Of a stretch of 54,475 nucleotides of DNA, positions 1-54,475 are shown piece after piece. Below the pieces are notes generated by a model. That model was given only the letters and a program-made list of their open reading frames with translations. It was not told the origin of the DNA and ran no database searches. How positions within the stretch are numbered: the stretch's first letter is position 1; every line of letters begins with the position of its first letter. The stretch spans positions 1-54,475 of the forward strand of contig JAFTNZ010000026.1 of NCBI GenBank assembly GCA_017451645.1, read 5' to 3'. This DNA comes from Bacteroidaceae bacterium. Lineage in GTDB: Bacteria > Bacteroidota > Bacteroidia > Bacteroidales > Bacteroidaceae. Position numbers and translations under genes: made by a program.

Positions 1-148
1 AGCTTTTCACCACTTCTGCCAGCACATGCGTCTTCCCAGTCCCTGTAGGCATCTGCACCATCACACTGCGGTGGTGCCTCCATGCCTCATGGATGCGGAA
101 AACCATCTCCTGCTGGTAGTCGCGGAGAAGACCATTCTTATCGTTCAT
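1..148 (-). CDS. DEAD/DEAH-box helicase, N-terminal 49 residues only (runs off the left edge)
   Basis: From the ATG at 146-148 the minus strand stays open to the window edge and gives 49 residues. They contain an LRDYQQEM stretch like the Q-motif region of superfamily 2 helicases, followed by a Walker A box MPTGTGKTH at about residues 33-41. This is the usual beginning of Bacteroidetes DEAD/DEAH helicases of the SSL2/UvrB-like type, which start directly with 'LRDYQ'. The rest of the protein, including the DEAD/DEAH box, lies outside the window, so the subfamily cannot be fixed. It follows the last capsule gene in the same direction after 98 bp and is probably chromosomal flank rather than a capsule gene. 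Confidence 0.75.
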   Translation of the reverse strand, partial: MNDKNGLLRDYQQEMVFRIHEAWRHHRSVMVQMPTGTGKTHVLAEVVKS

Positions 149-246
149 GGACGAAGTAGTAAGTTCAAAGAAAAGAATGAATCCTTATCCAAAACAGATA
201 GGCATTCAAAACAAGAGCTGTATTTCTCAGTCGTTGGGGCAGTACA

Positions 247-1356
247 TCATTTGGGGGCGCTTGCCAAAGAGTTGTACACCTCCATTGTTTTCTTGGCAAT
301 AATATCCCAGTTATACTCTTCCATGGGATAATCTATACGTCGGCAATCATGGTTGATGTTCTCTCTGAGTTTTTCAGTGAGTTGTTCGATATTTCCCGTT
401 TTGAAGTAGTGCTCATATTTCAGTCCCACCTCCAGATTGGCAGGAATGTTACTTACAATGACAGGCAACCGGTAGCTCATGGCTTCCAGAAGAGCGATGG
501 GCAATCCTTCGTGTGAGGAGGGGAGCACAAAGCAACGTGCATGAGTGAGTAGTGAATGCAGTTTCTTCCCCTTTACAAATCCGGTCAAGATTACTCCAGC
601 CTTGCGCGCCTGCTCCTTCAACGAGCGTGAATAGTCATCTTCAAAGTCCGTATCACCGGCAAGCACCAGTTTGATATCGCTGCAGGAGGTACTTCCATTT
701 TTAATTCTTTCAAACGCTTCAACCAAATGATGCAGATTCTTCTCCGGAACAAAGCGGCACATGCCCAAGATATATTTCCCCTCCTCAATGCCCAGCTCCT
801 TGAAATATTCGGGATAATCCGTAAAGTCGGGTTTGGGCACCCCATTATAGATAAGGTGTGCATCATGCCTTCCGTATTTCCGTACAATCAGGTCGTTGAT
901 TACCTCCGAGATGACAATGACCCTGTTGGCAAACCTGCATCCCATCCGTTCGCCCAACTTCAAGATGGTTTTGGCTACAGCGCCCCACTTATCGCGGTCA
1001 TAGTCCGGACCGTGATGCGTAAACACCACCTTCATCCCCAGCAGTCGGGCATACGGAGTGAGCAACGCTGGTCCGATGGCATGAATGTGCAGCATATCGG
1101 CTCCTAACCGTTTCGCTCTATTGATGGCACGGAATGTATGGATGATAGCCTCAAACGATTTCTTCTTCGGAGTTTCCACATCCACCAGTTTTATTCCGTT
1201 CCATTCAGTCAAGCTATCGTGTACATAGCTTTTCCTGCGGATGATGGTCACATCATGCCCCATCTGTGCAATGCGAGGAAACAGTTCCTCGCAATGCGTC
1301 TCTACGCCACCCATGATATCAGGGATACCACGGGTGCCGGTAACAACAATTTTCAT
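247..1356 (-). CDS. GT4-family glycosyltransferase, last gene of the capsule operon
   Basis: This is a 369-aa GT-B fold glycosyltransferase. The N-terminus MKIVVTGTRGIP..MGGVETHCEEL carries the glycine-rich acceptor-side loop of GT4 enzymes. The C-terminal half has the nucleotide-sugar signature SHEGLPIALLEAMSYRLPVI, which contains the EX7E motif. It should transfer a sugar from an NDP-sugar to the growing lipid-linked repeat unit at the cytoplasmic face of the inner membrane. The donor and acceptor cannot be read from sequence. It starts 13 bp after the radical SAM gene and is probably co-transcribed with it. The start ATG at 1354-1356 is the natural one because the Rossmann strand begins at residue 2. 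Confidence 0.9.
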   Translation of the reverse strand: MKIVVTGTRGIPDIMGGVETHCEELFPRIAQMGHDVTIIRRKSYVHDSLTEWNGIKLVDVETPKKKSFEAIIHTFRAINRAKRLGADMLHIHAIGPALLTPYARLLGMKVVFTHHGPDYDRDKWGAVAKTILKLGERMGCRFANRVIVISEVINDLIVRKYGRHDAHLIYNGVPKPDFTDYPEYFKELGIEEGKYILGMCRFVPEKNLHHLVEAFERIKNGSTSCSDIKLVLAGDTDFEDDYSRSLKEQARKAGVILTGFVKGKKLHSLLTHARCFVLPSSHEGLPIALLEAMSYRLPVIVSNIPANLEVGLKYEHYFKTGNIEQLTEKLRENINHDCRRIDYPMEEYNWDIIAKKTMEVYNSLASAPK

Positions 1357-1369
1357 AAAACCATATGGT

Positions 1370-2581
1370 TTATTTTATCTCAATATCCCTATCCGTCTCT
1401 GCTACAGTAGCTTCATATCCCTGTCCTGCCACATCAGCATTCACGATGTCTTCACCACGTTTTCCTTTCAAAGCCTCCTTAGAGTCAGCTGACAGGCCAT
1501 TGTTGATGACCGCGTTCACATCGCAAGTCGAGCATTTGTCCAGTTCCTCCTTAGTCACCTTGCCATCGCGATAGTCGCAGCAGATTTGGTTTTCATACAT
1601 CGAATACTTCATACCGAAGAGCGATTTCAATTTATGTTTGGCAACCCACAGGGCAGGAGTAGCAATATACTTGTGCATAGCAGGACTCACGCTACCAATC
1701 ATCCAGCAGTTACGGTCGCAACAACGTACTTTCTTTCTTACTTTCTCAGCTTCAGGACTATTCCAAAGTTCATCCCATGTCTGGCGGTTCAGGTTGCCCA
1801 TCACCTCCTTGTCCTTTGTCCCGTTGCAAGGCATCACATCTCCGTAAGGGTCTATAAAGAACGTGTCAAAACTCATGTCGCAAGGCAACAAGCGTTTCTG
1901 GCCATAGATGTAGTTAATCAATCCATGATTGAAGTAGGCACGGAACCACTTTTTCGGAGAGTTCGATTTCAGCAATTCATTCACCAGATTCTCGAAGTTC
2001 TTGGCCACCATCGGACGATCTTTGATGATGTTTTTTGCCTCCACAAAGTAGAACGAGTTATGGAGTGAAGCCGTAGCAAACTCCATTCCCATCTCATCAG
2101 ATATTTTGTAGAGTGGCACCAAGTCTGGGGCATTCTTGTCCTGCACAGTCATACCGAACCCCACATCCTTCATTCCCATCTCGCGGAGTTTTTTCAATGT
2201 CAGGTATCCCCGTTGGTATCCATCGTTCAATCCGCGAATCTCATTGTTTGTCTTTTCCAATCCTTCGATAGAGATACGGATACCTATCTGCGGGAACTCC
2301 TTGCAAAGGTCAATGATGCGGTCCGTAAAGAATCCGTTGGTAGAGATTACAATACGGTCACTTTTCTTGTACAGTTCGCGTACCACTTCCTTCAAGTCCG
2401 TACGGATAAACGGTTCACCACCTGTAATGTTGGTGAAATACATTTTCGGAAGTTTCCGTATTGTTTCAATGGAAATCTCCTCCTCCGGCATCGACGGAGC
2501 CTTATAGCGGTTACACATGGAGCAACGCGCATTGCATCGGTACGTCACGATGACCGTACCGTTCAGTTTTTTTTCTGCCAT
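1370..2581 (-). CDS. radical SAM protein with SPASM-like C-terminus
   Basis: This 403-aa protein has the radical SAM cluster motif CNARCSMC (Cys16, Cys20, Cys23), which binds the [4Fe-4S] cluster that cleaves S-adenosylmethionine. NITGGEPF follows as the SAM-binding GGE motif. A cysteine-rich region from LPCDMSF...DVMPCNGT onward resembles a SPASM domain with auxiliary Fe-S clusters. The last 40 or so residues are a charged, poorly conserved tail. Radical SAM/SPASM proteins are recurrent in Bacteroides surface-polysaccharide loci, where they may modify a sugar or lipid carrier. No substrate is evident, and no short precursor peptide gene was seen beside it, which argues weakly against a RiPP role. 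It is upstream of the terminal GT4 gene. Confidence 0.85.
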   Translation of the reverse strand: MAEKKLNGTVIVTYRCNARCSMCNRYKAPSMPEEEISIETIRKLPKMYFTNITGGEPFIRTDLKEVVRELYKKSDRIVISTNGFFTDRIIDLCKEFPQIGIRISIEGLEKTNNEIRGLNDGYQRGYLTLKKLREMGMKDVGFGMTVQDKNAPDLVPLYKISDEMGMEFATASLHNSFYFVEAKNIIKDRPMVAKNFENLVNELLKSNSPKKWFRAYFNHGLINYIYGQKRLLPCDMSFDTFFIDPYGDVMPCNGTKDKEVMGNLNRQTWDELWNSPEAEKVRKKVRCCDRNCWMIGSVSPAMHKYIATPALWVAKHKLKSLFGMKYSMYENQICCDYRDGKVTKEELDKCSTCDVNAVINNGLSADSKEALKGKRGEDIVNADVAGQGYEATVAETDRDIEIK

Positions 2582-2697
2582 AAAATGAATATGTGATTAG
2601 TTTTTGGGATAATACAATATTAGCCATCCTCTGGACGGAGGACAGGACTAGTGGCTGCATTGCAAATCGTTACAATGAAACCAAATTAAAAAAGTCT

Positions 2698-2992
2698 TTA
2701 CTTCATCATTGTAGCCCGAATGGCAACAATGTACAGAGTCCGTTGTGTAAAGCGATACACTATATGGTATTTGGGGTGAACCACAAAAGAGTAATAAATT
2801 GTTTTTCCCTTGGAGAATCGTGTGTCTTCACGACCGATGGTAGGCATATGGGCGAGCGTTTCTACAGCATCCATGATACCATTAAAATAATTCATAGCTG
2901 CTTTTCTCCCCCATATTAGCTCTATACCATCGCAAGAGATCAAGGTTTTTGCGAGATGCCCTTGTCTTCCACTTTATCGTGCGAACCCCCAC
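2698..2992 (-). pseudogene. RelE/ParE-type toxin, frameshifted
   Basis: The two halves of a RelE/ParE toxin sit in different frames. The N-terminal half can begin at GTG 2990-2992, inside the end of the antitoxin gene, and reads IKWKTRAS.KNLDLLRWYRANMGEK. The C-terminal half (AAMNYFNGIMDAVETL... to ...IVYRFTQRTLYIVAIRA) continues in the next frame to 2698. The frames join at an A-run on the coding strand (T-run 2902-2905). One A too many there would explain the break, and removing it restores one continuous toxin of about 97 residues. The C-terminal part alone has a plausible TTG start but lacks the first helix, so an inactive toxin is likely. Confidence 0.7.
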
Positions 2993-3279
2993 TGCGCAAA
3001 ATACTTCAAAGCTTCTTCATGACTTATAGTGCCACTCCCTTCAGACAAACGAAGTTCTTCTTCAAACTCCTCATCCGTATATACACAAGGCATGGTGTCA
3101 GCATAAAGAAGCTCCATGCACTCCATCAAGCGTTCTTCATCATCCGTTTCATTCACGGCATCGACTATGCGGTCGCGCAATGTCTGCACATGATTAGGGC
3201 TATATCCATATGCCGCAACAGGTTCTGCAGCGATTGATGCGGAACTTTCAGGATTTTGATATGTCTTCATCTTTTTCAT
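2974..3279 (-). CDS. putative type II antitoxin
   Basis: This is a 101-aa acidic protein read from ATG 3277-3279. The open frame extends further upstream to 3351, but that stretch is hydrophobic and unlike the family. A short helical N-terminus is followed by a Glu/Asp-rich segment and a C-terminal 'ISHEEALKYFAQWG' helix. The same layout, with similar residues, is seen in the antitoxin at 17239-17535 of this window, so the two belong to one family. The next gene, overlapping its 3' end, is a RelE/ParE toxin broken by a frameshift. The antitoxin may therefore be an orphan remnant that persists because it can still neutralise related toxins. Confidence 0.6.
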   Translation of the reverse strand: MKKMKTYQNPESSASIAAEPVAAYGYSPNHVQTLRDRIVDAVNETDDEERLMECMELLYADTMPCVYTDEEFEEELRLSEGSGTISHEEALKYFAQWGFAR

Positions 3280-3351
3280 GTCTTTACGGATTACGTAGCA
3301 AAGGTATGTAATATTACAGAATACGACAAATAAATGCAGTAATATTTGCAA

Positions 3352-4512
3352 TTATTTATTATATACCTCCATAATTCTTTCGTAGTAGGCTTCCGCATTA
3401 TACCTCTCCTGCGCAGCTTTTGCCAAAGCCTCATAATCGAAGTGATGCAACATCATGATCTTAATTTTGTTTTTTAGGTCTTCCACATTCCGACTTTCAA
3501 ACGTCATACCTGAAACACCTTCCTCTATTAGTTCTGGAATACCACCAATGCATGCACCAAGTACCGGTGTACCCAAGCATTGCGCCTCAATGACAGATAA
3601 GGGATTGTTCTCATACCATTCCGAAGGTATTACAGAGAAACGGGCACGACCCACCAACTCCTTTATCTCCTCCCATTGCTTGAACCCGACAAATTCAATA
3701 TGTGGTTTTGCTATACCTTTCAGTTCTTCTTCGAGAGGTCCTCCTCCAATGATTTTCACTGGATAAGGCAAACTGTTGGCAGCTTCAATCAATGTTTTAG
3801 CTCCTTTCTCATGTGACAAACGGCCAATGAAGCAGTAATAATCCCCTTTTGTATAGTTATCCTTTTGGCATTTCTCCACATCAATGAAGTTACACAGTAC
3901 CTCCATCTTTTGAGGATTAAACTGGCCTTGCTGCATTTTGTCAGCCATAAACTGGCTGGGACAAACAAACACATCCGTACAATCTTCCAAACGTTCGCGG
4001 TTCCATATGACAGCCTCTTCATATCCTATCAGTGATGCCAGTTTAGAACCTTTCATACATTTATTATCCAAGCATGACTTTTTACTTCCTGTGAAACACG
4101 TTTCACAGATGGTTTCTCCATTAAGCAGACAGTCATATCTTGGACACAACAATTTATAATCATGCAAAGTCCACGCCACCTTTGCCCCACTCTTGTGGGC
4201 CAATTCAGCTATTACAGGAGATAGTTGAGTATGAACATTATTCAGATGCACCACATCCGGTCTGAAGTCGTTCAACAATTGGTTGAATTTCTCTCTCACC
4301 TCTTTGGAGCCAAAAGGTCGGGTGAAAGCCATCAGCTTGCTCATATTCTTTGGAAAATATCCACTCCACTCACTCGGAAGATTCTCTGGATAATCCATTG
4401 CAAATACAGCCACCTGATGCCCATGTCCCTTCAACAGTTGCTCCAGATTGAGCATATAGATGCAATCACCGCCTCGGCGGTAATAGAATTTGTTGGATAG
4501 TAAGATTTTCAT
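3352..4512 (-). CDS. GT4-family glycosyltransferase
   Basis: This glycosyltransferase has 386 aa from ATG 4510-4512; the open frame extends two codons upstream to a TTG. The N-terminus MKILLSNKFYYRRGGDCIYMLNLEQLL is a typical GT4 acceptor domain. A cysteine-rich loop (CPRYDCLLNGETICETCF..CLDNKCMKGS, residues about 125-155) is characteristic of a subgroup of bacterial capsule GT4 enzymes. The donor domain carries the IGRLSHEKG loop and an ENNPLSVIEAQCLGTPVL segment. It acts in repeat-unit assembly at the inner membrane. It follows the hexapeptide transferase at 4592 and precedes the toxin-antitoxin remnant. Confidence 0.88.
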   Translation of the reverse strand: MKILLSNKFYYRRGGDCIYMLNLEQLLKGHGHQVAVFAMDYPENLPSEWSGYFPKNMSKLMAFTRPFGSKEVREKFNQLLNDFRPDVVHLNNVHTQLSPVIAELAHKSGAKVAWTLHDYKLLCPRYDCLLNGETICETCFTGSKKSCLDNKCMKGSKLASLIGYEEAVIWNRERLEDCTDVFVCPSQFMADKMQQGQFNPQKMEVLCNFIDVEKCQKDNYTKGDYYCFIGRLSHEKGAKTLIEAANSLPYPVKIIGGGPLEEELKGIAKPHIEFVGFKQWEEIKELVGRARFSVIPSEWYENNPLSVIEAQCLGTPVLGACIGGIPELIEEGVSGMTFESRNVEDLKNKIKIMMLHHFDYEALAKAAQERYNAEAYYERIMEVYNK

Positions 4513-4591
4513 GTACAATAGAGTCTTTCTGCTTTCGGAAGGCAGAATAGTTGACCAAAATAGGAACTGTTCAAAATCGGTTTGAAATGCT

Positions 4592-5152
4592 TTATTTCTT
4601 CTCCTTTACAAATGGTTTGTGGACAAAGCGCTCTTCAGGTAGAGCTTTTAAGAAAGCTTCTTTTTCTTCTGCATTCATTTGACCTGACTGTAAGTCTGTT
4701 TCTTTTAGCTTTTTATACCATTCTTCTGTATAGCCTATATGTTTTATAGGATTACCTGCAACCATGAAACCATCAGGAATACTTTTTGTAACAACAGAAC
4801 CAGCTCCTATGATGACATTATTGCCAATAGTCACTCCGGGCATTATTTTACATCCTTCACCAATTGACACGTAATCACCTATTTTGATTTTCCCAAAATA
4901 ATCTAAATTAGGGTCATTGTGTAAAATCTGCAAACAATAAATTCCTCCGTGGGTAAAAAACTCTGTATCTTTCGCTATTCGGCAATAATTTCCTATTTCT
5001 ACCAAATATCCTTCTTTTGCAGATAGGTGACAAGGTGAGATAAAACATCCTTTACCTATTTTTACACCCTTTTTCCTCAAATAATTTTCTGGTGTATCAT
5101 AACAACCAGAGATTAAGAACTGCTTGAATTTTGAACGATTAATCAATCCCAT
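4592..5152 (-). CDS. hexapeptide-repeat acyltransferase (acetyltransferase-like)
   Basis: This 186-aa protein has left-handed beta-helix hexapeptide repeats. They are visible in VEIGNYCRIAKDTEF, KIKIGDYVSIGEGCKIMPGVTIGNNVIIGAGSVVTKSIP and the closing AGNPIKHIG. The IGAGSVV...AGNP ending is the hallmark of CatB/maltose-acetyltransferase-like sugar O-acyltransferases. Its probable role is O- or N-acetylation of a capsule sugar using acetyl-CoA. It lies 16 bp after the GT2 gene in the same operon. The sugar modified cannot be told from sequence. Confidence 0.85.
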   Translation of the reverse strand: MGLINRSKFKQFLISGCYDTPENYLRKKGVKIGKGCFISPCHLSAKEGYLVEIGNYCRIAKDTEFFTHGGIYCLQILHNDPNLDYFGKIKIGDYVSIGEGCKIMPGVTIGNNVIIGAGSVVTKSIPDGFMVAGNPIKHIGYTEEWYKKLKETDLQSGQMNAEEKEAFLKALPEERFVHKPFVKEKK

Positions 5153-5168
5153 AATAATATGTTATGTT

Positions 5169-5918
5169 TTACAATTTGTCAATATATTTATGTTTGAAAT
5201 AATTTGCTGTAATTCTGAGATAATGATATATATATAATAGTTTTGGAGAGAATACTGTTTTATTCCTCTTCATGATATAATATCTTTCTTTGTTTGCCAA
5301 TAATCGATTATTGTGACTCCCACCTGCGATGGAAAAATTGGATATGAATTCATTAATGTATTTGAATCTGGCTGAGTTCTGATATAAGCGAATCATCAAG
5401 TCATAGTCAGCCAACAACTTGTATCGCTCATCAAATCCTCCAAGTTTCTCAATCCATTTTCTCTGAACAATAATGCTTTGGTGACACATTACGGGACCTG
5501 TTAATATTTTGCTGATATCCTTTTTGGAGTATTGAAAAGAACGTTTTTCTTTTTTCAACAATACAGTGTTACCATAGATGGCATCTACAGCATTCGAGTA
5601 TTTGATGAGTGCTTCTATTCCTCCTGCTATCAAGCTATCATCACTCCCTAAATAGTGAATCCATTCCCCTTTTGCCATCTTCCACCCTTTATTGAAAGCA
5701 TCATAGATTCCTTTATCTGGTTCGGAAATATAACGGAAACGGGAATCACGTTCAACGTATGATTTGACAATCTCAATGGTGTTGTCTTTTGACGCACCAT
5801 CAACTATAATACATTCCCAATCTTGGAATGTCTGGTTCAACACGCTGTCCAATGCTACGGACAACGTTTTCGCTGCATTGAATGTTGCAATAATAATTGA
5901 AACTTTTGGATTATTCAT
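5169..5918 (-). CDS. GT2-family glycosyltransferase
   Basis: The start is placed at ATG 5916-5918, giving 249 aa. The open frame extends to 5966, but the GT-A fold begins with PKVSIIIATFNAAKTL right after this ATG, and the ATG overlaps the TGA of the upstream acyltransferase as ATGA, a sign of translational coupling. Visible GT2 features are the nucleotide-binding N-terminus, a DGASKDNT segment, the metal-binding region HYLGSDDSL (a DXD-like SDD) and a LADYDLMIRL segment typical of catalytic-base regions in capsule GT2 proteins. The DNA here is strongly AT-rich compared with the chromosomal genes, consistent with horizontal acquisition of the polysaccharide genes. Confidence 0.88.
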   Translation of the reverse strand: MNNPKVSIIIATFNAAKTLSVALDSVLNQTFQDWECIIVDGASKDNTIEIVKSYVERDSRFRYISEPDKGIYDAFNKGWKMAKGEWIHYLGSDDSLIAGGIEALIKYSNAVDAIYGNTVLLKKEKRSFQYSKKDISKILTGPVMCHQSIIVQRKWIEKLGGFDERYKLLADYDLMIRLYQNSARFKYINEFISNFSIAGGSHNNRLLANKERYYIMKRNKTVFSPKLLYIYHYLRITANYFKHKYIDKL

Positions 5919-6529
5919 TGTTTTCTTGTCAATTTCTTTACAAACCTTGCAGGATTTCCTGCCCAAATTTCATCAGATGGGACATTGCAAGTTACGACTG
6001 AACCTGCTCCAATAATACTTCTTGCTCCGATAGTGACACCTTTGAGAATTATAGAACGAGTGCCAATCAATACATCATCTTCAATCACAATAGGTCGTGA
6101 TTTTCGATTTTGTTTGTCCAAAGTCCCATCTCTACGGTCTTCATAATTTAATGAATGTGCATCTGAGTCTATGATAATACAATCTGCTCCAATATTCACG
6201 TTGTTACCTATTGTTATTCTTTCAAATGCACGGATTGAAGAAGAACTAATCCCAACATTATCTCCTATTTCAATAACAGCATTTTCCTCAGTACAAAATG
6301 ATGTCCGTATATTGCGGGCAATGGGATTATAGCAACATCCGCTGACGCAATAAAAATTATTTCCAATTATCAGTTTGCCTGTTTTACGCAGACGAATATA
6401 AACGGGACCTTTAATTGTTCCGCTTTTCATCACAATCTGATTTCCATAAAATTTTATTTTATATTTATTCCACAGTTTTTGTAGTTCAGATTGTGTTTTA
6501 TTAGAAATCTTAAAAAATGTAGCTAACAT
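5915..6529 (-). CDS. hexapeptide-repeat acyltransferase
   Basis: This 204-aa protein is the second acyltransferase of the operon. Beta-helix repeats include VIEIGDNVGISSSSIRAFERITIGNNVNIGADCIII, with the histidine in DSDAHSLNYEDRR in the position of the catalytic His of LbetaH O-acetyltransferases (WcaF/maltose O-acetyltransferase type). VLIGTRSIILKGVTIGARSIIGAGSVV..AGNPARFV closes the helix. It probably acetylates a sugar of the repeat unit. Its stop codon overlaps the start of the following GT2 gene by 4 bp. It follows the Wzy gene after about 24 bp. Confidence 0.85.
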   Translation of the reverse strand: MLATFFKISNKTQSELQKLWNKYKIKFYGNQIVMKSGTIKGPVYIRLRKTGKLIIGNNFYCVSGCCYNPIARNIRTSFCTEENAVIEIGDNVGISSSSIRAFERITIGNNVNIGADCIIIDSDAHSLNYEDRRDGTLDKQNRKSRPIVIEDDVLIGTRSIILKGVTIGARSIIGAGSVVTCNVPSDEIWAGNPARFVKKLTRKQ

Positions 6530-6553
6530 AATATCAACAGCCCAACTTTACTA

Positions 6554-7861
6554 TTATTTATGAAGAATCTCTTTCCCGTTATTTTTATTTTTTAATAGTT
6601 TGGTTATTATCCAACATGAAATCATACATAGAATGAGTACTTTAGTATGATATTCATCGCGTTTTCCAAAATACATAGGTCCGATTGTAGCCAATTCTAT
6701 ATAGTAATACAGAATTGGTATCGTAAAGAAGTTGATAGCTTGACTTTTTCTTAAAAATAGCCATAGCAATAAAACATATATTCCCATTACGAGGGAACCT
6801 ACAAAAATTCCAAACTCAAAATAGAAGTCCCCCCAAATCGTTTTGTACACCAATACTGGAACCCCAGTTACCCACTGCCAGTAAACGTGAGAGTCTCCTA
6901 AAGATTGAGCTTTTGAATCGATTCCAAAGAAATTCTGCATGATAGTAGAATACATTCGCATACCCATAGGATGCATACGAACTTTATCCCAAAATTGACT
7001 TCCCAAATTTGGGAAAGGTTCTCCTAAATATCTGAAAATACTTTCTATGGGAGATTCAACATTTGAATCTTCAAACCGACTTATGGTCATTGCTAGACTA
7101 TAAACAAGAAATAGCCCCAATAATACCATAATCAACAAATTAAATTTCTGTTTTACCCTTTTAGGAAAATATCTATAAAAAGGTATAATGACAATAGATA
7201 CAGTTATTGCAAAGAAGAAAATGCCACCCCTTGCTCCTGCAGCAATGTTTCCACACAATATGCAAGCAAATATCAAACATATGGCTAACATATTTCTTTT
7301 TGTATATATTCCTTTTTTATCTAAAATAAGACTATATAAGCAATAAAACAAAAGTAATGAAGATAATGAATTATAAATAAGTCCTATTTTTCCGAATATT
7401 TGTTCTTCTATAAAATTGAATTTGTATAATCTTACTCCATCACTATGTACAGATTCATAGACTTCATGCCCCTGATAACTTAAACAATGTAGTGCTGCAC
7501 TAAATAAGACAATGAAATATAGTGAAAAAAGAATTATTAATATTTTAGCGATATTGTTAATTTTTTCATCATCTATTCTTGGGAAATTTTCTAGTTCTAT
7601 ATCCTTAACATTAAATCGCTTAAAAGGAAGCATAAAAATAACAAAAGCAATAAAAGCAAAAATATATGGTTCTATTGGAAAGGTAACGAACTCACCATAT
7701 ACCTGACCATATATGCCTGTTGCTACTGATAAATATCCAAGGAAAGCGATAAGCGTAAACCAACATGATATCAAATTGTGTATGTTCAAAGTCCAATTCT
7801 TTTTGAAGGACAATATCGTATACACAAAATACATCATAAAGTTTATCATTAATACATTCAT
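6554..7861 (-). CDS. Wzy-like polysaccharide polymerase (multi-spanning membrane protein)
   Basis: This is a 435-aa protein with about ten to twelve hydrophobic segments from the N-terminus to near residue 420. A large polar loop around residues 245-320 contains SRFEDSNVESPIESIFRYLGEPFPN. Loops and helices of this kind match O-antigen/oligosaccharide repeat-unit polymerases, which are poorly conserved in sequence. Position supports the call: the operon already has a Wzx flippase and needs a polymerase, and no other gene here fits. In the Wzx/Wzy pathway this protein would join undecaprenyl-linked repeat units at the periplasmic face. The gene is very AT-rich. Confidence 0.75.
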   Translation of the reverse strand: MNVLMINFMMYFVYTILSFKKNWTLNIHNLISCWFTLIAFLGYLSVATGIYGQVYGEFVTFPIEPYIFAFIAFVIFMLPFKRFNVKDIELENFPRIDDEKINNIAKILIILFSLYFIVLFSAALHCLSYQGHEVYESVHSDGVRLYKFNFIEEQIFGKIGLIYNSLSSLLLFYCLYSLILDKKGIYTKRNMLAICLIFACILCGNIAAGARGGIFFFAITVSIVIIPFYRYFPKRVKQKFNLLIMVLLGLFLVYSLAMTISRFEDSNVESPIESIFRYLGEPFPNLGSQFWDKVRMHPMGMRMYSTIMQNFFGIDSKAQSLGDSHVYWQWVTGVPVLVYKTIWGDFYFEFGIFVGSLVMGIYVLLLWLFLRKSQAINFFTIPILYYYIELATIGPMYFGKRDEYHTKVLILCMISCWIITKLLKNKNNGKEILHK

Positions 7862-7866
7862 AAACT

Positions 7867-9111
7867 TTATTCTTGCTTTTTTCTATAATTACTATCTATT
7901 ATTTGTTGATAAATCCCGAATAGGGAACTTACAATTTCTTGCTTATCATGTCTTTTGACTGCCACTATTTTTGCGTTGTTTCCGATGTTCTCGTTCAACA
8001 CCGTATCCTTGTACAATTGCCATATTAAATATGCTGCTTGATATGGATCGTTTGCTGGAACTAGAAATCCTGTTTCATTATCAGTTATCAATGAAGGAAT
8101 ACCTCCCACATTGGTTGAAATGACGGGGCATCCTAACAATTGAGCTTCGCAAACGCTGTTGGGGCTATTATCAATGTATGAAGGATGAAAGAAACAAGTG
8201 CAATTTAGTATCTTTTGTTTTATCTCCTCTGCTTGTGCCACACCGCATAATTTGACATTAATACTTTTGCAGATGATACCTGTATTTTTTTCAATAAATT
8301 GTGGATTGATATTACCAAATACTTCCCAAATGAATTGTAATCCAAGTTCTTCTTTCATCAGTTTGGCTGTTTTCAATACAAGATCAAAACCTTTATACAA
8401 GGGGGACGAAATGGTGGTTACAATCTTCAATTCCGCCGGTAAGACTCTTTTGCTTGAAAAATAAAATGGTTCACGTAATATTTCTGAGCCATAAAAATAC
8501 TGGCACGTTGGATTGAATATTTTTGTCACACGCTCATCCCATGTGGTACGGCCAATATAATATTTGATTCTTTTCAATATCTCTGTTTCGCGTTTGCAAC
8601 TGTTCACCCATCTTTTCTTATTTTTATATTGTTGTAACATTTTTAGAGGATTGAAAGATTTTAATTGCTTCCAAGAAATAAATGGAGGGAGATAAGCATT
8701 GTAATAAGGATTTAATATTCCTTGTATATGCAAAACAACAGGAACACTTGTGAAAGGAGCTACTAGTCCAAAAGATCTCTCCGAACCAAAAACTTCAATA
8801 ATATCAGGTTTAAAATCATTTATAACCTTTAAGTATTCTTCTATCTCAACAGAGTAATTAAGAACACTATTAGATAGTAATTCAAATAACTTGCCAATTT
8901 TCTTCTTTTTTGCATACGATATAGGATAATAGGTCACACCTTCTTTCTCCACTTTGAAGGGTTCACCAGATAATTCAAATGAAATAGCAAGTTTTATATC
9001 TTTTAATTGAATAATTTCTTTTTCCAAAGAGGAAATCCATCCTCCTCCATTATACCCTTTACTTGATATTTTGTAGTTAGAAGGAGTATTTGTAAACCAA
9101 AGTATTCGCAT
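7867..9111 (-). CDS. GT4-family glycosyltransferase
   Basis: This is a 414-aa GT-B protein. The start MRILWFTNTPSNYKIS is a standard first beta strand. The donor half has ITTISSPLYKGFDLVLKTA, and later YIDNSPNSVCEAQLLGCPVISTNVGGIPSLI, a variant EX7E region with Glu at the usual second position. It belongs to the capsule operon between the Wzy gene (5 bp away) and the pyruvyl transferase. The substrate is unknown. Confidence 0.87.
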   Translation of the reverse strand: MRILWFTNTPSNYKISSKGYNGGGWISSLEKEIIQLKDIKLAISFELSGEPFKVEKEGVTYYPISYAKKKKIGKLFELLSNSVLNYSVEIEEYLKVINDFKPDIIEVFGSERSFGLVAPFTSVPVVLHIQGILNPYYNAYLPPFISWKQLKSFNPLKMLQQYKNKKRWVNSCKRETEILKRIKYYIGRTTWDERVTKIFNPTCQYFYGSEILREPFYFSSKRVLPAELKIVTTISSPLYKGFDLVLKTAKLMKEELGLQFIWEVFGNINPQFIEKNTGIICKSINVKLCGVAQAEEIKQKILNCTCFFHPSYIDNSPNSVCEAQLLGCPVISTNVGGIPSLITDNETGFLVPANDPYQAAYLIWQLYKDTVLNENIGNNAKIVAVKRHDKQEIVSSLFGIYQQIIDSNYRKKQE

Positions 9112-9120
9112 AAATCAATA

Positions 9121-10248
9121 TTATTTATTTATAGAAGAGTTTATACTTCTTTGTAAGAAAAGACAAGACTCATCTATGTATTTTTGATAATTTGTATCTT
9201 CATTCATATCTTCACATACAGCTCCTACGTCAGATGGCATAAAACGTTCCATCATATTATTTGCATTCATTAAATCTGTCATACGAGATGGATTCTTTTG
9301 AGTCAGTAAAGGAAAAGTTGCAAACTTTTTGTCAAATATGATAGAGAATGCCGTTGCGTGAAATGAATTGGAAATTACATATTTTGCATTTGATAACAAT
9401 TGTACAAATTCTATAGGTCCCGCATTGTCTATTTGAATATCTGCGTAAGGAACATGGGAGAAATCATTTAACGAAAGTATCTTCAAACGTTCCTTTTGTG
9501 CCAAATCTTTTGATAATTTGGAAATTCTATGATCGTCGTGCGTAAAATCGTATAGGAATATATAATCACCATCCTTTTCCTGTAGCTTCAAACTTTCAAT
9601 CCAATCTTTTTTTGAAAGTAGAAAAACCGGATCTACAACTTGACAACCTTCAAACCCTAAGTTATGTAGAATATTTAGACCGGTCTTTTCTCTAACAGAA
9701 ATACTATTAAATTTGCGTAATTGTTGTTTGACAAACTCTTTCTTTTCATCTTCTTTAATTTCACTTATTCCAAAACTTGCAGCATATGAAATTCTTTTTA
9801 TACTTGAAGGACCAAAATCAAGAAAATATGCTCCATTATTCCCATTTTCCATATCAGTATTCCATATTTGATCACTACCTGCAATCAATAAATCTGCATC
9901 AAAGTTTTCTTGTTGTAATTCTTGTAAAGACCTATAAGTACGAGGTGACAAATGTAAGTATTCTTTGTCAAACTTGTCAAAATTTCGTTTTCTTCCCCAG
10001 GTTTTTAGCATCCTTCTGTTTTTGTAGGGAGTAATAATATAGCGGAGCAGAGGATATTTGCAGACCAATTCGTATGCTCTTCCTTTTGGATATGGAGTAA
10101 ACAGTTCATAACGTGTATGTGATGGCAAACGAAAATCAATGATTTCTACATTATGTCCCCAACGTTCCAAAAACTCTTGTAATGCAAATGCTTGAAGTGT
10201 AGCACCATAATTATATACGTGCTGGCATGTAATAGTATTTATTCTCAT
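9121..10248 (-). CDS. polysaccharide pyruvyl transferase family protein
   Basis: The start is set at ATG 10246-10248 (375 aa) because the conserved N-terminus MRINTITCQHVYNYGATLQAFALQEFL begins there and because ATGA overlaps the TGA of the upstream gene. The open frame runs on to 10305 without family features. The family (PF04230-like) includes CsaB/WcaK proteins that add ketal-linked pyruvate from phosphoenolpyruvate to sugars. Visible family segments are LIAGSDQIWNTDM and the C-terminal NAKYVISNSFHATAFSIIF, which carries the conserved SNSFHATAF His. Its neighbour is an F420-dehydrogenase-beta-like protein, a pairing common in Bacteroides capsule loci. Confidence 0.88.
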   Translation of the reverse strand: MRINTITCQHVYNYGATLQAFALQEFLERWGHNVEIIDFRLPSHTRYELFTPYPKGRAYELVCKYPLLRYIITPYKNRRMLKTWGRKRNFDKFDKEYLHLSPRTYRSLQELQQENFDADLLIAGSDQIWNTDMENGNNGAYFLDFGPSSIKRISYAASFGISEIKEDEKKEFVKQQLRKFNSISVREKTGLNILHNLGFEGCQVVDPVFLLSKKDWIESLKLQEKDGDYIFLYDFTHDDHRISKLSKDLAQKERLKILSLNDFSHVPYADIQIDNAGPIEFVQLLSNAKYVISNSFHATAFSIIFDKKFATFPLLTQKNPSRMTDLMNANNMMERFMPSDVGAVCEDMNEDTNYQKYIDESCLFLQRSINSSINK

Positions 10249-11450
10249 ATTTTCTTCAGAATGTTTTTTATAGACTGGATAGGATTTAACAAGCGTCTTT
10301 TCCATATCTCTTTCTTTTTGTATGCTTGAACACAGGAATACATCTGATTTATATCTTTATCTTCTTTCAAAGCCTTGGTTATTTTTTTGTATAAATGCCC
10401 TTGTTTAGGATGTCCTTTCATTTGGCCTTCAGCCACCACCTCAAACGGATGTTCTACCAATTCACAGTTGCATTCTTTCAATAGTTCATTTCCCTTTTCA
10501 GTGAAGGCAATAGCTGCACTCACTCCATCTTCATTATCCTTGTAGGTCTTTCCCCACAGGTCTCCGATGCGAATGTCTGCCGAAGACTTGTCATATTTGA
10601 ACTTGCACGTCTCATAGCAGGCTTTTCCCAGACAGGCATCACTCAAGAAGAGACGGTAAAACATATCACCTTGGCTAAGCCGGGAATTGAAAAATCCTTT
10701 TTTTTCCTTTATTAACAAATTGTAAGAGTCGTGCCAATTCACCTTCTCACCTGTCTTCTCACCGTCAATGGACATAGCCCATGAATCATGCCAACCGGTA
10801 AACTTGTTGCGCCACGAAACGTATGTTACTTTGCCTGTTTTCTTCTCCACCTCCTTGATGTATTTATCCCACATCAGTTTGGAGGGTACACCGTGGCAGA
10901 AGAAGTCCATCAGTATGAAATTGTCTTCCACATTGAACCTGCGAATATATCTGCGGAAGGAGTCTATCTGGCAAGGAGTGCCAGTAATAAGGTATTTTTC
11001 CTTACGGTTGACTGCTTTGAATCCATCTACTGTATAGCTTTGGATATATTTGCTACCTATGCTCTGTATCAGTTCTTCTACCGTGGTGGCGATATAGTGT
11101 TCTGCTAGGTTCTTCTCGGCATTGTAGCGTACACCGCAAACTTTGAAACCTTGATTGATAAGTGTGCGTCCCAGTTCAAAACCAACACCTCCGCTGGAGC
11201 ACTTTCTGCGCACAGCTGTATCCTTACTCCATGCAGCATAGCTGCGGATAGAGGGTTCTTTGAGTGACAGCCCTTCTTGCGAATAGGAACAGGCATCCAT
11301 GCACAAACCGCAATCAGTACATTTGTCCAACTCGTCAATGTATGGCTCATAGAATCCGTCCTTGTTCAGCCGGATATGGATGATTTTCTTTCCGCAGACT
11401 GTGGCACAGACACCACAGCCGTAGCAGTCATGGATATTACCTATATTCAT
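10245..11450 (-). CDS. coenzyme F420 hydrogenase/dehydrogenase beta-subunit family Fe-S protein
   Basis: This 401-aa protein has two N-terminal ferredoxin-type cluster motifs: C9-x2-C12-x2-C15-x3-C19 and C44-x2-C47-x2-C50-x3-C54. After them come the FrhB-like N-terminal and C-terminal domains (SGGVGFELGRTLI; DLWGKTYKDNEDGVSAAIAFTEKG). Bacteroidetes do not make F420, so in capsule loci this family presumably works with flavin as a redox partner in sugar modification. It is translationally coupled on both sides: ATG overlaps the Wzx stop, and its stop overlaps the pyruvyl transferase start. Coupling to the pyruvyl transferase suggests the two act on the same sugar, which is inference. Confidence 0.88.
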   Translation of the reverse strand: MNIGNIHDCYGCGVCATVCGKKIIHIRLNKDGFYEPYIDELDKCTDCGLCMDACSYSQEGLSLKEPSIRSYAAWSKDTAVRRKCSSGGVGFELGRTLINQGFKVCGVRYNAEKNLAEHYIATTVEELIQSIGSKYIQSYTVDGFKAVNRKEKYLITGTPCQIDSFRRYIRRFNVEDNFILMDFFCHGVPSKLMWDKYIKEVEKKTGKVTYVSWRNKFTGWHDSWAMSIDGEKTGEKVNWHDSYNLLIKEKKGFFNSRLSQGDMFYRLFLSDACLGKACYETCKFKYDKSSADIRIGDLWGKTYKDNEDGVSAAIAFTEKGNELLKECNCELVEHPFEVVAEGQMKGHPKQGHLYKKITKALKEDKDINQMYSCVQAYKKKEIWKRRLLNPIQSIKNILKKI

Positions 11451-12970
11451 TTTTTGATGATTTTTCTAATTTTGTTCGTAATGAATTCCTTTTCCTCTTT
11501 ATCCAATCCGAAGGTATATGTCAATAATACAGAGGAAAGAAGAGAAAGCGATACTATCAGGATGAAGTTCCACCAATTGGTGCTCACGTTGCAATAAAGA
11601 AGGAACGGGGGGATAAATGCCAACACACAGATTACCGCTACACGCAATGTGACCTGCCTGATGAATGACATAACAGGCAATCCAATGGACTTCTTTAGTA
11701 ACAGCAACCGTGTAAAATGGCAGATTACGGCCATCACGAGACCGACTACCATTGCTGAATAAGGAGGGAAGCCCATTTTTAATATAATGTATGCTATCGG
11801 AAGGGTGAGCAGTGAAATTCCTCCCACTACTATCTGGTAATCGCGGACTTTTCCGGATGCGTGCATAGAAGCAATCAACGTACCTGACAGAGAATCAACA
11901 ATGGAAGTTAGCAACACCAGTCGGAGGAATATTACCGTATTGTCTGGCACCTCTTTAAGCCAAACATTCAGTACAAATGGAGCTTCAATAATGATTGGTA
12001 TAGCCAAAGTCATAATCATCAGGAACGAGAGACGGCTTCCACGGAAAACCAACTTGAACATATTTTCTCGTTCATTCGCGGCATAGGACTTCACTATTTG
12101 CGGATTCATGGCCAACTGAAAGTTGCTCACAAAACCACTCATTGCATGAAGTACTTGATAAGCTATTGCTCGGGCCGCATTTACCGCTGCACCAAAAAAT
12201 ATATTCAACAGCACATTGATGCCTTGCTCCTTAGCTATCATTGCTAGAGAACCTATCAAATTCCAACTGACAAATGACATCATATTTTTTCCATGCCTAC
12301 GGTTCCATCCCCAATTGCAGCGACATTCTGTAAAATGTCTATTACAATAGACTCCATAAATAATGCGAATCAATATGGCCATAGTCGCCAACAATGCTGC
12401 ATAGAAAATCAATTGGTCAATAGGTGACACCAACAACAGGTAAACAATTATCAGTTTCAGTACGACTTCTATAATGCTAACATAGGCAAATGCCTTCATG
12501 TGTTCGTAAGCCACAATGGCAGCATTGTATGGAACACTGATGATGTTAACTATAAAAGTCAATAACGAGAACTGGAATACCCAATTGGCTGCAACATACC
12601 TGTCAGAGGGAAAATTCATATAATTGTTCAAGAACCATATACCGACCGTTTCCCCTAAAATTAGAATAATAACAGCGAGCAATAGATGAATCATTACAGC
12701 TGTAGTAAACATGGACTTGATATCGCCATTTTGCTTACCTATTTCAAAAGAGAGAAAACGTTGTGTGGCGGTCGTCATTGCTCCGCTTATCACTGCAAAC
12801 ATAGAGACAAAACCACCTACAACATTGTAAATGCCAAAATTTGTTTCACCCAATACTTCCAATACAACACGCGATGTGTAAAGGCTTATTGCCATAGTAA
12901 GAAGCATACGGAAGTAGAGCAAGAGGGTATTCTTGGCTATACGCTTGTTATTTGATGATGATTCAGGCAT
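11447..12970 (-). CDS. Wzx-like polysaccharide flippase (MATE/MOP superfamily)
   Basis: The protein has 507 aa from ATG 12968-12970; the open frame could begin at a TTG two codons earlier. It shows about 12-14 hydrophobic helices and begins with the soluble tail NNKRIAKNTLLLYFRMLLTMAISLYTSRVVLEVLG, characteristic of Bacteroides capsule flippases. It would move undecaprenyl-linked repeat units across the inner membrane before Wzy polymerisation. It is the first gene of the intact capsule operon. The 493 bp upstream hold no gene, so the operon promoter may lie there or transcription may arrive from upxY through the accessory block. Confidence 0.88.
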   Translation of the reverse strand: MPESSSNNKRIAKNTLLLYFRMLLTMAISLYTSRVVLEVLGETNFGIYNVVGGFVSMFAVISGAMTTATQRFLSFEIGKQNGDIKSMFTTAVMIHLLLAVIILILGETVGIWFLNNYMNFPSDRYVAANWVFQFSLLTFIVNIISVPYNAAIVAYEHMKAFAYVSIIEVVLKLIIVYLLLVSPIDQLIFYAALLATMAILIRIIYGVYCNRHFTECRCNWGWNRRHGKNMMSFVSWNLIGSLAMIAKEQGINVLLNIFFGAAVNAARAIAYQVLHAMSGFVSNFQLAMNPQIVKSYAANERENMFKLVFRGSRLSFLMIMTLAIPIIIEAPFVLNVWLKEVPDNTVIFLRLVLLTSIVDSLSGTLIASMHASGKVRDYQIVVGGISLLTLPIAYIILKMGFPPYSAMVVGLVMAVICHFTRLLLLKKSIGLPVMSFIRQVTLRVAVICVLAFIPPFLLYCNVSTNWWNFILIVSLSLLSSVLLTYTFGLDKEEKEFITNKIRKIIKK

Positions 12971-13470
12971 TATCAATTGTATTTATCAGCCCTCACCAGA
13001 CCCACACTCAAAGGAATCGTAAAAAGAATATAGTTTCCGGTGAGGAGCTGAAATTAATTATTAATTATGAATTCAGACCAATACCCTTCCTTTTCAAAAA
13101 GTTGCAATAAAAGAAAAGGATAGGTCAAAGGATGCTGAGAGATTGATTTTAGGGTTAAGGTGCTGCGGGTGACAGTCGCGGAGCACCGATTGAAGACACT
13201 CCGTAAGGGTGGAGAGAATTAATCTTGAGAGTGTAAAATAAACTATTTCTTACTACTATTATTGTAGCTTGACACAGTTTATTTTACACTCTCGAGCCTA
13301 TTTGGGGTTTTGTCTTCTTTGCTGTATATTCTATAATCATCCCGTTTTTTCATCGTAATCTTTTTTCTTTTTTATGTTTGTTTTTCTGGCTACGGGGTGA
13401 GCTACAAGCTACGAGTGGGGGAAAGGTCAACGATGGCTGTTGGAAAATTCTATTCTGTATTTTCTACATA
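12971..13470. other. 500-bp non-coding stretch between Wzx gene and YiiX-like gene
   Basis: No supported gene lies here on either strand. It contains a perfect 18-bp inverted repeat (13227-13244 / 13276-13293), two short GC-rich hairpins near 13155-13215, and a T-rich run around 13340-13390. No good TAnnTTTG box facing the capsule operon was found, so the promoter remains unplaced. Confidence 0.6.
13227..13293. repeat. perfect 18-bp inverted repeat with 31-nt loop
   Basis: The arm GAGAGTGTAAAATAAACT at 13227-13244 is repeated in reverse complement at 13276-13293. The right arm continues inward with a GTGTCAAGCTACAA stretch (reading leftward), which looks like a transposon terminal repeat more than a terminator stem. 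The AT-rich 18-bp stem could also fold in RNA. A collapsed insertion element or MITE is the preferred explanation. Confidence 0.6.
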
Positions 13471-14652
13471 TTATTCCTCTTCTTTGAAATAATCTCCAAT
13501 ATTTGAAGGCCCATATTCCAAAAGTGCTTGGAGAGTTCGGGAAATATCTACTACTCCTTCTTTATATTCATATTGTTCATAATGACCACATTCCTTACAA
13601 AAGTCAAGGAAGCCTTGTTCATCTTTTGAAAAGGTTTCAACATAGAGATACTCAAGTCTTCTCCTCACAGCGATAGCTTCATCCAATATGTCCTTTATAT
13701 GCTGGTGTATCAGTTGGACAACCTGAGAATCTGACCTTAGCTTTGCAAAAATCGAAAGATTCATGGCATTTTCCCTAAATATTGGAAGATAGGTTTTGTC
13801 ATAATGCAAAAATTGGTTATTCAAAAAGAACATGACATCTTGTATCGTTGGAAAATGCTTGAAAAAAGTATCATCATCACAAAACCATGGCCAAATAAGT
13901 TTTGTCTGTTCAGACGGTGGAGTCATCCACTTTTGTCTTTTTAATAAATCTATGGCTTCATCATCTTTATCTGTATGATGGACTGCTGAAATAAGTAATT
14001 GATCCATGGTCTGTATGTCGTCGCCATATAGATCTCGCATATTCTCAAGCATTTCAGCAAGACACGTATTCCACTCTGAATTATTTCGTTCGTTTTGACT
14101 ATTCATCACAGTCAAAATCATTTTTTCAGTGAATGTTTGTAGCGATGGGCTTATTTGCTCCAATTGGTTTGATGATAAAAAATCATCAGGCGCACAATAA
14201 TCAGGATTTGAAACTACGTCGATTCCTGCTTGGTGATATGCTTGTGCTACCAGTCTTGAACAAAATGTACGATTGCTTTGGTCTTTCTTATCCGAATTCC
14301 TATAAGTGTTGACCATTCGAGCCTGTTGAGTACCGAACTCCATTGCCATTTTGCTTCTAATCCAAAACAACATGTCATCAATGATTTTATGAGATGTTGT
14401 TTTGAGTCGAAGGATGCAACCATGCTCTGCCTCTCGAAAAGCATAAGAATAGATATGATTCATCACCACCCCGGTCCCATCAGCTTCCATCAGAAAGGCA
14501 TCTCCCAAATATATTGCTGCATGATCATAAATGCATCCAGGCATCAACCTACGTTGACTCTCATAGGTGTTCATTAGTAATATGTCACCCGGCTGCATTA
14601 TTGGTTCATTGAAAACGAACTTTATTTCCTCTTTTGGAATAATCATATGCAA
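13471..14652 (-). CDS. YiiX-like permuted papain-fold (NlpC/P60-type) cysteine peptidase or amidase
   Basis: This is a 393-aa protein. The N-terminal 150 residues carry the circularly permuted NlpC/P60 pattern: a PGDILL start at residue 21, His44 in YDHAAIYLG, Glu56 in LMEADGTG, and Cys131 in TFCSRLVAQAYHQAG, giving a His-Glu-Cys set. The remaining 240 residues are helical and acidic with no recognised domain. There is no signal peptide, so it acts in the cytoplasm. YiiX relatives hydrolyse amide or thioester bonds, but the substrate is unknown here. It lies 158 bp downstream of the DUF4276 gene, beyond one copy of the direct repeat, so it is probably not part of that pair. An effector or defence role is possible but unproven. 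Confidence 0.7.
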   Translation of the reverse strand: MHMIIPKEEIKFVFNEPIMQPGDILLMNTYESQRRLMPGCIYDHAAIYLGDAFLMEADGTGVVMNHIYSYAFREAEHGCILRLKTTSHKIIDDMLFWIRSKMAMEFGTQQARMVNTYRNSDKKDQSNRTFCSRLVAQAYHQAGIDVVSNPDYCAPDDFLSSNQLEQISPSLQTFTEKMILTVMNSQNERNNSEWNTCLAEMLENMRDLYGDDIQTMDQLLISAVHHTDKDDEAIDLLKRQKWMTPPSEQTKLIWPWFCDDDTFFKHFPTIQDVMFFLNNQFLHYDKTYLPIFRENAMNLSIFAKLRSDSQVVQLIHQHIKDILDEAIAVRRRLEYLYVETFSKDEQGFLDFCKECGHYEQYEYKEGVVDISRTLQALLEYGPSNIGDYFKEEE

Positions 14653-14736
14653 AATGTCACTTATTTCTGTAAATACCCCAAAATGACAGTTGGTGATGGG
14701 GAACTCTTTTTATACTAAAGCATAGTTTTGTAAGCG

Positions 14737-14792
14737 GTAAGCGTCCAAAAATGACGTCCCTATAGAATACAGTGTATTTGAGCACCTTTTTC
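14737..14792 (+). repeat. IS66-end-like direct repeat, copy A
   Basis: These 56 bp start GTAAGCGTCCAAAAATGACG and match 16671-16726 at about 50 of 56 positions in the same orientation. A GTAAGCG start is typical of IS66-family inverted repeats. It lies just downstream of the DUF4276 gene. Confidence 0.65.
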
Positions 14793-14810
14793 TGCAAAAT
14801 GGGTGTTTGG

Positions 14811-15476
14811 TCAGCTACTGATGACGTTCACCAAACTGTCAAACCAAGAAGCGAAGCGAGGACATTGCGAATAGATCGTATTAAAACCTATCAGTTCAAG
14901 TATATCAGAGCTGTCTGCAGTCTTGTCATAGTTGAAAATAGCCATCAGACGTTTGGATGGTGCAGTAGTTGCTCCGCCATTGATATCTTCCGGACAGGGG
15001 AATTCAGATAGAATCTCTTCTATCCTTCTCAATTGAGAATCCTCATCAAGCAAGTAATTGAATCCCTCCATACTAGAAAACAGGAGTGCTTCAAATTCAT
15101 ATTTTTGGATATACGGAACAAACAGTGGTAAGGCAGGAATCCGTTTTCTCATGTCGGCCTCCATGGCTGCCTCGACCTTATGAATCATTTTTCCATCTGT
15201 TGTGTATCCGGGAAATGATATTGGCAAGCGAAAGAAATCCAGGAAAGTGGTAATAACCGTGCAACCTTGAGCTGCAAAACGCGCTACATCGTTAAACAGA
15301 TATTCATAATTAATGTTGCCTCCTTTTTTATTCAACTTCCTATTGGTGATGATTTTACAAGTTTCTATCAACCAAGTGCCAGTTGAATGCACATACAGTT
15401 CTGGGATAACATGCTGCTTAATGAACATCAGTTCACTGTCTCCTTCAACCAGAATCACCAATCGTTTTGTATCCAT
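14811..15476 (-). CDS. DUF4276 family protein (TOPRIM-like)
   Basis: Read from ATG 15474-15476, the protein has 221 aa. An upstream in-frame codon at 15527 would overlap the ATPase gene by 37 bp and lacks family sequence. Family features are the start RLVILVEGDSELMFIKQHVIPEL, with the TOPRIM-type Glu in VEGDSE, the segment TTFLDFFRLPISFPG, and PYIQKYEFEALLFSSMEGF. TOPRIM-like proteins paired with ABC-type ATPases are nucleases in anti-phage systems such as OLD/Gabija and PARIS, so a nuclease effector is plausible. It starts 15 bp after the ATPase gene, in one operon. Catalysis has not been shown for this family as far as I know. Confidence 0.8.
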   Translation of the reverse strand: MDTKRLVILVEGDSELMFIKQHVIPELYVHSTGTWLIETCKIITNRKLNKKGGNINYEYLFNDVARFAAQGCTVITTFLDFFRLPISFPGYTTDGKMIHKVEAAMEADMRKRIPALPLFVPYIQKYEFEALLFSSMEGFNYLLDEDSQLRRIEEILSEFPCPEDINGGATTAPSKRLMAIFNYDKTADSSDILELIGFNTIYSQCPRFASWFDSLVNVISS

Positions 15477-15490
15477 AATCCCGCTCTCAT

Positions 15491-16570
15491 TTAAAAAGGC
15501 TGTCCACCTATCAGGTTTTTCTCCCAAATCTCACCTAAGCTGTATTGCTCCAACCAAACAGATAGAGTTTCTTGATTCAAGCGACGGAACTGGGACGCAT
15601 TCTCTTTCATATCAACCACTACAATGTCATCTGCATCAAAATTGTCCACCAAACCTATTGATTGGGTGGAAATGATAATCTGCGATTGCATTGAGACCTT
15701 CTTAATGATAGCTGATAATTTGTTGATCGCCATCGGATGCAGTCCCAATTCCGGTTCATCGATAATGATGGTTTGGGGCGGATTGGGTTGCAATAGCAAA
15801 GTTGCCAAGCAGATGAAGCGGAGTGTGCCATCAGAAAGCTGATATGCATTGAAATAAGAACCCTCCACTCCGCGCTGTTTCCATTCTAATTGGATAACTT
15901 TGGGATTCAATCTGTCCGGTGTCAAGGCAAATCCTCCGAAAAAAGGAGATACGGCCTTTACAGCCATCTCAATGCGCTTGAATGACTTCGGGTGTCTCTC
16001 CTGTAAAAAATAGAGGAAAGGTGCAATGTTGGCACCATCATGTCTCAAGGCTACATTGTCATCAATGTTTGCCTTTGACTTCATTGGAGAAGTATCTCCT
16101 GCATCGTGGAAATGATAGACCTTAAATTGCCCCATCAAGTCGCTGACATACCATGCCTGCCCAGATTTATCATCCTTTATTGTAGCCTCTTTCTTATCCT
16201 TATCGCATAGTTGGAAACGCCACACATCGTTATACAAAAAGGCGGTCGAGGCAGTCTTGATAATGAAAGAATCCTGTGCCTCTTGTAGTTCAACAATATA
16301 ACGGTTATGATAATCCCCTCGTTGGAAATTCAAATCAATAGAAATTTGCTCCGTCTGCTTTCTTCCCATGTGAAGTAATACATTGGCTCCACCTTTCCGT
16401 AATACATAAGATTGAAGTTCCTTTTCATACAGGCTACGCATCAAGTCAAACACAGAAATAAAATTGGATTTTCCAATACCATTTCCGCCTATCAGAATAT
16501 TGATGGACTTCAAATCTACTTTTTGATTGTCAATCGACTTATATCCCTTGATGCTCAGTTTGGTTATCAT
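15491..16570 (-). CDS. AAA/ABC-type ATPase (RecF/SMC-like, AAA_21)
   Basis: This 359-aa protein has the ABC/SMC-like ATPase parts in order: Walker A GGNGIGKS (residues 28-35), ABC signature LSDGTLRF (245-252) and Walker B IIIDEPELGLHP (268-279). The usual H-loop position reads ISTQS rather than STHS. Between Walker A and the signature is a beta-rich middle segment instead of a long coiled coil. It is a cytoplasmic DNA-repair or defence-type ATPase. It is paired with the DUF4276 gene in an operon, like the ATPase sensor of two-gene defence systems (AriA of PARIS, GajA/OLD). The pair is bracketed by direct repeats at 14737 and 16671, suggesting a mobile cassette. Confidence 0.85.
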   Translation of the reverse strand: MITKLSIKGYKSIDNQKVDLKSINILIGGNGIGKSNFISVFDLMRSLYEKELQSYVLRKGGANVLLHMGRKQTEQISIDLNFQRGDYHNRYIVELQEAQDSFIIKTASTAFLYNDVWRFQLCDKDKKEATIKDDKSGQAWYVSDLMGQFKVYHFHDAGDTSPMKSKANIDDNVALRHDGANIAPFLYFLQERHPKSFKRIEMAVKAVSPFFGGFALTPDRLNPKVIQLEWKQRGVEGSYFNAYQLSDGTLRFICLATLLLQPNPPQTIIIDEPELGLHPMAINKLSAIIKKVSMQSQIIISTQSIGLVDNFDADDIVVVDMKENASQFRRLNQETLSVWLEQYSLGEIWEKNLIGGQPF

Positions 16571-16900
16571 TTTTCACATTGATTTGAAATGCAAATTTAG
16601 CGATTTATTTTATTCCAAACAAGATTTTTCCTCTAAAAGTTTGAATATATCTTTCTGTTCCCCTTTTTCAGTAAGCGTCCCAAAATGACGTCCCTATAGA
16701 ATACGGTGCATTTGGGATCCTTTTTCGCAAGGGACGATTTAAAGTGATGAGTTACTAGTAACTAGCTATGAGTGTTTTTCAGGAGTGTAGGAGGTAGAAG
16801 TGACGCTACGCTTGTGTAGGAGTGCAGGAGTGACGCTGCGCTTAGGAGTGTAGACGAATGTGCTGCTTGCATTTTTCCAATCAAGTTTAAGGTTCCAAGT
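16571..16900. other. 330-bp non-coding stretch carrying repeats
   Basis: This contains direct-repeat copy B (16671-16726) and a degenerate tandem repeat at 16781-16856 (unit about AGGAGTGCAGGAGTGACGCT). Short TTCAAGG repeats run into the end of the toxin gene at 16890-16918. No gene was seen. Confidence 0.6.
16671..16726 (+). repeat. IS66-end-like direct repeat, copy B
   Basis: This is the second copy of the 56-bp repeat at 14737-14792, starting GTAAGCGTCCCAAAATGACG in the same orientation. It lies about 100 bp upstream of the ATPase start codon, so copies A and B flank the ATPase/DUF4276 gene pair. Confidence 0.65.
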
Positions 16901-17248
16901 TCAAGGTTCAAGGTTCCCATTATCGTTCTCTTCCAGGAAAGAGTGAATTATCTCTTTGATAACAGCAGGGTTACGGCGTGTATCAAATATGGCAACAATA
17001 ATGACAGTTTGGTCTTCTATGGTATAATAAATTGCGCTTTTTCTGCAATTCATTAATCGCACTTCTGTTTCTTCTGTAGATAATAAGTCATCCACATAAC
17101 CAATACGTGGGAATGTACCCAATAAGTTGGTGTATTCAATAATCGAGTTTGCTACTCTTTGAGCCACTTTTCTATTGAAAAGTTCTTCTATAAATTGAAG
17201 GACTTCAGCAAATGTTTCCCTTGCTAATCGCGACCAAACTACTTCCAT
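16901..17248 (-). CDS. RelE/ParE-type toxin
   Basis: Read from ATG 17246-17248, the toxin has 115 aa. The family start MEVVWSRLARETFAEVLQFIEELF is the usual beta strand plus helix, and a longer in-frame start at 17269 lacks family sequence. The later CRKSAIYYTIEDQTVIIVAIFDTRRNP matches the C-terminal sheet of RelE/ParE toxins, including the terminal 'DTRRNP' seen in many ParE-like proteins. It overlaps the antitoxin gene by about 10 bp. The last codons (NGNLEP) are encoded by a short TTCAAGG-type repeat, so the natural C-terminus may have been altered. Whether it poisons ribosomes or gyrase cannot be read. Confidence 0.8.
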   Translation of the reverse strand: MEVVWSRLARETFAEVLQFIEELFNRKVAQRVANSIIEYTNLLGTFPRIGYVDDLLSTEETEVRLMNCRKSAIYYTIEDQTVIIVAIFDTRRNPAVIKEIIHSFLEENDNGNLEP

Positions 17249-17535
17249 CCCAATCTCTCTTTCAGCCAACCTTTCATTTCATTTTGGGAGACACATTTGC
17301 CAATCCGATAATCAGAAAGGGCTGCATCAACAGCCAAGCGTCTCGTCTCCACAGGGATGCCCTCCAAGAAATCCTCCTCTCGCAGCGCAATCTCCTCGTC
17401 ATCATTTTGCAATAAATCTAAGCATTGTTGCAATTTTATGACACGACTTTCCATACCAATAGTTTCCACTAATCGGGATTTCAGTTGTTGGAGTGGTACA
17501 GAATCATAAGCTATTGCCGGTTCCGAGAGTTTCAT
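17239..17535 (-). CDS. type II antitoxin of the RelE/ParE pair
   Basis: This is a 98-aa protein directly upstream of, and overlapping, the toxin gene. It is helical and acidic in the middle (LQNDDEEIALREEDFLEGIP) and ends with VSQNEMKGWLKERLGW, the 'K.WL.ERLGW' tail common in Bacteroidetes addiction-module antitoxins. It resembles the orphan antitoxin at 2974-3279 in length, in the AYxSVPLQQL-like start and in tail layout. It should bind and neutralise the toxin and repress the operon. Confidence 0.75.
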   Translation of the reverse strand: MKLSEPAIAYDSVPLQQLKSRLVETIGMESRVIKLQQCLDLLQNDDEEIALREEDFLEGIPVETRRLAVDAALSDYRIGKCVSQNEMKGWLKERLGWK

Positions 17536-17630
17536 TGTCTATATACTTTTGGTTTCGTGTAGCAAAGATAAATCATTTCTTTCAATCCGCCAAGGGAAGG
17601 ATGTTAAAAGTACGGTTGTTACTCCTAATT

Positions 17631-17999
17631 TCAATACTGTCGCCATCGGGACCTGCCAAAACGATGTTTCTTTGATATACGGGCAAGCGCTTTCAAATCC
17701 TCATTCTCACGCTGAAGTTCCTGTAGATTATGCAGAGCCTCATTCAATTGATTGGTCAAAGAAAGAACCAGAGCATTCAAACGCTTCTGTTCTGAGTTAG
17801 CCTGTTTCAATTCATCCTTGATTCCTGCAATCTGTTCCAACAAGTCTTTATGTCGGGTATCCTTTTGCTGAATCTGCTCGAACAGGAACTGTATGTAACG
17901 ACTCATTTCTTCGGGACTCATACCTTCGGACGGATTATAGGACTTTGGAGGCATTGATTCCAATCCTTTGGCTCCCCTTTGGTTTTGTAGAGAAACCAT
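17631..17999 (-). pseudogene. IS66-family transposase (TnpC) N-terminal fragment
   Basis: This 122-residue open frame has the N-terminal helical region of IS66 transposases. There is a long heptad-like coiled coil (FLFEQIQQKDTRHKDLLEQI... to ...NLQELQRENEDLKALARI), followed by a KKHRFGRS segment that corresponds to the 'RFG' box before the zinc-binding domain. The frame stops soon after it, whereas a full transposase would run to about 500 residues. It is therefore a remnant. The natural start is uncertain: Met1 or the Met before PPKSYNPSE. Confidence 0.65.
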
Positions 18000-18435
18000 A
18001 ACTTTTCAAAATCACTATTGCTGTACATGATTACTAAATTTAAATGTACCGCAAAAGTAGCATAGTATGCATTTCTATACAGAATTATCGGTTTTACAAT
18101 TTATTCATCTGCAAAGTAACACAGTTTATTTCAAAAAAACAAAAAACTCCGTTTTTTTCGATTTCAACCGTATATTTGATTATTTACTGTAAGTGTCCAA
18201 TTTTGACATCCTTCAAGTTGTCTTTTCTACAAAAAGACACGCGAACCTCTCGCAAGCCTCTTTGTAGGTATCGAGGCTGCCGATGTCGAATCTTCCATTC
18301 CATATCGTTGTCTCGCACGAAAAGTAATTGCACTTACTTTGCCAATGGAGTATATATTACTTTGGCAATGAAGATATATCAAATGGCGGATGGAGTGCAT
18401 TGCTCCGAGAATGGGAGTTCACGAGCCGGAACGGG
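18000..18435. other. 435-bp non-coding stretch between IS66 fragment and upxY
   Basis: No convincing gene was found. It holds an IS66-end-like sequence at 18189-18214, and a 14-bp near-direct repeat TTACTTTGCCAATG / TTACTTTGGCAATG around 18335-18370. UpxZ, which usually follows UpxY, is missing. Confidence 0.5.
18189..18214 (+). repeat. IS66-end-like sequence, diverged third copy
   Basis: The sequence GTAAGTGTCCAATTTTGACA begins in the same orientation as copies A and B and shares their GTAAGYGTCC..TGACRTCC pattern. It supports the view that several IS66-type elements inserted and decayed between upxY and the capsule genes. Confidence 0.45.
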
Positions 18436-18981
18436 TCAACTGTTCTCTACGAGACGAATGTATTCAGGATTGACCTCCACACTGACGGCAAGGAGTCCGT
18501 GAAGCTCTACCAGCAGGCGCTTGGTTTTTGACCCCCGGGTAGTGACAAGAGTGCCTTCCTGTCCGTCGAGAGGGCCTCCGACAATGCGGATGCGGCGGTT
18601 GTACATCTGGGGAGTTATCTCCGAAGGGAGGAGGTACTGTGGTGACGGGGTGGCGGCAACAGCCCGCATGAAGCGGTCCATATCGGCATCGGGGACGGTC
18701 ATTGGTTGACACCAGCCGTGGCGGAGGTAATGGTATTGCAGGGTGCGTTCGCGTTCGACGATGGGGTCGAGACGCTCACGGCTGTCGCGGACAAAGAGCA
18801 GACTGGGGATGTAGGGTATCTCCACACGTTCCCGCTTGCCGCGGACGGTGACTACCTGCCATACTTTGGGAGTGAAGACAGTGAAACCTTGCGCTTCGAG
18901 CAACCTGTAGGCACGGTGCCGTGCATTCGATCGCTTGAGGTCGCGCATGACGAACCACTGTACGGGAGATTCGTTGTCCAT
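18436..18981 (-). CDS. UpxY-type transcription antiterminator (NusG paralogue)
   Basis: This 181-aa protein has a NusG N-terminal domain (VQWFVMRDLKRSNARHRAYRLLEAQGFTVFTP, then VEIPYIPSLLFVRDSRERLDPIVER). A KOW-like C-terminal segment follows: RIRIVGGPLDGQEGTLVTTRGSKTKRLLVELHG. Specialised NusG paralogues of this size at the head of Bacteroides capsule operons are UpxY proteins, which act on the 5' leader and let RNA polymerase read through the long polysaccharide operon. Here the capsule genes begin some 5.5 kb further on, separated by IS66, toxin-antitoxin and ATPase/DUF4276 genes. No upxZ follows. It may serve this locus by long read-through or act in trans elsewhere. Confidence 0.85.
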   Translation of the reverse strand: MDNESPVQWFVMRDLKRSNARHRAYRLLEAQGFTVFTPKVWQVVTVRGKRERVEIPYIPSLLFVRDSRERLDPIVERERTLQYHYLRHGWCQPMTVPDADMDRFMRAVAATPSPQYLLPSEITPQMYNRRIRIVGGPLDGQEGTLVTTRGSKTKRLLVELHGLLAVSVEVNPEYIRLVENS

Positions 18982-19468
18982 CGGACGGTATAGGATGTTC
19001 TTACTAATCCTGCAAGATGTGGCATTTATTTGCTTATCAAGCAGTTACGAAATAAAATTCAAAAGTTCGGAGATATTCTCCGTGAAAATTTTACCGACTG
19101 AAAAGGCAAGTATCCTGTCTGGTGACGGGATTTTTCAGTTATCGGACAAAATCGACGATGCAAAGATAATGTTTTTCACTGAATTTCGCGTTTTTTTTTT
19201 TTTGTTAACGATTGCGCGGGTGCGGTAACTGTTCTGCGATTCTTTTATTTTAAACGCAGAGGCGCGGAATTAGTGACTAGCGACTAGTGACTAGCGACTA
19301 GGGAGTAGTGGCTGGTGACTAGGGTCTAGTAACTGGTGACGCTGACAGGTGTGGATGATAAAATCTGTTAAATAATAGGTGCTTCCGAAGAAAATATATA
19401 CATTTGCACTATCTATTTATGTATAGGTGTATCAAAAGCATATTCATAAACTTTAAAAACAAACAGAT
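18982..19468. promoter_or_regulatory. upxY leader and promoter region, and pgm upstream region
   Basis: On the minus strand a TATCTTTG (-7 type) box lies at 19161-19168, which would give a leader of about 175 nt before upxY. Within that leader is a perfect 6-bp hairpin CGGAGA-TAT-TCTCCG (19068-19082). A run of 13 T is at 19191-19203. A TAG/GACTAG-rich low-complexity repeat spans 19271-19340. On the plus strand a TACATTTG box at 19399-19406 precedes the phosphohexomutase gene. No upstream -33 box is clear for either promoter, and no inverted repeats typical of an invertible capsule promoter were seen. Confidence 0.5.
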
Positions 19469-21214
19469 ATGGAAAATGAACAACTGATCAGAGAGGTGAC
19501 GGCGAAAGCCGAGAAGTGGCTGTCGCCTGCCTACGATGCTGAGACTCAGGCTGAAGTCCGCCGGATGCTTGCCAATGAAGACAAGACGGACCTCATTGAG
19601 GCTTTCTATAAAGACTTGGAATTCGGTACCGGAGGCCTGCGTGGCATCATGGGTGTAGGCAGCAACCGCATGAATATCTACACTGTGGGAGCCGCCACTC
19701 AGGGACTTTCCAACTATTTGAACAAGAATTTCAAGGATTTGGAGCAGATTTCGGTCTGCATCGGTCACGACTGCCGCAACAACAGCCGCCTGTTTGCCGA
19801 AATATCAGCTGATATCTTCTCGGCCAACGGTATTAAAGTGTATCTGTTCGATGATATGCGTCCCACACCGGAGATGTCGTTTGCCATCCGCCATTTGGGT
19901 TGCCAGAGTGGTATCATCCTCACGGCCAGCCACAATCCTAAGGAGTACAACGGATACAAGGCATATTGGGATGATGGCGCCCAGGTGCTCGCTCCACACG
20001 ACAAGGGCATCATCGATGAGGTGAACAAGATTGCTTCGGCAGCTGACATCAAGTTTGAGGGCAACAAAGAGCTCATCCAGATTATCGGTGAGGATGTGGA
20101 CAGCGTATATCTCGACAAGGTGCACGGCATCTCTATTGACCCCGAGGTAATCAAGCGTCAGAAAGACCTCAGCATTGTCTTCACACCCATCCACGGTACA
20201 GGCATGATGCTGGTTCCCCGTGCCTTGAAGCAATGGGGATTTGAGAATGTGCACTGCGTGCCCGAGCAGATGGTGAAGAGTGGAGATTTCCCCACTGTGA
20301 TTTCGCCTAACCCCGAGAATGCCGAAGCCCTCTCGATGGCTATCGAACTGGCCAAGAAGATTGATGCCGACATTGTGATGGCTACTGACCCCGATGCCGA
20401 CCGTGTGGGCATGGCCTGCAAGAACGACAAGGGTGAATGGGTGCTGGTGAACGGTAACCAGACGGCACTGATATTCCTATATTATATAATAAAGAACCGC
20501 AAGGCAATGGGCAAGATGAAGGATACTGACTTCATCGTGAAGACCATCGTCACCACCGAACTTATCAAGGCGGTGGCCGACAAAAACAACATTGAGATGC
20601 GCGACTGCTACACCGGATTCAAGTGGATTGCCCGCGAAATACGCCTGAGCGAAGGCAAACAGCAGTACATCGGTGGTGGTGAAGAGAGCTACGGTTTCTT
20701 GGCCGAAGACTTTGTGCGCGACAAGGATGCTGTGAGTGCCTGTACGCTGTTGGCCGAAATCTGCGCCTGGGCCAAGGATCAGGGCAAGACCCTCTACGAT
20801 GTGCTGATGGAAATATACGTAGAGTATGGCTTCTCGAAAGAGATGGCTGTGAGTGTGACCAAGCCCGGAAAGAGCGGTGCAGAAGAAATCAAGGCTATGA
20901 TGGAGAACTTCCGTGCCAATCCGCCGAAGGAATTGGGTGGCTCGCCTGTGGTGCTTGCCAAAGACTTCAAGACCCTGAAAGCTACCGATGGGGAGGGGAA
21001 TGTGACAGACTTGGTGATGCCGGAGACAAGCAACGTGCTGCAGTACTTCACTGCCGACGGCAGCAAGGTGTCGGTGCGTCCTTCAGGAACCGAACCCAAG
21101 ATAAAATTCTATATGGAGGCCAAGGGCGAGATGGGGTGTGCCAAATGCTATGCCAGCGCCAATGCTGCTGCTGAAGCAAAGATGGAGGCCATCAAGAAGT
21201 CGCTTGGCATCTGA
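19469..21214 (+). CDS. phospho-sugar mutase (phosphoglucomutase/phosphomannomutase family)
   Basis: This 581-aa enzyme has the four alpha-D-phosphohexomutase landmarks. The phosphoserine loop is TASHNP (Ser154), the metal loop is DPDADR, the sugar-binding loop is GGGEES, and the phosphate-binding loop near the C-terminus is RPSGTEPK. Length and N-terminus match the PgcA/GlmM-like phosphoglucomutases of Bacteroidetes that interconvert hexose 1- and 6-phosphates. These feed NDP-sugar synthesis for cell envelope and capsule. It is divergent from upxY and has its own -7 box at 19399. Codon use is that of the chromosomal genes, richer in GC than the capsule block. Confidence 0.93.
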   Translation: MENEQLIREVTAKAEKWLSPAYDAETQAEVRRMLANEDKTDLIEAFYKDLEFGTGGLRGIMGVGSNRMNIYTVGAATQGLSNYLNKNFKDLEQISVCIGHDCRNNSRLFAEISADIFSANGIKVYLFDDMRPTPEMSFAIRHLGCQSGIILTASHNPKEYNGYKAYWDDGAQVLAPHDKGIIDEVNKIASAADIKFEGNKELIQIIGEDVDSVYLDKVHGISIDPEVIKRQKDLSIVFTPIHGTGMMLVPRALKQWGFENVHCVPEQMVKSGDFPTVISPNPENAEALSMAIELAKKIDADIVMATDPDADRVGMACKNDKGEWVLVNGNQTALIFLYYIIKNRKAMGKMKDTDFIVKTIVTTELIKAVADKNNIEMRDCYTGFKWIAREIRLSEGKQQYIGGGEESYGFLAEDFVRDKDAVSACTLLAEICAWAKDQGKTLYDVLMEIYVEYGFSKEMAVSVTKPGKSGAEEIKAMMENFRANPPKELGGSPVVLAKDFKTLKATDGEGNVTDLVMPETSNVLQYFTADGSKVSVRPSGTEPKIKFYMEAKGEMGCAKCYASANAAAEAKMEAIKKSLGI

Positions 21215-21238
21215 CAAGAGAATCGGACAACTATTTCG

Positions 21239-21295
21239 GGTGCGGATTATGCGGACGGCACGGATGGGACCGGGCAAGTCGGTGTAATCCGCACC
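21239..21295. repeat. 11-bp inverted repeat between pgm-like gene and rmuC-like gene
   Basis: GGTGCGGATTA (21239-21249) pairs with TAATCCGCACC (21285-21295) across a 35-nt loop. The core GCGGATTA/TAATCCGC recurs at 40418-40473. It may act as a terminator or be part of a repeat family. Confidence 0.6.
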
Positions 21296-21342
21296 GTGTA
21301 GAAGGATAACACTTCAGGTAACGGGGTGAAGAGGGAGTAACT

Positions 21343-22806
21343 ATGGAACTATATATCGTGTTGGCTGTAGTGGGGACTGCCGTGATGGCGGTAGTGGGCT
21401 ACATAGCCGGAAGAAGGCAAGGTGGAGGAAACAGGGAAGATGCCGGAAAAATGGCGGCTCTGGAAGCTAAGGTGGCAGAACTCAGTGGCAGGAACACCAC
21501 ACTGGAGAACCAGATAGGCAACTACATCAACGAAGTGAAAGAGCTGACTGCAGAGCGGGATGTGCAGCGGAGCAAGGCTGAAAATGCAACGAAACAGCTG
21601 GAGGAGAACCGCAAGCAGGCCGAGGCCTTCTATGAGAAACAGTTGGCCCAAGTGAAAGAGACGGCTGAGAAACAGTTGGAGGCACTGCGCGAAATGAACA
21701 AAAAGCAGGTGGAGGCGCAGCTGGCACTGATCAAGGAGCAGATGAAAGCTACCTCGGAGACGGTGCTGAAGGCCCGACAGGAGGAACTGGGAGAGAAGAA
21801 TGTGGAGCAGGTGTCTAAAATCATAGACCCGTTGCAGCAAAGCCTGAAACTGATGAAAGAGGCATTGAACGACTCGAAAGAGAAACATCAGGAGGCACTG
21901 CACAAACTGGATGCCACCATACAAGCCAATATGCAGAACAGCACCAGATTGGGAGAAACTGCCGAAAGACTGACCCGGGCTCTGACCGGAGAGGTGAAGG
22001 TGCAGGGAAACTTTGGGGAACTGAAGCTGAAACAGCTGTTGGAAGACCTGGGGCTGAAAGACGGCGAGCAGTATTCCTCACAGGAACATTTGCGGGATGC
22101 CTTGGGCAAATTGGTGAAAGATGATGATGGCAAAGGGCTGATTCCTGACTTTGTGCTGCATTTTCCGAATAACAGGGATGTGGTGGTGGATTCGAAAGTA
22201 TCTTTTACGGCATACGAGAAATATGTCAATGCACAAGACCCCGTGGAGCAGACACAGTACTTGAAAGAACACCTGACCAGCGTCAGGGCACAGGTGGACC
22301 GTCTGGCAAGGAAGGACTACAGCAAGTATCTGAAGGAGGGATACAACAAGCTGAACTTCGTGATCATGTACATCCACACGGAAGGAGCACTCAATCTGGC
22401 TTTGCAGAACGACAGTGCACTTTGGCGGGAAGCCTATAACAAGGGGGTGCTGGTGTTAGGGCCACAGACTATGTACATGAACCTGCGTATCTTGGAACTG
22501 ATGTGGACACAGGTGCGCCAGCTGAAGAATCAGGAGGAGATGATGAAGGCTGCCAACCAGATAATTGACCGGACACAGGACTTTGCCAGCCGATTCGGTG
22601 AGGTGGAAAACAAGATGAAGGAGACAGTCAAAAGCATGGACAAACTGAAGATAACGACCTCTGACAGCGGGGCAAGCATCATCACTGCTGCCCGGAATCT
22701 GCTGAAAGCCGGTGGCAGAGAGAACAAGAAGAAGAAGAGTATAGAAGAGATGGAGGCTCCGATGTTCATCGACTCGGACGAGTCGCAGCTGATGGGGCTG
22801 GAATGA
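21343..22806 (+). CDS. rmuC: RmuC-family DNA recombination protein
   Basis: This 487-aa protein has one N-terminal membrane anchor (residues 1-22), a long coiled coil to about residue 190, and the RmuC domain from about 200 to 430 (QGNFGELKLKQLLEDLGLKDGEQY, LIPDFVLHFPNNRDVVVDSKVSFTAYEKY, VIMYIHTEGALNLALQND). RmuC is a predicted endonuclease-fold protein that limits inversions at short inverted repeats in Escherichia coli. The start ATG at 21343 places the membrane segment at the exact N-terminus, as in the family. An FtsB-like gene follows after 34 bp. Confidence 0.92.
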   Translation: MELYIVLAVVGTAVMAVVGYIAGRRQGGGNREDAGKMAALEAKVAELSGRNTTLENQIGNYINEVKELTAERDVQRSKAENATKQLEENRKQAEAFYEKQLAQVKETAEKQLEALREMNKKQVEAQLALIKEQMKATSETVLKARQEELGEKNVEQVSKIIDPLQQSLKLMKEALNDSKEKHQEALHKLDATIQANMQNSTRLGETAERLTRALTGEVKVQGNFGELKLKQLLEDLGLKDGEQYSSQEHLRDALGKLVKDDDGKGLIPDFVLHFPNNRDVVVDSKVSFTAYEKYVNAQDPVEQTQYLKEHLTSVRAQVDRLARKDYSKYLKEGYNKLNFVIMYIHTEGALNLALQNDSALWREAYNKGVLVLGPQTMYMNLRILELMWTQVRQLKNQEEMMKAANQIIDRTQDFASRFGEVENKMKETVKSMDKLKITTSDSGASIITAARNLLKAGGRENKKKKSIEEMEAPMFIDSDESQLMGLE

Positions 22807-22840
22807 TAAAAGAATGAAGTACCTGTTTATAAACTGATTT

Positions 22841-23137
22841 ATGGAGAAGTTGCAGACAATATGGACTTTTGTCCGCCGCCACAAGTATGCTGTGGTGACA
22901 ATCTTTTTTCTGTGCATTATCGGGGTGTTTGATGAAAACAGCCTGATGCGTCGGGCCGTGCACAAGCGTGAGATTGCTACCTTGAAAGAGGAGATAAAGC
23001 ACTATACCCTCCGCTACGAGGAGGACACCCGCAAGCTGAACGAACTGAACAGCAATCCGGAGGCAATAGAAAAGATAGCCCGGGAGAAGTATTTGATGAA
23101 GGAAGCGGATGAAGATGTGTTCATCTTTGAAGAATGA
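22841..23137 (+). CDS. FtsB/DivIC-like septum formation initiator
   Basis: This is a 98-aa protein with the FtsB layout. A short cytoplasmic tail and one transmembrane helix (YAVVTIFFLCIIGVFDENS, about residues 16-34) precede a periplasmic coiled coil (REIATLKEEIKHYTLRYEEDTRKLNELNSN). The signature IEKIAREKYLMKEADEDVF follows. It should join the FtsL/FtsQ complex at the division septum. It is co-oriented with the RmuC-like gene and with the membrane protein at 23145. Confidence 0.9.
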   Translation: MEKLQTIWTFVRRHKYAVVTIFFLCIIGVFDENSLMRRAVHKREIATLKEEIKHYTLRYEEDTRKLNELNSNPEAIEKIAREKYLMKEADEDVFIFEE

Positions 23138-23144
23138 TGGGAAT

Positions 23145-23477
23145 ATGGTGAAGAAGATGAATGCTAAAGTCTGTGGGGCAGTGATGATGGCGGGTGCCTT
23201 GTTGCTGTTGGCTGGTGCCGGACTGATGGTGACCGAATGGGGAGGTGCGCCCTATCTCTATTGTGCGGGTGCTCTGATGTTTGCTGCCATGCAGCTGGCA
23301 GACCGCTATGAAGGGGACGACCTGGTGATGAAACGGCTGCGACGCCAGCAACTGTTAGGGGCTTTGATGCTGTTGGTGACGGGAGTAATGATGTTTGTGG
23401 AGCGTCACAACGGGTGGATTGCTACACTGAGCATCGCTGCTGTGCTTGAACTCTACACGGCTTTCAGAATGAAATGA
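23145..23477 (+). CDS. small membrane protein of unknown function
   Basis: This 110-aa protein has four hydrophobic stretches (CGAVMMAGALLLLAGAGLMV; YLYCAGALMFAAMQLA; LLGALMLLVTGVMMFV; IATLSIAAVLELYTAF) with short polar linkers including MKRLRRQQ. The start is placed at ATG 23145, just after the FtsB-like stop; the longer frame from 23109 overlaps that gene and has no family-like sequence. Its position after an FtsB-like gene is usual in Bacteroidales genomes. No function is known to me. Confidence 0.65.
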   Translation: MVKKMNAKVCGAVMMAGALLLLAGAGLMVTEWGGAPYLYCAGALMFAAMQLADRYEGDDLVMKRLRRQQLLGALMLLVTGVMMFVERHNGWIATLSIAAVLELYTAFRMK

Positions 23478-23482
23478 GGTGT

Positions 23483-24079
23483 TTACAGGCCGGCATTGAT
23501 GCTGTCTATATAGTCGAGTACCTCGTGGCGACCGGTGCGTTTTTCGGAGGAGGTGATGAATATCGGGGGAAGTTCCTCCCATTGTTGCAGAAGAGTCTGC
23601 CGGTAAATCTCCACATTGGATTTGACCTTACCACCGGACAGCTTGTCTGCTTTGGTGAATATGATACTGAAAGGAATACCGTTCTCTCCCAACCATCCGA
23701 TGAACTCCAAATCAATCTTTTGGGGTGACAACCGGCTGTCAAGGAGGACAAACAGCGAAGTCATCTGGTTGCGGTTGAGAATATAGTCTTCGATAATCTC
23801 CTTTATTTTTTCCTGTTGCTTCTTTCCCCGTTGGGCATAACCATATCCGGGCAAATCGACCAAATACCATTGCTCATTGATGAGAAAATGGTTGATGAGG
23901 AGCGTTTTGCCTGGTGTGCTCGATGTCATAGCCAGCTTGTTGTTGCGTGTGAGCATGTTGATGAGACTGCTTTTCCCAACGTTGGACCGTCCGATGAAAG
24001 CATATTCCGGCCTGTTGTCTTGGGGGCATTTGGCCGCTTGCGTGTTGCTGATGATGAATCGTGCGCTGGTTATTTCCAT
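23483..24079 (-). CDS. engB: ribosome biogenesis GTPase EngB/YsxC
   Basis: This 198-aa GTPase has G1 GRSNVGKS (residues 30-37), G3 DLPGYGYA (75-82), G4 TKAD (142-145) and a C-terminal TSSEK G5-like motif. It helps assemble the large ribosomal subunit and is usually essential. The start is set at ATG 24077-24079 (METTSA-like MEITSARF); the open frame goes on upstream through an intergenic palindrome. It converges with the small membrane protein gene, whose stop lies only 5 bp away. Confidence 0.93.
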
Positions 24080-24097
24080 AGTCTTTTTTAAAATTGG

Positions 24098-24149
24098 TGA
24101 TTCATGATTGGTGATTATCGGGGGATGGAAAATCACCAATCATGAATCA
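24098..24149. terminator. 19-bp perfect inverted repeat between pheS and engB
   Basis: TGATTCATGATTGGTGATT (24098-24116) pairs with its exact reverse complement at 24131-24149 across a 14-nt loop. Read on the minus strand after pheS, the stem is followed by a short TTTT. It may end or attenuate pheS transcription before engB. The left arm also contains a direct repeat of ATTGGTGATT. Confidence 0.6.
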
Positions 24150-24158
24150 TACGGGTCA

Positions 24159-25178
24159 TCAGTTTGCTGCCTCAAACTCCTTGAGGAACCGGATGTCATT
24201 TTCAGAGAACATGCGGAGGTCTTTTACCTGATACTTGAGGTTGGTGATACGTTCGATGCCCATACCCAATGCATAACCGGAATAGACCTTGCTGTCGATG
24301 CCGTTGGCTTCGAGAACATTGGGGTCAACCATACCACATCCGAGGATTTCCACCCATCCGGTGTGCTTGCAGAAGGCACATCCCTTGCCACCACAGATGT
24401 TGCAGCTGATGTCCATCTCTGCTGAAGGTTCGGTAAAGGGGAAGTAGGAGGGGCGCAGACGGATTTTCGTGTCGTTGCCGAACATCTCCTTAGCGAAGAG
24501 CAGGAGCACCTGCTTGAGGTCGGTGAAAGAGACCTGCTTGTCGATATAGAGTGCCTCTACCTGATGGAAGAAGCAGTGTGCGCGATAGCTGATGGCCTCG
24601 TTGCGATAGACACGTCCCGGACAGATGATGCGGATGGGAGGCTGTGAAGTCTCCATCACACGGCTCTGCACGGAGGAGGTGTGTGTGCGCAGGATGATGT
24701 CGGGGTGTGCTTCGATGAAGAAGGTGTCCTGCATGTCGCGGGCAGGGTGATCTTCTGCAAAATTCATGGAAGAGAACACATGCCAGTCGTCTTCGATTTC
24801 AGGTCCTTCGGCCAATGAAAAGCCGAGACGGGAAAAGATGTCCACAATCTCGTTCTTTACGATGGACAGCGGATGTCGTGTGCCCAATCCGATGGGGTAG
24901 GCTGTGCGTGTCAGATCCAGTTCGTTGTTACCTGTCTCCTGATTGGCAAAATTCTCCTTCAGCGAGTTGATGCGCTCCTGTGCCTTGTTCTTCAGTTCGT
25001 TAAGGCGCATACCCACCTCCTTTTTCTGTTCGGCAGGGACATTGCGGAAGTCGGTCATCAATTCGTTGATGGCTCCTTTCTTGCTCAGGTATTTGATGCG
25101 GAGTGCCTCCAGTTCTTCGGCATTTCCGGCACTCAGATTTTCGATTTCGGTGAGCAGTTGCTCTATTTTTGCTATCAT
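24159..25178 (-). CDS. pheS: phenylalanine-tRNA ligase alpha subunit
   Basis: This 339-aa class II synthetase subunit starts at ATG 25176-25178. The N-terminal coiled-coil tRNA-binding arm (EQLLTEIENLSAGNAEELEALRIKYLSKKGAI) is present. Motif 2 reads PGRVYRNEAISYRAHCFFHQVEALY, and motif 3 reads GYALGMGIERITNLKY. A CNICGGKGCAFC insert gives a zinc-ribbon-like cysteine set, as in many Bacteroidetes PheS proteins. It charges tRNA-Phe together with PheT, which is not in this window. Its promoter is the TAACTTTG box at 25219-25226. Confidence 0.95.
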   Translation of the reverse strand: MIAKIEQLLTEIENLSAGNAEELEALRIKYLSKKGAINELMTDFRNVPAEQKKEVGMRLNELKNKAQERINSLKENFANQETGNNELDLTRTAYPIGLGTRHPLSIVKNEIVDIFSRLGFSLAEGPEIEDDWHVFSSMNFAEDHPARDMQDTFFIEAHPDIILRTHTSSVQSRVMETSQPPIRIICPGRVYRNEAISYRAHCFFHQVEALYIDKQVSFTDLKQVLLLFAKEMFGNDTKIRLRPSYFPFTEPSAEMDISCNICGGKGCAFCKHTGWVEILGCGMVDPNVLEANGIDSKVYSGYALGMGIERITNLKYQVKDLRMFSENDIRFLKEFEAAN

Positions 25179-25218
25179 ATGTGAAACGTTTTTTATTCTC
25201 AAAGGTGTAAAAACGCTG

Positions 25219-25257
25219 CAAAGTTAACCATTAAAACCGAAAAAAGAGTTACTTTTG
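25219..25257. promoter_or_regulatory. divergent promoter pair for pheS (minus) and the DUF4348 lipoprotein (plus)
   Basis: The minus strand reads TAACTTTG at 25226-25219, and the plus strand TACTTTTG at 25250-25257. Both match the Bacteroidetes -7 box TAnnTTTG. No clear -33 TTTG was seen for either. Confidence 0.5.
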
Positions 25258-25284
25258 CGGATAATTTTAAAAATGAGTCCAGCG

Positions 25285-26151
25285 ATGCGATGTATTGAGA
25301 AAATGAACGGCTTCGTCAGCGCCTGTGCGATACTGCTCTTTTTAGTCTCTTGTGCGGGAGAAAAGGGGGGGAGACAACGTGTGGAAACATCTCCTGCAGA
25401 AACGGAAGTGATGACAGACACCCTTCTGGCTGAGGAAGAGGAGTGGTTTGAGGCGGTGGAGCGGAAATCTGCAGCCGACGGTCTGTTTGAGGACTTTCTG
25501 CTCAACTTTTCGACTGACAGCAGTTTTCAGTGTCAACGGGTAGTTTTCCCACTATCTCTGGTAGGGGGTGAAGCGGGCAGGCAGGTCTTGCCGGAAGAAT
25601 GGATGAGCACCTCCCCGTTCAACGGATTGGAAAGCTATGTCACGCTCTATGACAGTGAAGAGGAACTGGAAATGGAGAAAGACACTTCGCTGCAGACCGT
25701 AGAGGTGGAGTATATCCATGCGACAGGAGAGAGAGTCTGCAGCTACGATTTTGTCCGCAAAGAGAACCGGTGGAACCTTACAGGCATCAAAGAACACGCG
25801 TTGTCGGAGTATGCCAACGGTGAATTTGTCAGTTTTTTGCTGCAATTTGTCAGCGACAGTCTGTTCCAGAGCCGCCATGTCAGCGATCCTTTGTCCATTG
25901 CCACCATCGATCCGGAAGACGACTTCAATATACTGGAAGCGACAATAGATGCCGAACAGTGGGCCTCCTTTGCACCGCCCATGCCCGGAGGGGGACTGGT
26001 AAACATCAACTATGGGCAACGTTGCCGGAAAAGAGCCGGGATGAAAATCGTGATGTTGAAGGGAGTAGGTAACGGATATTGTAATGCGCTTTATTTCCGC
26101 AAGCATGGCGACAGATGGATGTTGACACGCTATGAAGATGTGGGAAATTGA
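25285..26151 (+). CDS. DUF4348-like lipoprotein
   Basis: The predicted protein has 288 aa. The signal peptide ends in the lipobox LVSC, after which lipidation and outer-membrane sorting are expected. The mature part is acidic and contains two similar halves: FSTDSSFQCQRVVFPLSL and FVSDSLFQSRHVSDPLSI, each followed by a tryptophan-rich segment. That is a duplicated fold typical of DUF4348 proteins in Bacteroides. The start codon is uncertain. Met codons at 25273, 25285 and 25303 are possible; 25285 gives a positively charged n-region, and 25273 would leave a very short leader after the -7 box at 25250. Confidence 0.7.
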   Translation: MRCIEKMNGFVSACAILLFLVSCAGEKGGRQRVETSPAETEVMTDTLLAEEEEWFEAVERKSAADGLFEDFLLNFSTDSSFQCQRVVFPLSLVGGEAGRQVLPEEWMSTSPFNGLESYVTLYDSEEELEMEKDTSLQTVEVEYIHATGERVCSYDFVRKENRWNLTGIKEHALSEYANGEFVSFLLQFVSDSLFQSRHVSDPLSIATIDPEDDFNILEATIDAEQWASFAPPMPGGGLVNINYGQRCRKRAGMKIVMLKGVGNGYCNALYFRKHGDRWMLTRYEDVGN

Positions 26152-26186
26152 TGATATATAATAATAGGTATAATACAGGTGAGAGA

Positions 26187-27212
26187 ATGAAACGGCATGC
26201 AGATTATTCGTTGCAATCGTGCCATACCTTCGGCATGGAGGTGTGTGCGGCACATTTTGTGGAGTATGCTTCGGTAGAAGAACTGTGCGAAGTGCTCTCT
26301 GCCTTTCGTGGAGAGTGGGCCGGAATGCCTTGGCTGCACATTGGAGCAGGCAGCAACTTGCTGTTTACGTCCGATTGCTATCGGGGAGTGGTATTGCATT
26401 CTGCCATCAGAGGGATGGAAGTGGTTGGTGAAGATGAAGAATGTGTCAGTCTGCGTGCCGGAGCCGGTGTGGTTTGGGACGAGCTGGTAGCCCACTGTGT
26501 GTCGCAAGGATGGGGTGGTGTGGAGAACCTGTCGCTAATACCCGGTGAAGTGGGAGCCAGTGCTGTGCAGAATATAGGAGCATACGGTGTGGAAGTGGCA
26601 GACTTGATAGAAAAGGTGGAGACCATCGGGGTGGCAGACGGAAAGGAGCGGACATTCCGCCCAACGGAGTGTGACTATGCCTATCGGTGGAGCATCTTCA
26701 AGGGGGAATTGCGTGGCAAATATATCGTCACTCATGTCACTTACCGGCTACAGAAGCATCCTGTATTGCACATCGACTATGGGAATGTACGTAAGGAACT
26801 GGAGCGGATGGGGGAGCAACCCTCGTTGGAGAGTGTGCGCAGGGCTATATGCAACATCCGTAACGAAAAACTGCCAGACCCTAAAGTGCTGGGAAATGCC
26901 GGGAGTTTCTTTGTCAATCCGGTAGTGTCGCGCAGTGTCATGGAACGCATACGGGAAGATTGGCCGGAGGTGCCCTATTATGAAGCGGAGGATGGACGAG
27001 TGAAAATACCGGCCGGATGGCTGATTGAACAGTGCGGATGGAAGGGACGTTCATTGGGGCGTGCTGCCGTGCATGACAAACAGGCACTGGTGCTGGTCAA
27101 TCTGGGAGGAGCAACCGGACGAGAAGTGGTGGAATTGAGTCGGGTGGTAGCCGGAGCGGTGAAGGAGAAATTTGACATAGAAATCCATCCGGAAGTGAAT
27201 TTTATAAGTTGA
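26187..27212 (+). CDS. murB: UDP-N-acetylenolpyruvoylglucosamine reductase
   Basis: This 341-aa type I MurB is started at ATG 26187. The frame continues upstream to 26148 but overlaps the lipoprotein stop. The FAD domain shows LHIGAGSNLLFT and GGVENLSLIPGEVGASAVQNIGAYGVEV. The substrate domain shows CDYAYRWSIFK and LPDPKVLGNAGSFFVNPVV, with the catalytic Ser in GNAGSFF. The C-terminus ends IHPEVNFI as in the E. coli enzyme. It reduces the enolpyruvyl group to lactyl using NADPH in peptidoglycan precursor synthesis. Confidence 0.95.
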   Translation: MKRHADYSLQSCHTFGMEVCAAHFVEYASVEELCEVLSAFRGEWAGMPWLHIGAGSNLLFTSDCYRGVVLHSAIRGMEVVGEDEECVSLRAGAGVVWDELVAHCVSQGWGGVENLSLIPGEVGASAVQNIGAYGVEVADLIEKVETIGVADGKERTFRPTECDYAYRWSIFKGELRGKYIVTHVTYRLQKHPVLHIDYGNVRKELERMGEQPSLESVRRAICNIRNEKLPDPKVLGNAGSFFVNPVVSRSVMERIREDWPEVPYYEAEDGRVKIPAGWLIEQCGWKGRSLGRAAVHDKQALVLVNLGGATGREVVELSRVVAGAVKEKFDIEIHPEVNFIS

Positions 27213-27285
27213 ACATCTGTTATAGAATCTGCCTGTAACAGCCAATAGCAGCCACTGTAACCCACTCAAACAAAGGAACAAACAA

Positions 27286-28050
27286 ATGAAAATAACTATT
27301 TTGGGAAGCGGAACATCCACCGGAGTGCCGCAAATAGGATGCAAATGTGAGGTATGCACTTCTACCGATCCGCGTGATTGCAGAATGAGGGCTTCGGCTA
27401 TGGTGGAGACGGATGAGGGAGTGAGGCTGCTGATAGATTGCGGACCGGATTTTCGTGAGCAGATGTTGCGCTTCGATGATTTTCGTCCGATTGATGGGGT
27501 GTTGCTCACCCATGAGCACTACGACCATGTGGGTGGGGTAGATGATTTGCGTCCCTACTGTGCGTATGGTGATATGATGCTTTATGGTGATGAACTGACA
27601 GTGTCGGCTATCCGTATGCGGATGCCTTATTGTTTCCGGGAGAATCCTTATCCGGGCATTCCGCGTATCGCTTTGGAGGCAGTGTCGCCGCATCGGGCTT
27701 TTGAAATCAAGGGAGTGCGGGTGATGCCTATACAGGTGATGCATGGCCGGCTTCCTATCTTGGGATACCGTATAGGACCGTTAGCTTATATGACCGACCT
27801 GAAGAGCCTGCCTGATTCCGAATGGTGTCTGTTGGAAGAGGTGGAATGTCTGATAGTGAATGCTCTGCGTATGCAGGCACATGATTCTCACCAGAACTTG
27901 GACGATGCCCTGAAACTGGCAGCCCGTGTGGGAGCCAAAGAGACCTATTTCATCCACATGAGCCACCAGATAGGGCTTCATGCAGAGGTGTCTTGCGCAT
28001 TGCCTCCGCATGTGCACCTGACCTACGATGGGATGGTGATAATGTGTTGA
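27286..28050 (+). CDS. MBL-fold metal-dependent hydrolase (PhnP-like)
   Basis: This 254-aa protein has the metallo-beta-lactamase motif LTHEHYDHVGGV near residue 75. Other metal-ligand regions are VMHGRLPILGY and the late FIHMSHQIGLH. The N-terminus ILGSGTSTGVPQIGCKCEVC has the extra cysteines of PhnP-type phosphoribosyl 1,2-cyclic phosphate phosphodiesterases, which often carry an additional zinc. Its physiological substrate is unknown here, and there are no phosphonate genes nearby. It follows murB after 73 bp in the same direction. Confidence 0.85.
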   Translation: MKITILGSGTSTGVPQIGCKCEVCTSTDPRDCRMRASAMVETDEGVRLLIDCGPDFREQMLRFDDFRPIDGVLLTHEHYDHVGGVDDLRPYCAYGDMMLYGDELTVSAIRMRMPYCFRENPYPGIPRIALEAVSPHRAFEIKGVRVMPIQVMHGRLPILGYRIGPLAYMTDLKSLPDSEWCLLEEVECLIVNALRMQAHDSHQNLDDALKLAARVGAKETYFIHMSHQIGLHAEVSCALPPHVHLTYDGMVIMC

Positions 28051-28074
28051 ATCATCTGTCGGTCGAGACGATGC

Positions 28075-29634
28075 TTACGGCAAAGTCCCTTGTACTTTCT
28101 TGCGTAGTAGAGAATCTCCCTGATAAGTCAGTATCAGGTTGGTGTTGATTTGCCCGTTGGTGTAGATGAATTGGGTGGAGAACATGAAATTCCTGAAAAA
28201 ATCCTTGTGTTTGAAGAAAAACTCCGGCAACAGCCGGGTAGGATGTACCGGCAGACTGTCTATGCCGCTTCCTATCAGGTCGTTCATGTCCGCTATCATG
28301 GTAAAGTTGGATTGTTCTGCCAAATCGTTCAAGCAATATTGGTAGAGCTGTCTGTTGTGTACCTGTCCGTCGGCGGATTGCGAGGTCATCTCCTTGAGGT
28401 AACCCAACAGGATTTCCGGAGTAGTAGCCACCAGCATCTTGTCCTTGTAGAACGTCAGGCAATAGTCTCTGACGTGGGGGCGTGTGATGAAGTAGCAGGG
28501 CATCTTCTCTCCACCTTCGTATGACCATATCGGGTAGAAAGTGCCATGCAACCAATATCCGGTGAGAGCTTTCCTGCTTCTTTTCAATTCATTCTGCATC
28601 TCTTCGGCATAGCCGTTTTCCAGAGGAATAGTGAGCAGTTGCAGAGCCGAATCGGGTTGCTCCTGTGGGGTGAACAGGATGGCATCTATCTCCTGACAAT
28701 CATTCTCAGCCAACCAACTCTCCAATAGATGCGGAGTGTCTCCAAAGGCATCTTCATCCATGTCTTGTGCGAATGGCAACTGATACATCAGCTGTATGTG
28801 GCCGGGCAGTTCGGTGTCGTTGATTAAAGGCATTTGCCGTTGCATGGGCGAGCCGAAGAGGAGACTGGTGTCATTGGCGATTTGTCCGCCAGTCAGGTAA
28901 ACAGCTTCAGCATTCATGCGGATGTCAAATTCGAGCCATTGTATGTCGGGATGCTCTGTTGTGTGCAGGTAGAGGGTCAACGGTTCGTTGCGTTTGTTCT
29001 TTTTCCTCAATTTGTTGAAGCGTTCGTCCGTACAGATGTTACGGTTCTCTTTGTGTGCATCAATAACCTTTTCAATCAGACTCTTTTGTAGGCTGATAGC
29101 AAAAAATCCCGGTTGGAAATAACAGGCAAGAAACTCCTTTCCCAATGGGTAGATGGTGATATGTTCTCCTTTATACTCCGCAGTCTTAGGACGGAAAGTA
29201 GGAGAGGTGTTCCTTTGCATGAACTCCTCGATGAAAGTCTTGTCGCTTTCATTCATCCGGCCATAAATCACTTGATCATAAGCACTGCCCGGCTGATGGA
29301 AACTGATGAGCAGTTGGTTCATGTCCGGACTCAGGCCGTGTGCCTGTTGGTTTGTCAGCTCCTCCAAATTGTTGATGAGGAAGTCCAGTAGTTTGGACAC
29401 ACGCAAGTCGTTGTATTCCTGATTGAAGCATGAATGGTGTATGTTGTTGTATAGGGTGTTGATGTTTTTGGTCTCCAGAATAGCGTCGCATTCAGAGGGA
29501 ATCAGTGTGTATAGGTCAGTAGTCGTCTGTTTCTCCTGCATGCTCAGTCGGGTATATCCCCACGAGATGACTGCCGTAAGAAACAGAATGATGCTGACCG
29601 AGGTGGCTATTCTGGATAATGTCTTTTTGTTCAT
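28075..29634 (-). CDS. conserved hypothetical membrane-anchored protein (DUF3352-like)
   Basis: This 519-aa protein has one N-terminal transmembrane helix (ATSVSIILFLTAVISWGYT, about residues 10-28) and a large periplasmic part. That part starts with LYTLIPSECDAILETKNINTLYNNI, similar to DUF3352-type proteins that recur as 'unknown' in Bacteroidales. No catalytic motif is visible. It converges with the MBL gene, ending 24 bp from it. A promoter with TATCTTTG (29691-29698) and TTTG 20 bp upstream (29719-29722) fits. Confidence 0.6.
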   Translation of the reverse strand: MNKKTLSRIATSVSIILFLTAVISWGYTRLSMQEKQTTTDLYTLIPSECDAILETKNINTLYNNIHHSCFNQEYNDLRVSKLLDFLINNLEELTNQQAHGLSPDMNQLLISFHQPGSAYDQVIYGRMNESDKTFIEEFMQRNTSPTFRPKTAEYKGEHITIYPLGKEFLACYFQPGFFAISLQKSLIEKVIDAHKENRNICTDERFNKLRKKNKRNEPLTLYLHTTEHPDIQWLEFDIRMNAEAVYLTGGQIANDTSLLFGSPMQRQMPLINDTELPGHIQLMYQLPFAQDMDEDAFGDTPHLLESWLAENDCQEIDAILFTPQEQPDSALQLLTIPLENGYAEEMQNELKRSRKALTGYWLHGTFYPIWSYEGGEKMPCYFITRPHVRDYCLTFYKDKMLVATTPEILLGYLKEMTSQSADGQVHNRQLYQYCLNDLAEQSNFTMIADMNDLIGSGIDSLPVHPTRLLPEFFFKHKDFFRNFMFSTQFIYTNGQINTNLILTYQGDSLLRKKVQGTLP

Positions 29635-29942
29635 ACTTCTTGTTCTTTATCTGTTCTTTGCATAAAACAAAGATTCCCTATAAATTGTTGCAAAGATATA
29701 AAAAATAAATTAGAAGAACAAAAAAACTTAATAAAAAGGCCTGTAATGTGAAAAAATGTAGGAAATATGACCGGTGTTGGGGTAATATTTCCTAATATTC
29801 CTTTAATAATTGTTGGTGTCCGGTAATACTACTACAGCTCATTCATACTGATGAAGGAAATGCCGTCTTCTTCCTCCTGAGGGGATAGGACGAAAGAAAA
29901 ACTGCCAATCGGGGCTGTCATATAACAGCCTGTGGGTGGAAC
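29635..29942. other. 308-bp intergenic stretch with a promoter and a tiny open frame
   Basis: It holds the minus-strand promoter of the DUF3352-like gene (-33 TTTG at 29722-29719, 20-bp spacer, -7 TATCTTTG at 29698-29691). On the minus strand after the MMPL gene, an open frame at 29832-29921 encodes 29 residues (MTAPIGSFSFVLSPQ...). It has no clear ribosome-binding site, so I do not call it a gene. Confidence 0.5.
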
Positions 29943-32417
29943 TCAATCACCACAGACGGCCTTGCGGAAGTAATTGAACTTCATCAACCAACGGAAGAGA
30001 GCGGGTTGCAGCGTGTAGGTAATCAGGATGGTGGCACTCATGCCGATGAGTGTGCTTACCCCGATGCTATGAATGGCCGGATGGGTGGCAAAGAGCAATG
30101 AGCCGACCACTACCATCAGGACGAAGGCCGAGAAGAAAATGGCTGTCTTGTGGTAGGTGAGCAGTGCATCGCCCTGCTTGCGTGCCTGAGCCAGCAATCC
30201 TGTCATTACAAAGATGCTGTAATCTACACCAATGCCGAAGATGAAGGTGGCTATGATGATGTTGATGAGATTGAACTCCATACCGCAGATGCCCATCACA
30301 CCGCGTACCACATACCAGCTGAGACTCATGGGGATGAAGGCCAAGATGGAGATGGAAAGACTGCGGAAAGAAACGAGCAGCACGAGGAAAACGAAGATGG
30401 AGGAGATGCCCAGTATGGTGTTGAAGTCGTCGTTGAGCAGACGCACCATGTCGCTGGTGTAGAAGAAGGGGTCTATCACTACGGTTCCAGAGAGAGAGGC
30501 TACGGACTGGCTGACAGTCATCTTCAGGTTGTCCGGCATCAGTACGGAGGTGAAGACCAGATAGCGTCCGTCGCTCTCTTCAATGAAATTGCTCAAGAGG
30601 CTTTCAGGGAGCAGGCCTTCTTCATAGAGGGAAGAGGGAGTGTAATCGCTCTCCAACATGATGTAGAAAGGTTCGAACATCTCTTCATTCAACTCATATT
30701 TTTGGGCTGAACGGGTGATGAGGCTTTTGATTTCCTCTATGCGTCGGGGCGACCAATAGTTTTTCCAGTGGTTGATACGTCCGGCCTGTTCATCGGTAGG
30801 GATGAACAATGCAGATGCTTGGGAATATTGCTTGATGATACCGGCTTTCTGTAGTGAATCGAGCGTAGTCATCAGTGCCTTATTGTTTGCAAGTGCTTCA
30901 TCCAAAGTAGTGGAGGTGGCAGCATAGTACATTGAGGAAAATCCCCGATTGACCTTTTCTGCATAAAGCTGATTGGAGCGGACAACCTTGGGTTCGTTGT
31001 ATCCGATATTGCGCAAGTTGCTGTCGAAGTTCACCCAACCGGAGGTGAAGAAAGTGATGAGGCAGGTAATCACAATCGCCCAACGGACAGGACGGTTGCG
31101 GTCGATGGGGTAGGAGTTGATGCGATCGAGCAGTTGGAAAGCCTGCTCGTAGCGTCTGTTTTTCTTCGGGTTGAAGAAGTGGGGCAGGAAAACAAGAGCA
31201 AAGAGTGTGGTACCTATCATGGCAAAAGAGGCGAACAGACCAAAGTCTTTCAGTAAATCACTTTGGGTGAACAATAGGCCAAGGAAAGCACCGATGGTGG
31301 TGAGGCAACCCAGACAAACTGGGGTGGACTGGTCGCGAAGTACCTGTTCGGCATCATTCACATACTTATAATGTGTCAGTACATGAAGACAATAGCTCAA
31401 TGCTACTCCGAGTACAATGGCGCCGATGCCGATGGCCATGAGCGACATACCTCCCTTCAGCCAATAGATACAAGCCAAGGCAAAGAAAGCTCCGTAGCCG
31501 ACAGGAGCAAGCAACATCATCAAAGTGGACCGGTTGCGGAAGCAGAGTCCGATGGTGCCGCAGATAAAGATGAGTGAAAGTCCGATGGTGAGTAGCAGGT
31601 CGCCCTTGATTTGACGGGAATTGAAAACACTCTGTACAGGGGAGCCGTGGAAAAGTATTTCCACTTCGGGGTGGGTGGTCTCGAATGTTTCAATCTCCTT
31701 TTCAATAAGGTTGACAAGGTGGGTGCCTGCCTTGGAGTTGAAGGCATTGAAGTTTGGAGCGAGGAAAGCTAACGCTACCGCAGAATCGGGGGAGAAAAGT
31801 TGTCCGTCTATCAGTGTAAATCCTCCCATACCACCAGCCAGCGAGTGTCCCTGAGGAAGCAGGGCTTTGCGCAATGCTGCGGGGTCTTGTCCTACCATTG
31901 TGGACAGATTGCCCTCCTCATCATTCATTACCAACGTGTGATTGATGGCCATCTGCCGGTCGATGGCTTCAGGAGTAAGCAGAGAGTCGAATGCCGCATA
32001 GCACGACTCGTCAACAAAAGAGGGTACATGCATGAGAGCATAGTCGAGCCCATTTATCATGAGGTCGTCATCAATGCGACTCAATATGTTGGCGATGTAG
32101 TGTGTAGCCGTGTCCTTTACCAACAGGTTGTCTGTCAGTTCTTCCGCATATCCGGCCAGTGTCTCTGTGGTGAGAGATTCTTCTCCATCGCGTGTGGTGA
32201 GTTGGATGAATATCTTGTCCTTTACCCTAAGGTTGCCGAAAGCAAGTCCGCTTTCGGTAGCCGCCTCCGTTTGTGGTAGCAGTCTGGCTATGTTCTCCTC
32301 ATATTCCACTTTCAATCCAAAGTGTATGAACAGGAGTGAACTGGAAATCAGCAAAAGATACATCAGCCAACGTCGCTTGGCCAGAAAATGGTAGAGGGGA
32401 ATGAATATTCTTTCCAT
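29943..32417 (-). CDS. MMPL/RND-family exporter of the polyene-type operon
   Basis: This 824-aa protein has two similar halves, each with one N-terminal membrane helix, a large periplasmic domain and a block of five helices. The first block starts around LLTIGLSLIFICGTIGLCF, the second around ILGISSIFVFLVLLVSF. That is the predicted-exporter (MMPL, RND superfamily) architecture, with GIGVDYSIFVM in helix 4/5 of the second half. In aryl polyene and related clusters an exporter of this kind carries the lipid-linked product toward the outer membrane. It is the last gene of the operon read from 36626 downward. Confidence 0.85.
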   Translation of the reverse strand: MERIFIPLYHFLAKRRWLMYLLLISSSLLFIHFGLKVEYEENIARLLPQTEAATESGLAFGNLRVKDKIFIQLTTRDGEESLTTETLAGYAEELTDNLLVKDTATHYIANILSRIDDDLMINGLDYALMHVPSFVDESCYAAFDSLLTPEAIDRQMAINHTLVMNDEEGNLSTMVGQDPAALRKALLPQGHSLAGGMGGFTLIDGQLFSPDSAVALAFLAPNFNAFNSKAGTHLVNLIEKEIETFETTHPEVEILFHGSPVQSVFNSRQIKGDLLLTIGLSLIFICGTIGLCFRNRSTLMMLLAPVGYGAFFALACIYWLKGGMSLMAIGIGAIVLGVALSYCLHVLTHYKYVNDAEQVLRDQSTPVCLGCLTTIGAFLGLLFTQSDLLKDFGLFASFAMIGTTLFALVFLPHFFNPKKNRRYEQAFQLLDRINSYPIDRNRPVRWAIVITCLITFFTSGWVNFDSNLRNIGYNEPKVVRSNQLYAEKVNRGFSSMYYAATSTTLDEALANNKALMTTLDSLQKAGIIKQYSQASALFIPTDEQAGRINHWKNYWSPRRIEEIKSLITRSAQKYELNEEMFEPFYIMLESDYTPSSLYEEGLLPESLLSNFIEESDGRYLVFTSVLMPDNLKMTVSQSVASLSGTVVIDPFFYTSDMVRLLNDDFNTILGISSIFVFLVLLVSFRSLSISILAFIPMSLSWYVVRGVMGICGMEFNLINIIIATFIFGIGVDYSIFVMTGLLAQARKQGDALLTYHKTAIFFSAFVLMVVVGSLLFATHPAIHSIGVSTLIGMSATILITYTLQPALFRWLMKFNYFRKAVCGD

Positions 32418-32449
32418 CAGAAAGTGCGGTTTGTTTTAGCTTGTGTGTG

Positions 32450-32818
32450 TTATTTCGCAGGAGTCAGTTCGGCTTTCATTTCCAAAAAAACCGCCTCATC
32501 CTGTCCGAGCGCTGCACGCAGTTTGTAGCCTCCATCTATTTTTTCTAACAGCAGGTTGGCTTTCAGCGTGGGATGCTCATCCGGAGTGATAAGGGTGGTG
32601 AGCCGGCATTGTTGCAGATTGTTCATGAAGAGCCGTTGGCCGGCCATGAGTTCGGCCAGTTCCTTCAGCATCTGTATATTGCATACACCGGGTGACACCG
32701 GTTTTCCGGGAAAATGTCCCTGATAGACACGGCATCCGGCATTGAGCCGGATGCAGAAGTCTCCTATTCCTCCTTCGATGGAGTTGCTTTCTATCGTGTA
32801 GTAGTCGTGAATCAGCAT
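32450..32818 (-). CDS. hotdog-fold FabZ/ApeI-like protein with a His but no catalytic Glu
   Basis: The start is set at ATG 32816-32818 (122 aa), which overlaps the stop of the thioesterase gene (ATGCTGA); the open frame reaches 32860. The FabZ motif GHFPGKPVSPG is intact (catalytic His35). The position normally held by Glu or Asp reads Gln49 (PGVCNIQMLKEL). The active site would then be incomplete on its own. The second hotdog gene at 33284 lacks the His but has Glu61, so the two may form a composite dehydratase. Confidence 0.78.
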   Translation of the reverse strand: MLIHDYYTIESNSIEGGIGDFCIRLNAGCRVYQGHFPGKPVSPGVCNIQMLKELAELMAGQRLFMNNLQQCRLTTLITPDEHPTLKANLLLEKIDGGYKLRAALGQDEAVFLEMKAELTPAK

Positions 32819-33252
32819 AATTGGTGTGTTTTTTTCCATTCGGTGAGAAAGTCGGGGCAAGAGGCCTCAAGTTCTCCTTGCATGTTGGTAAACAATTGGG
32901 TCGATTCTGCGGTCAGTACCAGTGAGTTGTCCGATTCCTTCCTGATGTTGTAGTCAAAGACCAGTTTGGCTCCGCGTGAAGAGCGGAGAGTAATGGTCAC
33001 CAACAGGACATCATCTACGGTGGCTGTCTGATGATAGCGCATCCTGATGTCGAACAGTGGAGCCAGATAGCCCTGTCTGTAGATGTACATATACTCCAAT
33101 CCGTATTTGCGGCCAAAAGCTTCGCGGGCATCTTCCATATATTTCACATAATGGCCGTGCCACACCATCCTGATGGAGTCAACTTCTGAGAAACGCACCT
33201 GCACGCGCACCGTCTCGCTCAACAGTTGTGAGTCATTCTTCATACTCTTCAT
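32812..33252 (-). CDS. hotdog thioesterase (4HBT/YbgC-like)
   Basis: The protein has 146 aa from ATG 33250-33252, which follows a GAGGGGGA purine run at good spacing; a Met three codons later is an alternative start. The signature VRFSEVDSIRMVWHGHYVKYMEDAREAF is the 4HBT/YbgC pattern. The position usually held by a catalytic Asp reads Val-Asp-Ser (VDS), with HGHY following. It probably releases or edits acyl chains on the ACP of this operon. Its gene overlaps the next hotdog gene, indicating translational coupling. Confidence 0.82.
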   Translation of the reverse strand: MKSMKNDSQLLSETVRVQVRFSEVDSIRMVWHGHYVKYMEDAREAFGRKYGLEYMYIYRQGYLAPLFDIRMRYHQTATVDDVLLVTITLRSSRGAKLVFDYNIRKESDNSLVLTAESTQLFTNMQGELEASCPDFLTEWKKTHQLC

Positions 33253-33283
33253 ACTGTACAATCCCCCTCACTTGCTTATCCTT

Positions 33284-33721
33284 TTACTCGCCTTCTTGAA
33301 TGAATATTTTCATTTGACACGTAGCCAATGTTTCACCTTCAACTTGCACCTCGGCTGCTATCAGGGTCACTCCACCCGCTTCACCCATCACATGAAGGTG
33401 GGTATGAAGAAATTCTCCGCAATGTGGTAAACGGACAATCTTGAACTTCTTCACCTCACCAATGAAGCCTAATTTGGGGGCTTCACCCCGTGTGTAGGGG
33501 GCATATCCGGCAAAGGCCGCTGCTGACTGGGCTACATGTTCTATCAGCCCCGGCTCTTGCAGGGTGTCTGCCTGACAGAAAATGTTGTCTGCATGAATGT
33601 GCAATCCCGTCTCAGCATCCGTCTCATCAGCAGAGAAAAAGGTGTCCACCATGACGATGGGCGGGCGTTGAGGAATCAGCCGGTAGATTGCTTCACCCGT
33701 GAGTAGCGGTTGGTTGGGCAT
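33284..33721 (-). CDS. hotdog-fold ApeP-like dehydratase with a Glu but no HFPG His
   Basis: This 145-aa protein starts MPNQPLLTGEAIYRLIPQRPPIVMVDTF, the FabA/FabZ-like 'LIPxRxPxxxVD' beginning. Its active-site helix reads EPGLIEHVAQSAAAFAGY, retaining Glu61. The preceding FabZ histidine motif (HFPG) is replaced by IFCQADTLQEPG. ApeP-type subunits of aryl polyene dehydratases have this kind of arrangement and work with an ApeI-type partner. Here the partner would be the protein at 32450-32818. Confidence 0.78.
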   Translation of the reverse strand: MPNQPLLTGEAIYRLIPQRPPIVMVDTFFSADETDAETGLHIHADNIFCQADTLQEPGLIEHVAQSAAAFAGYAPYTRGEAPKLGFIGEVKKFKIVRLPHCGEFLHTHLHVMGEAGGVTLIAAEVQVEGETLATCQMKIFIQEGE

Positions 33722-33740
33722 GATGTTTGTCCTTTATTAC

Positions 33741-33983
33741 TTATTTCTGATTGCTGTAAACGAAATCGTAGAGAGCGGCAAAGTTCTTGATTTGTCCCAC
33801 TTCCGTACCTTTGATTTTCACACCGAATTCTGATTCAATCAGCGCTACCATATCTACAAGGCTCAAGCTGTCCAACTGGAGCGTATCTTTAATGTCACCC
33901 TCGGGAGTGATGTCGCTCACTTCGATTTCAAACTCTTCGGCCAATACTTCGTTGATTTTTTCAATCAGTTCATTCTTTTCCAT
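33741..33983 (-). CDS. acyl carrier protein
   Basis: This is an 80-aa acidic four-helix protein with the phosphopantetheine attachment site LQLDSLSLVDMV (Ser39). It should carry the growing acyl or polyene chain. It lies between the ketosynthase and the ApeP-like gene, so it is dedicated to this operon rather than being the fatty-acid-synthesis ACP. Confidence 0.92.
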   Translation of the reverse strand: MEKNELIEKINEVLAEEFEIEVSDITPEGDIKDTLQLDSLSLVDMVALIESEFGVKIKGTEVGQIKNFAALYDFVYSNQK

Positions 33984-34044
33984 TGTTTTTTCTTTATTCT
34001 TAATTGTTGTATTAATAATAGTTTCTGTCCCTCTCTGCCTTGTT

Positions 34045-35265
34045 TCAGAGGTTTCTTATCACCAACGTAGAGTTTGTACCTCCGAATCCGAATGAATTGG
34101 ACAGGAAGGTATCGAAATGTTTTTCTATACGTTGGTCGGGGATAAGCAGTTTGGCAGAGTCTTCATCGGGGTTCTCGAAATTGAGGTTGGCACCGATGAA
34201 TCCGTTTTTCATCATCAGCATCGAGTAGATTACTTCACTGGCACCAGCCATCCACATTTCGTGTCCTGTCTGACTTTTGGTGCTTGTCACCTCTATGCGG
34301 TGGTCGCCGATGACGTTGTAGATAGCTTTGGCCTCGTTGGTGTCTCCCACATGGGTAGAGGTAGCGTGGGCATTGATGTAGCCTATCTCCTTGATGTCGA
34401 TACCAGCCCGTCTGATAGCCATTATCAGTGACTTGCTGGGGCCTTCCACATTGGGCGACGAAATGTGGTCGCCGTTGGATGAGAATCCATAGCCAAGAAT
34501 CTCTGCGAGGATGGGTGCTCCGCGACGGATAGCCGACTCGTAACTCTCGATGACTATTGTGGCCGCTCCACCGCCAGGTACAAGTCCGTCGCGGTCGCGG
34601 TCGAACGGGCGGCTGGCTTTCGTCGGTTCGTCTTCGCGGACAGAGAAAGCCGAGATACCGTCAAACGAACCTACAGCCCAAGGGTTTACCTCTTGGGCCC
34701 CTCCGCATACGACCATCTCCTGCAGTCCGTTCTGTATGAGCAGTGCTCCGAGGCCGATGGCATGCGAGCCACTGGCGCACGCACCGCTGACGGTGAGGTT
34801 GATGCCCTTCAACTTGAAGATGACACCGAGATTCATCGTCACGGTGGAGTTCATCGACTGGAAAATGGCTCCTGACCCGCAGAGTGTCGTATCCTTCTTC
34901 TCGCGCATAGTATCCACGGCCTTCACATTGGGTACGGTGGAACTGTCGTTGCCATAAAGCAGACCGACGTCATGCGTGTTCAGATAATCTTGATCGATGC
35001 CTGCATTGCGTAGGGCATCAGCAGTGGCACAATAGGCATACTTGGCCTGTTCGGGCATATAGACGCGCTGCGAGCGGCTGAGCACCTTTTTCAAATCGGG
35101 CTCTTCGAGGTGGGCAGTCAGTGCCGAACGGAATCCCATCTCTTTGCGGACGGGGTCGAATATGATGCCCGACTTACCATAGTAAAGCGAGTCGCGCACT
35201 TCGTCCAGGGTCTTTCCTAAGCATGAGTAGATGCCCATGCCGGTAATTACAACTCTGTTTTGCAT
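34045..35265 (-). CDS. beta-ketoacyl synthase (FabF-like) of the polyene-type operon
   Basis: This 406-aa ketosynthase has a full Cys-His-His triad: Cys163 in TVSGACASGSHAIG, His300 in INAHATSTHVGDTNE, His335 in KSQTGHEMW. The GDTNE and FGFGGTNSTLVI ends match KS-I/II. Only one KS is present, whereas characterised aryl polyene clusters have a KS plus a chain-length-factor partner and a ketoreductase. So either the missing activities are supplied from elsewhere or the product is simpler. Confidence 0.92.
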   Translation of the reverse strand: MQNRVVITGMGIYSCLGKTLDEVRDSLYYGKSGIIFDPVRKEMGFRSALTAHLEEPDLKKVLSRSQRVYMPEQAKYAYCATADALRNAGIDQDYLNTHDVGLLYGNDSSTVPNVKAVDTMREKKDTTLCGSGAIFQSMNSTVTMNLGVIFKLKGINLTVSGACASGSHAIGLGALLIQNGLQEMVVCGGAQEVNPWAVGSFDGISAFSVREDEPTKASRPFDRDRDGLVPGGGAATIVIESYESAIRRGAPILAEILGYGFSSNGDHISSPNVEGPSKSLIMAIRRAGIDIKEIGYINAHATSTHVGDTNEAKAIYNVIGDHRIEVTSTKSQTGHEMWMAGASEVIYSMLMMKNGFIGANLNFENPDEDSAKLLIPDQRIEKHFDTFLSNSFGFGGTNSTLVIRNL

Positions 35266-35270
35266 ATCTC

Positions 35271-36626
35271 TTATTTTTGTTTTTTGAATATGTATTCTTC
35301 GATATTTCTCTTCAATGTGCTGATGCGGTTGATGGTGGCTGATGAGGCCATCTGGTATCTGAGTTCACGCATGATGCTTTTTCCCCATGCAATGTATTTC
35401 CATGCAAAGAGTATCAGGACAGGGAAGAGGGCGATGTATATCAATCCCGACCACCAATTGACGTTGATCCACATGACTATGAATGTGATGAGGGCACAGA
35501 GGGGCAGGATGAACAATGCGTTGAAAGCGTAGAGGATAGTGCCTTCGAACATCGGGTCGGTGAACTTTTTGCGGAAGAAAGCCATTGGGATTGCGTAAGC
35601 CGGGAGGGACGGCCAAAGCGAGATGAGCCACAAAGGTAGCAACGCCAACATCCCCATCAACTTCAGTGAGCAGGCAAAAGGAGTGGTTGTCTGTCCGAGG
35701 TTATCCAGTCGGAATCCTGCTTCATACAGCCGGTGCTTCAGCTCACGTGCATCGGCAAAGAGTTTGTCTGTTGCGGCAGGAGATTCCTTGATTCCCTCGT
35801 CAATGGTAGCCACAATAGCCTTTTCTGCCACCAGGCGGTCGGGCAGACTTTTGGGGTTGAGCCCCATTCGGGCAGCTGCATCGCCCCCCCACATCAGACG
35901 GATAAAGTCGATGGCATCATAGTTCTCCAAGTCGCGGATGTCAAGCATCAGTTCCTCAATCTGCTTTCTTACCAATGCATTCACTTCGCGTTGGGCAGTG
36001 CGTGGCTTCGTCTTGTAGAGTTCGTAGTAAGGCTTCAATGAAATCTTTGTGCCGAATTTCACCATGAACTCATTCTGTATGCCGAAATAATCGGAGTAGT
36101 GGTTGCATGCGGGGAGGATAAAGATTTCCGTTTCGAAACCTCCCGCCTTGGCGGCTTCGAAGGCCATCTTTGTGTATCCGTAGGAGAAGGTGCCCAGCCA
36201 ATGTTTGTCCTGATGCCCGGCTTCGGGAAACATCATGATGGTGGTTCCTTCCAATAGGGCTTTTTCCGTTATCTTGAAAGTATCCTGATTCTTTCCCAGA
36301 TTTTCCTCACCATCGTAAGCGATGCGGAAAGCTGGCAACAGGCCAATGGAGCGGAGGAACTTGTTTGCTAATGGTGAGAGGGCAAACACATCAGCGCGGG
36401 TAATGAAGTTGGGCTTCCGGTCGCGGAAAGTGAAGAGTATTCCCAATGGGTCGTTCAGACAGTTCTGATGGTTGCTTACGATGAGCAACGATGTTCCATC
36501 TGCAGGGATGGCCTCGCTGTTTATGCTGTAGGTTTTCTTATAATATACTTTATCGTGTATGAAGCGCAGGTACGTTTTGAACAGTCGGTAAACGATGCCT
36601 GGCTTTTTCACCTTGTTTTCCTCCAT
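35271..36626 (-). CDS. PlsC/LPLAT-type acyltransferase fused to a C-terminal membrane domain
   Basis: This 451-aa protein has an N-terminal acyltransferase with the motif SNHQNCLNDPLGIL, an HX5D-type variant of the NHX4D box. MMFPEAGHQDKHW follows as the second motif. The C-terminal third has three or four hydrophobic segments (MGMLALLPLWLISLWPSL; ALFILPLCALITFIVMW; GLIYIALFPVLILFAW). It may transfer the polyene or fatty chain onto a lipid or sugar-lipid at the membrane. It is the first gene of the operon and starts 5 bp before the ketosynthase. The promoter box TACCTTTG is at 36677-36684. Confidence 0.85.
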   Translation of the reverse strand: MEENKVKKPGIVYRLFKTYLRFIHDKVYYKKTYSINSEAIPADGTSLLIVSNHQNCLNDPLGILFTFRDRKPNFITRADVFALSPLANKFLRSIGLLPAFRIAYDGEENLGKNQDTFKITEKALLEGTTIMMFPEAGHQDKHWLGTFSYGYTKMAFEAAKAGGFETEIFILPACNHYSDYFGIQNEFMVKFGTKISLKPYYELYKTKPRTAQREVNALVRKQIEELMLDIRDLENYDAIDFIRLMWGGDAAARMGLNPKSLPDRLVAEKAIVATIDEGIKESPAATDKLFADARELKHRLYEAGFRLDNLGQTTTPFACSLKLMGMLALLPLWLISLWPSLPAYAIPMAFFRKKFTDPMFEGTILYAFNALFILPLCALITFIVMWINVNWWSGLIYIALFPVLILFAWKYIAWGKSIMRELRYQMASSATINRISTLKRNIEEYIFKKQK

Positions 36627-36961
36627 GCTGATGCTGTGCGTGGTTAGTCAATCGTATGTTTTTTGCAAATCAGGTGCAAAGGTACAAAAAAAGGTCGTAA
36701 AAAACTGTCGGCTTCCTGATTTTTCCTGTTTATGGGTAAAAATGAATAGTAAAATCGACTTATCGGACAGTCGCTTTTTTGTTTTTCATCTGCCCCTTTA
36801 CCACGACATTTTTTTTTGCGTACAGGGGAAAACTTTTTTTCAGGTAGGGGATGAAAAAAAAGTGTAGGGAAAATTTCATAGCCTGAGAAAATAGTCGTAA
36901 TTTCGCGGCAGAATAGTGACTGCAGAAAACTTTATTGAAAACAGATAAAACCTGACGAATT
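36627..36961. promoter_or_regulatory. 335-bp divergent intergenic region between polyene-type operon and nadC
   Basis: On the minus strand TACCTTTG (36684-36677) is a consensus -7 box about 50 bp upstream of the acyltransferase start. On the plus strand a weak TAATTTCG at about 36897-36904 may serve nadC. No gene was seen; the middle is A/T-rich. Confidence 0.5.
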
Positions 36962-37810
36962 ATGAAATCAGTAGATGAATTGATTGACAGCTTGATTGAT
37001 TTGGCCTTTGCCGAAGACATCGGTGATGGAGACCATACAACGCTTTCGTGTATTCCGGCAGATGCCATGGGCAAGTCGCGCCTGCTTATCAAGGAGGCCG
37101 GTGTGCTGGCCGGTGTGGAAGTGGCCAAAGAGATATTTCACCGCTTCGACCCTGCCATGAAGGTGGAGGTGCTGATAGAGGATGGTGCGGAAGTGATGCC
37201 CGGTGATGTGGCTATGGTTGTGGAGGGTAAGGTGCAGTCTCTGTTGCAGACAGAGCGGCTGATGCTCAATGTCATGCAGCGTATGAGTGGCATTGCCACC
37301 ACCACCCGGAAGTATGTCAAGCAATTGGAAGGCACCCGCACCCGTGTGCTCGACACCCGCAAAACTACCCCCGGATTGCGTATGCTGGAGAAAGCTGCCG
37401 TAAAGATAGGCGGTGGAGTGAACCATCGCATCGGCCTCTTCGACATGATTCTCCTGAAGGACAACCATGTGGATTTTGCCGGAGGTATCGACAAGGCCAT
37501 CTTGCGTGCACAGGAGTATTGCAAGGCCAAAGGCAAAGACTTGAAGATAGAGATTGAAGTGCGTAATTTCGAAGAACTGAATCAGGTGTTGGCCATCGGA
37601 GGAGTTGACCGCATCATGCTCGACAATTTCACACCGGCAGATACCCGCAGGGCGGTAGAACTGATAGGCGGACGCTACGAGACAGAGTCATCAGGCGGCA
37701 TCACCTTCGACACACTGCGCGATTATGCCGAATGTGGTGTGGACTTCATCTCTGTAGGTGCACTGACTCATTCAGTGAAGGGGCTTGACATGAGCTTCAA
37801 GGCTTGCTGA
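36962..37810 (+). CDS. nadC: nicotinate-nucleotide pyrophosphorylase (carboxylating)
   Basis: This 282-aa enzyme has the family start with EDIGDGDHTT. Later come MQRMSGIATTTRKYV, the quinolinate-binding DTRKTTPGLRMLEKAAVKIGGGVNHR and MILLKDNHV, and the C-terminal SSGGI and ISVGALTHS motifs. It converts quinolinate plus PRPP to nicotinate mononucleotide in NAD synthesis. nadA and nadB are not in the window. The downstream peptidase gene overlaps or abuts it. Confidence 0.95.
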   Translation: MKSVDELIDSLIDLAFAEDIGDGDHTTLSCIPADAMGKSRLLIKEAGVLAGVEVAKEIFHRFDPAMKVEVLIEDGAEVMPGDVAMVVEGKVQSLLQTERLMLNVMQRMSGIATTTRKYVKQLEGTRTRVLDTRKTTPGLRMLEKAAVKIGGGVNHRIGLFDMILLKDNHVDFAGGIDKAILRAQEYCKAKGKDLKIEIEVRNFEELNQVLAIGGVDRIMLDNFTPADTRRAVELIGGRYETESSGGITFDTLRDYAECGVDFISVGALTHSVKGLDMSFKAC

Positions 37811-37830
37811 TAAGAGGGGGGCTGAGGTGT

Positions 37831-39540
37831 ATGTGGAAACCACTCTTATACCTTTTTATTATAGCATCAGTTCCCCTGATGGTGAAGGCTCAGGATGGTG
37901 AAAGACCCGCTCTCTTCCGTCCACCGTTTGATTTTCCTCTCTATTTGAGTGGGAATTTCGGAGAGTTGCGCTCCAATCATTTCCATGGAGGCATCGATTT
38001 CAAAACACAGGGAGTAGAGGGGAAAGCCATCCATTGCATTGCCGATGGCTATATCTCGCGTGTCAGTGTCTCTGCTGGGGGATATGGCAATGCCATCTAC
38101 ATCACTCACGACAATGGTTATACCTCCGTGCATGGACATCTGAAGGCTTTCTCTCCAGAGGTGGCCGAAGTTGTCCGGGCGCACCAGTATGCCAATGAAA
38201 CCTTCGTGGTAGATACCATTTTCCCAGCCGGACGTTTCCCTGTCCGTCGGGGAGAGGTGGTGGCATTGGCCGGGAATACAGGCTATTCCTTCGGACCTCA
38301 CCTTCATATGGAAATCCGGGAGACAGCCACGAATGAGCCGATAGATCCTCTCCCCTTCTACATGGACAAAATCAGAGACACCACACCGCCAAGGGCAAGA
38401 GCTGTCATGCTCTATCCGCAAGTCGGCAAGGGTGTGGTGGAAGGGAAGAGCATCAAGCGTCCGTTCGCTTTTGGGAAAAATCGGAAAATAGAACAATCTA
38501 TCAGTGCTTGGGGACGCATTGGGGTAGGTGTTTCGGCCAATGACTATATGGATGGCACAACGAACAACTATGGTGTGCACACCGTCATCCTTCTGGTCGA
38601 TGGCACGGAGGTATTCCGTTCGGTGGTTGACCGTTTTTCCTTCGAAGAAAACCGTATGATTAATTCGTGGACAGATTATCCTGAATATACCCGCGAAGGC
38701 AAATGGTATATGAAGTCTTTTATTGCACCCGGCAACCCGTTGCGTATGTTGCATACACCTGCCGCAGACAAGGGGATTGTCACCATCGACGAAGAGCGCA
38801 TCTATCATTTTACCTATCGGTTGGCCGACCTCTATGGAAACACTGCCGACTATCACTTCACAGTGCAGGGAGTACCTCAGGAGATACCTGTGGCCGAAGC
38901 TGATGGAGATATCTGTCTCCGATGGGATGAAGACAATTTCATTTACGAAGAGGGTGTCCGGCTTGTTGTGCCTCGTCAAAGGCTTTACGAAGACATTCGC
39001 ATGGATATCCGGGTGTCTGCTCCTGCCGATTCATCAGCGCCTTCCTATATATATCAGTTAGGCGAGGAAGTGGTGCCTTTACACGATTATTGTTCCCTTT
39101 CCATTCCTTTCCGTCATTGGCCGTCCATCAATCCCTCGAAATACTATGTGGCAGCACAGCGTGGAAAATGGACAGGTTCGCTGGGTGGTACATACGAGCG
39201 GGGTATGATGACTGCGCAGATACGCGATTTCGGAGGTTCTTACTGGATAGCTGTAGATACTGTTGCACCACGGGTGAAGTCCATTACTTCTCCTGATGAG
39301 TGGGCACGTACAGAAGTCATCACACTGACGATGACCGATGCAGAGACGGGAATAGCCTCATACAAAGGGTATGTTGATGGAGCCTTTGTCCTCTTTGCCT
39401 ACAGTTCGAAGACACGCAGGCTTACCTGCCATTTGGCAGAAACCCCCATCGAACCTACCGGAGGCTTCCACATGTTGGAACTCATTGTGGAAGACCATTG
39501 TGGAAATGTCACCCGTTATACGCAGGCTTTCCGATTTTGA
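37831..39540 (+). CDS. M23-family (LytM-like) peptidoglycan endopeptidase, secreted
   Basis: From ATG 37831 the protein has 569 aa, with a signal peptide (MWKPLLYLFIIASVPLMVKAQ). The frame is open from 37804, overlapping nadC, but that extension would bury the signal peptide. The M23 domain is near the N-terminus: H52-x3-D56 in HFHGGIDF, H101-x-H103 in SVHGHL, and H157-x-H159 in GPHLHMEI, a complete zinc site. About 370 further residues are beta-rich and of unknown fold. It probably trims peptidoglycan cross-links in the periplasm. It is followed by a glucosaminidase-LysM gene, so the two form a cell-wall remodelling pair. Confidence 0.88.
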   Translation: MWKPLLYLFIIASVPLMVKAQDGERPALFRPPFDFPLYLSGNFGELRSNHFHGGIDFKTQGVEGKAIHCIADGYISRVSVSAGGYGNAIYITHDNGYTSVHGHLKAFSPEVAEVVRAHQYANETFVVDTIFPAGRFPVRRGEVVALAGNTGYSFGPHLHMEIRETATNEPIDPLPFYMDKIRDTTPPRARAVMLYPQVGKGVVEGKSIKRPFAFGKNRKIEQSISAWGRIGVGVSANDYMDGTTNNYGVHTVILLVDGTEVFRSVVDRFSFEENRMINSWTDYPEYTREGKWYMKSFIAPGNPLRMLHTPAADKGIVTIDEERIYHFTYRLADLYGNTADYHFTVQGVPQEIPVAEADGDICLRWDEDNFIYEEGVRLVVPRQRLYEDIRMDIRVSAPADSSAPSYIYQLGEEVVPLHDYCSLSIPFRHWPSINPSKYYVAAQRGKWTGSLGGTYERGMMTAQIRDFGGSYWIAVDTVAPRVKSITSPDEWARTEVITLTMTDAETGIASYKGYVDGAFVLFAYSSKTRRLTCHLAETPIEPTGGFHMLELIVEDHCGNVTRYTQAFRF

Positions 39541-39577
39541 AGTGACCAATATTATATATAATTAGGAGCAGATGAGT

Positions 39578-40465
39578 ATGAGAGAGAATGGACGGAGATT
39601 CTTATTGACGATGCTGATGGTGGGTGGTGTTGTAGGAGGAGTTTGGGGACAACACCGTAATCAGCAATACCTCGACTATATCGAAAAATATAAAGTAGAG
39701 GCCATCGAGCAGATGCAGCGTTATCACATCCCTGCCAGCATCACCTTGGCGCAAGGGTTGTTGGAGAGCAGTGCAGGGAGGAGTGTACTTACCCGCAAGT
39801 CGAACAATCACTTCGGCATCAAATGCGGAAGCGGATGGCATGGAAAACGTACATATCACGATGACGATGCCCGTGGAGAATGCTTCCGTGTCTATAAGAA
39901 TGCCAAGGAGTCGTATGAAGACCACTCACGTTTCTTGGCCACCAAACAGCGTTATGCCTCTCTCTTCAAACTCGACATCACTGATTACAAAGGGTGGGCG
40001 AGGGGACTTAAGAAGGCTGGCTATGCCACCAGTCCTACCTATGCCAATCAACTGATAAACCTGATAGAGCTTTACGGACTCAATCAATTTGACCGCTCCA
40101 AATTGAAGGGACAATGGATTACTCTTCCTCACGAGACATTTTTGGCCAACGAACTTCTCTATATTGTTGCCCGCACGGGTGATACATTTGATATGTTGGC
40201 GGATGAATTCGGCCTCTCTGCCCGTAAGTTGCGCAAGTATAACGACCTCTACAAAGGATACACTCTGCAAGAAGGCGATATTGTCTATTTGGAAAAGAAG
40301 CACCGACGTGCACGCAAACCTTACGTTATTCATCGCGTGCAACCGGGCGAATCGATGTACACCATAGCCCAACGGTATGGCATCCGTCTCGACCGTCTCT
40401 ATAAGATGAATGAAAAAAGCGCGGATTACACTCCTTCCGTCAATGATCTTTTACGACTGAGATAA
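39578..40465 (+). CDS. secreted glucosaminidase (GH73-like) with two LysM domains
   Basis: This 295-aa protein starts at ATG 39578, one of two near-identical starts. An N-terminal signal (RRFLLTMLMVGGVVGGVWGQ) is followed by a glucosaminidase domain. The catalytic Glu is in ITLAQGLLESSAGRS (Glu63), and SNNHFGIKC and YRVYKNAKESYEDH-type segments match the family. Two LysM repeats follow, around residues 180-225 and 245-295 (YIVARTGDTFDMLADEFGL; HRVQPGESMYTIAQRYGI). It should bind and cleave peptidoglycan glycan chains. An inverted repeat spans its stop codon. Confidence 0.9.
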   Translation: MRENGRRFLLTMLMVGGVVGGVWGQHRNQQYLDYIEKYKVEAIEQMQRYHIPASITLAQGLLESSAGRSVLTRKSNNHFGIKCGSGWHGKRTYHDDDARGECFRVYKNAKESYEDHSRFLATKQRYASLFKLDITDYKGWARGLKKAGYATSPTYANQLINLIELYGLNQFDRSKLKGQWITLPHETFLANELLYIVARTGDTFDMLADEFGLSARKLRKYNDLYKGYTLQEGDIVYLEKKHRRARKPYVIHRVQPGESMYTIAQRYGIRLDRLYKMNEKSADYTPSVNDLLRLR

Positions 40466-40473
40466 TCCGCGCT
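40418..40473. terminator. 11-bp inverted repeat spanning the LysM gene stop codon
   Basis: AGCGCGGATTA (40418-40428) pairs with TAATCCGCGCT (40463-40473) across 34 nt. It may terminate transcription for the two converging genes. The core GCGGATTA/TAATCCGC is shared with the repeat at 21239-21295. Confidence 0.5.
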
Positions 40474-40512
40474 TGAGCCTTTTAAGGTAGGCGACCTTTG
40501 CTGAATCCTCTT

Positions 40513-41805
40513 TTACTTTATTACTAAAGTGCCTCCCGAACGGTTGTCTTCTCCTTTGACCACCAGTCCTGTGGCATCGTTGCTGGTGACTGTAAGGGTG
40601 ATTTCGCCGCTTGTCTGTGTGAAGTTGCGGTCAGCTCTGATGCCCACACACTCTGTGCCGTCGGCAGTATAGGTGCTTCCTGCGATGTTCATGTTTACGT
40701 CAGTTCCTCCGAAGTAGAGATGACCTCCGTTCAGTACCGTGTCAGTGGTTTTGCTGCATCGTTTGGCTCGGATGCCCTTCGAACCGTTGGAGTTGACATC
40801 TACACTGATGGCTCCACCGTCGAAGTAAGCAGAATAGTTGGTCCGTATGCCTTCGCTGAGTGTCCCCGTAACCTTGATGTTGATATCACCACCACTCATT
40901 CGGATGATGCTGTCACATTTGAGTCCGGCTCCGTCAGTGGCCGACACATTCAGGTTCAGCACACCGCCTTCAATCATCATACATCCATAGTCGTCGGCAT
41001 CAATACAGTCACTTCCGGCATTGTTCACAGTGACGACACCACCTCGGATCTCGAAAAAGCAGTTGTCATCGTTCTGATTACCCTTTCCGCAATGGATACC
41101 GTCGCTCACTGCACTCAGGATATTGATGTATCCGGTTGATTTCTTTATCTGCAGATACTCCTTTGCACAGATGGCATGTTTGGTGTTGCCTGTGACATTG
41201 AGGGTTCCTTTCCCTTCGAATTCCGGATGCCCTTTGGTGTAGAAGGCTCCCTTGTGAGTACCGTTCTTGCCATCGGTCAAAGTGTTGGTCGTACCTTCCT
41301 TGAGGATGACTCCGATGCGCTTTCCGCATTCGATATCGATGGCCGGACCATTGGGATTGGTCAGAGTGAGTCCTGCCAATTCTACGGTAAGTTTGTATTC
41401 ACCATTGATGATGAGCGAACCGTTGGTGGAAGTGCCGGACACGGTGTAGAGGTATTCGTCAGTGGTGGTTGTGGACGTCAGTGTCACTACAGCCCCCTTG
41501 ATTGTGTAGGTCACTCCCTTGACACTCTTTCCTACATTGACCGTGGCCGAAGTTCCGTTATAGACGATGTCTATTCGTGGAAATTGCGGTTCGGCAAAAG
41601 TGATGGAGTCTATTTCGTCCAGTTCGTAAGTCTCGTAGTTGCCTATGCTGACCTCCTTGCCGTCTGTAGAAAAACGGATCTCGTCAGTTGGCTTCAGTTC
41701 ATGAACATCGTAGGTGAAACCCTCGCACACATAGATGGTCTGTTGTGCCCAACCTGTAGTGACAAGGGCAACAAACGATGCGATTGATAATAGGAATCTT
41801 TTCAT
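40513..41805 (-). CDS. secreted DUF4353-like carbohydrate-binding beta-helix protein
   Basis: This 430-aa protein has a signal peptide (MKRFLLSIASFVALVTTGWAQ). A short N-terminal segment (YELDEIDSITFAEP) resembles one in the next gene upstream. The DUF4353 core is a right-handed beta-helix made of short repeats, seen in KHAICAKEYLQIKK, SDGIHCGKGNQ, SDCIDADDYGC, DGAGLKCDSIIRMSGGDINI and SEGIRTNYSAYFDGG. The Cthe_2159 relative of this family binds polygalacturonate and cellulose. It ends ATGLVVKGEDNRSGGTLVIK and lacks a T9SS tail of the classical sort. It is the last gene of the VTC/DUF4956 operon. Confidence 0.85.
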   Translation of the reverse strand: MKRFLLSIASFVALVTTGWAQQTIYVCEGFTYDVHELKPTDEIRFSTDGKEVSIGNYETYELDEIDSITFAEPQFPRIDIVYNGTSATVNVGKSVKGVTYTIKGAVVTLTSTTTTDEYLYTVSGTSTNGSLIINGEYKLTVELAGLTLTNPNGPAIDIECGKRIGVILKEGTTNTLTDGKNGTHKGAFYTKGHPEFEGKGTLNVTGNTKHAICAKEYLQIKKSTGYINILSAVSDGIHCGKGNQNDDNCFFEIRGGVVTVNNAGSDCIDADDYGCMMIEGGVLNLNVSATDGAGLKCDSIIRMSGGDINIKVTGTLSEGIRTNYSAYFDGGAISVDVNSNGSKGIRAKRCSKTTDTVLNGGHLYFGGTDVNMNIAGSTYTADGTECVGIRADRNFTQTSGEITLTVTSNDATGLVVKGEDNRSGGTLVIK

Positions 41806-41813
41806 AGTGTGCC

Positions 41814-42275
41814 TTATTTTTTGATGATTCTGAATGCTTGTCCGTCTATTCTCACAATGTATATCCCTTTGCTGAGGTGGTGCAGATCAACGGAATTTCC
41901 TGCCAGGGGCTGCTTTACAACAATCGTACCGCTGATGTTGAACACTTCTACCAGTGTGCCGGGGTGTGCATCTGCTTGCAATACCTTTCCGTCCCACCGG
42001 TAGGTGAGTCCTCCTTTAGTGCACTCTTCTATCCTTTGGCTGGAAGGGGTGGCAATGTATATGCGGTCGATGGAGGAGATGGGGGTTGATGCCGAGGTGC
42101 CGGCTTTTGTAGTGAGCACCACATGCCCCCCATTGAAACTCATCTTTTGCAGGGAAGGGATACTCCAATTCGCAGTTTCGCCTGCATTCGGTTGTATGTA
42201 CAGGTAGTTATCCTCAGCTTGTACAGCGATGCTGACAAGGAGAGACACTGCCATAAAAAGTAATGGTCTTTTCAT
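41814..42275 (-). CDS. small secreted protein with T9SS-type C-terminal tail
   Basis: This is a 153-aa protein with a signal peptide (MKRPLLFMAVSLLVSIAVQAE). The middle (NWSIPSLQKMSFNGGHVVLTTKAG..PISSIDRIYIA) resembles the N-terminal part of the DUF4353 protein. The C-terminus TLVEVFNISGTIVVKQPLAGNSVDLHHLSKGIYIVRIDGQAFRIIKK is a type A T9SS-like sorting tail. It is probably exported by T9SS and held on the surface. No catalytic motif is visible. It lies 8 bp before the DUF4353 gene. Confidence 0.7.
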   Translation of the reverse strand: MKRPLLFMAVSLLVSIAVQAEDNYLYIQPNAGETANWSIPSLQKMSFNGGHVVLTTKAGTSASTPISSIDRIYIATPSSQRIEECTKGGLTYRWDGKVLQADAHPGTLVEVFNISGTIVVKQPLAGNSVDLHHLSKGIYIVRIDGQAFRIIKK

Positions 42276-42312
42276 AATCTCATAATCTTTGTAGTGTCCT
42301 CTTTTCTGTTCT

Positions 42313-43158
42313 TTAGAGCTTTATCTTGTATCCTATCCCCAGCATGTGTCCGTTTGGTTCATCGTTGTCATCTTCAGTCTGGAAGCGGTAGAACAGCGTG
42401 AACTTATGTTTCTTGCTGATGGTATAGTCGGCTCCTGCAGAGTATTTCCATTTATTGGCCGTGTAGTTGAGCCCGCATCCGTAGTCAATCGAGACGAATG
42501 GGTTGAGCGGCAGCCCTTTGATGTTGTATTCTACCGTCAGTTTCGAGCGGAGTACAAAGCGGTCCTTGGCATCCACTGCTTTTTGGTCTGACGAGGGCAT
42601 GAGGCGGTCTTCATCATCTCCTTTCCATCTCCATTCGGTCTGGTTGATGGAGTCCTCGTAACAATAGTGGTTGTATTGCACTGTCTCTTTCAGTTGGAAG
42701 GCCCATCGCTTTGTCGGCGAATATTCTGCCGTTACTCCCAACGAGGTCCTGTGCCGGTTTCTCCAATAGCGTTCGTTCACATTAAAGTCATATCGGGTGT
42801 AATCCGTCATCATATTCCCTTCTTCGTCAAACGTGTTGTAGTTATACCCCTTGAATTTGGTCTCTTCCAACTTCTGGTTCCACATATATTCGAAGCCTCC
42901 GCTCACTTTCATGTCAAACTTTTTTGTGTTCAAGAACTTGTACGACAAGTCGGCTCCAATTACGTAGCGTTCCACCCGTTTGGTTTCGTCTTGTGTGCGC
43001 AAGTTTCCCTCAACACTTAGTTCCAGGTCAGGCAGCAGTTTCTTTTCTGCCCCGATGGTGATGTCAATGCCGAAGTCGTCGTCTGTGTCGGTCATCTGTG
43101 CGCTCAGGTTGGCAGACACTGCCAACAGCAACAGAGGGGTCAGTCTCTTGAAGTCCAT
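42313..43158 (-). CDS. outer-membrane beta-barrel-like protein (DUF2490-like)
   Basis: This 281-aa protein has a signal peptide (MDFKRLTPLLLLAVSANLSAQ). About twelve amphipathic beta strands alternate through the rest, ending MLGIGYKIKL, typical of an outer-membrane barrel C-terminus. A DUF2490-like layout (RYVIGADLSYKF, RNRHRTSLGVTAEYSP, FVLRSKLTVEYNIK) is visible. It overlaps the DUF4956 gene by 19 bp and belongs to the same operon. A channel or anchoring role is inference. Confidence 0.7.
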   Translation of the reverse strand: MDFKRLTPLLLLAVSANLSAQMTDTDDDFGIDITIGAEKKLLPDLELSVEGNLRTQDETKRVERYVIGADLSYKFLNTKKFDMKVSGGFEYMWNQKLEETKFKGYNYNTFDEEGNMMTDYTRYDFNVNERYWRNRHRTSLGVTAEYSPTKRWAFQLKETVQYNHYCYEDSINQTEWRWKGDDEDRLMPSSDQKAVDAKDRFVLRSKLTVEYNIKGLPLNPFVSIDYGCGLNYTANKWKYSAGADYTISKKHKFTLFYRFQTEDDNDEPNGHMLGIGYKIKL

Positions 43159-43823
43159 TGTTCACGCGATATTTTTGTCATAGAATCGATGTTGTTTATC
43201 TCGTCGCTGTGCGGCTCGTAATAGACCCTCAGCATGGCCATGTCTTTCAGGAAGTCAATGGCGCCTATTTCCACCTTCTGTATCTCCAGTCCTGTCCGCT
43301 TCTGCAGGTCGGCTATCAGTTCCTCGTGTTTGTCGGGGGTAATCAAGTCAATGCGGTCGTATTGGATGAATTTGCAAGAGATATGCTTCAGGTAGCGGTT
43401 GCTTTCACACACCCAGATGCACACGGCAAAGAGCAGGTTAGTGACAAACAGTTCGCCATAGCTGATGGTCACTGCCAATGCATTGATTACCGACATGGCG
43501 ATGATGACAAACAGGTAGGTCATCTCGCGTACGGGCATGGACTCCGTCCGATAGCGTATGATACCGAAGATGGCAAACAGACCCAATGCAAAGCCCACCT
43601 TCAGCTTGACACTTCCCAGCAGGTATATCAAGAAGAAGATGCTGATGCTGATCATCAGGAAGGTAAAGTAGTAGTCGCGTCGCTTGCTCCGTGGATAATA
43701 CAGCAGGTGGATGATGGCCCATACCATAATCAGGTTGAAGCCGAATCGGAGCAGCAGTTGTGTAAAATTGAAGACATCCATCAGTGGTGTGTCCATCAAT
43801 TCAATTTCTTCTAAAAAATCCAT
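43140..43823 (-). CDS. DUF4956 membrane protein
   Basis: This 227-aa protein has three or four transmembrane helices in the first 130 residues (LLRFGFNLIMVWAIIHLLYY, FLMISISIFFLIYLLGSV, FALGLFAIFGIIRYRTES, YLFVIIAMSVINALAV). A cytoplasmic C-terminal part (DRIDLITPDKHEELIADLQKRTGLEIQKVEIGAIDF) follows. The FGIIRYRTESMPVREMTYLF segment is a family hallmark. DUF4956 proteins are repeatedly encoded beside VTC-domain proteins, as here. Function is unknown, but a membrane partner of the polymerase-like protein is the simplest idea. Confidence 0.85.
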   Translation of the reverse strand: MDFLEEIELMDTPLMDVFNFTQLLLRFGFNLIMVWAIIHLLYYPRSKRRDYYFTFLMISISIFFLIYLLGSVKLKVGFALGLFAIFGIIRYRTESMPVREMTYLFVIIAMSVINALAVTISYGELFVTNLLFAVCIWVCESNRYLKHISCKFIQYDRIDLITPDKHEELIADLQKRTGLEIQKVEIGAIDFLKDMAMLRVYYEPHSDEINNIDSMTKISREQWTSRD

Positions 43824-43840
43824 AGTTCGTGCGTTGTTTT

Positions 43841-44620
43841 TTAGTGGGTTATTTGAATATGTTTCATTTCCTCTTCATTCTGCATTCTCAGCCGTTCCAG
43901 CATGTGCAGTCTGGGTTTGAAGCGGTTCTGCTTCAGCGACTGGTCGGTCAGAGCCATCCCCATGCAGTATTTGCTGAATCCCGAAGGCTTCACATGTAGC
44001 TTCCTCAGCATTTCCCTGATGGGGGAGTAGGTGTTCCCATCTCGTTTCAGTTCGATGATGGCCAGGTAAGGCAGGGCAATCTCTTCGCCCGTCAGCAGAT
44101 TGCGGAAGCAGAGGTCTGTGTCTATAGTCAGTCTCTCCGTCATCCGTCGGTTTACCAGAGTGATGCGGTTGAAGTGGTTCTCTATGTGCCCCTTCAGCTG
44201 CGTAGGTTCGTAGCGCGAGTGCGTCTGCAGGAATTGCAGGCTCTCCTCCTTCCATGTCGTGGTGGTGGGTACGGGTATCCGTTTCTTGGCCGTTCGCCCA
44301 TGGTTGTTCTTGTTCTTTATTTCCAAAAAGGAGGCTCCTGTATTTTCATAGGCCCGGATGCGCACCTTTTGTCTTGTCTTTCTTCCGTTGTGGTGCTCCA
44401 GAAACATGTCGTGCATCGGGGTGTCGTAGTATCGGGTGAAGTAGGGCAGGTTGCTCACTTCGTTGATTACTTGTGCCCGATACTCTTCCCGTGCCAGTTC
44501 CAGCACCTTCAGCAGGCGTGCCCGTGTGGTCACATACTTGGTATCCGTCCGGTTCATCAGTCGGATGCCGGACATCTCTTCCAATGTGATGGGAGCGTAT
44601 GTCTTCAGGATTTCATTCAT
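43841..44620 (-). CDS. VTC-domain polyphosphate polymerase-like protein
   Basis: This 259-aa cytoplasmic protein has the VTC/triphosphate-tunnel-metalloenzyme pattern: LMNRTDTKYV near the N-terminus, RKTRQKVRIRAYENTG, LEIKNKNNHGRTAKKR, and YLAIIELKRDGN with the acidic strand lining the tunnel. The yeast VTC4 catalytic core makes polyphosphate from ATP; bacterial homologues are mostly uncharacterised. It is the first gene of a five-gene operon ending in a carbohydrate-binding surface protein. A kinase of the CotH family, often nearby in other genomes, is absent from this window. Confidence 0.88.
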   Translation of the reverse strand: MNEILKTYAPITLEEMSGIRLMNRTDTKYVTTRARLLKVLELAREEYRAQVINEVSNLPYFTRYYDTPMHDMFLEHHNGRKTRQKVRIRAYENTGASFLEIKNKNNHGRTAKKRIPVPTTTTWKEESLQFLQTHSRYEPTQLKGHIENHFNRITLVNRRMTERLTIDTDLCFRNLLTGEEIALPYLAIIELKRDGNTYSPIREMLRKLHVKPSGFSKYCMGMALTDQSLKQNRFKPRLHMLERLRMQNEEEMKHIQITH

Positions 44621-44683
44621 GGCTTGTCGTCTGTTTCTCTCCCTTACGGAGTGTTAAGAAGGTCTCCTTTTTTCTTTTGGGGA

Positions 44684-44691
44684 CAAAGGTA
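44684..44691 (-). promoter_or_regulatory. -7 box TACCTTTG for the VTC operon
   Basis: It is read on the minus strand (plus strand CAAAGGTA), about 65 bp upstream of the VTC start, with a TTG at 44714-44712, 20 bp further upstream. This matches the Bacteroidetes promoter pattern. Confidence 0.5.
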
Positions 44692-44892
44692 CGGTTATTA
44701 TTTCAAAAATGCAACATAACAAAGCCTAATCGCTCCGATTTGTGTTTTACAACATGTTTTTTAAAATTATTTGCCCAACCATTCTTTTATTTTCATTTTA
44801 TTCGTTACTTTTGCTCCATCTTCATGCCGGATGCCCTCCATCGGGAGGGAGCAGGGTGGGGATATACATAGTGGAAAAGGCGTTTACTTGAC

Positions 44893-44951
44893 GCTTTGGT
44901 TTTGACGAAATAGAAATCTGGTAAATTTCAAATGCAAGTCAAAAACAAAGC
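44893..44951 (+). repeat. long imperfect inverted repeat upstream of the protease leader
   Basis: GCTTTGGTTTTGAC (44893-44906) pairs with GTCAAAAACAAAGC (44938-44951) with one mismatch. An inner GAAAT/ATTTC pair (44907-44911/44925-44929) extends it. It could be an RNA hairpin or a palindromic repeat element. Confidence 0.5.
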
Positions 44952-45047
44952 AACGGTGGATGCCCCTTGGGTGTATATTAAACGGATGTCTTTGTCGGCA
45001 GATGAAGATGTCTTGGTTATATATATACATCGGCGTGGGGTTTTCGC

Positions 45048-45131
45048 GTTGCTCGTTTCGACTTGCAGGGCGATTACCAGAGCCTCTATTTCGTGGAGCG
45101 GGCAACAGGTGCAGGCTCTACGCTTTTTTTT
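45048..45131 (+). ncRNA. candidate structured leader with terminator / antiterminator choice
   Basis: Two stems compete. Stem 1 pairs GTTGCTCGT (45048-45056) with GCGGGCAAC (45098-45106), nine pairs with two G-U. Stem 2 pairs AGAGCCT (45079-45085) with AGGCTCT (45113-45119), and is followed after 4 nt by eight T (45124-45131), an intrinsic-terminator layout. The 3' arm of stem 1 lies in the loop of stem 2, so the two cannot form together except as a pseudoknot. That is the geometry of an attenuator or riboswitch upstream of the protease gene. A weak TGTCTTTG box at 44987-44994 could start the transcript. No known riboswitch class was recognised. Confidence 0.4.
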
Positions 45132-45265
45132 ATATGTGTATGTTCAAGAATGAAAAACCTGAAAACCAAAAAACAGAAAAAAGGACACTGACAATCCTAT
45201 CTTATGGAGCCTGGAGTGGGAATAGATATTTCGGATGAAATATTTGATTAAATCTATATACGATT

Positions 45266-48200
45266 ATGAAACATTATCATCTATTCCTCTCGGCGGCTTT
45301 GCTGATGTGTGAAGCCTTGCCGACAGTTGCACAGAGCAACAACAATCAAGACGAAGTGGTAAAAATCGAACGCCATACCCGGCGTGCCTATCGCGAGGGT
45401 GAGGTGTTGGTGAAGTTCAAGGCCGGCAGCAGCATTGTTCAGAGCGGTGCCCGCAGTGTCAATGCCGGTGGTGTGAGCAGTGTGCTCAGCTCATTGGGTG
45501 TGTCGGAAATGGAGCCGCTGATGCCCCTTATTGGCGAAACGCAGAAGCAGACGGGGGCGCGTGCCCTTTCGGGAAAGCCCGTCAACGATATGGACCTCAC
45601 GACACTCTACCGTGTGCACTTCGATGCTGCAAAGATTCCTTCGGTGCATACAGCCATTGAGAAAATGAAGGGGTTGGACGAGGTGGAGTTTGCCGAGCCT
45701 AACTACCTGGTGTATGCCCTTTCGGACGAGGGTACTGCGGTGACCGACTATGATACCTATTGCCGGGAACCTCTCTACAACCAGCAGTGGGGGCACCATC
45801 CCTTGAAGATGCCCTTCCTGTGGCAACAACCCAAGCTTTCGGACAAGCGTCCGGTGATTGCCATCCTCGATACGGGTGTGGACATCACCCATCCCGACCT
45901 CGTGGACAACATCTGGACAAACACCCTTGAGGCTGAAGGCGAAGAGGAGGCTGACGATGACAACAACGGCTTTGCCGACGACCTTCACGGATGGGATTTC
46001 GTGAACCAAACGGGTCGCATAGGCGACTGGAACGGTCACGGTACACACTGTGCCGGTATTGCTGCTGCCGTAGGCGACAACGGCATCGGTATTGCCGGTG
46101 CAAACCCCGATGCTTTGATTATGCCCATCACCGTGATGCAGAGTGACGGTACGGGAGACGTGGCCACCATCATCAAGGGTATCGACTATGCCGTAGCCAA
46201 CGGAGCCGATGTCCTGAGCATGAGCTTTGGCGGATACAGCTACTCATTGGCCGAAGAGCAGGCATTGGCAAAGGCTTATCAGAAAGCGGTGTTGGTGGCT
46301 GCAGCGGGTAACGATTGTACCCCGATAAACCCCAACGTCCAGTGTGACGTATGCAAGAAATGGGGTGCTCCCATGTTTCCTGCCGCCTTCACCTTCGTGT
46401 TGGGTGTAGAGGCATCGCCCAACGGTGGCGGACGCTCCGTCTTCAGCAACTACGATGACGACGGACCAACCTTCTCTACCTTTGGCGAAGATAAACTCTA
46501 CAACTACGAACTTCGCGCACCGGGTTCTGCCATCATGAGTACCTATCCCGGTGGTAAGTACAAGGCTTTGAACGGCACCTCCATGGCGTGTCCTTTTGTG
46601 GCAGGTGGCGTATCCCGCCTGCTCCAGACCAAAGAGTACAGCAGTTGGGAGGTGCTCTTTGGTGACCTTATCCATACGCGCAAGCAGAACGGCTACGGCG
46701 ATGTCGATTTCGAAGCGGCTTACCGGCTTACCGATGCCGATCGCATCCCCGAGCTTGGCTTGGTCACCTACCTGTTGAAAGATACCATCGTGGGCGATGC
46801 TGACGGTCGTCCCGATGCGGGAGAGACCATTGCTCTCTATCCTACGCTTCGCAACGAGTGGGGACAGGCAACAAACGTCACCTTCTCTTTGGAGGTGGCA
46901 GAGAACGAAGACCCCACCATCGTGGAAATTCTCGACGAAAGTGTAGCTTTCGGCAAGTCACTCAGCAGCTACGGCAAAAACATCAGTGCCAACCCCGTTC
47001 GTTTCAAAGTGAACGATGATTGTGCGGATGGCAGAAAGATACGTTTGGTATTGAAAGCAACGTGCGACAACATTGCCGAAGAGTTGGCGCATGAGTTTAC
47101 CATTGAAGTGGAAAATGGTGTGGAGATTGGAGGGCTGGTAACGGAAGATATGACGCTTTATCCGGGGGTGAATTACATTGTAACATCTACAATCTTGGTT
47201 CGTGATACGGCTGTTCTTACAATACTTCCGGGAACAACACTCGCATTTAAAGGAAAAGCATCAATAGGAACATATGGTGGCGGTAAGGTAATTTGTAAAG
47301 GTGAGCCAGGAAATAGTATTTTTATAACATCGGCTAACGCGGAAGCTCGTATTGAAGAATTTTCCTTTGGAAATGACACTGTAGAATACGTTGTTTTTGA
47401 GAATTTGTTTCCAGATTATTGTCTTTTTAGCGGTTCTTCTTATTTTGAAAACTGTGTGTTTAGAAATATAAAAGGTTTTGGTTCGGTTGATCGTTTGTTT
47501 TTAGCTGGAGGTAATATCGTCTATAGTAATATTTATGATTTGTACAACTTTGATCCTCATATAGAAAACAACTGTTTTTGTAACAATATAGTAAATGCAT
47601 ATAAGGTTGCAGGTGTTTCTGAAAACATAAATAATTGTAATGTATTTAATAATACTAATGAACGTGATCAGATTCAGAATGTAAATTACTATAGTCAGTA
47701 TTATAGTGTGTGTGATGCTATGCCGAATTATTTTGGTTCCTCAAAAGAGGAAACAGTACGTATGAGTATATATGATGCTTATCATCCTATCGAACCTACT
47801 GGCACTGGAGTTTATGAGTTTTCTAATATGCTCACTTGCCCATCAGCCGAAACTCATGCCATCGTTTGGAAAGTGGTGGTAAATGGTTACGATGCACAAG
47901 ATGAATTTGATTTGCTTCCTCCTCTTGGTGTCGGCAAACATAAGTTTGAAGTATATTTCAACCGTCCGATGGATACCTCCTTTACTCCAACGATAGCAAT
48001 GGGAGTACGTCCCCCTTATACACAACATATGATAGCAGAAGAGGGTAGTTGGAATGAAGACAGAACGATTTATACAGCCTATCTGACAATTACTGGCAAA
48101 ATGAATGCTGATGGTATTAATCGTATTTATGTAGCAGATGCAGTGGAATCTTTAGAGGATTACTATCTGCGTAAGGAATTGTTGCAACTTTCACAAAAGG

Positions 48201-50107
48201 GCAATTCTTTATTACAAAATGTCGCAAATGTTTCAGGAAAAGTGTTATTTCAGACATCAGATGCATCAAAAGAGGGATATTTGAGTTCGTCCATGAGTAC
48301 TAGTCTTGGGTATTTATTTAATGGTTCTTATAACAACTTTGTGAATTTCCCAGATAATGGTTATTTACAAGTAGATTTGGGAGAATATAAAGAAGCACGT
48401 TTAATCAGCTTTAATTATGATATATATGGTAGTTATTCTCCTAATGAAATCATCGTCCAAGGAAGTAATGATGGTATAACGTTTAATAACGTAAATATCT
48501 TGTCATCTTTTGATGAAATAAATCCTTTACCAGGTAGTTATAGTGGTTCTTTTAGTTCATTTCCTATTGATGCAGGAACTTCCTATCGTTATTATCGTTT
48601 TGTGTTTTCAGCAAAAAATAATAGAGAATCATTAATATCAGAATTTGGTATGGAGGTTTTAGATCCGAAGATAAAAGATGATTATAAGACTTTGACTTCT
48701 GATGATGAAATTATTGAAATCCAAAAAGAAAAAGTTTCGGCAGATGTACTGTCTAAATCAATGAGTAGAGATTGTACCCTATTACAAGAAACATTGGATA
48801 ATATGTATGCTGGCTATAATAAACTTGCGACCATTTTGGGAGAACCACTGATAGAGCAAGTTCCTGTAGAGGTTTCTTCTGCACCGGAGTGGGTAATTCC
48901 TGTAGAAAATATGCGTTTCAATGTACAAGTAGCTGCTGCCGGCAGCATGAGTACCGGCTTGATGGCAGAAGCCGGATTGGGTAAGGTCTCTCTCACTTGG
49001 GAAACCGATGAGGAGGATTTTGAAGATTTGTTGGGATACAACATCATGCGTTATACGGAAGTAGAAGATTCTGCAAGGGTAAAGGACTACAGTAAATACG
49101 GCGACTATGCTTATCATTGGGAATATTTTACGCGAATGGACACTGTCATCATCAACCCCACCGTCATCGCCTCCGAAGAGACTGCTTACACCGACTACGA
49201 TGTAGTGCCCGGCACAACCTACTACTACGTCATCAAGCAGTTGACCACTTCATTGAGCAGTCATGACCTGAGCAATGCCGTAGCCGCCACTCCGCTCACC
49301 GCACAGAAGGGCGATGCCAACGGAAGCATGGCGGTGGATGTGGCAGACGTGGTGACAGAGATTGCTTACATGACCAACCAAGACCCGCAACCCTTCATCT
49401 TCGAAGCTGCCGATGTGAACAGCGACCTCGCCGTGAACATCCTTGATGTGGTGGGTACGCTCAACATCATCCTTACACCTGCAGAAACCGGCATTGCTTC
49501 GGTAAACAATACGGCTACCTATACCGTGGAGGACGGTATCCTCTATGTGGAGAGTCCCGTGGCATTAGGTGGTGTGCAGGTGCGCATTGCCGCTCCCAAG
49601 GGTACCGAGTTTACCGCCCTGGAAGGCTTGAACGGCTTTGAACAGACCGGCAACTGGCAGAGCGAGGATGAATACCTCTTCCTGGCTTACTCCATGGTGG
49701 GACGCACCATTGCTCCCGGTAAGCAGGCATTGTTCCGTATCGGAGAAGATGTAGTCATCAGCCAAGTGGTATTGAGCGATGCACGCGGCAAGAATGTGTT
49801 GGCCATCAACGGAGATGCCACCGGCGTGGGTGTGGTAGAGGGCATGCAGATGACTTTGCCTTATCCCAACCCCTTCAGCACCGAGCTGCACATACCTTAT
49901 ATAATAGGTAAGGAAGGAAACCATCAGGTAGCCATCGTCATCAGCGACCTCGCCGGACGCACCGTATATAACTACCGCACCGAATGCGACTATGGCGAGC
50001 ATAGCCACACCTGGCATCCTGCCGGAAACCTGGCCAACGGTCTCTATCTGGTGAGCCTCTATGTGGATGGCACGCTGATGCATACGGCAAAGGCGTTAAA
50101 GAATTAG
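45266..50107 (+). CDS. secreted multidomain subtilisin-like (S8) protease with discoidin-like, dockerin and T9SS domains
   Basis: This 1613-aa protein has a signal peptide (about residues 1-22) and a prodomain to about residue 150 (YREGEVLVKFKAG..VEFAEPNYLVYAL). The S8 catalytic domain has Asp202 (AILDTGVD), His258 (NGHGTH), Asn349 (AAAGND) and Ser439 (NGTSMACP), so it should be active. A beta-sandwich follows; from about residue 625 comes a beta-helix-like stretch, then a discoidin-like domain (about 990-1130), an FN3-like segment, a dockerin (about 1349-1407) with two GDANGSMAVDVAD / ADVNSDLAVNILD loops, a cohesin-like segment, and a T9SS tail (1527-1613, YPNPFS start). The stretch from roughly 47150 to 48900 is far more AT-rich than the rest, suggesting domain replacement. 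It starts a gene set with two cohesin proteins. Confidence 0.88.
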   Translation: MKHYHLFLSAALLMCEALPTVAQSNNNQDEVVKIERHTRRAYREGEVLVKFKAGSSIVQSGARSVNAGGVSSVLSSLGVSEMEPLMPLIGETQKQTGARALSGKPVNDMDLTTLYRVHFDAAKIPSVHTAIEKMKGLDEVEFAEPNYLVYALSDEGTAVTDYDTYCREPLYNQQWGHHPLKMPFLWQQPKLSDKRPVIAILDTGVDITHPDLVDNIWTNTLEAEGEEEADDDNNGFADDLHGWDFVNQTGRIGDWNGHGTHCAGIAAAVGDNGIGIAGANPDALIMPITVMQSDGTGDVATIIKGIDYAVANGADVLSMSFGGYSYSLAEEQALAKAYQKAVLVAAAGNDCTPINPNVQCDVCKKWGAPMFPAAFTFVLGVEASPNGGGRSVFSNYDDDGPTFSTFGEDKLYNYELRAPGSAIMSTYPGGKYKALNGTSMACPFVAGGVSRLLQTKEYSSWEVLFGDLIHTRKQNGYGDVDFEAAYRLTDADRIPELGLVTYLLKDTIVGDADGRPDAGETIALYPTLRNEWGQATNVTFSLEVAENEDPTIVEILDESVAFGKSLSSYGKNISANPVRFKVNDDCADGRKIRLVLKATCDNIAEELAHEFTIEVENGVEIGGLVTEDMTLYPGVNYIVTSTILVRDTAVLTILPGTTLAFKGKASIGTYGGGKVICKGEPGNSIFITSANAEARIEEFSFGNDTVEYVVFENLFPDYCLFSGSSYFENCVFRNIKGFGSVDRLFLAGGNIVYSNIYDLYNFDPHIENNCFCNNIVNAYKVAGVSENINNCNVFNNTNERDQIQNVNYYSQYYSVCDAMPNYFGSSKEETVRMSIYDAYHPIEPTGTGVYEFSNMLTCPSAETHAIVWKVVVNGYDAQDEFDLLPPLGVGKHKFEVYFNRPMDTSFTPTIAMGVRPPYTQHMIAEEGSWNEDRTIYTAYLTITGKMNADGINRIYVADAVESLEDYYLRKELLQLSQKGNSLLQNVANVSGKVLFQTSDASKEGYLSSSMSTSLGYLFNGSYNNFVNFPDNGYLQVDLGEYKEARLISFNYDIYGSYSPNEIIVQGSNDGITFNNVNILSSFDEINPLPGSYSGSFSSFPIDAGTSYRYYRFVFSAKNNRESLISEFGMEVLDPKIKDDYKTLTSDDEIIEIQKEKVSADVLSKSMSRDCTLLQETLDNMYAGYNKLATILGEPLIEQVPVEVSSAPEWVIPVENMRFNVQVAAAGSMSTGLMAEAGLGKVSLTWETDEEDFEDLLGYNIMRYTEVEDSARVKDYSKYGDYAYHWEYFTRMDTVIINPTVIASEETAYTDYDVVPGTTYYYVIKQLTTSLSSHDLSNAVAATPLTAQKGDANGSMAVDVADVVTEIAYMTNQDPQPFIFEAADVNSDLAVNILDVVGTLNIILTPAETGIASVNNTATYTVEDGILYVESPVALGGVQVRIAAPKGTEFTALEGLNGFEQTGNWQSEDEYLFLAYSMVGRTIAPGKQALFRIGEDVVISQVVLSDARGKNVLAINGDATGVGVVEGMQMTLPYPNPFSTELHIPYIIGKEGNHQVAIVISDLAGRTVYNYRTECDYGEHSHTWHPAGNLANGLYLVSLYVDGTLMHTAKALKN

Positions 50108-50117
50108 TGCTTATAGG

Positions 50118-50192
50118 CACGGATTGCACGGATTACACGGTTTTATCGATGGTTTCTCGACCAAGAAAGATGCCGTGGAATCCGTGTGATCC
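50118..50192. repeat. CACGGATT palindromic repeat between protease and scaffold genes
   Basis: CACGGATT occurs twice in tandem (50118-50125, 50128-50135), and its complement AATCCGTG occurs at 50179-50186, so the spacer can fold back. This may be a terminator or a dispersed repeat of the Bacteroidales chromosome. Confidence 0.5.
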
Positions 50193-50216
50193 ATGCTCAA
50201 AAGAATAAACGAAACA

Positions 50217-52256
50217 ATGAAACAACTGACTATATGCTGCCTCCTGCTCCTCTCTATCATCGGAGCAAGGGCAGAAAACGTGATAAGCCTGTCATCCGCC
50301 GCCGGACATCCCGGCGATGAGGTGACGGTGGAGGTGGGATTGACCATGACCAATGCGGTGACAGCTGCTGAAATCATCATCCCATTAGACAAGCAGCTAA
50401 CCTATGTAGTGGGAAGTGCCACGCTGAACAGTGCACGTGCCGACGGACACGAACTGTCGGCTGCGGTGGTAGATGGCAATTTGCGCCTCTATGTCTATAG
50501 CCTTTCCCTTGCCTCCCTGAAAGGGGAGGAGGGAGCCTTGGCTACCTTCAAACTGAAGTTGAAGAAAGAGCCGACCGACTATCTGCTCACTCCCCAAGTG
50601 ATGCTGAGCGATGCGGCAGGAAACTCCCTTTCTGCTACAACAGGGTCGGGGACCGTCACCCTCTTGTCTCCCAAACTCTCAGTGGTGACTCCCACGATAG
50701 ACTACGGCCACATCCCTATCCGAAGCACTTATACCCAGACACTCACCTTGCAAAACATCGGAAACGAGGTGCTGGAGGTGACGGAGGTGGCATTCAGTGC
50801 TGCTGAATTTTTCTCAGACGAGGAAAATATTTCTCTCCAACCCGGCGAAAACAGATCGCTCACTATCTCCTACGCTCCGACTGTGCGTGGGGCGATTGAG
50901 GAGACGGTATCTATAACCAGCAATGCCATCAACGGCATACAGAAAGTCACCCTCGTGGCTGACCCCTTTTCGGTGAACGAACTGCATGTCGAGGGCACCT
51001 CGGGCAATTCAGACACTGAAGTGGAGATAGCCCTGCGCGTCAACAATATGGAGCCGCTGGTGGGGATGCAGTGCAGCTTCGCCTTGCCCGAGGCCTTGGA
51101 GTATGTTGAAGGGAGCTTCACTGCGGCGGAGAGAAGCTCTTCTCATACCGCTGCAGGAAGTTTTGCCAACGGAAAGTTGACGCTCTTCCTCTACTCTTCA
51201 ATCAATACCACCTTTACGGGAGACGATGGAGTGATAGCCACCTTCAAACTGAAGCTCGATGGTAAGAGCGGCACTTATACACTCACTCCCGAAGGCGTAG
51301 TACTCAGCAACATTACGGTAGAGAACATGACTTCGGCCACCTCTTCGGGCAGTGTGGTTATCTATAGCCCTGCGCTGAGCAGCAATGCTACGTTGGATAT
51401 GGGAAGCACACCGGTGACCGCTCCGCTGACGACTGGCTATACGGTCGCCAACTACGGTGCGGCTCCTTTGACTATCAGCAAAGTGACTTTCCTTGCCGGG
51501 GGATATACGGTGAATACACCGCTTCCTCTGGTCGTGGAGCCTTGGAAGAATGCTGCACTGGAAGTGGTATATACTCCTACTGAGGAGGGTAGTTTTCCTA
51601 CCACCATGAACATCTACACCAACGATCCCGTAAACCGGATGAAAGCTGTGGCCATAGAGGCTTCGGTGTATGAGCCTAACGGCCTCAATCTGTCGGGCAG
51701 TTGTGCATCCGATGGCACTTATCTGCTGACCGTGGGGATGGACAACTACACCGACATTGTGGCGGTGCAGATGGATATCCATTGGCTGGAAGGTATGACC
51801 ACTTCGCTTGATGCACTGGAAGCAGCCGTCCGCCTGCAAGGACATGGATGCACTGTGGCGGACATGGGCGGGGGCATCTATCGGGTTATTGTCTATTCAA
51901 TGAGCAACACACCCATTGCCGGCAACGAGGGGACTCTCTTTACCCTGGCATACACTCCTCAGGATGGAGTGGATTGCAATGCGACTACGGTGGAGGTCAA
52001 AGACATCATCCTGAGTGATGCCGGTGGAGCCAACTATGTATCCGAAGAAGGACCTTCGCTGGAGGTGGAGTATTGCTTGCCGGGTGATGTGAACGGTGAC
52101 GGACGCTTCTCGATAGTGGATGTCACCATGATAACGAACAGCATCCTGAAGAAAGAAAATGTGGGCTTCATCTCCGGAGCGGCAGACTTGAATGCTGATG
52201 GGCGTATCTCCATTGTAGATGCAACGATAACAACCAATCTCGTGTTGAAAAAGTAA
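50217..52256 (+). CDS. secreted scaffoldin-like protein: three cohesin-like domains and a C-terminal dockerin
   Basis: From ATG 50217 the protein has 679 aa with a signal peptide (MKQLTICCLLLLSIIGARAE). Three similar cohesin-like segments are visible. The first spans about 20-150 (ISLSSAAGHPGDEVTVEVGLTM...VMLSDAAGNSLSA), the second about 258-375 (GNSDTEVEIALRVNNMEPLVGMQCSF...VVLSNITVENM), and the third about 500-605 (YLLTVGMDNYTDIVAVQMDIHW...IILSDAGGANY). They are separated by ASH/choice-of-anchor-like domains that start TIDYGHIPI and TLDMGSTPV. The C-terminus is a dockerin with two calcium loops, DVNGDGRFSIVD and DLNADGRISIVD. It could bind the dockerin of the upstream protease and, through its own dockerin, another cohesin. 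Confidence 0.82.
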   Translation: MKQLTICCLLLLSIIGARAENVISLSSAAGHPGDEVTVEVGLTMTNAVTAAEIIIPLDKQLTYVVGSATLNSARADGHELSAAVVDGNLRLYVYSLSLASLKGEEGALATFKLKLKKEPTDYLLTPQVMLSDAAGNSLSATTGSGTVTLLSPKLSVVTPTIDYGHIPIRSTYTQTLTLQNIGNEVLEVTEVAFSAAEFFSDEENISLQPGENRSLTISYAPTVRGAIEETVSITSNAINGIQKVTLVADPFSVNELHVEGTSGNSDTEVEIALRVNNMEPLVGMQCSFALPEALEYVEGSFTAAERSSSHTAAGSFANGKLTLFLYSSINTTFTGDDGVIATFKLKLDGKSGTYTLTPEGVVLSNITVENMTSATSSGSVVIYSPALSSNATLDMGSTPVTAPLTTGYTVANYGAAPLTISKVTFLAGGYTVNTPLPLVVEPWKNAALEVVYTPTEEGSFPTTMNIYTNDPVNRMKAVAIEASVYEPNGLNLSGSCASDGTYLLTVGMDNYTDIVAVQMDIHWLEGMTTSLDALEAAVRLQGHGCTVADMGGGIYRVIVYSMSNTPIAGNEGTLFTLAYTPQDGVDCNATTVEVKDIILSDAGGANYVSEEGPSLEVEYCLPGDVNGDGRFSIVDVTMITNSILKKENVGFISGAADLNADGRISIVDATITTNLVLKK

Positions 52257-52296
52257 ATGTAGGACGAATATTATTTTTACATAAAACATAGACATT

Positions 52297-53529
52297 ATGA
52301 ATTTGAAAAAACTTTTATTGGCATTGTCCTGCCTGGCTGTTCTTCCGGTTTATCCCCAGGCTACTCTGACAATGGATGATTTTTCGATAATGCCCGGCGA
52401 GTCGCGTCAGGTCACTATCGATATGACGAATACAGTTCCCATTCGTGCCTTCCAGGTGCAAGTGGTCTTCCCTGAGGGAGTGACCATGGCCAGTCGTCCG
52501 ACCGTAGTGGCTGACCGTCAGGGAAGCTATGAGGATGAGTTCGGCGAAACAGTGCAGTGCACCAAAACCCTTGGGTATAACAAATGGGAAGACGGCAGCT
52601 ACATGATAACGGTGAATGCTGACGATGCCATTCCCTTTTCGGGTACAGAAGGACCGGTGATTACCTTCAAGGTGAAAGCTGCTGATGATGCCCCTTTGGG
52701 CGAGAGTGTCATCACTTTGCAGGATATGGAACTTGTCTTCGAGAATGGCTACGACTATGTGCGCCCTGCAAGCAGTATCTGTCGGGTGACGGTTTATCAC
52801 ACCCATATTCCCGGTGACGACGGTGTCTGCACCCTGTGCGGCGAGCCGCTCGAACTTGTTATTGATGACAGTGGGGAGACTTGTGCCGACTTTGTTCCCG
52901 AATATACCACTTATGCCAAAGCTGCTTACAAGCGTGAGTTCGATACAGGATATACCTATAGCATGGTGTTGCTTCCGTTTGCTCCCGATGCCGGTAGCTT
53001 GAATAATTTCCGCTTCTATAGCATGAGTAGTGTCTCCGACAATGCCGTCACTTTTGTGGAAGAACCTTTCCCGGCTGCTAATACTCCATACCTCTGCTGC
53101 TTGCGTGAAGATGCCACGGTGACGGATGCCATCACCGGTGGGGTGACAACAGTTTCCACAGAACCCGTGACTGTGTCGTGCGGCACATGGCAATTCGTAG
53201 GCTCGTTTGTGAATGGGGAGATAGATTGCACACAGGATGCTACAACTTGCAACTACGTGTTCAATCCCGTACAGAACACCTTGCACCGTGTGACGAGAAC
53301 GTTGACTCTCTGTCCCTACAGTGCATACATCCGCAATGTGCTCGCCTCGCCGTCAGCGGTTTCCAACCTGCGGGTATATATCAGTCATCCTACAGGCATC
53401 AAGGAAATTTCCAAAGACGAGGTGACACCCTTCGTCACTGGTATGTACGACCTGCAGGGACGTCCTGTTTCCAAACCGATAGAGGGTCAAATTTACATCC
53501 GGAATGGAGTGAAAGAAATAAAAAAATAA
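52297..53529 (+). CDS. secreted cohesin-domain protein with T9SS-like tail
   Basis: This 410-aa protein has a signal peptide (MNLKKLLLALSCLAVLPVYPQ). The first domain (DFSIMPGESRQVTIDMTNTVPIRAFQVQVVFPEGV...GTEGPVITFKVKA..LQDMELVF) is cohesin-like. A short HTHIPGDDGVCTLCGEPLE linker follows, containing a CxxC. The second half is beta-rich. The last 30 residues (GMYDLQGRPVSKPIEGQIYIRNGVKEIKK) are a short T9SS-like or Por-type tail. It starts 40 bp after the scaffold gene. Its cohesin could receive the dockerin of the scaffold protein and hold the assembly on the surface, which is inference. Confidence 0.75.
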   Translation: MNLKKLLLALSCLAVLPVYPQATLTMDDFSIMPGESRQVTIDMTNTVPIRAFQVQVVFPEGVTMASRPTVVADRQGSYEDEFGETVQCTKTLGYNKWEDGSYMITVNADDAIPFSGTEGPVITFKVKAADDAPLGESVITLQDMELVFENGYDYVRPASSICRVTVYHTHIPGDDGVCTLCGEPLELVIDDSGETCADFVPEYTTYAKAAYKREFDTGYTYSMVLLPFAPDAGSLNNFRFYSMSSVSDNAVTFVEEPFPAANTPYLCCLREDATVTDAITGGVTTVSTEPVTVSCGTWQFVGSFVNGEIDCTQDATTCNYVFNPVQNTLHRVTRTLTLCPYSAYIRNVLASPSAVSNLRVYISHPTGIKEISKDEVTPFVTGMYDLQGRPVSKPIEGQIYIRNGVKEIKK

Positions 53530-53555
53530 ATTGAGAATAATTGTAACACTATATT

Positions 53556-53717
53556 ATGGAAAAAAGTAACCAATATGTAGCACCTGATGTGTGTGTCGTG
53601 GAATGTCTGGTAGAAAAAGGTTATGCCTTGTCAGGGGTGGAAGACCCCATGACCATCGGTATCGGTGATGAGGTGGAGACCGCCTCTACCAAAAACTGGT
53701 GGTATAACGGCAAGTGA
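53556..53717 (+). CDS. 53-aa Cys- and Trp-containing peptide closing the protease/cohesin gene set
   Basis: The short reading frame runs from ATG 53556 to TGA 53717, 26 bp after the cohesin gene and just before a strong terminator. It begins MEKSNQYVAPDVCVVECLVEKGYALSG and ends in a Trp-Trp-Tyr motif (NWWYNGK). The pattern 'Y-x-A/P-x...V-V-E...G-Y/F-A-x-S-G' recurs in small unannotated Bacteroidales proteins beside secreted protein genes. There is no signal peptide. It has two cysteines (Cys13, Cys17). Function is unknown; a peptide substrate, signal or chaperone for the neighbouring surface proteins is possible. Confidence 0.65.
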   Translation: MEKSNQYVAPDVCVVECLVEKGYALSGVEDPMTIGIGDEVETASTKNWWYNGK

Positions 53718-53744
53718 CGCCTCGTTTGGCGCCCCCTTATTCCC

Positions 53745-53790
53745 GCAGCAGGCTGCCTCTCCGTTCGCAGCCTGCTGCTTCATTTTTCTT
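53745..53790 (+). terminator. strong intrinsic terminator after the 53-aa gene
   Basis: A perfect 12-bp stem joins GCAGCAGGCTGC (53745-53756) and GCAGCCTGCTGC (53767-53778). It has a 10-nt loop and is followed by a T-rich tract with five consecutive T. Confidence 0.85.
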
Positions 53791-53806
53791 TTCCCCCTTT
53801 TTTTCA

Positions 53807-53871
53807 TTTAACTCAGTCAACCCAAGCTACAAATAAGATAGAAAGTAGTCAACGGAAATCGTTAACATACA
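53807..53871 (+). repeat. 65-bp direct repeat, copy 1
   Basis: It starts TTTAACTCAGTCAACCCAAG and ends GTTAACATACA. Copy 2 at 53966-54030 matches at 64 of 65 positions; the copies are 94 bp apart. Confidence 0.85.
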
Positions 53872-53965
53872 CCTCTTTGTCTTCTCTTGCTTGTTCAAAA
53901 TGGGAGGGGAGTAAACCCATTTCATGACTAAGTTAAAAACAAGTCAACGATAACTAAAAATAAAG

Positions 53966-54030
53966 TTTAACTCAGTCAACCCAAGCTACAAATAGGATAG
54001 AAAGTAGTCAACGGAAATCGTTAACATACA
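53966..54030 (+). repeat. 65-bp direct repeat, copy 2
   Basis: It differs from copy 1 by one base (AAATAGGATAG instead of AAATAAGATAG). The 94-bp spacer between the copies contains a partial echo, AAGTCAACGATAACT. Confidence 0.85.
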
Positions 54031-54055
54031 ATTTTTCTCTTCCCCCTTTTTTCAT

Positions 54056-54143
54056 GCAGCCAGCTGCATAGCCAGTCGCAGCCTGCTGTGATTGCAGTTG
54101 CAGCCTGCTGCAAACGCCAACGCAGCCTGCTGCATATTTTTGG
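54056..54143 (+). repeat. four-unit tandem array with 22-bp period
   Basis: The core GCAGCCTGCTG (first unit GCAGCCAGCTG) recurs at 54056, 54078, 54100 and 54122, exactly 22 bp apart, with variable 11-bp spacers. The same core and spacing form the terminator stem at 53745-53778. Confidence 0.8.
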
Positions 54144-54307
54144 GGGGAGGCTGTTGGCTGTTGCATATATAATATAATAAGGTGTACAGTCATTCATCCC
54201 TTTCCTTACTCTTTATTGTTTTTATGTTTTACAACATATTTTCTCATTTGTTTATCAGCCATTTACCGTTTTATTTTGCATTTCTTTGAAAAAACTTCTC
54301 TAAAAGT

Positions 54308-54338
54308 TTTGTCAGTATGGAAAATAGCAGTACCTTTG
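54308..54338 (+). promoter_or_regulatory. consensus Bacteroidetes promoter, probably of an rRNA operon
   Basis: TTTG (54308-54311), a 19-bp spacer, then TACCTTTG (54331-54338): an exact match to the -33/-7 consensus with standard spacing. The following 137 nt to the window edge carry no open frame and resemble the leader that precedes 16S rRNA in Bacteroides. Confidence 0.75.
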
Positions 54339-54475
54339 CACCCGCTTTCGAACGGAAAGCAGTTGTATAAGCGGTCTTTGAAAGATTTACATAGAACAGA
54401 CAAGTAGTACAAGGAGCCATTTATTTAAGAAATGAGTGGTAAGCAAGATACGAACCGTCGATAATGATAGGATGA

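Follow-up and report, generated by a model that had tools for sequence, protein, structure and literature searches.

The window, as we call the whole stretch of DNA analysed (54,475 nucleotides from a Bacteroidaceae bacterium), contains a set of four open reading frames on a single strand with a strong terminator at their end, just where the sequence-only reading had placed them. They encode an S8 protease, a cohesin scaffold, a third protein with a cohesin and a small peptide, with the following features.

45266..50107, + strand: S8 (subtilisin-like) protease gene, 1613 aa, signal peptide by eye
45845..46711, + strand: Peptidase_S8 catalytic domain, aa 194-482 (PF00082, E 6.5e-45)
48146..48895, + strand: insert, aa 961-1210, weakly discoidin-like (F5/F8 type C; PF22633, E 0.046, below cut-off)
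49301..49480, + strand: protease dockerin, aa 1346-1405, two calcium loops (PF00404, 24.8 bits; own-built HMM)
49481..49840, + strand: cohesin-like domain COHp, 3' of the protease dockerin (hhalign)
49862..50074, + strand: T9SS type A sorting tail of the protease, aa 1533-1603 (TIGR04183, 23.8 bits, cut-off 23)
50193..52256, + strand: scaffold gene, 687 aa (domain scan)
50274..50666, + strand: cohesin COH1
50667..50963, + strand: ASH/HYDIN-type Ig linker 1 (ASH1)
50964..51368, + strand: cohesin COH2
51369..51665, + strand: ASH/HYDIN-type Ig linker 2 (ASH2; same Pfam families as linker 1, hhalign 99.4% to it)
51666..52073, + strand: cohesin COH3 (hhalign 99.5% to COH1 and COH2, 99.2% to COH4)
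52074..52253, + strand: scaffold C-terminal dockerin (PF00404, 39.5 bits; 44.3 bits in the genome search)
52297..53529, + strand: third gene, 410 aa, with a cohesin, a variable middle and a short tail
52354..52806, + strand: cohesin COH4, aa 20-170
53449..53526, + strand: short tail of GQIYIRNGVKEIKK type, taken as sorting-tail-like (pattern match)
53556..53717, + strand: 53-aa ORF (by eye, a similar 59-aa ORF occupies the same place, 12379-12558, in the nearest relative, L092)
53745..53778, + strand: intrinsic terminator stem-loop, then a T-rich run

Searches with Pfam and NCBIfam models bore out the protease as it had been described, with an intact catalytic set, a dockerin and a T9SS tail, the tail scoring 23.4 bits against Pfam Por_Secre_tail (PF18962), below the cut-off of 27. 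The cohesin and dockerin calls were upheld as well, and the cohesin-like segments did not turn out to be unrelated Ig domains. COH1, COH2 and COH4 have the cohesin fold (PF00963 family), and the profiles of COH1 and COH4 match PDB chains; in the COH4 search an integrin (E 0.0056) and LM2379 (0.0066) rank amid the cohesins. COH3, COHp and the dockerins gave no separate fold matches, in a kind of search that may overlook individual domains within a long model; the AlphaFold model of the long chain has a pTM of 0.42. For the third protein, the cohesin stood, but the T9SS-like tail did not as far as the tail models of Pfam and NCBIfam are concerned, since they gave no match and the resemblance is one of pattern only. 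The 53-aa ORF and the terminator do close the set. Beyond what had been described, Ig linkers of ASH/HYDIN type separate the scaffold cohesins, giving the order COH1-ASH1-COH2-ASH2-COH3-dockerin. No sorting tail was seen on the window scaffold, and no carbohydrate-binding module was found on it among the 13 Pfam families listed. The earlier observation is confirmed as real, and the interpretation attached to it is partly supported by the results below.

In a Pfam profile search of the own genome, which is 72.6% complete and whose COH4 the Pfam cohesin model misses, one cohesin place (this scaffold) and two dockerin places (the protease and the scaffold) exceeded the cut-off; because of that incompleteness, further dockerins or cohesins may be absent from view. 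Contigs C34, C9 and C2 gave three weak dockerin matches, which were rejected, the ORFs being read by eye as SusC-like outer-membrane proteins. Both components of the T9SS machinery that we checked are encoded in the genome, namely SprA (2838.6 bits) and the PorU sortase (1037.4 bits).

Conservation of the gene order, which the sequence-only reading had offered as a check, was found in related loci. Our sample comprised 81 loci (the window and the best 80 of 85 confirmed relatives), which are not independent, as there are near-identical pairs, L150 equals L151 in the scaffold core, and a single genome can contribute more than one copy (L095-L097). They come mostly from metagenome-assembled genomes (MAGs) titled Bacteroidales or its families, many of them from ruminant gut; L119, the sole record among the 80 relatives titled Clostridium sp., is probably a mislabelled MAG. 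In 75 of the 81 loci the protease gene precedes the scaffold gene at a distance within 1500 nt, the largest gap being 683 nt. Five more loci have it elsewhere: upstream and missed by the filter in L138 and L160, upstream with an ORF between in L135, and downstream in L126 and L171. The remaining locus, L143, starts inside the scaffold. The catalytic Asp, His, Asn and Ser (D/H/N/S) that mark an S8 subtilase are retained in 66 of 67 proteases, and the dockerin is present in 79 of 80 (74 of 75 within the filter and all five others), the exception being a 126-aa fragment at a contig end. The insert of about 250 aa is a gap in all five orthologues aligned; by eye, a G200 scaffold (L078) has an insert resembling it.

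The distribution of the set is patchy. In searches of 201 family genomes that scored the best candidates only (up to 5 per genome for the scaffold and up to 9 for the third protein), a long scaffold match was obtained in 6 genomes including the own one and a long protease match in 8, and neither was present in 12 other same-genus genomes among those listed. The SIG119 genome has three copies of the set (L095, L096 and L097), each with a 217-aa cohesin-tail protein; these smallest third proteins contain little beyond the cohesin and the tail.

Taking these features together, we consider it fairly probable that the locus encodes a surface assembly in which a scaffold of cohesins displays an extracellular S8 protease and is itself held by the third protein. 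The protease dockerin would bind the scaffold encoded next to it, with COH1 and COH2 as the likeliest of its cohesins; if all three scaffold cohesins are bound by it, up to three proteases would be carried per scaffold. The tail-less scaffold would bind COH4 of the third protein through its C-terminal dockerin, and it is presumably the tail of the third protein that takes this protein through the T9SS to the surface and keeps it there. The substrate would be extracellular protein. Because it bears its own sorting tail, the protease does not depend on a scaffold for its retention at the surface and could sit there alone, in which case the scaffold may cluster rather than hold proteases.

We infer the protease-on-scaffold contact from the conserved neighbourhood, the near-universal and conserved protease dockerin, and the few other candidates in an incomplete genome. 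This dockerin is the most conserved module compared, with a mean pairwise identity of 0.69 over 31 shared loci; in the same loci the values are 0.52 for COH2, 0.48 for ASH1, 0.47 for COHp, 0.46 for COH1 and ASH2, 0.40 for the scaffold dockerin and 0.35 for COH3, and COH4 has 0.24 over 15 loci. Both calcium loops of a type I dockerin (PF00404) are present in all 74 protease dockerins and in 29 of 33 scaffold dockerins. At loop positions 10/11, which we take to be the recognition positions, the window protease dockerin has VA and IL, a combination found in 41 of 74 protease dockerins with small variations in the others, and the window scaffold dockerin has IV and IV (symmetric). Identical residues at these positions in both loops occur in none of the 74 protease dockerins versus 19 of the 29 scaffold dockerins with both loops present. 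In Ruminococcus flavefaciens, where the recognition positions are numbered 11 and 12, dual-binding dockerins are used for attachment to the cell surface and single-binding ones for bringing in the enzymes, according to the available part of PMC5301203. By analogy, we propose the same division of roles here: the conserved asymmetric dockerin would make the enzyme contact, and the variable, mostly symmetric one the anchoring contact.

The cohesin-like domain directly 3' of the protease dockerin means that this dockerin could also be held in cis. COHp is related to the other cohesins by hhalign (COH3 97.1%, COH2 92.1%, COH4 77.7%, COH1 67.2%) and comes after the dockerin both in the window and in the aligned orthologues where these are not cut. 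The same succession of dockerin and cohesin is seen in further proteins of the relatives, for example G146:C27, G162:C18 and G134:C53 (GH31-like by eye). COHp might thus bind the dockerin in cis or between two proteases, forming a stalk before the tail that makes no contact with the scaffold. We regard this arrangement as unlikely, as it leaves the three-cohesin scaffold as a conserved neighbour unexplained, and as COHp is the most remote cohesin by profile, with no PDB chain matched by its profile, unlike COH1 and COH4.

For the docking of the scaffold on the third protein, which the sequence-only reading had also suggested, co-occurrence across the loci and the finding of a similar pair together elsewhere provide support. 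A dockerin is the last module in 31 of the 71 complete scaffolds. Another 27 lack a dockerin but have a tail-like end, L104 combines an internal dockerin with a tail, and the other 12 show neither feature. The tail-like call here is a rough regular expression; by eye, some of the 27 are doubtful and several of the 12 look tail-like. In loci with at least 1300 nt downstream, a downstream cohesin gene (cohesin profile E under 0.1, tails by eye) was found for 19 of 28 dockerin-ended scaffolds versus 1 of 32 others (Fisher 5e-8), and the single exception among the 32, L104, is the scaffold that bears the internal dockerin.

We then counted the same association on a tree of 78 scaffold cores with the dockerin part excluded, a quick tree with some long branches. 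Of the 81 loci, 22 lie outside this count, with a scaffold cut or short or with under 1300 nt downstream; one of them, L143 (cut at its start, third gene present), is inside the 28-versus-32 comparison. In the 59 loci counted, 19 have a dockerin and a third gene, 10 a dockerin alone, none a third gene alone and 30 neither. Nine independent pairs on well-supported branches gave a median of 7 in agreement, 0 opposed and 2 without difference (p 0.016, range 0.008-0.031). L132 was scored without a dockerin, although by eye it ends in what resembles a degenerate dockerin; including it would add a dockerin without a third gene. Counting against anchoring, 10 of the 29 dockerin-bearing scaffolds on the tree are without an adjoining third gene, and their partner would therefore lie elsewhere.

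The scaffold carries both cohesin and dockerin modules, and might instead polymerise head to tail through its own dockerin, the third protein being a separate surface protein. COH3 is the scaffold cohesin closest to COH4, so that one dockerin might bind both. We hold such polymerisation to be quite improbable, because scaffolds without a dockerin are also without a third gene (0 of 30), though it is the cohesin core that defines the set, and because a similar dockerin and a similar COH4 stand together elsewhere. This second case is at G200:C90, where a 1332-aa protein with Big_2 and PA14 domains ends in a dockerin 60% identical to that of the window scaffold, with two genes 3' of it whose cohesins are 39% and 51% identical to the window COH4. 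Leaving aside the orthologous scaffolds for the dockerin and the own genome for COH4, this stretch has the highest identity to both among the matches scored in the 201 genomes. Among the dockerins compared, it ranks second at 57% after L092 at 92%, nearer than the other orthologous scaffolds, and its COH4 likewise ranks second, at 50% after 86%. Dockerin and COH4 therefore seem to have moved as a pair. The protease scaffold of G200 itself (L102) has no dockerin that we could see.

A more general objection to any binding is that the modules may be calcium-stabilised spacers or adhesive Ig domains that do not bind each other, in surface proteins that are merely co-regulated. Non-cellulosomal cohesin- and dockerin-like modules are said to occur in all domains of life, as Peer 2009 reportedly set out. 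We give this explanation little credence, as neither the association of the scaffold dockerin with a cohesin gene on the tree nor class-specific conserved residues at the presumed recognition positions are expected of spacers. Fourteen further dockerin loci of the relatives were found with our own HMM; in the eight whose neighbouring ORFs were checked, a cohesin adjoins in six (L084, L219, L222, L224, L225 and L228) and none was detected by profiles at L217 and L220. A group that includes Lentimicrobiaceae MAGs (L126, L133, L135, L162 and L171) has a scaffold without a dockerin and without a tail recognised by eye, although the tail regular expression accepts L133 and L135. In L126, L133, L162 and L171 the gene after the scaffold has a tail-like end and, by these profiles, no cohesin.

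Returning to the surface assembly with the third protein as its anchor, the tails deserve closer consideration. After the dockerin, orthologous proteases have a long end in 37 of 74 cases and a short end in 37 of 74, and their tails are of the long T9SS type, of the short GxYIxNGKK type, or LFIRLGDRTYDVMGTEIR-like (L118, L116 and others). This suggests that the sorting signals of orthologous proteases are interchangeable. The GQIYIRNGVKEIKK-type pattern is seen in the tails of third proteins and orthologous proteases alike. It is because the proteases end either way that we name the short tails sorting-like, and by analogy such a role is likely for the one on the third protein. In this protein, the last 228 residues (window 52843-53526) are 57-58% identical to the C-termini of two contig C34 proteins of the same genome (L085 5228-7324 and 7881-13745), a repeated C-terminal module. 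A bolder extension of the anchored assembly, which we offer as doubtful, is a Bacteroidales-wide, T9SS-anchored cohesin-dockerin machine dedicated to proteases, in which a dockerin replaces the sorting tail and the T9SS exports a folded non-covalent complex; the tail-less scaffold would then exit only in complex with a cohesin-tail protein.

The sequence-only reading had held that no system of such composition was described, which was too strong, since a prediction exists for Candidatus Stygibacter (Cloacimonadota; PMC8542988). In the sections of that paper available, a cohesin scaffoldin with a T9SS-type C-terminal domain is predicted to attach to the surface of its own cell, and dockerins are predicted on peptidases, there S8/S53 and C25. 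Unlike here, it is a single 3755-aa scaffoldin with carbohydrate-binding domains that also docks GH18 and GH57, and these sections do not mention a separate cohesin-tail anchor. Clostridium thermocellum dDoc_0689, as summarised in excerpts of a review (PMC12484212), is an S8 protease with a dockerin as well, but with a tandem double dockerin and in a clostridial cellulosome with many glycosidases; the excerpts mention no protease-scaffold operon. In an Acetivibrio mesophilus scaffoldin, an S8 peptidase-like domain and an adjoining cohesin-dockerin unit (FN3, Coh1-Doc1) are combined in one protein, which, in the portion available of PMC11557425, is a clostridial cellulosome scaffoldin with a galactose oxidase-like domain, known by prediction only. 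R. flavefaciens shares with our locus the symmetric dual-binding dockerins for attachment, the single-binding ones for enzymes and a peptidase dockerin, but there, by the available part of PMC5301203, the peptidase dockerin is in the surface-attachment group and the enzyme set for plant fibre is large. The Limousia mucinolysome (PMC12997984, available in part) resembles our locus in having dockerin-bearing peptidases, and scaffoldins with C-terminal dockerins whose predicted partner is a separate anchoring scaffoldin, whereas its anchor has a cell-wall sortase motif and its enzymes are mucin-glycan glycosidases. The same excerpts report 78 Bacteroidetes MAGs with both cohesin and dockerin modules and call for further investigation.

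Our locus would work much like a small cellulosome, yet it is not one by two features, the glycosidase and the carbohydrate-binding module. In the 72.6%-complete own genome, no dockerin-bearing glycosidase exceeded the cut-off, and only the protease and the scaffold carry dockerins. Among the literature matches listed, judged by title or the start of the abstract, no protease-scaffold set in Bacteroidales was found, and what seems to be new is a conserved Bacteroidales operon that combines protease, scaffold and anchor and has two classes of dockerin. Cohesin and dockerin parts had been noticed before in the Bacteroidota phylum without an explanation; this locus offers a small and conserved case in which the candidate partners can be named: one dockerin on the enzyme, three cohesins on the scaffold and one pair for anchoring. 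It is centred on a protease rather than on glycosidases, and on Gram-negative secretion. If it is true that a dockerin stands in for a sorting tail, this would give new insight into the cargo that the T9SS can export. Part of the system is testable in culture because Prevotella sp. P6B1 (L163), which we take to be a rumen isolate and whose record is not labelled as a MAG, carries a dockerin-bearing protease together with a self-tailed scaffold.
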